Below, piece after piece: positions 1-34,559 of a DNA stretch of 34,559 nucleotides. Both the position numbers and the translations under genes were made by a program. The stretch comes from an uncultured bacterium (lineage in GTDB: Bacteria > Verrucomicrobiota > Kiritimatiellia > RFP12 > UBA1067). Each line of letters begins with the position of its first letter. Within the stretch, counting starts at the first letter, position 1. Location: positions 1 to 34,559 of the forward strand of contig CACXPT010000020.1 of NCBI GenBank assembly GCA_902769585.1. Reading direction: 5' to 3'. The notes beneath the pieces were generated by a model, which was not told the DNA's origin, did no database searches, and saw only the letters and a list, made by a program, of their open reading frames with translations.

Positions 1-2145
1 CGTACCGCCCAGCGTGAGCGTGGCGACGTTCTCGCCCGCATGGACGGCGCCGCCCTTCACGATCCACCACACGTCGTCGCCGGTCGCCACCGCCTTCGAT
101 CCGAAGCGCGCGCCGTTGACGGCAAGCGACACCTGGGCGTCCGATCCTGTCACGTCGCCCACGACGAGATGGAACCCTTGGTCCATCCCGTTCCAATTCG
201 GCGGCGGCGTGAAGCGGAGCGTGAGCGTGCGGTGGGTCGCGTCGAGCGTGCCCGCCATGTCGTGCCACGTGTCGCTCACGGTGTAGTCGTAGGAACCTTC
301 GGCGGCGGTCGCGAACTCGGCGGACGTTCCGTCCTTTGACCCCGCGCCAAACACGGCGCGCGGGTAGCCGAACGACGCCGCGATCTCGTCCGTGGACAGC
401 GCACGCTTCCAGATGGCGATCTGGTTGATCGCGCCGGTGAAGATCTTGAGGGCGTTGACGTTCGGGATCGTACCGTCGGCCTTCCTGTAGACGGTCCAGT
501 CGCGGAAATCGTTCTCGCCGTTCAGCGCCAGCACCGTGCCGGTCTTCTGCGCCTGGCTGGTGGGCATCGTTCCGGTCCATTGGCGGATGCCATGCTTGGC
601 GTCCGCAACCGTCACCGTCAAGCGATCCAGTCCGTTCGTCTGGGTCGAAATCGTGTAGGCGATGTCATACCAGGTGTTGGTGGTGATGACGAGCGAGGAG
701 ACGCTGACGGCATTTCGTCCGCCGTAGATGAGCGGATAGAAATTGGTGGTCGAGCTCCCGACCGTAGCGATGCCCAACATGTAACCGCCCATGGTGGTGG
801 TCGAGGAACCGTAGCTGAAGCTGTCCTGGAAGAGGTAACAGTTCTTCGCCCCCGGATAGTAGTCGTACTCCTTCGTGAGGCAGATGCGGGCCATGAACGT
901 CGCGTCGCCGGCCACCGTGGAATCCTTGAACCGCACGTGCGGGCACCAGACCTCGAAGGACGTATCCGCGTTTTCCCGATATTGCGGTTCCATCAACAGA
1001 CAGTCGGCGGCGACCGTCTCGCCGCGCGCGGGCTTGTGGACGGACATGTTCTGCCACGTGAGCGGACCGCCGTCCGTCACGTATTCGACCTCCGGGTTCC
1101 CCGCCGCCGGCGCGGCGGCCGTGCCCCACTTCCGCACGTCGCGCACCTCGTTCGCGGACACCTTTCCGTCGCCGTCGAGGTCGCGGTCGAACTTCCACCA
1201 GCGGAAGACGTCGGTGAAGACGTCGCCCCCTTCCGGCGCCTCGGGCCGCCCGAACACGTCGAGGATCTCGCCGAGGTTCAGCGCCCGGTCCCACAGCGCC
1301 ATCTCGTGGATGAGACCGTTGTAGTCCTTGGCGTTGAGGACGTTGCCGCCGGTGCAATCGTTCCATTGATTGACAAACTGCTGTCCGCCGATCCGTCCGG
1401 TCGTCTCCGTGAAGGCGGACGTGCGCCGATACGGCTTGTCGAGCGTCCGGTAGAAGAGCCCGTTCTCGCCCGCCAGCACGCACAGCACGCGCTGCACGAC
1501 ATTCGTCGTGTCGTTCGCCACGGTCGTCGTCGTGACATTTGTGACCACCGAGATGCTGAACGCGAGGTCGTACCACTTGCCGGGATCCACGAAGATATTC
1601 TCAAAGTAAGCGGATTCCTGTCCGATGAAGAACTCGGGCGAATACCTCGTGCCGTTTGTCCTGATCCCGAAAAGATTTCCGTAGGAATCGCCCTTCGTGC
1701 TTCCCCAACGGAAAGCGTTGTTGTAGAGGAAGCGGTCAACCGTACCCGTGTAGAGCTGTTCGCCGGCGCAAATGCGCGCGAAGAAAGTCACCGTATCGCT
1801 ATGGACATGCCCGTTGCGGATATCCACCATCGACGGACGGATCTGGGTGCCGGCGGCGTTCGGGACGACCTGGATGTTGAGCGCCGTGCACTCCACGTCC
1901 TTCTGCTGGTACGGGAGGCGTACGGTCATGTTCGTCCAGATCGGGCCGCCGCTCGGACCGCACACCCGCGTCGCCTCGCCCACCGATGCGTCGCGGCAGT
2001 CGTGGATCTCGCTCGTCTGGACGACCGCGCCGTCCGCGCCGCCCTGGTCGAACTTCCACCAGAACTTCGCCTCGTCGAATACGGATCCGAACGCCGCCGT
2101 TCCCGCGAACAGCACCGCCACCGCACTTGGATGCCACTTTTTCAT
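1..2145 (-). CDS. Secreted protein with two LamG-like jellyroll repeats, 3' end outside window
   Basis: The reading frame runs from the ATG at 2145 to the window edge without a stop (715 codons seen; I checked the frame by hand). The N-terminus MKKWHPSAVAVLFAGTAAFG is a signal peptide. Two similar units follow, each opening with a WWKFD motif (about residues 29 and 316). Each continues with a beta-rich stretch that includes an FxARIC motif and ends with the typical LamG tail (LIHEMALWDRALNLGEI and IAIWKRALSTDEI). Between them, about residues 320-335, lies an EF-hand or dockerin-like acidic loop, DLDGDGKVSANE. LamG/concanavalin-like folds usually bind glycans or protein surfaces, so an exported adhesive or carbohydrate-binding role is likely but inferred. 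No catalytic domain is visible in the part present. The gene has its own promoter and reads away from the symporter gene behind it. Confidence 0.85.
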   Translation of the reverse strand, partial: MKKWHPSAVAVLFAGTAAFGSVFDEAKFWWKFDQGGADGAVVQTSEIHDCRDASVGEATRVCGPSGGPIWTNMTVRLPYQQKDVECTALNIQVVPNAAGTQIRPSMVDIRNGHVHSDTVTFFARICAGEQLYTGTVDRFLYNNAFRWGSTKGDSYGNLFGIRTNGTRYSPEFFIGQESAYFENIFVDPGKWYDLAFSISVVTNVTTTTVANDTTNVVQRVLCVLAGENGLFYRTLDKPYRRTSAFTETTGRIGGQQFVNQWNDCTGGNVLNAKDYNGLIHEMALWDRALNLGEILDVFGRPEAPEGGDVFTDVFRWWKFDRDLDGDGKVSANEVRDVRKWGTAAAPAAGNPEVEYVTDGGPLTWQNMSVHKPARGETVAADCLLMEPQYRENADTSFEVWCPHVRFKDSTVAGDATFMARICLTKEYDYYPGAKNCYLFQDSFSYGSSTTTMGGYMLGIATVGSSTTNFYPLIYGGRNAVSVSSLVITTNTWYDIAYTISTQTNGLDRLTVTVADAKHGIRQWTGTMPTSQAQKTGTVLALNGENDFRDWTVYRKADGTIPNVNALKIFTGAINQIAIWKRALSTDEIAASFGYPRAVFGAGSKDGTSAEFATAAEGSYDYTVSDTWHDMAGTLDATHRTLTLRFTPPPNWNGMDQGFHLVVGDVTGSDAQVSLAVNGARFGSKAVATGDDVWWIVKGGAVHAGENVATLTLGGT

Positions 2146-2181
2146 CTTTCCAAACTCCCTGCTAGAATTTCAAACGTTGTT

Positions 2182-2211
2182 AGTGTAGCATATTTCATGG
2201 ACAGATGTCAA
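2182..2211 (-). promoter_or_regulatory. Promoter of the LamG gene (TTGACA, 18 nt, TACACT with TGC extension)
   Basis: On the minus strand a perfect -35 TTGACA (2211-2206) is followed after 18 nt by -10 TACACT (2187-2182), preceded by TGC, which makes an extended -10. It lies in the 98-nt gap between the symporter stop and the LamG start. The 11-nt string TATGCTACACT recurs in the promoter at 25928-25956. Prediction by eye only. Confidence 0.6.
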
Positions 2212-2243
2212 AACGGGCAAAGCCGGCCATTTTGTCCATTTTG

Positions 2244-3413
2244 TCAGTCGCGTTTCGTGAAGAAGCGGTCGATCACGAGGGCTATGGCACCATCGCCGGC
2301 GACGTTGCACGCCGTGCCCAATCCGTCCATCGCCACGTAGACGGTCATCAGCATCGTGCACTGTTCCGGAGTGAAGTGGAGGATAGACTCCAGCAGGCCG
2401 AGCGAACTCATGATCACGCCGCATGCCACTCCGGGCGCGGCGACTGCGGTGATCGCCATCATGAAGATGAAGTAGGTGAACTGCCCGAGCGTCACCGGCT
2501 CGTTCGCCAGCACCATGAACGCGACCGCGCACGATACCACCTTCACGGTAGAGCCGGCCAGGTGGATGGTGGCGCAGAGCGGCACGACAAGTCCGGCGGC
2601 ATCTTCGCTGACGCCGTTCTTCCGCACGCAGCGGAGCGTGACGGGGATCGTGGCGGCGGACGAGCAGATCGTGAGCGCAGTGAAGTACGCCGGCAGCATG
2701 TTCCAGATGACGGAAAACGGATTGCGGCGCGCAAGGAGGCAGGCCACGCCGTACTGGACGAAAAGCAGCAGCACGGTCAGGACGATGCTCATGCCGATGA
2801 TCTTCACCGCCGTGACGCCGAAGGCGGCGAGCTGGCCCGAAGCGGTCATGTTCGCGATCATGGCCATGATGTAGAACGGCAGCACCGGCAGGATCGCGAA
2901 CTCGATCGTCTTGGAGACGATGGTGCGCAGCTCGTCGAAGCCGCGCTTCAGCGCAACCGACTTCGTGAAGATGATGCCGAGGCCTAGCATGAAGGAGAGG
3001 AAGAGCGCCGTCATCACGTTCATTACGGGCGGGATCTCGAGTAGCGGTTTCACCTTGGCGGCCTTGTCAAGGTGTCCGATGCCCTCGGTGAGGATGGACG
3101 GAAACACAAAGGCGCTGCCGAAGTAGGAGAGGAACCCCGCGAAGACCGTCGAGGCATAGGCGATGACGACCACGGCAAGGAGCGTCTTCCCGGCCCCAGA
3201 TCCCGTGTCGGCGATGGCGGGCGTGACCAGGCCGAGGATCAGGAGCGGCACGATGAAGCGCAGTATCTGCCCGAACACGCCGCTGAAGGCGTTGACCACG
3301 CTGAGGCCCCACGAGCACGGGGCGTACGGATGGCCCAGCAGCCAGCCGAGCGCCGTGCCGCCGATTATGGCTATGAGGATCTTTCCGAAGAGACCAAGCT
3401 TTATCTTTCGCAT
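2244..3413 (-). CDS. Sodium:dicarboxylate/amino-acid symporter family (DAACS) protein
   Basis: A 389-residue integral membrane protein of the family that includes GltP/GltPh, SstT and TcyP, which take up acidic or neutral amino acids or dicarboxylates with Na+ or H+. The family signatures are in order: ICSSAATIPVT (the SSS-containing tip of hairpin 1), PLCATIHLAGS (TM7 Na site region), a Gly/Pro-rich hairpin 2 (APGVACGVIM) and the TM8 motif MDGLGTACNVAGD with the Asn and Asp that bind Na+. The residue matching GltPh Arg397, which holds the side-chain carboxylate, is Gly here, and Asp390 is Tyr. A neutral or non-aspartate substrate is therefore more likely (inference by motif alignment). I chose the start at 3413 over an upstream ATG at 3518, because that one lies inside the divergent gene and the TM1 sequence begins right after MRKIKLGLF. 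Confidence 0.88.
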   Translation of the reverse strand: MRKIKLGLFGKILIAIIGGTALGWLLGHPYAPCSWGLSVVNAFSGVFGQILRFIVPLLILGLVTPAIADTGSGAGKTLLAVVVIAYASTVFAGFLSYFGSAFVFPSILTEGIGHLDKAAKVKPLLEIPPVMNVMTALFLSFMLGLGIIFTKSVALKRGFDELRTIVSKTIEFAILPVLPFYIMAMIANMTASGQLAAFGVTAVKIIGMSIVLTVLLLFVQYGVACLLARRNPFSVIWNMLPAYFTALTICSSAATIPVTLRCVRKNGVSEDAAGLVVPLCATIHLAGSTVKVVSCAVAFMVLANEPVTLGQFTYFIFMMAITAVAAPGVACGVIMSSLGLLESILHFTPEQCTMLMTVYVAMDGLGTACNVAGDGAIALVIDRFFTKRD

Positions 3414-3419
3414 GGCGGC

Positions 3420-3448
3420 AGTATACCAAATCCCGACGGGATTGGGAA
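3420..3448 (-). promoter_or_regulatory. Symporter promoter with extended -10, predicted leaderless start
   Basis: On the minus strand TTCCCA (3448-3443, weak -35) is followed after 17 nt by TATACT (3425-3420), preceded by TGG. Only 6 nt separate the -10 from the ATG at 3413, so transcription should start at or very near the ATG. No Shine-Dalgarno sequence is present. Confidence 0.5.
3429..3443. promoter_or_regulatory. Perfect inverted repeat in the promoter spacer, candidate operator
   Basis: AATCCCG-A-CGGGATT is a perfect 7+1+7 palindrome that fills the spacer between the predicted -35 and -10 of the symporter promoter. It also sits just upstream of the divergent hydrolase promoter. A repressor bound here would block the symporter directly. 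No regulator gene is adjacent, so the assignment is tentative. Confidence 0.4.
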
Positions 3449-3458
3449 AGTGGCGGGG

Positions 3459-3487
3459 TTGCGGTCCGCCGCCAGATGTGGTAGTCT
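3459..3487 (+). promoter_or_regulatory. Promoter of the serine hydrolase-GDPD gene, predicted leaderless start
   Basis: TTGCGG (3459-3464), a 17-nt spacer and TAGTCT (3482-3487) with a TGG extension. The -10 ends 6 nt before the ATG at 3494, the same geometry as at the symporter and murF. No Shine-Dalgarno sequence. Confidence 0.45.
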
Positions 3488-3493
3488 TGTCGC

Positions 3494-5704
3494 ATGAAAA
3501 AGTCAGCACTACTCTCACTGTGCGCGGTCGCCGCGCTCAACGCAGCCGCCCTGATGGAAAAGGCCACCCCCGAGTCACAGGGCGTTTCATCCTCGGCCAT
3601 CATCGGATGGATCGACGCCTGCGAGCGCGAGCTCGACGCCCTTCACGGATTCGTGATCGTGCGCCACGGCCGCGTTATCGCCGAGGGCTCGTGGGCTCCA
3701 TACGATACGCTGAACCGTCCCCACATGCTCTACTCCCACTCCAAGAGCTTCACCTCCACCGCCATCGGGTTCCTCGTCGACGACGGCAAGATCGACCTCG
3801 ACGCCCGAGTCCTCTCGTTCTTCCCCGACAAGGCGCCGCCGACGCCATCCGCCAACCTCCGCGCGCTGCGCGTGCGCGACCTCCTCACGATGAACGTCGG
3901 CGCGAGCTACACCGACGCCGAGCGCAAGGACATCAACGGCGACTGGGTGAAGGCGTTTCTCGCCAACGACATCGACAAGGAGCCTGGCACGGTCTTCAAG
4001 TACGACTCCTGCGCCACCCACATGCTCGCCGCCATCGTCGAGCGCGTGAGCGGGATGAAGCTCATGGATTTCCTGAAGGCGCGCCTCTTCGATCCGCTCG
4101 GCATGACAAGCCCATGGTCCACCGTCTCGCCCACCGGCATCGCCTGCGGCGGCTGGGGAATGAACATGACCACACGCGACCTCGCACGCTTCGGCCAGCT
4201 CTACCTGGACAATGGCATGTGGGACGGCAAGCGCATCATCTCGCGCGAATGGGTCGTCGCCGCCACCTCTCGCCAGACCTGGTCCGGCGCGATAGCAGTC
4301 ACGGGCGAGGACGGCAGCGACTGGCACCAGGGCTACGGCTTCCAGTTCTGGCGTTGCCGCCACAACGCCTTCCGCGCCGACGGCGCGTCAGGCCAGTACA
4401 CCATCGTCATGCCAGATCAGGACGCCGTCGTCTCCATCCACGCCGGACTCAGGGACATGCAGCACGAGATCAACGTCGTGTGGGACCATCTTCTGCCTGC
4501 CTTCGGACCCAAGCCCCTTCCCGAAGATGCCGCCGCGCAAAAGGCGCTCACCGACCGCTGCGCCTCGCTCAAGCTGCCGCTCCAGACCGGCTCCGCCGCG
4601 GCATCCGATCTGCCGTGCGCCGCCCAGATCGTCTCCAAGAACCCGTTTGGGTTCTCGAGCGCGACGCTGGAGAAAGCGGAAGGCGGCTGGTCGCTCGTGC
4701 GCCCGGACGGCGTCCGCATCTCAGTCGGCGACGGATCCTGGGCCGTCACGCCGTTCAAGTTCTCCGATTCCAACGTCGAAGCGCTCTTCGCGCTCATAGG
4801 CACGCAGGACGTGGCCGCCTCCGGCGCGTGGACCACTCCCGGGATCTTCACCGTGCGTTGGTATCTCCTGAGCGGGCCGCACAACGGCACGTTCACCGTC
4901 ACCGTCCCAGTCGGCACTAAGATGGTGGCGCACGCAGGCGCGGGCGACCTCACCATGCCTCCGGCCTCTCGCCCCGCGTACTCGAACGCCATAGCCACCG
5001 CATGCAACATCGTCAAGCTCGACCTTCAGTACACGAAGGACAAGCAGATAGTCATGGGCCACGACCCCACCCTCAAGCGCGTCATGGGCTGGCCCGTCAC
5101 TATCGCAGACCTCACGTACGCAGAAATCTACGACAAGGGCCGCTTCCTCGAGCACGGCAAGCCAGGAAACGAGCGGATCGTGCGTCTGGACGAGGCGCTC
5201 GCCATCGTGAAGTCCGCGCCCGAGTTCTGGCTAGACTTCAAGCACTTCTCGCCGGACATGGCGGAGAAGGTGCTGGAAGAGATTGACAAGGCCGGCATCG
5301 ATCACGGCCGGCTGATGGTGGCCACATTCACGAAACCCGCACTAGAGTACTTCCAGAAGAAGCATCCCGAGATACGCCGCGTCGGGCACATCAGTGTCAC
5401 GGCCAACACCAACGGCACGTGGTCATGCTACGCCGAGCCAAAGAAGAAGTTCGCGACCAAGCAAGAGGTACTCGACGCCGTCCTGCGCTACCGCGACAAG
5501 CTCGGCCTCTTTGGCGTCAACATGCCGGTAATCCAGAGCCAGACAAAACCCGAGGACATCTCCTATCTCCAGAAGAACGGACTGTGGGTCTCGCTCTGGT
5601 TCGTGCAGAACGAGGAGAAGGCGAAGTCATACGGCAACGCGAAGCCCAACGCCTTCGTCACGGACCACGTGACGAAAGCCCGCAGCGGGCTGAAGTTGCG
5701 CTAA
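3494..5704 (+). CDS. Secreted serine hydrolase (class C beta-lactamase fold) fused to a GDPD-like domain
   Basis: A 736-residue exported protein with signal peptide MKKSALLSLCAVAALNAAA. Residues about 22-340 are a penicillin-binding-protein/esterase-type domain. It has the SxxK motif S81-H-S-K84, a YxS motif at Tyr170 (replacing YxN) and an HxG motif at His278. These sites normally form the acyl-enzyme centre of class C-like esterases and peptidases. Residues about 475-736 resemble a glycerophosphodiester phosphodiesterase TIM barrel (QYTKDKQIVMGHDPTL, catalytic-type His523-Asp524). The usual HRG is HAG (480-482), and the usual ExD metal pair is Lys508-x-Asp510, so phosphodiesterase activity is doubtful. 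A roughly 130-residue linker separates the two. Envelope or lipid-related substrates are plausible but not shown. It is transcribed divergently from the symporter and converges on the gene ending at 5725. Confidence 0.82.
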   Translation: MKKSALLSLCAVAALNAAALMEKATPESQGVSSSAIIGWIDACERELDALHGFVIVRHGRVIAEGSWAPYDTLNRPHMLYSHSKSFTSTAIGFLVDDGKIDLDARVLSFFPDKAPPTPSANLRALRVRDLLTMNVGASYTDAERKDINGDWVKAFLANDIDKEPGTVFKYDSCATHMLAAIVERVSGMKLMDFLKARLFDPLGMTSPWSTVSPTGIACGGWGMNMTTRDLARFGQLYLDNGMWDGKRIISREWVVAATSRQTWSGAIAVTGEDGSDWHQGYGFQFWRCRHNAFRADGASGQYTIVMPDQDAVVSIHAGLRDMQHEINVVWDHLLPAFGPKPLPEDAAAQKALTDRCASLKLPLQTGSAAASDLPCAAQIVSKNPFGFSSATLEKAEGGWSLVRPDGVRISVGDGSWAVTPFKFSDSNVEALFALIGTQDVAASGAWTTPGIFTVRWYLLSGPHNGTFTVTVPVGTKMVAHAGAGDLTMPPASRPAYSNAIATACNIVKLDLQYTKDKQIVMGHDPTLKRVMGWPVTIADLTYAEIYDKGRFLEHGKPGNERIVRLDEALAIVKSAPEFWLDFKHFSPDMAEKVLEEIDKAGIDHGRLMVATFTKPALEYFQKKHPEIRRVGHISVTANTNGTWSCYAEPKKKFATKQEVLDAVLRYRDKLGLFGVNMPVIQSQTKPEDISYLQKNGLWVSLWFVQNEEKAKSYGNAKPNAFVTDHVTKARSGLKLR

Positions 5705-5706
5705 TC

Positions 5707-5726
5707 GATCCGGCCTTGCCGCGATC
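5707..5726. terminator. Small imperfect hairpin between convergent genes
   Basis: GATCCGGC and GCCGCGATC can pair around a CTT loop with one bulge, in the 20-nt gap between two convergent stops. There is no T-run, so this is at best a weak bidirectional terminator. Confidence 0.22.
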
Positions 5727-6570
5727 AGTTGGCCGCCACGCGGAAGAAGGCGGAGGTAGCATCATCGACGTCAAGGTAGACGGTGATGATGCGACTCGTG
5801 CCGTTATACGTCTCGAAAGCCGGCACGCCGTTTTCATCACGCGTCGTCGCCACCGGCACCCAGACGGGCGAATTAAGCGAATCCGTCTTTACGATGCGAT
5901 AGGTACGATCATACGACGTCGTGAACTTTATCTCCACTCGCGACGTTCCCGGCAACTTCCTGTATGAAGTGATTTTCAGCAGGTCGGTCGCAAGAAAAGG
6001 ATCCGTACCCGCCAGATACTCCTGACCATTCGTCATTCCGTCGCCGTCGGCGTCGTCCCCCGGCTTGAACGCGGCAATAGCCGCCGCATCGGACGCACGC
6101 CCATCCCCTAAGAGAACCCACGCCTCCCACACGTCCGGCAGGCCATCCCCATCGGCGTCTTCCCCGATGGAGAAGTCGATGCGCTGGGCCGTGCCGTTCT
6201 CCGGCGTCGCAAAAGTCGGCGCGGGCGTGAGGTTTACCGCCTCGCCGTCGATCTGGCACTTGATTCGCATCTGCGTGCCGCGCACGACGGCGTAGGAGCG
6301 GCTTGGTCCTTCGCTGTCGATCTCCAGCGAAAGGCGGTAGTTCTGGCCGGGATAGGCGGACTCGCCCGCGACGGTACGGGAATAGACTGTCCCGTCCGGC
6401 GCGGAGTCCTTCACGAGCAGGAGCTCGGCACCCGCCGCCGAACCAAGCGGCGAGCCGTATTCGTCGCGTACGAGACCGTACGTTACGACCGGCGCCTGGG
6501 GAATGGAAACCGCCAGCCCAGCAGTGGAAAGCAGAGCGGTGGCTATGGTGGAAATGAGACGATGTGACAT
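5725..6570 (-). CDS. Small secreted protein with thrombospondin type 3-like Ca-binding repeats
   Basis: A 281-residue protein with a signal peptide (MSHRLISTIATALLSTAGLA). The N-terminal half is beta-rich. Residues about 135-195 contain two calcium-loop repeats, EDADGDGLPDVWE and DDADGDGMTNGQEYLAGTDPF, of the thrombospondin type 3/dockerin-like kind common on bacterial cell surfaces. The C-terminal about 85 residues form a beta domain ending in SAFFRVAAN, a style of ending that is frequent in exported PVC proteins (my impression, not a named family). AAAGGAG lies a good distance upstream of the ATG. It is the last gene of the four-gene secreted block and starts 13 nt after the stop of the giant gene, so it is probably co-transcribed with it. 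The function is unknown; calcium-stabilised surface attachment is a guess. Confidence 0.78.
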   Translation of the reverse strand: MSHRLISTIATALLSTAGLAVSIPQAPVVTYGLVRDEYGSPLGSAAGAELLLVKDSAPDGTVYSRTVAGESAYPGQNYRLSLEIDSEGPSRSYAVVRGTQMRIKCQIDGEAVNLTPAPTFATPENGTAQRIDFSIGEDADGDGLPDVWEAWVLLGDGRASDAAAIAAFKPGDDADGDGMTNGQEYLAGTDPFLATDLLKITSYRKLPGTSRVEIKFTTSYDRTYRIVKTDSLNSPVWVPVATTRDENGVPAFETYNGTSRIITVYLDVDDATSAFFRVAAN

Positions 6571-6583
6571 TGTTTTACTCCTT

Positions 6584-9500
6584 TCAGTTGCCGGAGAGCG
6601 AGTAGGTCTTCAGATTCAAGTGGATGTCGCGCACCGAGTCGAGGAACGCCGCACGCGCACGGGCGTTGTTGGCGTTGATCGTCGCGGCCGGGATGAAGAT
6701 GTACCACTGGTCGTTCCAGACGCTGCGACCTATGAGTCGCGCGTTGTACACGATTCCGCTTTCGTTGAAGGTTTGCCCCACCTGCGCGCGGATCGCCGGG
6801 TGGCGGCGCACGTTGGCCAGCTCGTTCGCGCAGATGTCCTTCAGCGCGCTCCAGTCGGTCGCAGACCAGTCTGCGTCCGTGAGCGAATACGGCACAGGAA
6901 TCGTCTGGTCCACAACCTGCCACGCGCGGATAGCCGCGACGGCGGAGGACGAACTCCGAATCGGCACGCGCATGTAGTCCAGTCCGCTCGGGATGAGATA
7001 CACTTCAGGCCGCGTCGGGAGGGATGCGCCTGTCGCGTCCGCCGTCTCGAACCACACGCCCACGCCGCGCACCTTCGTGGCGAAGTACGTTGACGAGTAG
7101 GCCGTAGAACCGCCCGCGAGGTCGTTGCCGAAGAGATCCTTGCGGGCCGCGACAACGGTGCTAAACGGAATCGCGAAACCAGGCTCGACATCTTGCATCG
7201 GATCGAACGGCTGGCAGTGCGCCGCGAATGCGGGATGCGTGCGAAGGTCGTCGCACCAGCAGGCGGCGAGGTCGTTGCGCCACGCCGTGTCGCCGGCCGA
7301 GCCGAGCGAACGCCCGAAGAGATCCTTCCTTAGCGAGAAGGAATCGATGTCGCCCTGCGCGTTGTTGAAGCCAAGGCGCGTCTTGAGGACATCCCAGTTG
7401 GCACCCATGCGGTACAGGATGTCCGCGAGGCCAGGATCGCCGAGCGAACCGCCGCCGAGCGGCTCCCCTTCCGCCGTGAAGCGGCCGAGCGCGCGGCTGC
7501 GCACGATCTCGGAGAGGAACTGCGAGCCGCTGGCAGCGACGCTGTCGCTCTGGAGAAGGCCCGTCTCGTAGTCGTACGCCTTGGCGGCGAGGAACACGTA
7601 CTTGGACGCCAGCTCGAACGCCTCGCTGTAGCGCTGGAGCTCGTCGTCGCGCAGTATCTGGTACATCATGTTGCGGTAGCGCTTCTGCGAGAGGTCGGCC
7701 GCCCACTGGATGCGCAGGCGCTCGCGCTCGTTCTGGAGCTCGTCGCCCTCAGCCTCGAGCTTCGCGTACTTCATGCGCGTGGCGTTGGCCGTGTTGAACG
7801 CCACCTCGAGCTTCGCGAGCGCGGCCTTGAACACGGGTATCTGCTCGTTGATCGACGCAACCATCTTCTGGCGTTCCTCGTTCGCCTGATAGGTGGAAAA
7901 CTTCTCGTTCAGCTGCTTCTGGAGCTTCTCGGCCTCGGTCTCGGCCTTTTCGACGATACTCTGCTGCTGGTTCATCTGCTGGTTGATCAGTTCATGAGCA
8001 GCCTGCTTGATGGCGGCGAATGCGGAACGTCCGAGAGACGAGATGTCGCTCGCCATACCCACGACCTTGGGCAGCGCCTCTGTCGCGACTTCAGAGATGA
8101 TGCTCTTGATGTCCTTCAGCTTGTCAAGCGTATTCTTGATCGTCTCGGCGTTCTTCTTCACGGCGTCGTTGTACGCCTGTACCTCTGCGGCGGCCGCGTC
8201 GGTCACATAACCCATCTGCGTGTCGTAGTCCTTGGTCGTCAGGGCATCGATCAGTCCCCTGAGCTTCGTAGCGGCCGCCTCTACGTTCTTGGCCTCCTGC
8301 TCGATGGCGGCGAGCTGGGCTGCGTAGTCGATGAGCGCGATCTGAACCTCGCCCTCCGCGCGCCGCTGTCCCTTGTATGTGGATGGCTTTGGCGTGAAGC
8401 CGTAGGCACCCACGTAGTAGCTCGCATAGAACGCGGCATTGGACCAGGCGGCGACGGAGAAGTCGTAGTCGACCTTGCCGTCCAGATGGTCTGCACCCGT
8501 ATCGATCATGGCGACAGGAAGCTTCAGTTTGTCGCCGGTAGAGATTCCGCCGTACGACAGATACGGATCGATGAATGCGGACAATTCGGAGGAATACTTC
8601 TGGTAGAGGGTGATCGCGCCCGCCACGATGTTGCCCAGGATGCCGTAGTCGGCCTCAAGGCGCTCCGCATCGGATTCAAACGTGCCGACGCAGTTTGTGG
8701 TTATGAGCTTGTAGTCGTTCACCAGCACGTCGTAGTAGCGTCCGAACTCGTGGCCGGAGTTGTCGAGGTCATACGTCTCGATGTAGTTGTAGTGGTAGAG
8801 GTCCGGCCCGTCGTAGCCCTGCTCGTAGAGCTTGCCGACGCCGATGTCGTCCGCGTACGGATAGCCGTAGATCTCCTTGAGCCGGCGGTCGATGGCGGCC
8901 TCCTCGGCGGCGATCGTGTGCTCGAAGTCGGCGTTCTCGTTCTGGTCGCGGAGCGCATTCGAATTCTTCTTCACGCGCTTGAATACGGTTTGGGCCGTCT
9001 TCGTGGCCTTGAGGGCACGATCGTAGATCTGCTCGAAGTGCGTCTTGCCCGTGTCGATCTCGCTGGGCGAGATGTCGAACGGAATCGCGTTGTCTGCAAG
9101 GCCGAGCGGGTTGAGGCCGATGTCGGCGTAGTCTGCCGTCAGCTGGATGGTCTTGGCGCTGGAGGCGAGGCTGCCGAGCTCGTACGTCGACTCGCGGTCG
9201 AGCATCTTCACGAGCGTGCGGTCCTCCGCTTCGCGCGTGGGCAGAAGCGCATTGACGGTGAGCCAGTCGTAGTACGCGCCCAAGTGGCCGCGCGTGGCCC
9301 ATTCGTCGGTTCCCCAGGCGCGCCAGTCGCTCTCGTCCTCAGCCTCCATCCACGGATCCTCTATGTTGGCGACGTAGTTCTGGCGGAAGGTGTCCGCAAC
9401 TATCTTCGCCGCCGTCTTGGCCTTCGCCTGAGCTGCGAGCGCAAAACGCTTCTCGTGGAAGTAGCTCATCGTGATGTCGACAGTTCCGGCAAGGATGGAC

Positions 9501-12500
9501 TCGATCTGCGGATACCAGCCGAACAACGGATGCCGGAGAAGCGAGTAGTATCCCTTCACGGCGGAGAGGTAATGGCCGTATGCGTCGCCATGGCCCTGCG
9601 GGTAGAGCTTAACGGCGTCGTACACGTCGACGGAACCGTCAGGCGCGTTCGGATCGTCCGCCGTCGCCGCGCTCGCGACGTCCTTGATGCCGTAGTTGAG
9701 CGTGTAGGCCACGTGCCCGCCCATGATGTCATGCGTGAAATTCCACTGCAGACGGTTGTAGTACGGATAGGCCCAAGGCTCCACGTCCTCTTCCCACGCG
9801 CGCTCGTACTGCATGGAAAGGTCGCGTCCGCGCAGGAGCGCCAGCTCTTCGTCGAGCAGGTTCTCGCACTGGTTCATGAACGGGAAGATCGAGCTTTCCG
9901 CGCCGTCGTCTACCGGCGAGTCGTTGCCGAGATCGACGGTCGGGTTCATCGCGTCGGCAAGCGCCTCGTTGCCGAGCACCATGTACAGCTCCGCGATGCG
10001 GCCCGCCGCCATCTGCAAGGCGAGCGAGAGCGCTCCAGACGTCGTCTCTCCGGCGTCGATGGAGAGCTTGCGCGCCTGGCGCAGCACCGTTTCGTAGATA
10101 GAGATGAGTCCGTTCTCGTTCAGCGCCTCCAGGTTGAGCGGGATGTCGCCGTTGTACGGCGAACCCGCCTGCTGGATCATCGAGAGGTCGGTGGATATCT
10201 GGGTATTGTAGTAGTCCTTGATGCGCTGCTCGAACGGGTTGATGGCCTTAAGGACGCGCTTGATCCACCCTTCCGCAAGGCAGGGCGTCGACCACTTGCT
10301 CCAACCGCCGCCCACGAGGTTGTAGGCGTCGGTGCCTTCCTTCGCGCGGTAGCGGCAGCGCACGTAGTGGTCGGAGAGGCCGAAGATGCCGGCATCGCCG
10401 ATCGTGATCCAGTCCAGCATCTCGGAGCCAGGCGACGTGTTGCCGACGGCGAACCACTGGTTGCTGTCGCTGTTCCACGTGCCGTTCACCGGCTCGCAGT
10501 ACTTCCACTCGAATTCCCAGTTCTCTGGCTTCCCGTTGAAGTCGGACGTGTATTTCATGTTCATCTGCTGGTCGAGCGGGTTGTCGCTCAGGATCGGATG
10601 CAGATAGCCGCTGTACAGCTCCGGCTCCACCTTGATGACGTACATGGTGACGACTTCGCTCTTGGCGACCATATCCTCGTTCGTGGAGTTGTTCATCACG
10701 AGCGTCACGTAGCCGGCGCCCTGGCCCGTCGTCGTGAGGGCCAGCGAGTCGAACGGCTCGTTGTCGTCCGGCAGCTCGTACACTTCGCCGGTCATGGACC
10801 TGATGGCGGTCGACCAGTCGGCGTTGTCTCCTCCCACCAGCAACTCGGGATTCGTCAGCACGTCCTTGGATCGCGCGTCCATGACGTTGAGCCAGGCGTA
10901 GGTGTAGCTGATCTCGCGGATGATCTTGCCGCTCAGCTCGAGCTCGCGCGTGTCGTTGTGGTCAAGATCGTAGATCGCCATCGGGTTCCACACGAATCGG
11001 TCGCGCAGCAGCGGCGGGAGGTCGTTGAACTTCGTCTTGTTCGTCTTGGCGTCGCGGTAGTTCCGCACGTCGTCAGGCAGCACCTTCAGGGACCCGTACT
11101 GGATGCGCGTGGGGTCGATGAGCTTCACGCTCGGCCGCCCGTTCGTGACGGACGACTGCTCGTAGATCACCTTCACCGAGAGCTGCCCGTCGATGGCCGG
11201 GAGCCCGTCCTTCGCGTCGATCAGCGTGTCGTTGACGTAGAGTCCCTTCACGTCGTCAGGCCACTTCACGATGAACGTGTAGTCGATCGGCGTGGACGGA
11301 TCGTCGCCCTCCGAGCGACCCATGAAGCATGGAACCGGCAGTGCGTTGTAGTTTTCGAAGTCTGACACGGCCGGGATGTTGCCCCAGTACTCGTCCAAGA
11401 GATAGAAGTCGTCGCGGCCCGTGTAGCCCTGCAAGAAGCCGATCTCCGTTCCGACATCCGGCGCATCGCCGTCTGGATAGTCGAACTGCTCCTGGTGCGG
11501 GTAGGAGAACTCGAACACGTAGTTCGTCGTGCCGCCGTCGTCGCCGGCCTGATGCGCCCAGTACCAGTCCTTGCGGTCTTTGAAACACTCGGTCGTGTCC
11601 GCGTAGAGCGGGCCGGAGATGAACTTCTGGATGTTCGCCGGCTGGAAGCGGTTGAGCGGCGCAAGGCTCTGTATCTTGAGTCCCGCGTCGAGGAACTTCC
11701 TGAAGCGGTACATGTCGTTCTCGGGTACGACGCGCAGGGCCGACATCGCGAACTTCGTCGTGTTCGACGGGTCAACGTACTGCAGCAGCACGTACGGGAG
11801 AGACGTGAAGTCCGTGCCGTTCGTGCCCATCTTGTTCAAGTCGCACCGGAGCGCGTAGGCGATGTTTCCGACCATGAACGCATGTTCCTCGTTCGGGTTG
11901 TAGCCGTCCTGCTCAGGATCGGTCTGCCGGTAGATCTGGGCACTCGTCGGGAACGTCCGGCCCTCCACCGGAATCGGAATCGGAGAGTAGTTTATGGCCC
12001 GGCGGACCCACTTGTACGCCTCAGTGTTGACGCTTCTCGTGGACACCCCGCCCATTCCGTCATCCTCCTCGATGTCGCCGACGTAGAACCCGTAGGACGC
12101 GTGGCTCTTGTTCCTGGAGGAGTCGATCAGCGTGTTCTGCACCAGAGTCCCGTACTCGGTCACTCTCCCGTCGTCAATGAACTCCTGGTCGCCGTACTGG
12201 AGGAGCATCGTGTCCACGGGATCAAGCTGCACGTAGCGGTAGTCGTGGATTCGCTCATGGCTCAACGCCTCGCTCCAGAGGCGGAACATGTACCAGTTGC
12301 CATGGAACTCATCGACGCCAAAGGTTGGATCCGTCGTATCGCGCGGGAAGATGACAAGCCGGTTGCCGCCCTCGAAGACCTCTCTCTCTCCGGCGTCGAA
12401 CTCGGCCGCCGGCATGCCGTTGACATAGTACTTGAACTTGCCGTTGTCGCCGTCGCGGACTAGCGCCACATGGAACGCGCGGTTAGTGTACGTGTGTTGC

Positions 12501-14854
12501 CTGTACATGGCGTAGATGCAGGCGCTATGGTTGAAGAGTGGAGTGGGAATCTCCGTGAAGGAGGTTTTCTTTACATTGTTCACCCAGATGTTCGCATTGC
12601 CATCGATGCGAAAAGAAAGGCTCGGCCTTGTCGAAACGCCGCCCTCCGCGTCGATCGAGTAGAACGAGAGCCATGCGACGCCACGCTCGATGTCTCCCCC
12701 CTGATAGCCCTCAAACCCAGAATCTTCGATGTTCTCGCCATATTCGAGGAAGGACATCCAGTTCTCGACCGTGAACGATTCGTTCGTGCCGCGTCCGGGC
12801 ACGGTGGTCGTGAAATACCCCTCGTAGGGATGGCTATCGTCCCAATAACTCGCCCATTGGTTGATGTCCAGATACAGAGCCTTCGACCCCTTGGAGGTCT
12901 CGTATGTCCAACCCTCTGGATACTTGACACGTATGGTTTCGCCAAAGTTGGCGCCAAAGGTGTCGTTGAGCGACCACCCGGAGCTGCCAAGCCCGGAGGC
13001 AAGCACGATCTGCGGCGTCACGTTGTCCCATTCAGGCCCGTTTTCCGGTGCGCGGACGGAATAGAGGTACGCCGCCGTCGGGAAAAAGATGTGCGTGGAA
13101 AGCTTCTCGACATGGCCCGACCCGTCGCGTATCTCGCCGTTCAGGTTGGAGAGCTTGGACCACCACACTTCCAGCTGGCCGTTGTTCACCGGGAAGATCT
13201 GCGAGTTCAGCTTGTTCGTCGTCGTCCATTCCTTCGGGAACTTGTAGGCCGCCGGGTTGAACGCGTTCGCGATCGGATAGAGCATTGGGTTGGACGTCTT
13301 GAAGTCGCGCCTGATCCAGCCGGGATAGAAGAAGCCGTCCTCCGCCTCGTCCCACCGATACTCCTGCGGCGCCTCGATTTCCTTCGCGAGATAGGCGTCC
13401 TCGTCCTCGGATTCCGTGTGCAAGACGCTCTTCACCGTCTGGAACCAGACGGTCTCGCCGGCAGAGTATTTCAGGAGCGCGTAGGCGTTCGTCGCCGCAT
13501 AGTCGGTGTAGAATGCGCCGCTCTCGACGTGTACGTGCTCCTTCGGCACCTGATAGTCCATCGCCTCGACTGAGACCGACCCGGGGATCAGCACCTTCGG
13601 CTCAGCCTCCACCTCGCCGTTCTCGTGCCCTTCGCCATTGCGGAGGTACACCTGCGCGTTCTCGTCCTTCCACGAGGCGGAGTAAATGTCCACCTCGAAG
13701 GGCCACACCACGTCCAGCTCCTCCTTCGCGCGCCAATACACCTCGATCTTCCATGGGTTCTCATGCGAGTCGCGGATGGCCCAGAGGTAGTTCTTCTGCT
13801 TCCCGGCCATGTGCTGATAGACGTAGATCTCGTCGTTGTCCGCGTCGTCCGTGAGGCCGCGCGTCACCATCGGGAAGAGTTCGTTCGTGTCGAACGTGCG
13901 CGTCAGCGGCTTCAGTTGGTCGCCGATGCCCACGTCGATCTGCGTCTGCGTCGGCTCCAGAACCTCCACCACTTCGTAGGCGAGCATCACGCGTTCGTTC
14001 AACGCCTCGTCAAGGCGCGAATAGATGATGAGGAACGTGCCCCGCGAGCCCTCGAACGCCTGCAGTTCGCCGCCGTTCAGGCGCACGTAGCCGTTGCCGT
14101 CGTCCGGGTTATACCACTGTTCGGAGCCGTCCGTGTCGATGTACGTCCCTTCCTTGCCTCCGGTTGACAAGAGGACCTTGATGTCACGGGTGCCATACAG
14201 ATGCACCTTGTAGTTGCTCCCGAAAGACACGGTGGGGCCCGCGTTCTGCAATGGTCGAAACACCGTGCCGTCGCTAATATACGACGGGCGCTGGTGCGTC
14301 CAGTAGAGGCGCACGGGGCGCTTGGACGGCGATGCCGAGATGACCGAGTTCTCGGTGTTCGTCGTTCCGTTGCTCAGCCCCCACTTGACCTCGATGGGAC
14401 CCGCCTGGGCGGTGAACACGGCGTGCGCGAAATCGACCCACACCGCGATGCCACCTGTGCCCGAGGTGATGACCGGCTCCCTGCCGTCCCAGTCCGCTGG
14501 CGGGTCGAGCGGCTCGCCGAGGAACTTGTTCGCGCTGATCGCCGATATCGGCACGCCGATCGTGGAACGGAAGTTCGCGGGCTTCGGCGCAGAGATGAGA
14601 TCCGCCTCCCTGGTGTAGCGCATATAGTTTCCGGAGGCGTTGTACATGTACCGGTTCGTCGTCCAGTACACGCCGGCGCCGAGGCCGAGCGACACGCCGT
14701 ACTGCTTTGCGTTTCCGCTGCCGGACGCGGTGCCGAACCCATTCGTGTACACGGCGTTGCGGTAGTCCGAACGGAGGTTGTCCGTCGGCCCGTCCGCCAT
14801 AACGGCGAACAGGACGAGACATCCCGCCACCGAAAGCATAAACCGTCTATTCAT
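6584..14854 (-). CDS. Giant secreted protein (2756 aa) with LamG domain and long coiled coil
   Basis: One intact frame of 2756 codons, with signal peptide MNRRFMLSVAGCLVLFAVMADG and a GAGAGGAG-type ribosome site just upstream. Residues about 22-690 are beta-rich with several jellyroll-like stretches. About 690-880 is a LamG-like domain (AFHVALVRDGDNGKFKYYVNG, then WYMFRLWSEALSHERIHDY). The middle, about 1500-2150, is mainly predicted helix rich in Ala, Asp and Tyr. About 2170-2415 is a long heptad-like coiled coil of Ala/Glu/Gln/Lys (for example AETEAEKLQKQLNEKF). The C-terminal about 340 residues are mixed, ending SVRDIHLNLKTYSLSGN. I do not recognise the whole protein as a named family. The order of beta/lectin modules, helical body and coiled coil recalls large toxin A-type proteins, but no specific motif supports that. 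The genes on both sides are also secreted, and it sits third in their operon. Confidence 0.85.
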   Translation of the reverse strand: MNRRFMLSVAGCLVLFAVMADGPTDNLRSDYRNAVYTNGFGTASGSGNAKQYGVSLGLGAGVYWTTNRYMYNASGNYMRYTREADLISAPKPANFRSTIGVPISAISANKFLGEPLDPPADWDGREPVITSGTGGIAVWVDFAHAVFTAQAGPIEVKWGLSNGTTNTENSVISASPSKRPVRLYWTHQRPSYISDGTVFRPLQNAGPTVSFGSNYKVHLYGTRDIKVLLSTGGKEGTYIDTDGSEQWYNPDDGNGYVRLNGGELQAFEGSRGTFLIIYSRLDEALNERVMLAYEVVEVLEPTQTQIDVGIGDQLKPLTRTFDTNELFPMVTRGLTDDADNDEIYVYQHMAGKQKNYLWAIRDSHENPWKIEVYWRAKEELDVVWPFEVDIYSASWKDENAQVYLRNGEGHENGEVEAEPKVLIPGSVSVEAMDYQVPKEHVHVESGAFYTDYAATNAYALLKYSAGETVWFQTVKSVLHTESEDEDAYLAKEIEAPQEYRWDEAEDGFFYPGWIRRDFKTSNPMLYPIANAFNPAAYKFPKEWTTTNKLNSQIFPVNNGQLEVWWSKLSNLNGEIRDGSGHVEKLSTHIFFPTAAYLYSVRAPENGPEWDNVTPQIVLASGLGSSGWSLNDTFGANFGETIRVKYPEGWTYETSKGSKALYLDINQWASYWDDSHPYEGYFTTTVPGRGTNESFTVENWMSFLEYGENIEDSGFEGYQGGDIERGVAWLSFYSIDAEGGVSTRPSLSFRIDGNANIWVNNVKKTSFTEIPTPLFNHSACIYAMYRQHTYTNRAFHVALVRDGDNGKFKYYVNGMPAAEFDAGEREVFEGGNRLVIFPRDTTDPTFGVDEFHGNWYMFRLWSEALSHERIHDYRYVQLDPVDTMLLQYGDQEFIDDGRVTEYGTLVQNTLIDSSRNKSHASYGFYVGDIEEDDGMGGVSTRSVNTEAYKWVRRAINYSPIPIPVEGRTFPTSAQIYRQTDPEQDGYNPNEEHAFMVGNIAYALRCDLNKMGTNGTDFTSLPYVLLQYVDPSNTTKFAMSALRVVPENDMYRFRKFLDAGLKIQSLAPLNRFQPANIQKFISGPLYADTTECFKDRKDWYWAHQAGDDGGTTNYVFEFSYPHQEQFDYPDGDAPDVGTEIGFLQGYTGRDDFYLLDEYWGNIPAVSDFENYNALPVPCFMGRSEGDDPSTPIDYTFIVKWPDDVKGLYVNDTLIDAKDGLPAIDGQLSVKVIYEQSSVTNGRPSVKLIDPTRIQYGSLKVLPDDVRNYRDAKTNKTKFNDLPPLLRDRFVWNPMAIYDLDHNDTRELELSGKIIREISYTYAWLNVMDARSKDVLTNPELLVGGDNADWSTAIRSMTGEVYELPDDNEPFDSLALTTTGQGAGYVTLVMNNSTNEDMVAKSEVVTMYVIKVEPELYSGYLHPILSDNPLDQQMNMKYTSDFNGKPENWEFEWKYCEPVNGTWNSDSNQWFAVGNTSPGSEMLDWITIGDAGIFGLSDHYVRCRYRAKEGTDAYNLVGGGWSKWSTPCLAEGWIKRVLKAINPFEQRIKDYYNTQISTDLSMIQQAGSPYNGDIPLNLEALNENGLISIYETVLRQARKLSIDAGETTSGALSLALQMAAGRIAELYMVLGNEALADAMNPTVDLGNDSPVDDGAESSIFPFMNQCENLLDEELALLRGRDLSMQYERAWEEDVEPWAYPYYNRLQWNFTHDIMGGHVAYTLNYGIKDVASAATADDPNAPDGSVDVYDAVKLYPQGHGDAYGHYLSAVKGYYSLLRHPLFGWYPQIESILAGTVDITMSYFHEKRFALAAQAKAKTAAKIVADTFRQNYVANIEDPWMEAEDESDWRAWGTDEWATRGHLGAYYDWLTVNALLPTREAEDRTLVKMLDRESTYELGSLASSAKTIQLTADYADIGLNPLGLADNAIPFDISPSEIDTGKTHFEQIYDRALKATKTAQTVFKRVKKNSNALRDQNENADFEHTIAAEEAAIDRRLKEIYGYPYADDIGVGKLYEQGYDGPDLYHYNYIETYDLDNSGHEFGRYYDVLVNDYKLITTNCVGTFESDAERLEADYGILGNIVAGAITLYQKYSSELSAFIDPYLSYGGISTGDKLKLPVAMIDTGADHLDGKVDYDFSVAAWSNAAFYASYYVGAYGFTPKPSTYKGQRRAEGEVQIALIDYAAQLAAIEQEAKNVEAAATKLRGLIDALTTKDYDTQMGYVTDAAAAEVQAYNDAVKKNAETIKNTLDKLKDIKSIISEVATEALPKVVGMASDISSLGRSAFAAIKQAAHELINQQMNQQQSIVEKAETEAEKLQKQLNEKFSTYQANEERQKMVASINEQIPVFKAALAKLEVAFNTANATRMKYAKLEAEGDELQNERERLRIQWAADLSQKRYRNMMYQILRDDELQRYSEAFELASKYVFLAAKAYDYETGLLQSDSVAASGSQFLSEIVRSRALGRFTAEGEPLGGGSLGDPGLADILYRMGANWDVLKTRLGFNNAQGDIDSFSLRKDLFGRSLGSAGDTAWRNDLAACWCDDLRTHPAFAAHCQPFDPMQDVEPGFAIPFSTVVAARKDLFGNDLAGGSTAYSSTYFATKVRGVGVWFETADATGASLPTRPEVYLIPSGLDYMRVPIRSSSSAVAAIRAWQVVDQTIPVPYSLTDADWSATDWSALKDICANELANVRRHPAIRAQVGQTFNESGIVYNARLIGRSVWNDQWYIFIPAATINANNARARAAFLDSVRDIHLNLKTYSLSGN

Positions 14855-14901
14855 CGAAGACTCCTCTCTTCATGGGAGTTCGTCCTTCTTGCGCCGAACA
14901 A

Positions 14902-16137
14902 TCAATAGTTACTGACGTCGAACGCGCGCTCGTCCCAAGAAAACGCCTTGCTGACGCCGAGAAGCTGGACGGCGTAGGTGTCCTCGCTGCTGCCGGCGAG
15001 CTTCTCGGCGCAGACATACCACCTTCCTGAAGACTTTTTCACATAGTATCCCTTCACTTCTCCGGAACCGCCGACCTTATGGTAGCTGAATCCGACGACT
15101 GACCAGTTGTAGTCTCCATCGGATTCGATCAACACGGACGTTCCGAAACTGAGACCTTTCTTTTCCAGGAACTTGAACGGGAACACGGGCGAGGTCTTGC
15201 CGGGAGTCGTCCACCTCAGGGCTCCCGTACCATAGACACCCTGCCCGGAACTGACGTCAAGCTGAATGTTCCCGCCATTCGAATAAATGCGCGTGCCGCC
15301 TCCGGCCGAGCTTATCGCCACCTGCGTGCTGTCCACGGAAAATTTGCTGCCTCCTGAAATCTCCGTGGAATAGCTGCTGCCGACGGACATCACGATATTT
15401 CCGGCCTGCGGCTTGATATCGACCCTGCCGTACGGGTAAAGATACATGTAGTTGCCGTAGAGGTAGAGACTCGGATTCGAGGAGGTCTGGCTCGTACCGG
15501 CGAGCTTCATCGTAGACGAACTGTAGGAGATGCCGTTGATCGAATACGACGACGGAAATTGCAGCGAACCGGAGACGGTCAGCTTCCCGCCCACGGCGAA
15601 GTCGCCGTATGCGGCCTCGGCATACTTTGCCGACATCGTCCGAAAGGCGTAGGGCGCGGCGAGGAGCTGCTGGCGCGGTGCGATCTCCGTCGGGTTCGCG
15701 AGCGCCGTATGCCTCGGGCCTTGGCGCGGCGTCACGCCCAGCCACAGGTTGTAGTTCTGGGAGACCGCCGTGTCGTTCCAGAGCGCCCGGCGCAGTTCGG
15801 CGATGCCGTAGGTCGGATAGCTGCTGTTGCTCGTCGTCGAATAGATGCGCGAGGCGTTGGAGTCGCCCAGCATGATGTTGAAATAGCCGCCCTTCACATA
15901 GACGGAATAACACGCGCCCCAGATCGCCGTGCCGCCGGTCTGCGAGCGGTAGAGCCGGATGTCAAGCTCGTAGATGCCGTCAGCATACGCCGCACCCGAA
16001 GATGGATCCGCGAGATACCCCTGGTAGTTCATCATGTCCGGGACGTACTGGACGATGTCCGACGGCGCCGTGGCGAAGGCGGAGACCGCGAATGTGGCGG
16101 CAATTGCCGCGAAGATAGACTTTATGGTGTTTTTCAT
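14902..16137 (-). CDS. Secreted fibre-like repetitive beta protein
   Basis: A 411-residue protein with signal peptide MKNTIKSIFAAIAATFAVSAFA. Residues about 35-95 (MNYQGYLADPSSG, then YELDIRLYRSQTGGTAIWG and GYFNIMLGD) match a domain I know from many exported bacterial proteins that resemble phage tail-fibre segments. Residues about 195-320 are short Gly/Ser/Tyr-rich strands (SGSLQFPSSYSING, NIQLDVSSGQGVYGTGALRW), as in trimeric fibres. The last about 90 residues form a compact beta domain. The upstream site AAAAGGAAAAACACC supports the start at 16137. It lies 67 nt after the preceding gene and 47 nt before the giant gene, so co-transcription is likely. A structural surface fibre or assembly partner for the giant protein is the simplest guess. 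No enzyme motif is visible. Confidence 0.78.
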   Translation of the reverse strand: MKNTIKSIFAAIAATFAVSAFATAPSDIVQYVPDMMNYQGYLADPSSGAAYADGIYELDIRLYRSQTGGTAIWGACYSVYVKGGYFNIMLGDSNASRIYSTTSNSSYPTYGIAELRRALWNDTAVSQNYNLWLGVTPRQGPRHTALANPTEIAPRQQLLAAPYAFRTMSAKYAEAAYGDFAVGGKLTVSGSLQFPSSYSINGISYSSSTMKLAGTSQTSSNPSLYLYGNYMYLYPYGRVDIKPQAGNIVMSVGSSYSTEISGGSKFSVDSTQVAISSAGGGTRIYSNGGNIQLDVSSGQGVYGTGALRWTTPGKTSPVFPFKFLEKKGLSFGTSVLIESDGDYNWSVVGFSYHKVGGSGEVKGYYVKKSSGRWYVCAEKLAGSSEDTYAVQLLGVSKAFSWDERAFDVSNY

Positions 16138-16182
16138 GGTGTTTTTCCTTTTTCTGTTAAATGGTCAGTCACTGGTCATTTC

Positions 16183-16206
16183 AACTTTTCAACTCTTTAA
16201 CTCTTT
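16183..16206. repeat. Three tandem 8-nt units at the end of the amber-containing gene
   Basis: AACTTTTC, AACTCTTT, AACTCTTT in plus-strand view. The last unit covers the TAA stop of the gene on the minus strand. Next to it, 16163-16180 carries a looser repeat (GGTCAGTC, CTGGTCAT). It is the same style of short tandem repeat as those in and around rnhB and murF. Confidence 0.6.
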
Positions 16207-18013
16207 AGTGGATGGTCTCCGTGGTGAGCGTAGGCGTGTCGTTCACCTTCGAGAGACGGAATATGCCCTTTGTGAGGATCGGCTTGCCCTGCCCGTTGAG
16301 GCCGTTGATCGCCTCGGAGTATTCGCCTCCGGTCACTGTGCGGTTCCAACTCTGGCCTGCCGCATTCGAAGGATCTTCGGCGAGGAACTTGAGCGAGATG
16401 GTGCGCGTCACGCCCCAAGACTCGTACTCGCCCGTACCAAAATCACCAGAATTCATCACGTAGGGCGTCTTGTTGCGAAACTCCGTGTTGTCGTGCTGCG
16501 GATGGAAAGAATGCACGAACGGGTTGGTCCTGTCGTCGTAATCCTGCGTGAACGTGGCGGAAAGCGTGGTGTCCGGCGCCATGAACTCGCCTCCCGTCAG
16601 CGTAAGCGGAACCATGAACGGGAAGTTCGCACTCGCCGTACGGCGGATCGTCGCGTCCGGGAAGAGACCGCGGTAGGCGATAGCCGTGTCGCGGTCCGTA
16701 AGGAGGTCGCTCTCCTCGGCGTCGGGTGTCCGCTTCGCCGTGAACACCTGCTTGAGGACGTTGACCGTACCCTTGGCGTCCACGTGCACGATCAGGCGGA
16801 ACTGGAACGGATGCGGCGCGGTCATCAGCGCGTTGGGATCCCATTCCGGCGTGGAGGAACCGAACATCTTCGCCCGGTTCACCTTGTCGAGGACCACCGT
16901 GCCGACCCAGAGCCCGGCGGCTGCGGCAACCGTGTTGTCCGCGATGGTGCCGGAACAGGAGATGCCCACGCGGTAGAGGCACGTGCCGTCAGGGCGCACC
17001 TCGTCGTCGAGGGTCGTCCCCTTGTCGGAAATCTCGAGGATGCTCATGTAGTTGCTCGTCGGGTCTTTCGTGTTCGCCATGTTCTCGACGTCCGGCTTCA
17101 CGCGGAACTCGAACGCCGCGCCGGCCGCGATGTTGGTGACGAACGGAAACGCGAGCGTGTTGTAGACACGCCTGGCATAGCCCTCAGACCAGTCCATCGA
17201 CTCAATGAGCAGCTTCACGTCGCCCGCGCACGTGCCGCACCCCGTGGGCGGCGGCAGGGAGGATATGCGCTCGATCCGCAGGACGCGCTCCACGGAGGAC
17301 ACGTTCTGGATGGTGATGGTCCGCGGATCGGTCGACTCCGTCCAGGCCACTGTCGAGTCAGACCTGTCGAGCGACACCGTGAACGGACCGGTGAACGTCT
17401 TCATGCCGGAGTCTGCCGTCTGGAACCATACGGCCTGCGAGGCGTTGGTGATCAGCGTCCTGTCGCGCATCGGCACCGAGACGTTGGCCGTGTTGACGCC
17501 ATACCACGGTTGGCTGCCGTTCCAGATCGCCTTGCAGTCCTTGAAGTAGTCGTTTAAGGACGGATAGTCGCTCGCCACGTTCGGCACGTTGAGGCCCACG
17601 AGGTTGGCTTCGCCAAGATAGATGGTGCCGTTCGGGAGAACCGGCGTGCCGATCACCTGGAAGTATGGGTTGTTCGCAGTCGAATAGACCAGATAGCGCT
17701 GGTCGCCGACGACACGCCCGAATGTGGACGGTGTCCCGCCGTCGCGGTACCAATAGCAGAAGTCGGTGATTGCGGAGCCTGTGCCGTCGTCCAGACGATC
17801 GCGGTTCCACCACGCGACCTGCGTGACGGACGAATCAAACACCTCCGCACACGACTTCTCTGCGGGGTTCACCTTCAGGTGGATGGCATTCCATCCCTGA
17901 ACGAGAGGGATCCGCTACGCCATCCACTGCGCCTGCACGGCAAACGGCGAAAAGGCCACGGCAGAAAGGCAAACACCCGTCAGCACGCGCCATCGGCATT
18001 TCAATCTAAACAT
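16205..18013 (-). CDS. Secreted beta-rich protein, interrupted by an in-frame TAG at codon 33
   Basis: Read from the ATG at 18013, the frame gives a clean signal peptide (MFRLKCRWRVLTGVCLSAVAF, then SPFAVQAQ), then WMA, a TAG codon (17917-17915), then RIPLVQGWNAIHLKVNP and about 560 more residues in the same frame to a TAA. The sequence after the TAG reads as normal mature protein, so the stop appears to interrupt one gene. The next start, a GTG at 17872, has no Shine-Dalgarno and would yield a protein without a signal peptide. The body is beta-rich with Cys pairs (PPPTGCGTCAG) and I do not recognise it. TAG ends other genes here (18100-18102, 21572-21574, 33335-33337), so it is not reassigned genome-wide. 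It could be a recent nonsense mutation, a sequencing error or readthrough. It is first in the four-gene secreted operon. Confidence 0.75.
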
Positions 18014-18045
18014 CGCACAAATCCTTTTTTGACATGGGTGTACGT

Positions 18046-18074
18046 ATCTTATCATTCGCCCCCCGCCCCGTCAA
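18046..18074 (-). promoter_or_regulatory. Promoter of the four-gene secreted operon
   Basis: On the minus strand TTGACG (18074-18069), a 17-nt G-rich spacer and TAAGAT (18051-18046) with a TGA extension. It is followed by AAAAAAGGATTTGTGCG leading into the ATG at 18013. This is the only clear promoter I see before 5725, which supports one transcript of about 12 kb. Confidence 0.6.
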
Positions 18075-18099
18075 CTGGAGATTTTCCACAAAAGTATCT

Positions 18100-19299
18100 C
18101 TAGCTGCGAAGGATCAGGCCCTTGAGGTACAAGCCCTCGGGGAAGGCCAGTGCCACGGGATGGTCCGCCGCCTGCCTGGTCCTGGCGACCACCTGCATGT
18201 CGCGCTTTGCGTCGAATGCCGCCTCCGCGCACACCTTCGCGAACAGCTCCGGCGTCACTGCGCCAGAGCAGGAGAAGGTGGCGAGGATGCCGCCCGGACG
18301 CAGCAGCTTCATCGCGAGCAGGTTGATGTCCTTGTATCCGCGCGTCGCACGCATCAGGCCGGACTTCGTGTCCGCGAACTTCGGCGGGTCGAGCACGATC
18401 AGGTCGAAAGAGCGCCCCTGGTCGCGGTAGAGCCGCAGCTGCTTGAAGACATCCGCCACGAGGAAATCGACCGCGGACCCGTCAGGGTTGGGCGTAAGCT
18501 CCGAGTTCCGCTTGGCGAGCGCGAGCGCCTCTGCCGAGGCATCCACATGCGTCACCGCGCGCGCCCCTGCCGCCTGCGCGGCGAGTCCGAACCCGCCGGT
18601 GTACGAGAAGCAGTTCAGCACTTCCGCACCATGCGCATACGCGCCGACGGCCGCACGTGCCTCGCGCTGGTCCAGGTAGAAGCCGGTCTTGTGCCCCTTG
18701 CGCACGTCCACCAGAAAGCGGATGGCTCCTTCATGTATCTCTATCAGCTCAGGCGGCTCCGCGCCGGCGAGGAGGCCTGTCTCCTGCGAGAGCCCCTCCC
18801 TCTCGCGTGCGGCGACGTCCGACCGGTTCCACACGCCGACGCATCCCGGCACGGATTCCATCAGCGCGCATGCTATCTCGCGCTTCCAGAACTCCGCGCC
18901 CGCAGTCGCGAGCTGCACCACCGCCGTGCCGGCGTAGAAGTCCGCCACCACGCCCGGCAGCCCGTCGGACTCAGCGTTTATGAGTCTGCAGGCGTCTGTC
19001 TCGCCGCCAGAAAGGAACATGCGTCGCCGTTCCACGGACTCCGCCACGCGCCGCCGCACGAAGGCAGCGTCCGGCACCGCGTCCGGCGAGAAGCTGAGCA
19101 TTCGCACGCGTATCTGCGAAGCGGGCGACCAGCTCCCGTAGCCGAGACAGGTTCCCTTCGCGTCGCAGACGGCAACCGTCTCGCCTACGCCGGGCGATCC
19201 GGTCACATCCCGTATTGCACCCGAGAATATCCACGGATGGTGATGGACGGTCGCGCGCTCGCGGCCATGATTAAGCGTTACACGATTTACGGAAGACAT
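18100..19299 (-). CDS. rlmI: 23S rRNA (cytosine-5) methyltransferase, RlmI-like
   Basis: 399 residues, the usual length for RlmI (396 in E. coli). An N-terminal PUA-like RNA-binding part (RVTLNHGRERATVHHHPWIFSGAI, residues about 6-70) precedes a Rossmann methyltransferase domain. Visible motifs are KTGFYLDQRE (204-213), the SAM-binding VLNCFSYTGGFG (227-238), the acidic HVDAS after strand 2, DPPKF (304-308) and TFSCSG (about 341-346), where Cys344 fits the catalytic cysteine. RlmI methylates C1962 of 23S rRNA using S-adenosylmethionine; that assignment is by family. I chose the start at 19299, with AGGAAAG upstream, rather than the ATG at 19398, because the extension is Pro-rich, unlike the family, and covers the promoter. 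It is monocistronic and divergent from the tRNA pair. Confidence 0.88.
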   Translation of the reverse strand: MSSVNRVTLNHGRERATVHHHPWIFSGAIRDVTGSPGVGETVAVCDAKGTCLGYGSWSPASQIRVRMLSFSPDAVPDAAFVRRRVAESVERRRMFLSGGETDACRLINAESDGLPGVVADFYAGTAVVQLATAGAEFWKREIACALMESVPGCVGVWNRSDVAAREREGLSQETGLLAGAEPPELIEIHEGAIRFLVDVRKGHKTGFYLDQREARAAVGAYAHGAEVLNCFSYTGGFGLAAQAAGARAVTHVDASAEALALAKRNSELTPNPDGSAVDFLVADVFKQLRLYRDQGRSFDLIVLDPPKFADTKSGLMRATRGYKDINLLAMKLLRPGGILATFSCSGAVTPELFAKVCAEAAFDAKRDMQVVARTRQAADHPVALAFPEGLYLKGLILRS

Positions 19300-19326
19300 A
19301 CGGGCAACTTTCCTGGTTAGGGCGGT

Positions 19327-19355
19327 ATTATAGCCCAAACCCACCGCGCATGCAA
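19327..19355 (-). promoter_or_regulatory. Promoter of rlmI (TTGCAT, 17 nt, TATAAT)
   Basis: On the minus strand -35 TTGCAT (19355-19350) and a perfect -10 TATAAT (19332-19327), separated by 17 nt. The predicted leader is about 20 nt and includes AGGAAAG before the ATG. Confidence 0.65.
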
Positions 19356-19397
19356 ATGGCCAACTTGGCGGCGGCGGAAAATTTCGCAGATACCCCA

Positions 19398-19426
19398 TTG
19401 ACGGCGCGGCCAGATTATGGCATACT
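19398..19426 (+). promoter_or_regulatory. Promoter of the tRNA-Leu/tRNA-Glu pair
   Basis: TTGACG (19398-19403), 17 nt, then CATACT (19421-19426) with a TGG extension, about 11 nt before the first base of tRNA-Leu. Confidence 0.55.
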
Positions 19427-19437
19427 ATGCGCCCGTT

Positions 19438-19522
19438 GCACCCGTGGTGAAATTGGCATACACGCTAGATTCAGGTTCTAGTGCCGCAAGGTGTGTGGGT
19501 TCGACTCCCACCGGGTGCACCA
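19438..19522 (+). tRNA. tRNA-Leu, anticodon CAG
   Basis: 85 nt with encoded CCA. The acceptor stem is GCACCCG/CGGGTGC with discriminator A. The anticodon stem CTAGA/TCTAG encloses the loop TTCAGGT, which gives anticodon CAG (reads CUG). A long variable arm (TGCCGCAAGGTGT region), typical of class II tRNAs, is followed by a T arm GTGGG-TTCGACT-CCCAC. Confidence 0.95.
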
Positions 19523-19528
19523 GAAGTA

Positions 19529-19603
19529 GCCTCCTTCGTCTATCGGCTAGGACATCAGGTTCTCATCCTGAGAAGAGGAGTTCGACTCTCCTAGGAGGTG
19601 CCA
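19529..19603 (+). tRNA. tRNA-Glu, anticodon CTC
   Basis: 75 nt with encoded CCA, 6 nt after tRNA-Leu. The acceptor stem is GCCTCCT/AGGAGGT with a G-U first pair and discriminator G. The anticodon stem TCAGG/CCTGA encloses TTCTCAT, giving anticodon CTC (reads GAG). The T arm is GAGGAGTTCGACTCTCC. It is charged by the GluRS encoded at 30753-32063. Confidence 0.94.
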
Positions 19604-19636
19604 ATCGCAGGGCACACGACGAAACCAAGAAAACAA

Positions 19637-21574
19637 ATGAGCGTTGTCTGGAAATCCTGCTGGCGAATCCTCAAATTCTCTCTGCTGCTTCTTTTGGGCG
19701 CTATAGTCCTCGTCTTGGCCTCGGTCACCTTCTTCGACCAGCCCGTGCCGCAACGGCTGCTGCACAGGATCACCGACTCCGTCTCCAACGACGACTTGCT
19801 CGTGAGCGCCGAGTCGGCCTCCTTCCGCCTATCGTACGGACTCAGGATCCGCAACTTGCGCGTCTTTGACCGCAAGAAGACGGCCGCTGATCCGATCATC
19901 GCCGCATCCCTCGTCGATGTGCAGGTCAACTTCTGGCAACTGCCATGGCGCCGCGAGACGATCCTGAAGCACGTCACGGTGACGGAACTGAAATATCCCC
20001 GTCTCGGCGACGGCTACTACATACCCGACTCCATCGAGTTCCCAGGGCAGCCGGACTTCAAGGAGAAAAACGAGCCCATAACCCTAGACCTCCCCACCGT
20101 CCGCCCCTTCCAACTCACGCTGATCCAGCCGAACATACTATCCGTCACTCCGAAATTCGTGGAGATCCCTCATGTCGAGTTCACGGAAAAGTCGATGGTC
20201 GCAAGGGGCTTGCACCTCCAGTGGATCGACTCCGAGGCTCTTATGACGCTTGACGGCGAGTGCGCACTAGACCTCGACGCGCAGCTCGTCAGCGGCAGGG
20301 TGCACGGCCTCGCACGCCAGAGCAACATCCTTCCTATGCTCAGAGCGCTCGAGATCACCAACTCCTACGCCTTCATAGAAAGCTTCACGAAGGTGGAGCA
20401 GCCCGTCGTCGCCAGTTGCGACTTCAACGTCAATCTCCGCAACAACGACCTCAACATTCTTCTCGATCTCCATCCGACAGGCGGATGCTACAACCAAGTG
20501 CCGCTCAGGAATGCCGACGGCAAGGTCGACATCACGGTATTCGTGCGCGACACCTTCCAGAACGCCCACATCGTCGTCGGACCGGTCGACGCCTATCTTG
20601 CGGACGGCAAGACCATGAACGGGACGATATGCTACGACAACACGAACGACATCGGCTACGTGACGTTCAAGGACATCCGTTCCACCACTTCGCTGTCAAA
20701 CGCCCTGGCCGTCGCCGACGTGCTGAACGACGGCACGCTCGACTGCCTCTCCCTCTCCACTCCTCCGACCATCACCCTCGACGGGCGGCTCGCGGTCGAT
20801 CCAACATACGCCGCCACGAACTTTCTCGACGGCACGCTCGCCTTCGACAAGGGATCATTCTTTTCCATTCCTCTCACCAAAGCCTCGACCGAGTTCCACG
20901 TGCGCGGAACGGACATCACCTTCTCCAACGCGCGCGCCACGGCTCCGCACGGCGGGACGGTAACTGGCGATGGCGGCATCTCCATCCCCGACTTCAAGCA
21001 GGAAAAGGCGTCCTTCACGGTTTCAGTGAAGTGCGCCAGCGTGCCTCTCACCGACTTCGCCGACATCTTCAAGTTCGATGTCGGCGACAAGCACGGCACC
21101 ATCTTCGGGAATGTCACCCTCTCTGGTCCTCTCCAGACCAATCTCTCCAGCCGCATCAGCGGGCAAGGGCACGTCGAATGCCGCAATGGACACCTTGCGC
21201 AGATGAAGGTTTTCGCTGGCCTCACCGACTATCTGGCCAAACACGTCCCCGGCATCGCTTCATTCGTCAACCAGTCGCGCGGTTCCTTGGACTTCTCGAT
21301 CACGAACGGCATCTTCCGAACCGAGAACATCCACATCGACGGCGGATTCTTCTCGATCATCTCCTCCGGCACATACGACATTCCGAACGACAAGCTCGAC
21401 TTCTCCGCGCGCGTGACCCTTACCAAGAACGACGGTTTCTTCGCAACGCTCGCAACCCCTATCACATGGCCGTTCGCCAATCTCTCGAAGATGCTGCTAG
21501 ATTTCAAGATATTCGGCTCGCTAGACAAGCCGGACTGGAAATACAACAAGAGCCTGATGGATAGGTTCAAGTAG
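19637..21574 (+). CDS. AsmA-like inner-membrane-anchored envelope protein
   Basis: 645 residues from the ATG at 19637. A single N-terminal membrane anchor (ILKFSLLLLLGAIVLVLASV) is followed by about 600 residues of repetitive beta structure. The sequence style, with alternating hydrophobic strands, DVQVNF near the start and a C-terminal GQGHVECRNGHLAQMKVFAG, then SLDFSITNGIFRTENIHIDGG and FKIFGSLDKPDWKY, fits the AsmA/TamB-like superfamily. These form grooved bridges that move lipids between inner and outer membranes of diderm bacteria. The role is inferred from the family. A GTG start at 19598 is unlikely because it lies inside tRNA-Glu. There is no clear Shine-Dalgarno. It probably shares a transcript with the tRNA pair 33 nt upstream, and its TAG stop is followed directly by a heptamer repeat tract leading into rnhB. 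Confidence 0.75.
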   Translation: MSVVWKSCWRILKFSLLLLLGAIVLVLASVTFFDQPVPQRLLHRITDSVSNDDLLVSAESASFRLSYGLRIRNLRVFDRKKTAADPIIAASLVDVQVNFWQLPWRRETILKHVTVTELKYPRLGDGYYIPDSIEFPGQPDFKEKNEPITLDLPTVRPFQLTLIQPNILSVTPKFVEIPHVEFTEKSMVARGLHLQWIDSEALMTLDGECALDLDAQLVSGRVHGLARQSNILPMLRALEITNSYAFIESFTKVEQPVVASCDFNVNLRNNDLNILLDLHPTGGCYNQVPLRNADGKVDITVFVRDTFQNAHIVVGPVDAYLADGKTMNGTICYDNTNDIGYVTFKDIRSTTSLSNALAVADVLNDGTLDCLSLSTPPTITLDGRLAVDPTYAATNFLDGTLAFDKGSFFSIPLTKASTEFHVRGTDITFSNARATAPHGGTVTGDGGISIPDFKQEKASFTVSVKCASVPLTDFADIFKFDVGDKHGTIFGNVTLSGPLQTNLSSRISGQGHVECRNGHLAQMKVFAGLTDYLAKHVPGIASFVNQSRGSLDFSITNGIFRTENIHIDGGFFSIISSGTYDIPNDKLDFSARVTLTKNDGFFATLATPITWPFANLSKMLLDFKIFGSLDKPDWKYNKSLMDRFK

Positions 21575-21644
21575 GTGAAAGGTGAATGGTGAAAGGTGAA
21601 AGGTGAAGGGTGAAAGGTGAAGGGTGAAAGGTGAAGGGTGAAAG
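21575..21644. repeat. Ten tandem 7-nt units (GTGAAAG type) at the 5' end of rnhB
   Basis: Ten head-to-tail heptamers GTGAAAG, GTGAATG or GTGAAGG begin one base after the stop of the AsmA-like gene. The ninth unit supplies the GTG start codon of rnhB at 21631, and an in-frame TGA lies just upstream at 21625. Because 7 is not a multiple of 3, unit gain or loss downstream of 21631 would shift the rnhB frame. Confidence 0.92.
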
Positions 21645-22383
21645 GAGTGGCATATCGCTTGAATATGAGCGGGCGTTTGGCGAAGATGCCGTCGTGATGG
21701 GGATCGACGAGGCGGGGCGCGGACCGCTTGCCGGCCCTGTGTTCGCCGCGGCTGTCTCGGTGCCTCTTGATCGCGCGGCCGAACTGCTAACCGGCGACTG
21801 GAATGCCGTCAACGACTCCAAGAAACTCTCCCCCGCCCGGCGCGACGCCATTGCCGCCGCCATCAAGTCCACCCCTGGCTGCACCTTCGCAATCGCCTCC
21901 GCATCCGCCCTAGAGATTGACCAGTCGAACATCCTCCGCGCCACCCACCTCGCCATGCGCCGCGCCGCCCTATCCCTCGCCGAAAAACTTGGCTTTAGAC
22001 TCACGGAAACCGCCGCCGTACCAAGCACCAAGCACCAAGCACTAAGCACTCCTTTCCGCGTCCTCGTCGACGGATTACCTGTGAAGACTCTGCCGTTTCC
22101 GTCGAAGAATCTCGTGAAGGGAGACGCGAAGTCGCTTTTCATCGCCGCCGCGTCGATACTCGCCAAGACGGCCCGCGACGCCTACTGCCTAGAGATGGAT
22201 GCGCAATATCCAGGCTACGGTTTTGCCGTCCACAAGGGGTATCCCACGCCCGCGCATTTCACTGCGCTGGAACGTCTCGGCCCCTGCCCAGAGCATCGGC
22301 AGAGCTTCGGACCTGTGGCGGAAGCGATGTTCTTCCGCGGGACCGGAAACGCCGACGGGCAGGACCACTCCAATCAGTCCTGA
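21631..22383 (+). CDS. rnhB: Ribonuclease HII
   Basis: 250 residues. RNase HII cuts RNA at RNA-DNA junctions, for example misincorporated ribonucleotides. The family motifs are all present: GIDEAGRGPLAGPV with catalytic Asp26-Glu27, NDSKKLSPARRD, VLVDGLPV with Asp147, ASILAKTARD with Asp183, and YGFAVHKGYPTPAH. The start is a GTG inside a heptamer repeat tract. It is preferred over a Met just before GIDEAGRG because the LEYERAFG segment before that motif is also seen in other RNase HII proteins, and an in-frame stop lies just upstream. A second heptamer tract (22021-22048) inserts about ten unusual residues, at about 131-140, before the VLVDG strand. The 3' end overlaps the convergent murF by 10 nt. 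Confidence 0.93.
   Translation: MKGERSGISLEYERAFGEDAVVMGIDEAGRGPLAGPVFAAAVSVPLDRAAELLTGDWNAVNDSKKLSPARRDAIAAAIKSTPGCTFAIASASALEIDQSNILRATHLAMRRAALSLAEKLGFRLTETAAVPSTKHQALSTPFRVLVDGLPVKTLPFPSKNLVKGDAKSLFIAAASILAKTARDAYCLEMDAQYPGYGFAVHKGYPTPAHFTALERLGPCPEHRQSFGPVAEAMFFRGTGNADGQDHSNQS
22021..22048. repeat. Four tandem 7-nt units (CCAAGCA) inside rnhB
   Basis: CCAAGCA three times and CTAAGCA once, within coding sequence, translated as part of VPSTKHQALST. The 28 nt are not a whole number of codons, so copy-number change by one or two units would frameshift rnhB. Confidence 0.9.
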
Positions 22384-23621
22384 AGGAGCTGCTCGAGGTG
22401 CATCCCGTGCGAGGCCTTCAATAGGACCAGATCGCCCGCCGCGAGATAACCTTCCAGAAAGGTCTTAAGGTCCTTAAGGTCTTTAAAGTCCTTAAGGTTG
22501 TTAAAGTCTTTAAGGTCGTTAAGGTTCTTAAGGTTGTTAGGGGTGTTAGGGGTGTTAGGGTCGTTAAGGTCGTTGAGGTCTTTAAGCGCTGCAGAGAAGG
22601 CGTCGCCCACCAGCAGCACAGCATCAAGCTTTAGACTGATGGCTCGCGCCAGCACCTGCGCATGGTGCTTCGCGCTGCTTTCGCCGAGCTCGAACATGTC
22701 ACCAAGCACCGCGATCCTGCGACCCTTCGCCGGCACCGACGCGAACGTCTCCAGCGCCACCATCATGCTCGTGGGATTGGCGTTGTAGCAGTCGGAGATG
22801 AACGTCGCAACGCCCTTCTCCACCACGCGCCAGCGATCGCCAGGCAGCGCGAAGTCCGTCAGCGCGGCGAGGCACTTCTCCGTCGTCACGCCAAAACGCC
22901 GCGCGCATGCGGCGGCAATCAGCGCGTTCGACACGTTGTGCCGACCAGGGAGACGCACCGCGAGCGCATCGCGAAACGCCGCCGCCTCGGGATCGTCCTG
23001 CGACACCGTAACCACAGGCGCCGCGCTCATCGCGCGCAGGCGCTCGTAGCGGTCGTTCTCGCGCGCAAGAACCGCAAACCCGCCAAGCGGCAACGAACGG
23101 AACATCGTCCCCTTCTCGTCGGCTATCCCGTCCTGCGTCTTGAAGAACTCTATGTGCGCCGTGCCGATGGAGCTGATCAGTCCCACGTCAGGCCGAGCGA
23201 TGTCCACAAGGTACGCGATCTCGCCAGGATGGTTTGTGCCCATCTCCACGACAAGGAAGTCGGCGTCCGGCGGACAGTTGAGGATGGTGAGCGGCAAGCC
23301 GAGGTCGTTGTTGAAGTTGCCCGCAGTCGCGTGCACCTTGAATCCGCCCGCCCTCAGGAAGGCCGCCGTCAGCTCCTTCACCGTCGTCTTTCCTGCGCTG
23401 CCAGTGACTCCAATGACTGTGGCCTTCAGCGTCCTGCGGTACTCGCGCGCAGTCGCCGCCAGCTCTTCCTTGCCGTCTATGATTCCGGCCGCGCCGGCGG
23501 CTTTCGCCTGCGGAATGAAATCGTGCCCGTCCACGTGCTCGCCATTGATGGCGACGAACAGCATGCCCGGCTTAACCTGTCGCGAGTCTAGCGTCGCGCC
23601 GCTGAATGTGATGTTGGACAT
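22374..23621 (-). CDS. murF: UDP-N-acetylmuramoyl-tripeptide--D-alanyl-D-alanine ligase
   Basis: 415 residues. MurF joins D-Ala-D-Ala to UDP-MurNAc-tripeptide with ATP in cytoplasmic peptidoglycan precursor synthesis. The Mur-ligase signatures are in order: substrate-binding N-terminus with DSRQVKPGMLFVAI, P-loop GVTGSAGKTT (71-80, Lys78), GNFNNDLGLPLT (from 101), EMGTNHPGEI, GTAHIEFF, GRHNVSNALIAAA, DCYNANPTSM, VLGDMFELGE and C-terminal LLKASHGMHLE. Residues 346-387 are a run of 14 tripeptides of the LKD/LND/FKD/PNT type, encoded by a 9-nt tandem repeat. They replace the ordinary surface segment between GDAFSAA and the last helix. It is not in a dcw-like cluster. Its predicted promoter is 6 nt from the ATG with no Shine-Dalgarno. 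Confidence 0.94.
   Translation of the reverse strand: MSNITFSGATLDSRQVKPGMLFVAINGEHVDGHDFIPQAKAAGAAGIIDGKEELAATAREYRRTLKATVIGVTGSAGKTTVKELTAAFLRAGGFKVHATAGNFNNDLGLPLTILNCPPDADFLVVEMGTNHPGEIAYLVDIARPDVGLISSIGTAHIEFFKTQDGIADEKGTMFRSLPLGGFAVLARENDRYERLRAMSAAPVVTVSQDDPEAAAFRDALAVRLPGRHNVSNALIAAACARRFGVTTEKCLAALTDFALPGDRWRVVEKGVATFISDCYNANPTSMMVALETFASVPAKGRRIAVLGDMFELGESSAKHHAQVLARAISLKLDAVLLVGDAFSAALKDLNDLNDPNTPNTPNNLKNLNDLKDFNNLKDFKDLKDLKTFLEGYLAAGDLVLLKASHGMHLEQLLQD
22461..22586. repeat. Fourteen tandem 9-nt units inside murF
   Basis: In plus-strand view the units are variants of GTCNTTAAG (for example GTCCTTAAG, GTCTTTAAA, GGTGTTAGG, GTCGTTAAG), 126 nt in all and exactly in frame. On the coding strand they give tripeptides rich in Leu/Phe, Lys/Asn and Asp. 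Copy-number change would lengthen or shorten MurF without a frameshift. Confidence 0.92.
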
Positions 23622-23627
23622 GGCGAT

Positions 23628-23636
23628 AGTATACCA
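23628..23636 (-). promoter_or_regulatory. Extended -10 of murF, predicted leaderless start
   Basis: TGG-TATACT on the minus strand, with the -10 at 23633-23628 and 6 nt to the ATG at 23621. No convincing -35 is present 17-18 nt upstream, as expected when an extended -10 compensates. Confidence 0.45.
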
Positions 23637-25850
23637 TTATTCGAACGTGAGCGTACCGGCTTTGAGAAGATCCTTGCGGCAGACGAACGGGCGGTCCCCC
23701 TTCTTGCCGTTCCACGAGTGGCAAGGCGCGCCTGCCCCGGTCTGGCGGCGGATCGCCAGCCGCCGCCCATGCGGCAGCGAGACGTCCACGCGGCCGAAGA
23801 GCGGCAGGCCGAGCGCGTACTCGCCGCTCGCGGGACACACGGGGTACATCCCCAGCGCGCTCCACACGAACCATGCCGAAGTCTGTCCGTTGTCCTCGTC
23901 GCCGCAGTAGCCGTCCGGACGCGCCTTGTAGAGGCGATTCATCGCCTCGTGCGCCCAGTGCCGCGCCTTCTCAGGCGCGCCCACATAGTCATAGATATAG
24001 ATCATGTGCTGGATCGGCTGGTTGCCGTGCGCGTACTGGCCGAAGCCCGCAATCTGCATCTCGCGGATCTCGTGAGTACATCCGCCCTTGAAAAACGAGC
24101 CGTCGAAGTCCGGCGGCGAGGCGAACACGGAGTCGAGGCGCGCCACGGCCGCCTTCTCGCCGCCCATCGCCGCCACGAGGCCCGGGATGTCGTGGAACAC
24201 GCTCCATGTGTAGTGGAGCGGCGTTCCCTCGGTGAAGTCGTACGACCAGCGGATCGGACTGAACGCGGGATCCCACGTGCCGTCCTTCGCGCGACCGCAC
24301 GCAAGCCGGTGTTCGGGATGGAACAGGTTGCGCCAATTGGCCGAACGGGCGAGGAATACGTCGGTCTCCGCCTTCGGACGCCCCAGCGCAGTCCCCATCT
24401 TCCAGATGCACCAGTCGGCGTATGCGTACTCCAGCGTGCGCGAGGCGGACTGGTTGCCGCCGGTCGCTCCGTCGCGCGCCACGTAGCCGAGCGAGTTGTA
24501 CTCGTCGTAGCCGACACGTCCCACCGAGATGATCGTCCCGGTGGCCGATGTCGCCTTCACGAGGCCCGCGTAAAGCGCACGCGCAGTATCGTCATCCATG
24601 CAGCCAGCCATGTGCGCGTCCGCCACCACCGCGGCGGAGTTCTGCCCGATCATGCAGTTGCGGTGGAACGGCGCCGACCATTCAGGCAGCCAGCCGCTCT
24701 CTTCCAGGCAGTGCCGCAGTCCTTCCATGATCTCGGCGTTGCGCTCGGGGTAGACGAACGCGAGCAGCGGGAAGAGCGCGCGGAAGGTATCCCAGAAGCC
24801 GGTGTCGCAGTAGTATCTGCCCGACAGCACGCCTTTCCCGTACGGGCTTCGGTGGATTGGACGACCATCCTCGCCGTACTCGTGCAGCTGGCGCGGGAAG
24901 AGGAGCGTGCGGTACAGGCACGTGTAGAACTTGCGCAAGTCCTCATCCGTCCCGTCGGCGGCGTCCAGCCGCCCGAGCGCCTCGTTCCACGCCGTACGCC
25001 CAAGCGCCACCAAGCCGTCGAAGCCGCAATCGCCAAGCTCGCGCAGGTTGCGCGCCGCCTGTTCCGGCCCGACAAAGCTGGAGGCCACGCGCACATGCAC
25101 GCGTTCGCCACGCGCAGTCGGCGCGAACGTCACCACCGCGCCGGCATGGCCACCAGCGCTGGATCGCCCTTCCACGAGCTTCTTCCCGTCCCAGACGGAC
25201 ACCGATACGATCGGCTTGTCGAACTCCAGCACGAACCAGCAGTCGAGCGGTTTAAGGGCAAGATGACGCTCGTTGCCGCGGATGTTCATCTTCGAGCTGC
25301 GCCCGGTGATCCGCCGATTCGCCGCGTCCACTTCAACCGACGATCCCATGTCAAGCGCGTCGACAACGAGGCGAGGCGCGTCAGTCGCTGGATACGTGAT
25401 GCGGAACATCGCCGCCCGCTCGGTCGGCGTCAGCTCTACCGTAGTGTCGTAGTCGGCAAGGTAGACGCGGTAGTAGTGCGGCAGCGCCTGCTCCGTCTTG
25501 TGCGAGAACCAGCAGGCGCGATCCTTCTCCACGAAGACAGCCTTGCCGGTGATCGGCATGATCGAAAACTGGCCGTAGTCGCCGATCCACGGGCTTGGCT
25601 GGTGCGTCTGGTGGAACCCCATGATCTTGCGCTCTTTCCAGTCATACAGCCAGCCTTGACCTGCCGGACCCGTCTGCGGCGTCCATGCGTTCATGCCCCA
25701 CGGGCGCGCGATCGCCGGGTAGAGGTTCCCGTTCGACACCTCTTTCGTGTTGTCGGTCCCCACGAACGGATCGGCGAACCGCACGGGGTCTTCGATCCCG
25801 GCAGCGCCCAGCGCCGCCATCGTCACGCAAATGCCTGCAAGTCTCTTCAT
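23637..25850 (-). CDS. Secreted GH92 exo-alpha-mannosidase, probably alpha-1,2
   Basis: 737 residues, typical of GH92. The signal peptide is MKRLAGICVTMAALGAAG. GH92 enzymes are Ca-dependent inverting exo-mannosidases acting on mannans and N-glycans. Family landmarks seen: DPFVGTDNTKEVSNGNLYPA near the start, GFHQTHQPSPWIGDYGQFSIMP, RYYCDTGFWDTFR, TEGTPLHYTW with the likely acid Glu541, THEIREM with His593-Glu594, GQYAHGNQPIQHM, and GDEDNGQTSAW with Asp651 and Asp653 as the base region. By spacing, Glu541, the His-Glu pair and the two Asp match the catalytic and +1-subsite residues described for the alpha-1,2-mannosidase BT3990, so alpha-1,2 preference is likely (inferred without an alignment). 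AGGATG lies upstream of the ATG. It ends 15 nt before the murF start. Confidence 0.92.
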   Translation of the reverse strand: MKRLAGICVTMAALGAAGIEDPVRFADPFVGTDNTKEVSNGNLYPAIARPWGMNAWTPQTGPAGQGWLYDWKERKIMGFHQTHQPSPWIGDYGQFSIMPITGKAVFVEKDRACWFSHKTEQALPHYYRVYLADYDTTVELTPTERAAMFRITYPATDAPRLVVDALDMGSSVEVDAANRRITGRSSKMNIRGNERHLALKPLDCWFVLEFDKPIVSVSVWDGKKLVEGRSSAGGHAGAVVTFAPTARGERVHVRVASSFVGPEQAARNLRELGDCGFDGLVALGRTAWNEALGRLDAADGTDEDLRKFYTCLYRTLLFPRQLHEYGEDGRPIHRSPYGKGVLSGRYYCDTGFWDTFRALFPLLAFVYPERNAEIMEGLRHCLEESGWLPEWSAPFHRNCMIGQNSAAVVADAHMAGCMDDDTARALYAGLVKATSATGTIISVGRVGYDEYNSLGYVARDGATGGNQSASRTLEYAYADWCIWKMGTALGRPKAETDVFLARSANWRNLFHPEHRLACGRAKDGTWDPAFSPIRWSYDFTEGTPLHYTWSVFHDIPGLVAAMGGEKAAVARLDSVFASPPDFDGSFFKGGCTHEIREMQIAGFGQYAHGNQPIQHMIYIYDYVGAPEKARHWAHEAMNRLYKARPDGYCGDEDNGQTSAWFVWSALGMYPVCPASGEYALGLPLFGRVDVSLPHGRRLAIRRQTGAGAPCHSWNGKKGDRPFVCRKDLLKAGTLTFE

Positions 25851-25882
25851 GTTCAGTCATCCTGTCTTTTTGCTGCCGCACT

Positions 25883-25911
25883 ATCGTATCATATCCCCGC
25901 TCTTCCTTGAA
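25883..25911 (-). promoter_or_regulatory. Promoter of the GH92 gene
   Basis: On the minus strand TTCAAG (25911-25906), 17 nt, TACGAT (25888-25883) with a TGA extension, 32 nt upstream of the ATG. Its -35 is 16 nt from the -35 of the divergent beta-helix gene, so the two promoters could share regulators. Confidence 0.5.
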
Positions 25912-25927
25912 GCGCGAAATCGCCCAC

Positions 25928-25956
25928 TTGCGCTTTGCATTTGAGTATGCTACACT
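25928..25956 (+). promoter_or_regulatory. Promoter of the frameshifted beta-helix gene
   Basis: TTGCGC (25928-25933), 17 nt, TACACT (25951-25956) with a TGC extension. GAAAGGAAACGAC precedes the ATG at 26035. It contains the same TATGCTACACT string as the LamG gene promoter at 2182-2192. Confidence 0.55.
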
Positions 25957-26034
25957 TGCAACCGTCAGCGGCGGGCACTGCCTCCGGGACGACAGGTCCG
26001 CAAGCTGCCATACCCTTTACTGAAAGGAAACGAC

Positions 26035-27453
26035 ATGAAAAAGCTAATGTGTGCAACGGCTATCTTGGCATCCTTCGCGGCCATCGGCGCATTCCCCAGC
26101 GCAGAGACTCAGCCCAACGCGATCAGCTTCGAAGGCTACACGTCAGCAACGGCATTGCAGCTCGTGAACGGAGTGAACGAGTACGACGAGGATGGCACCC
26201 AGGAACTATTCTCCTATTTCTTCTTCGAGGGCGATACTGACGCCTCGACCGTGAAAACATTCGGCGGCGACAACCTCGCCGCGCCAACGATACAGCGCCC
26301 GTTCTTATTCGCCGACGCCACGCCGAACGACAGATACCTCGAAGTCGATACTGCATCAGGCACGCTTTGGCGCTCGTTCGGGATAGCGTCCGGCGAAGGC
26401 ATGGGCGAAGCGCTGGAGATCGCCGATGAAGGCACCTACGTCGACACGCTCATGCAGTTCTCGCCCGTCCCGGCCACCGTCCCGTTCGAGACAGGCGCGG
26501 AGGACAAGCTGGCCCTCCGCCTGCAGATCGACACGAGCGGCGGCACGCCCGTGACGAACCTCATCGTGCGCGCGGCCTACGTGAATAACGACGGAACCGA
26601 AACCAGCGTGGTCGCCACAAACTACACGCTGAATACCGCGTCGCCCGTCGTGCCGGGCCAGTGGTACCGCCTGACGGTCAAGGCGCTCGCCGATGTGACG
26701 AAGTGCAAGGTGTGGAATGGGGATCCCAATGGCTTCACGGGTTTTGAGATCTACCTGGACGGCGTGCAGCTGGCCGCGACGACGCCGACCTTCGGCACAG
26801 GGTACATGGCTTACGCCACGGATGGAGAAGGTAGATGGCTGTACGCTGACTTGGACGAGGACCTCATCGCGTACCTCCAGAGCGGCAAGGTGTTTCCCAG
26901 CCTGCTGGGAGCGACCACCAACGCCACCGTCCAGGCCATCGGCTTCCAGGGCGAGGGCGCAGTCGACGACATCGTGATGGCCGACGGCACCCCCTTCCCC
27001 CCAGCCGTGGCGATCGGCGACGTCAACTACGATTCGCTTGAAGAGGCACTGGCAGAAGCCCTGGATGGCGATACGCTCACCCTGCTCCAGGACATAACGC
27101 TGACGCAGGGCCTCGTCTTCGATTCCAGCACCCCGCTCTACCTCACGCTCGACCTCGGCGGACACACGTTGTCCTATCCGACGGCGGGTTCCAGCGAATA
27201 CATGATTACGGTCGATCCCGAAAACTGGCTTATCATCACGAATGGCACGCTCACCACCACCGGCCGCGGCGCTTTCGTAAAAGGTGAGCTGGACCTTCTC
27301 GCCGACACCTCGCTCGCGGCGGACTGCCGCGCGATCAACATCGTGGGCGTGGACAACAACACCAACATGCCGGCCGTCTGCTTCATCGACGCAGGCGCCA
27401 CGGTCACGCACGGCACGGCTCGCGCCAGTTCTATAACGCGTTTGCGTATCTGA
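26035..27453 (+). CDS. Secreted beta-helix protein, N-terminal part (frame broken near 27420)
   Basis: 472 codons in this frame, with signal peptide MKKLMCATAILASFAAIGAF and a clear ribosome site. Residues about 25-330 form a beta-sandwich-like domain (SFEGYTSATALQLVNG, then LALRLQIDTSGG and VPGQWYRLTVKA) that resembles LamG-type folds. Residues about 335-460 start a parallel beta-helix (LTLLQDITLTQGLVF, LTLDLGGHTLSY, LIITNGTLTTTG). After GATVTHGT the frame drifts into ARASSITRLRI and stops. The correct-looking continuation, QFYNAFAYLNVYGTIVDT, is in the next frame from about 27420. A single net -1 frame change joins this to the part ending at 29651. It was probably one gene of about 1205 codons. 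An exported polysaccharide-binding or surface protein is likely; no enzyme motif is seen. Confidence 0.8.
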   Translation: MKKLMCATAILASFAAIGAFPSAETQPNAISFEGYTSATALQLVNGVNEYDEDGTQELFSYFFFEGDTDASTVKTFGGDNLAAPTIQRPFLFADATPNDRYLEVDTASGTLWRSFGIASGEGMGEALEIADEGTYVDTLMQFSPVPATVPFETGAEDKLALRLQIDTSGGTPVTNLIVRAAYVNNDGTETSVVATNYTLNTASPVVPGQWYRLTVKALADVTKCKVWNGDPNGFTGFEIYLDGVQLAATTPTFGTGYMAYATDGEGRWLYADLDEDLIAYLQSGKVFPSLLGATTNATVQAIGFQGEGAVDDIVMADGTPFPPAVAIGDVNYDSLEEALAEALDGDTLTLLQDITLTQGLVFDSSTPLYLTLDLGGHTLSYPTAGSSEYMITVDPENWLIITNGTLTTTGRGAFVKGELDLLADTSLAADCRAINIVGVDNNTNMPAVCFIDAGATVTHGTARASSITRLRI

Positions 27454-27590
27454 ACGTCTACGGCACTATCGTAGATACCGCCACTACGCCGGGCCAGTAC
27501 GGCATCACCGGCAACGGCGGCAACGCGACGCTCGCCGAGATCAACTTCTATGAGGGATCCGTCTACACCTTTGCGGACACGACGCGCCCG

Positions 27591-29651
27591 ATGATGTGGC
27601 TGCCGTCGAACGACCTCAACCTCTACGGCGGCACGCTCACCTCAGCGGGCGGCGGTATCTTTGTCCTGTGCGGCAAGGTCAACGTCCCGGCCGATTCCAC
27701 GGTGTCGGTGACCGCGACCGGTCCGTCGGGCGCGTACGGGAACTATAACAATTGCCACACGGGTGATGCCTTCTACTTTGCCGCTACGGGCACGCGCTAT
27801 CCGCGTTCGCAATACAAGGATACCCTGCCGGAAGGCGTCGGCGTGGACCAGATCGAGGCCAATATCGCAGGCGGTACGTTCACCTCCGAGAACGGTGAGG
27901 CCATCGCGGCATATACGGATTCGAGTTGTAGTGGAGTCGTGGCGCTCACGAACTTTGTCTCGGGCGGCCTGTACTCGAGCGAGCCGGCGGCCGCGCTGCT
28001 CGCGCCGAAGCACCTCACGAAGACAGTGTCCGACCCGGCGGGCTACTACACGGTCTACCGCTGGCTCGCCGGCTCGGGCACGGCGCAGGATCCGTTCCAG
28101 ATCGCCGACCGCGACGACCTCGAGTTCTTCCGCGACCAGGTGAACAACGCGAACGCGCTAGGCACGCCCGGACAGCACTTCTTGCAGCTGGCGGACATCG
28201 ACCTCGGCGGCGACCGCTGGGTGGACATCGGCAATATAAATAACACCAATGTCGCTTGCTTCGCTACCAAGCCCGCGTTCAGCGGCGTCTACGACGGCGG
28301 CGGACACGTTGTGAGCAACTTCGTGCTGTCCGGTTACAGCTACTGCGGATTCTTCGGCGCAATCATTGACGGTACGGTGAAGAACCTCCGCATTCTGGAC
28401 GTATCCTCGCCTGTCGGCCTTAGCGCGGGTGCCGCATTCTGCGGCGACATCGAGGGAAGTAGCCTCGTCGAGAATGTCACCGTGAGCGGTACCGTGAATG
28501 GAAGCTTCAACGTTGGCGGTTTCTCGTCATGGGCTCAGGACAACATCACGATGATCAGCTGCACGAACCTCGCAAACGTTTCTTCGTTAACCTCGAAGCT
28601 CGGCGGTTTACATCCTTACTTCACTGGTACGCTCATCTGTTCCAATTGCTGCAACAAGGGCGATATGACCTTCATCAAGACCTACAGTGGTTCGAAAAAT
28701 AATGACGGGACGGCGGCCGTAGGTGGTCTCTTGGGATACCAGGCTGGCGGGAAGGCCACGTTCCTAGACTGCGTGAACGGGGGATCTATCAACGCCACCT
28801 ACGCAGCTGGTGTGGTTGGTACCGTGACGCTCGGCGGTTTCGTTGGCCGTGCCCAATCGACAACAGGGAAGATCGCAATCACGAACGGCGTCAACTCCGG
28901 CACTATCGCCACGGACGTCTCCAACACGAACGAGCAGGCGGAAGTGGGTGGCTTCATCGGCTATCTGGCAAACGGCGCATCGCTGTCGATGGACAACGTG
29001 ACGGTGGCGGCAGGCACGCAACTCTCAGCCACGGTGAAGGAGGGTGTAACGCCGTACGTGCGGGCGTTCGTGGGGCGTGACCACAGTACGACGCAGACCG
29101 CCATCCTCACGCTCGGCGTAGCGCCAAGCGAGTACGCGCCCGGCATCGCCGCGGACATCGCTGGCGGCTACAACAGCACGTCCACGGCGGACGGACTCAC
29201 CACCTATTTCATTGAGGCGACGTTCAGCGTGGACTGGGACACGGACGCGGACGCCTCCGCGATCTGGGGCACGACCGCGCCGACGGCCGCAGAGCTGGAG
29301 AGCATCAAGTCCTGGGCCACGACAAACAACATCGTCGATCCGAACGGCAAGCTCGGGCTCGAGTCCTACCTGCTCGGCTGCACGAGCCGTCTGACGGTCG
29401 ATCCCGTGCTGCACATCGACGCGATCGAGCAGACCGCGACCGGCTGGACGATCAAGGTGAGCGCGTCCGCTGGCGAGGCAGAGGTGCCGCTCTCGAGCGC
29501 CATCAACGGCACGCTGAAGGTGCGGTACGCCACCGAACTGACGGGCCCCTGGACCGAAGCGACCTACGCGCCCACGTTCGACAACGGACAGGCGACCGTC
29601 ACGGTCACGGCGGAGGGCGCCAAGTTCATGAAGGCCGCCATCACCAGGTAA
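27591..29651 (+). CDS. Secreted beta-helix protein, C-terminal part (GLUG-like repeats)
   Basis: 686 codons from the first ATG, but the frame is open and protein-like upstream to at least 27420, so this is the 3' part of the gene that begins at 26035. No ribosome site precedes 27591. The protein continues the beta-helix (YGGTLTSAGGGIFVL), then a segment of the type DPFQIADRDDLEFFRDQVN with HFLQLADIDLGG and FSGVYDGGGHVVSNFVLSGY. It then has several GLUG-like turns (AAVGGLLGYQAGGKATFLDC, VTLGGFVGRAQS, AEVGGFIGYLANGASLSMDN). These occur in exported adhesins and autotransporter-like proteins. The last about 90 residues are a beta domain ending GAKFMKAAITR, broadly like the C-terminus of the gene at 5725. 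Without a signal peptide this fragment alone would not be exported. It converges on the next gene with 8 nt between stops. Confidence 0.8.
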   Translation: MMWLPSNDLNLYGGTLTSAGGGIFVLCGKVNVPADSTVSVTATGPSGAYGNYNNCHTGDAFYFAATGTRYPRSQYKDTLPEGVGVDQIEANIAGGTFTSENGEAIAAYTDSSCSGVVALTNFVSGGLYSSEPAAALLAPKHLTKTVSDPAGYYTVYRWLAGSGTAQDPFQIADRDDLEFFRDQVNNANALGTPGQHFLQLADIDLGGDRWVDIGNINNTNVACFATKPAFSGVYDGGGHVVSNFVLSGYSYCGFFGAIIDGTVKNLRILDVSSPVGLSAGAAFCGDIEGSSLVENVTVSGTVNGSFNVGGFSSWAQDNITMISCTNLANVSSLTSKLGGLHPYFTGTLICSNCCNKGDMTFIKTYSGSKNNDGTAAVGGLLGYQAGGKATFLDCVNGGSINATYAAGVVGTVTLGGFVGRAQSTTGKIAITNGVNSGTIATDVSNTNEQAEVGGFIGYLANGASLSMDNVTVAAGTQLSATVKEGVTPYVRAFVGRDHSTTQTAILTLGVAPSEYAPGIAADIAGGYNSTSTADGLTTYFIEATFSVDWDTDADASAIWGTTAPTAAELESIKSWATTNNIVDPNGKLGLESYLLGCTSRLTVDPVLHIDAIEQTATGWTIKVSASAGEAEVPLSSAINGTLKVRYATELTGPWTEATYAPTFDNGQATVTVTAEGAKFMKAAITR

Positions 29652-29659
29652 GCCCTACC

Positions 29660-30739
29660 TCAGTGAACATCGCCCCGCAGGTACTTGCGGTACGCTTTCG
29701 TTTCCTCGTTCACGAGCTTCTCGTTGATGACGGGATCCTGTAGAAATCCCTTGCCGCCGTCCTTCGCCACGTCAAGCACCGTGTTCAATGCAAGATCGCC
29801 CTTGAACCCGATAGTCATGTTCGTGACGTGCGAGGTGAACGCGCGCGGACACCTGATGCCCGTACGGCGTTTCCCTTTGCCGTGTTCAGGCTTGCCGTAC
29901 CACCACACGATGCAGCTGTCGAGGAAGCTGTGCCCGTTGAGGACGAATCCCGTGCTGAAATGATCGCTGTAGCAGCAGCGATAATGGTTGTTGCCCATGT
30001 CAAGGAAGCCGACGGACTCGGAATAGAAGGCGTTCAGCGAGGAGCGGTAGGCGTAGAGCGGATGGAGGTTCTGCATGAGGTTGCCGCTCCCCGTGAGCTT
30101 CACGCCCACAAGCATGCCCGCAATGCGCATGTTGGAGAGCGTGTTGTCGCATGACTCCACGAACACACCCACGGAGTTCGTCGCGCCGTTGCCGACGATG
30201 TTCACGTCCGAGATGTCGCTGTCCGAGGAGTTGCCGTTCGCGCCGTGCTTGATGTGCAGCCCCACAAGGACTCCCTTCATCGAGACACACCGCACTTTCG
30301 TCTCGCGTCCCGAGTCGATCGAGATGCCCTTCGCCACTTCGCTCCCGTCGATGATGCCGCCCGTGAACGAGTAGCAGCTGCCGGGCGTGCGGATGTTGTT
30401 TGCCGGATGGATGCCGCCGAGGCGCACCATCGCCTCGTCGTTCGTCCACCCAGGCGCCGCCTTGAGGATGGCGTAGTTCGAGAGCTGCAGGTCAACGCTT
30501 AGCGTCGGCTCAGCAGGCGTGGCGATCGGCTTGGAGAGAAGATAGGTTCCGTCCGGAAAGTAGATCGTGCGGTTCGGATGCGTGTCGATCACCTTCTGGA
30601 TGGCATCGGCCACGTCCGACTTCCCGTCCGCCGGAACGAAGTCCGTCACCACCACGAACCCCTTCCTCGCAGCGTCATCCGCCATCGCGCAGAGGCCTGC
30701 GACAAGAAGGATCATTACAGCAGGCATCGCGTGTCTCAT
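29660..30739 (-). CDS. Secreted pectate-lyase-like right-handed beta-helix protein
   Basis: 359 residues with signal peptide MRHAMPAVMILLVAGLCAMA. The opening FVPADGKSDVADAIQKVID, then TIYFPDGTYLLSKPI, is the hallmark of the pectate lyase superfamily 3 beta-helix (GH28-like fold) found in polysaccharide-cleaving and depolymerase proteins. Later coils are visible (YSFTGGIIDGS, VGVFVESCDNTLSNMRI, TGSGNLMQN). I cannot identify the catalytic acids, so activity and substrate are open. An ideal ribosome site GGAGG lies 7 nt before the ATG, and the gene begins 13 nt after the gltX stop. Co-transcription with gltX is therefore likely although the functions differ. Confidence 0.8.
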   Translation of the reverse strand: MRHAMPAVMILLVAGLCAMADDAARKGFVVVTDFVPADGKSDVADAIQKVIDTHPNRTIYFPDGTYLLSKPIATPAEPTLSVDLQLSNYAILKAAPGWTNDEAMVRLGGIHPANNIRTPGSCYSFTGGIIDGSEVAKGISIDSGRETKVRCVSMKGVLVGLHIKHGANGNSSDSDISDVNIVGNGATNSVGVFVESCDNTLSNMRIAGMLVGVKLTGSGNLMQNLHPLYAYRSSLNAFYSESVGFLDMGNNHYRCCYSDHFSTGFVLNGHSFLDSCIVWWYGKPEHGKGKRRTGIRCPRAFTSHVTNMTIGFKGDLALNTVLDVAKDGGKGFLQDPVINEKLVNEETKAYRKYLRGDVH

Positions 30740-30752
30740 GGCATGGCCTCCG

Positions 30753-32063
30753 TTAGAGCTGGGCAGCGGCGCGCGTGAGGCGCGCGACTGTGCGGTCGCG
30801 GCCGAGAAGCTCCAGCATCTCGAAGAGGCCCGGACCTTCCATGCGACCGGATACGGCCACGCGGATAGGATGCACCCACGGTCCCATGCCCTGGCCCTGC
30901 GAAAGTTCCTTCACCATCTCCTCGCCTGCCGCAGCAGTGAACGGCTCCAGCTTGGCGAAGCGGTCTGCCAGGTCTAGCAGCAGCTCCTTGACCCCCGGCT
31001 TCTTGAGACGCTTCTCCACGGCCTTCTCGTCGATCGGATAGTCGTCCGTGAAGAACCATGCGCAGTTGCCGGGGATGTCGTTCCAGAACTTCGTGCGGAT
31101 CTGCAGCTGGTCTATCAGCATTTCAAGGTTGAAGTCTGGAGGCGGCACGAGTCCAGCCGCGCCGAGGCGGGCGAGCAGCTCGTTCCTGAACTGCTCGCGC
31201 GGCGCGCGGCGGATATACTCGCCGTTCATCCACTGGAGCTTCTTTATGTCGAACTTCGCCGCCGTCACGTGGACCTTCTCGATGTCGAAAAGCTCCACCA
31301 TCTCCTGTCGCGTGAGGACCTCGCGCTCGTCGCCGGGGTTCCAGCCGAGGAGGAGCAGGTAGTTGAAGAGCGCCTCCGGCAGATAGCCATTCTCGCGGAA
31401 CTCGCCCACGAACGCCGCGCCATCGCGCTTGGAGTAGGGCTTGCCCTGCGCGTTGACGATCATGGAGAGGTGCCCGTAGCGCGGCGGCTCGGCGCCAAGC
31501 GCCTTGAAGAGCTCGATATGCTTGAACGTGTTCTCCACATGGTCGTCGCCGCGGATGACGTGCGTCACGCGCTGGTCGATGTCGTCCACCACGTTGGCGA
31601 GGTGGAAGATCGGCGAACCGTCGGAGCGGACGATCGCGAAATCTGGCACATCCTCGGCCTTCTTCTCCATGTGGCCCTTGACGATGTCGTCGAACGCGAG
31701 CGTCCCTTCCTTGGGCATGCGGAACATCACAACCTCGCCCGTCTTTCCGTCGCGGGAGGTCTTCTCCATCTTGTATGCGCGGCCGTCGGCGATCAGCTTC
31801 TCCACGCACGCCAGATGGCGCGAGACGTTCTTCGTCTGGTAAAAAGTAGGCTCGTCGTAGTCCAGCCCAAGCCACTCCATGCAGTCGAGCAGAGTCTGGA
31901 TTGCCTCTGGAGTTGACCGCTCGAGGTCGGTGTCCTCAACCCGCAAGAGGAACTTGCCGCCCGTGTGGCGCGCATAGAGCCAGTTGTAGATGGCCGCGCG
32001 GATGTTGCCGATATGTACCTTCCCCGTCGGTGACGGGGCAAAACGAACGCGAATCTCTGACAT
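30753..32063 (-). CDS. gltX: Glutamyl-tRNA synthetase
   Basis: 436 residues, at the short end for bacterial GluRS (often 460-500). It charges tRNA-Glu with glutamate using ATP. Class I signatures: RFAPSPTGKVHIGNIRAA with the HIGH-type motif HIGN (17-20), LLRVEDTDLERS, the HLANVVDDID and THVIRGDDH segments, and the KMSKS-type loop KPYSKRDG (from 208) followed by YLPEALFNYLLLLGWNP. The C-terminal about 120 residues are the helical anticodon-binding domain, ending VARLTRAAAQL. The KMSKS loop is PYSKR rather than the common KLSKR. A cognate tRNA-Glu is at 19529. It has its own promoter inside the end of the preceding membrane-fusion gene, with almost no leader. Confidence 0.95.
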   Translation of the reverse strand: MSEIRVRFAPSPTGKVHIGNIRAAIYNWLYARHTGGKFLLRVEDTDLERSTPEAIQTLLDCMEWLGLDYDEPTFYQTKNVSRHLACVEKLIADGRAYKMEKTSRDGKTGEVVMFRMPKEGTLAFDDIVKGHMEKKAEDVPDFAIVRSDGSPIFHLANVVDDIDQRVTHVIRGDDHVENTFKHIELFKALGAEPPRYGHLSMIVNAQGKPYSKRDGAAFVGEFRENGYLPEALFNYLLLLGWNPGDEREVLTRQEMVELFDIEKVHVTAAKFDIKKLQWMNGEYIRRAPREQFRNELLARLGAAGLVPPPDFNLEMLIDQLQIRTKFWNDIPGNCAWFFTDDYPIDEKAVEKRLKKPGVKELLLDLADRFAKLEPFTAAAGEEMVKELSQGQGMGPWVHPIRVAVSGRMEGPGLFEMLELLGRDRTVARLTRAAAQL

Positions 32064-32073
32064 AGCGGGTGGT

Positions 32074-32082
32074 ATTATACCA
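32074..32082 (-). promoter_or_regulatory. Extended -10 of gltX
   Basis: TGG-TATAAT on the minus strand, with the perfect -10 at 32079-32074. Only 10 nt separate it from the ATG at 32063, so the predicted leader is about 3 nt with no Shine-Dalgarno. No good -35 is seen at 17-18 nt. Confidence 0.5.
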
Positions 32083-32086
32083 AATC

Positions 32087-33328
32087 TCAGCGGGGTGGAG
32101 GAGGTCCGCCCTTGTTCTTTGAGCCGCCAAGGCGTTTCGGCATGAACGGGTTGGAAGGACCGGCAGCTCCCGGTCCGGCCAACTGCTGAGGCATGACGCC
32201 AAGCACAACCTCTTCTCCAACGATGTCGGTAGGCTCCTTGATTTCCGTGAAGGAACCGTCCGTGAGGCCCGTCTTGACAGCCACCTTGCGCGGCGGCGCG
32301 TTCGACTCCATCATGTACAGCGCCTTCTCGGCGGCACCGGCGGGACGAACCTCGCCCGGCGGATGGTAGCGGAACGCCGCCGACGTCACGGCCACGACGC
32401 CCTTCGCCTCGGCGATATGGACCGAGATGTTCGCCGTCATGCCGGGAAAGAGCTTGCCGCCGGGGTTGTCGGCCTCGATGATCACCGGATACGTCACGAC
32501 GCTAGACGTGGTGGTGGATGCCATGCGCACCTGCGTCACTATGCCCTTGAACTTCACGCCCGGATGCGAATCCACGGTGAACGACACCGTCTGCCCGTCC
32601 CGCACGCTGCCGATGTCGGCCTCCGGCACCGTGGCCTCCACCTGGATGCGCTTCAGGTCCGTGGCGATGTTGAGGAGCGGCACGGCGTTCATCGACGACA
32701 CGACGGTTTGCCCCTCGTCCACCGACCTGTCGATCACGACGCCGTTCACAGGCGAGACGATCGTGCAGTAGTTGAGGTTCGCCTTCGACTGGCTCACGGA
32801 CGCCTCGCTCTTCTCGACGCTGGCCTTTGCCGCGGCGAGCGACGCGATGGCCGTGTCGCGCGCCTCGAGTGCGGCGTCGTAGTCGGCCACAGGCACCATC
32901 TCGCGGTCAACCAGCTTCTTCTTGCGCACTAGCGTCTTTTCCGCCAGCACCAGCTGCGCCTCGCACTTCTTCACGTTCGCCTGGTTGGCGTGAAGCTCGC
33001 CGAGCGCGCTCTTGTAGTTGGCCTCGTACACCTGCGGGTCGATGAGCGCGACCACCTGCCCGTTCGTGACGGTGGAGTTGTAGTCGACGAACAGCTTGAT
33101 GATCTTGCCGTTCACCTGCGCGCCTACCTCCACCTTCTTGATAGGCTGCACCGTGCCAGTGGCCTCGACCGTGCGGAAGATGTCCATCTTCACTACCGGC
33201 GCGGTGCGGTAGCGCACCACTGCCGCCTCCTGGTTCCTCGAGGTGTAGTAGACGTATCCCCCGTAGCCGATGCCGGCCAGGATGGCCAGCACCAGCAGAC
33301 GCTTTATCCACCTGAGGAACGTTTGCAC
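32087..33328 (-). CDS. Efflux periplasmic adaptor (HlyD/MacA-type membrane fusion protein)
   Basis: 413 residues from a GTG start at 33328. One N-terminal membrane helix (LLVLAILAGIGYGGYVYYT, about 11-29). The first lipoyl half is about 48-100 (VEATGTVQPIKKVEVGAQVNG). A coiled-coil hairpin spans about 100-190, rich in Ala, Lys and Glu. The second lipoyl half begins NLNYCTIVSPVNGVVIDRSV. A beta-barrel follows (IQVEATVPEADIGSVRDGQ) and then a membrane-proximal domain (LFPGMTANISVHI). The C-terminus is a short Lys/Gly/Pro tail. Such adaptors link an inner-membrane ABC or RND pump to an outer-membrane channel. No pump or channel gene is in the window, so the partners are elsewhere. The gene starts 6 nt after the carB stop and is probably translated from the same mRNA, which is an odd pairing. 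Confidence 0.87.
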   Translation of the reverse strand: MQTFLRWIKRLLVLAILAGIGYGGYVYYTSRNQEAAVVRYRTAPVVKMDIFRTVEATGTVQPIKKVEVGAQVNGKIIKLFVDYNSTVTNGQVVALIDPQVYEANYKSALGELHANQANVKKCEAQLVLAEKTLVRKKKLVDREMVPVADYDAALEARDTAIASLAAAKASVEKSEASVSQSKANLNYCTIVSPVNGVVIDRSVDEGQTVVSSMNAVPLLNIATDLKRIQVEATVPEADIGSVRDGQTVSFTVDSHPGVKFKGIVTQVRMASTTTSSVVTYPVIIEADNPGGKLFPGMTANISVHIAEAKGVVAVTSAAFRYHPPGEVRPAGAAEKALYMMESNAPPRKVAVKTGLTDGSFTEIKEPTDIVGEEVVLGVMPQQLAGPGAAGPSNPFMPKRLGGSKNKGGPPPPR

Positions 33329-33334
33329 GGCAGG

Positions 33335-34559
33335 CTACTCCATCGTGATGGCGGCGTGGTAGCTCTGGAGCGAGCGCACCTCGCCCTTGCCCTCGCGGGC
33401 GGCCTTGATGCCTTCGCTCGCCGCGAGCGCGGCCGCAATGGTGGTGAGGTACGGCACGCGGTACTTGATCGCCGCGCGGCGGATCGAGTTGTCGTCCGCG
33501 CGCGCGTCGCGCCGGTTCGACGGCGTGTTGAGTATGAGCGTCACCTCGCGGTTCTTGATGAGGTCGAGCACGTCCGGACGTCCCTGCCCGATCTTCGCGA
33601 CCATCTTCGCCGGCACGCCCTTCGCCCAGAGGAACTTCACCGTTCCTTCCGTGCCCACGATCTCGAAACCGAGGTCGGCGAAGTTCTTCGCGGCCACGGC
33701 GGCGTCCTCGGGCTTCTCGCTGAGCGAGACGAGCATGCGGCCCGCCTGGATCGGGAGCGGCAGCCCCGCCGCCTCCTGACTCTTGTAGTACGCGAGGCCG
33801 AACGTCTCAGCAAGACCCAGCACCTCGCCGGTCGAACGCATCTCAGGGCCGAGCACGGGATCCACCTCCGGGAACTTCTCGAACGGCAGCACGGCCTCCT
33901 TCACGCCGTGGTACGGGATGACCTTCTTCTTGTCGAGGCCGAGCGACTTCACGCTCTCGCCGAGCATGAGGCGCGTCGCGATGCGCGCCATCTGCGTGCC
34001 TGCCACCTTCGAGACGAGCGGGACGGTGCGGGACGCACGCGGGTTTGCCTCGATCACGTACACCTTGTCGTCCTCGATCGCGAACTGCATGTTCATGAGG
34101 CCCACCACCTTCAGCTCGGAGGCGATGCGGCGCGTGTAGTCGAGGATCGTGGCCTTGTTCTTCTCGCTGATGGAGACGGGCGGCAGCACGCAGGCAGAGT
34201 CGCCGGAGTGGACGCCCGCGAGCTCCACGTGCTCCATGATCGCGGGAATGAACACGTCCTTGCCGTCCGAGAGCGCATCCGCCTCGCACTCGAGCGCGTG
34301 GTGGAGGAAGCGGTCGAGGTAGAGCGGACGGTCGGGCGTCACGCCCACGGCCTTCGCGATGTACTCGCGGAGCATAATCTCGTCGTAGATCACCTCCATG
34401 CCGCGTCCGCCCAGGACGAACGACGGACGGATCACGATCGGGTAGCCGATCTCGGCCACCACCTTGAGCGCGCCGTCGAGGTCGCTCGCCATGCGGCTCT
34501 CCGGCATCGGGATGCCGAGGCGGTCCATGATGGAGTGGAAGAGGTCGCGGTCCTCGGCG
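33335..34559 (-). CDS. carB: Carbamoyl-phosphate synthase large subunit, C-terminal part (5' end outside window)
   Basis: About 408 codons up to the window edge, about two-fifths of the usual 1070-residue protein. CarB makes carbamoyl phosphate from bicarbonate, ATP and glutamine-derived ammonia for pyrimidines and arginine. Visible: the start of the second ATP-grasp half (AEDRDLFHSIMDRLGIPMPES), PIVIRPSFVLGGRGMEVIYD, AIMEHVELAGVHSGDSACVLPP, VIEANPRASRTVPLVSKV, then the C-terminal MGS-like regulatory domain (LVSLSEKPEDAAVAAKNFADLGFEIVGTEGT, NTPSNRRDARADDNSIRRAAI), where allosteric effectors bind in the family. It ends with TAG. It leads the downstream membrane fusion gene with a 6-nt gap. Confidence 0.95.
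   Translation of the reverse strand, partial: AEDRDLFHSIMDRLGIPMPESRMASDLDGALKVVAEIGYPIVIRPSFVLGGRGMEVIYDEIMLREYIAKAVGVTPDRPLYLDRFLHHALECEADALSDGKDVFIPAIMEHVELAGVHSGDSACVLPPVSISEKNKATILDYTRRIASELKVVGLMNMQFAIEDDKVYVIEANPRASRTVPLVSKVAGTQMARIATRLMLGESVKSLGLDKKKVIPYHGVKEAVLPFEKFPEVDPVLGPEMRSTGEVLGLAETFGLAYYKSQEAAGLPLPIQAGRMLVSLSEKPEDAAVAAKNFADLGFEIVGTEGTVKFLWAKGVPAKMVAKIGQGRPDVLDLIKNREVTLILNTPSNRRDARADDNSIRRAAIKYRVPYLTTIAAALAASEGIKAAREGKGEVRSLQSYHAAITME

Follow-up and report, generated by a model that had tools for sequence, protein, structure and literature searches.

The gene rnhB (RNase HII) of the DNA analyzed here, a stretch of 34,559 nucleotides referred to below as the window, appears to begin inside a tract of seven-base repeats. 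This raises the question of how a repeat whose unit changes the reading frame can supply a start codon, and of what such a tract does between two genes. The features concerned are the following.

19598 to 21574, + strand: upstream co-directional open reading frame (ORF) in its longest form, with a GTG start and ending in TAG at 21572–21574
21575 to 21644, + strand: tract of ten heptamer units, its first base adjoining the upstream TAG (from the sequence and TRF)
21620 to 21624, + strand: likely Shine-Dalgarno (SD) core AAGGG, formed by the end of unit 7 and the first base of unit 8, six bases 5' of the GTG
21631 to 21633, + strand: GTG of the ninth unit, the codon at which rnhB most likely starts
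21631 to 22383, + strand: rnhB, encoding an RNase HII of 250 amino acids (NCBIfam NF000595)
22020 to 22049, + strand: second heptamer array, 4.3 copies of ACCAAGC (GTGCTTR family, antisense to the gene), in a variable loop of rnhB

The RNase HII model NF000595 was matched above its cut-off (E 9.3e-61; 205 bits vs. a cut-off of 167), and the profile search returned no NCBIfam match for the upstream ORF at 19598–21574, which our own gene caller starts at 19637 instead of 19598. The stop of this ORF (TAG, 21572–21574) lies at the same place in the sister species (G003) and in a congener (G007) when orthologous gene ends are compared. The tract was called by TRF at 21573–21645 (period 7, 10.4 copies, score 118). 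The original prediction described ten GTGAARG units running from the upstream gene into rnhB; ten units do follow directly after the TAG, but only nine of them fit the consensus, the second being GTGAATG. A folded RNA element was considered at this place and rejected (z of 0.51 for a 161-nt fold, with 138 of 200 shuffles folding at least as well).

The assignment of the rnhB start to unit nine, also made in the original prediction, has stood up well. GTG 21631 is the sole ATG, GTG, or TTG in the open frame 5' of the conserved segment SLEYERAF, because the tract's own TGA (21625–21627) closes the frame just upstream; the frame opens 17 nt before the end of the tract. The motif L-[ED]-x-E, located 12 or 14 residues 5' of the G of GIDEAGRG/GVDEAGRG, is present in 12 of the 12 same-genus relatives with a readable rnhB 5' end (G001–G004, G006–G011, G013, and G015; G005, G012, and G014 are unreadable there). 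With an assumed anti-SD tail, the SD duplex before GTG 21631 amounts to -9.3 kcal/mol, which places it among the strongest 10% of the 563 starts called (10th percentile, -9.2), vs. -1.9 kcal/mol for the later in-frame starts GTG 21694 and ATG 21697, the latter directly 5' of GIDEAGRG. A start at one of these later codons, which would turn the tract into a mere leader and leave KGERSGISLEYER out of the product, would suit the general RNase HII profile, which is matched only from residue 21 onward, but it is quite unlikely in view of the weak duplex, of the motif kept in all readable relatives, and of the 19 codons from AGT GGC onward, which differ between the genome of the window (G000) and G003 by three synonymous and two non-synonymous changes. 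The related claim that the in-frame alternative cuts into the conserved N-terminus has to be narrowed: the segment conserved in the genus would be lost, whereas the general profile would be barely nicked. Initiation at the non-standard codon ATA 21652, also in frame and served by AAAGGAG (21641–21647), is hardly to be expected, despite a duplex of -8.5 kcal/mol under the same assumed tail, since only four bases separate AAAGGAG from ATA and ATA is a rare start codon. In the sister species, rnhB reads ATG CAA GGG AGT GGC ATA TCG CTT GAG, and the matching place in G000 reads GGT GAA AGG AGT GGC ATA TCG CTT GAA; the sister's ATG, two codons 5' of AGT GGC, has no counterpart in G000, where the GTG of unit nine is found two codons further upstream. 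As judged from the sequence, the GTG at 21631 is the best candidate for the start of rnhB, and we infer that it is where ribosomes actually start.

A start codon inside a tract of this kind was expected to suffer a frameshift with a change in copy number between the start and the unique sequence. This expectation failed: each unit contains GTG, TGA, and AAGG/AGGG, and 7 = 1 mod 3, so that copy-number change is no threat to the frame. When 0 to 8 of the ten units were removed in silico, the same in-frame GTG was kept nine residues before the conserved Leu, and it was lost only in tracts with one unit or none. Nearly any tract length is tolerated at rnhB.

The tract is not special to rnhB, because three units in a row are matched 254 times (overlapping matches, 114 + 140) in the same 4.9-Mb assembly, which is 79% complete; the suggestion of a control peculiar to a repair enzyme is not supported, the same tracts being found at many unrelated gene junctions. 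The reversed control pattern gave 0 matches in G000. The sister species has 109 three-unit matches; in a set of 59 genomes (G000 and 58 relatives), the 57 besides these two have two or fewer, and four of them have one or two. In a draw of 387 genomes from the phylum, nine showed a match, and the highest number after G000 was 10, all from one array in G409. Among the genomes searched, abundance of the repeat is therefore restricted to the sister pair, all others having 10 or fewer matches, and GTGAARG tracts were absent from samples of G009 (140 kb), G007 (72 kb), and G001 (80 kb). The reversed control pattern is itself repeated in a few genomes (12 matches in G019, 9 in G058, 19 in G119, and 7 in G217); other heptamers have therefore spread elsewhere. 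In 361 kb of G000 contigs taken irrespective of tracts, 26 exact period-7 runs of at least 19 bp were counted, vs. 0 in one order-1 Markov resample (0 to 2 over all periods); among the other periods in the same contigs, period 8 gave 7, period 14 gave 5, and the rest 4 or fewer. The tracts of G000 are long heptanucleotide simple sequence repeats, more frequent than chance, and a second heptamer family, GTGCTTR, is about equally frequent in this genome.

To analyze the position of the tracts relative to genes, we made our own gene calls from codon scores over 767 kb of sequence in G000 and 246 kb in G003; the called starts are uncertain. The 40 regions of G000 comprise 19 picked around tracts and 21 that were not; those of G003 were either taken around tracts among the matches listed, with one listed contig (C156) omitted, or added because they are the partners of regions in G000, and tract counts refer to merged tracts of at least three units. 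The 46 tracts of G000 divide into 24 sense and 6 antisense between co-directional genes (binomial p 0.0014), 11 antisense and 4 sense within ORFs, and 1 at an edge. In G003 there are 29, with 16 sense and 6 antisense between co-directional genes (p 0.052), 6 antisense within ORFs, and 1 in a divergent gap. Intergenic tracts occupy co-directional gaps in 30/30 and 22/23 cases, respectively, such gaps making up 77 and 76% of intergenic bases; on the other hand, 15/46 and 6/29 tracts lie within ORFs, where stop, SD, and start signals are useless. Sense tracts start within -18 to +12 nt of the upstream stop in 23/24 cases in G000 and 16/16 in G003, vs. 0/6 and 1/6 for antisense tracts (Fisher 1.2e-5 and 2.3e-4), an anchoring that is inflated because any sense tract that overlaps the end of an ORF provides its stop by construction (the upstream gene ends inside the tract in 12/24 and 6/16 cases) and that comes from two non-independent samples with orthologous tracts in common. 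Twenty unselected G000 regions (C60–C79) held just four sense-junction and three antisense-in-ORF tracts. The called distance from tract to downstream start ranges from -14 to 178 in G000 and from -7 to 238 in G003, with self-called starts, and because it varies so much the upstream stop is taken as the anchor of the tract. A start within the tract may be required almost exclusively at rnhB: for most of the other junctions sampled, an ATG or GTG comes shortly 3' of the tract, or the open frame begins beyond it.

The GTGCTTR family, without the signal set of GTGAARG, served as a control: its 27 tracts in G000 show no junction preference (between co-directional genes, 4 are sense and 5 antisense; within ORFs, 2 are sense and 14 antisense; the remaining 2 are at edges), and its sense-junction share of 4/27 is to be compared with 24/46 for GTGAARG (Fisher 0.0024). 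The octamer GTTRAARG, which has the same stop+AAGG grammar and was counted from two units upward, is placed like the GTGAARG tracts, with 5 sense (offsets 3, 18, -1, 11, and 6) and 1 antisense in G000, and 5 sense (offsets 2, 8, -5, 51, and 5) and 2 antisense in G003.

With one assembly per species, sequence variation was compared between species. The anticipated change in tract length is evident: 16 of the 24 sense junctions of G000 can be aligned to G003 (poorly at L076:16998), and 15 of these 16 differ in length. For example, the units by length in G000 and G003 are 10 vs. 4 at L081, 6 vs. 10 at L075, and 5 vs. 2 at L065:12060, with equal lengths at L073. Antisense GTGAARG tracts were equal in two cases and different in two within ORFs, and equal in one and different in one within gaps; GTGCTTR tracts differ in 4/4 cases. 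At rnhB, as at L065:10157 and L066:10111, G003 has instead a GGTTAAAA-like repeat bearing TAA stops at the same place. Between the sister species, the rnhB junction does not keep even the same repeat: in G003 the same TAG is followed by the TAA-bearing repeat, then by a longer segment that includes part of a dispersed element, and then by the ATG. This element, of about 100–200 bp (L076:7720-7930), matches in part on both strands and has many copies in G003, one of which (L134) is the one between the TAG and the rnhB ATG.

A hint of how the arrays may arise comes from L063:10816, where G003 has a single junction, TAT TGA AGGGAG CGACGA ATG, and G000 an array, TGA AAGG TGAAGGG TGAAAGG...; this is the clearest sign, as read from the two sequences, that the unit may be a duplicated stop+SD junction. 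Single stop+SD junctions were found at 15/429 tract-free co-directional stops and 1/86 others in G000, and at 2/124 in G003; they are thus uncommon, and the case for them as a general source of arrays is weak. The position of the A/G base alternates between neighboring units more than expected (123/170 in G000 and 61/90 in G003), which points to a common 14-bp source more than to units that arose wholly independently.

Other repeats have been found in the same places or nearby. In the rnhB loop where G000 has ACCAAGC, a loop read also in L034–L038, G003 carries a CCTTTCA array (GTGAAAG in antisense), and GAACCAC-like heptamer insertions are seen in G013, G009, G004, and G006; different heptamer families are thus inserted in different species, and the loop is short in G007 and some others. 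The minus-strand gene murF contains a nonamer array, AAGGTCGTT (14.3 copies, 22459–22586 of the window), which encodes DLNDLNDPNTPN..., and an array resembling it is present at the matching position in G003. Inside one ORF (L066:11632-11659), a GTGCTTR tract in G000 faces in G003 a nonamer array like TTAGGGTCA, and repeat families are exchanged here at a fixed place, as far as the aligned sequences tell. A stop-bearing heptamer, AGTGAAT, occurs in the congeners G007 (L162:13368-13407) and G001 (L168:4086-4102), 5 nt into the ORF end, and the G007 array is the partner site of the GTGAARG junction L080:10033 of G000. Finally, a short GC-rich element around GGGAGGGNCGCGCTCCTGCGCGNCC (L066:7816-7856; L075:8292-8340), whose middle is an inverted repeat, recurs in a large number of G006 contigs and in a few of those of G007, and it is located within coding sequence as well.

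In the explanation that we regard as probable, GTGAARG is a heptanucleotide repeat specific to this lineage; it serves as translational punctuation that is blind to frame, and at rnhB it has replaced the start codon. In coding-strand orientation and after rotation, the unit consists of a TGA stop and then the SD core AAGG/AGGG, with GTG overlapping the stop (GTGA). Through the shift of one base per unit, three neighboring units give stops and starts in all frames, and a tract between co-directional genes may lengthen or shorten harmlessly because three units cover every frame. At rnhB, the original spacer and start codon would have given way to the tract, and translation would begin from the GTG of the penultimate unit, with the SD core coming from the preceding units. 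Heptamers combining a stop, an ATG or GTG, and one of five SD tetramers represent 0.64% of all 7-mers. The placement of the tracts would then reflect use of the unit's signals, and the arrays may have grown from stop+SD junctions.

A neutral slippage microsatellite, with heptamers that expand or land anywhere and a tract without a role that rnhB merely tolerates, is possible, although we find it doubtful. Under neutrality, genes would lose tracts in the stop-bearing orientation, while a gene end would retain a stop only with a tract in that orientation, and the surviving tracts would thus look anchored; in agreement with such purging, the tracts in ORFs are mostly antisense (11/15 in G000 and 6/6 in G003), exchange of other families is seen at the same loops (the rnhB loop and L066:11632), and the stop-restart chains discussed below show no phase selection. 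However, neutrality also predicts antisense tracts equally close to the stop wherever a separate stop precedes, and in G000 these lie 32 to 361 nt away (6/6), those of G003 lying 3 to 152 nt away; moreover, GTGCTTR lacks a junction preference, whereas the octamers of the same grammar show it.

Alternatively, the arrays could be ladders on which ribosomes couple two genes over a spacer of changing length, an idea that seems unlikely to us. Lineages would exchange the unit (GTGAARG, or octamers such as GTTAAAAG) and keep the stop+SD grammar. After the TAG, ribosomes would restart at unit 1, whose GTG abuts it, add five residues, terminate in unit 3, where TGA and the following GTG overlap, and so proceed in 14-nt steps through units 1-3-5-7-9 to the start of rnhB. 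A chain of mini-ORFs with GTGA overlaps is present at rnhB (21575, 21589, 21603, 21617, and 21631), and it could, on sequence grounds, bridge the 56 nt between TAG 21574 and GTG 21631, where the downstream start neither overlaps nor nearly abuts the upstream stop; the A/G alternation of G000 has the same 14-nt step. A tuning of copy-number parity for such coupling is unsupported, the actual phase being found at 24 of 40 junctions vs. 21 and 24 for the shifted ones. This absence of phase preference also counts against a phase-variable contingency locus, in which slippage in copy number would switch or tune rnhB. Junction tract lengths do change quickly between the sister species, and the stop-to-start spacing varies with copy number, but the start and SD come from the last units and stay constant from 2 to 10 units, and the tracts occur at many unrelated genes. 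Phase variation at rnhB is not supported, and we consider it very unlikely.

If the punctuation reading is right, it offers a simple reason for the spread of a frame-shifting 7-bp unit along operon junctions, and shows a route by which a repeat can turn into the start signal of a gene. It is also a warning that automatic start calls may overlook starts within repeats.

Neither GTGAARG arrays nor a start codon inside such a tract were recognized in the open-licence literature, among the matches listed. The dispersed heptamers that were encountered there have been discussed as possible regulator sites, G-quadruplexes, or slippage products. The general class is that of long simple sequence repeats, of which heptamers are the commonest (Mrazek, 2007, via PMC4679880); the tracts described here share with them a unit of 7, a length beyond chance, and an occurrence in few genomes, and the introduction of PMC4679880 mentions no punctuation role in its account of that study. 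A closer example is the TAACTGA heptamer of marine Beggiatoaceae and some Cyanobacteria and Bacteroidetes (MacGregor, 2015; PMC4679880), likewise dispersed, stop-bearing in forward orientation, mostly intergenic, and oriented toward the start codon, with no functional class of genes standing out. Their forward orientation is shared by the GTGAARG tracts, with the 24:6 and 16:6 sense to antisense ratios given above, although the unit is GTGAARG and not TAACTGA. In the sections of that paper on these sets, they lie within several nt of the start, and their unit has little SD character and no ATG or GTG; for GTGAARG, it is the upstream stop that anchors the sense tracts, the unit has an SD core and a GTG, and the rnhB start is in the tract. 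Another example is the GGGNATC heptamer of Xanthomonas and Nostoc, discussed as a G-quadruplex former (Rehm, 2015; PMC4692102), whose arrays are also dispersed and at gene junctions; unlike GTGAARG, its unit has no stop, SD core, or start according to our own feature check. Stop, SD, and start are also packed together at the co-directional junctions of operons, as stop/SD and 4-nt GTGA/ATGA overlaps, but these are single junctions in the text of PMC2784483 and PMC10666635, not arrays; a spacing of about 20 nt nearly abolished coupling in the account of PMC10666635, and the 56-nt gap at rnhB exceeds it. In the portions of these sources that deal with heptamers, the nearest described cases are the TAACTGA and GGGNATC arrays, in which no unit combines stop, SD, and start, whereas the GTGAARG unit, unlike the heptamers found in print, itself spells a stop, a Shine-Dalgarno core, and a start.
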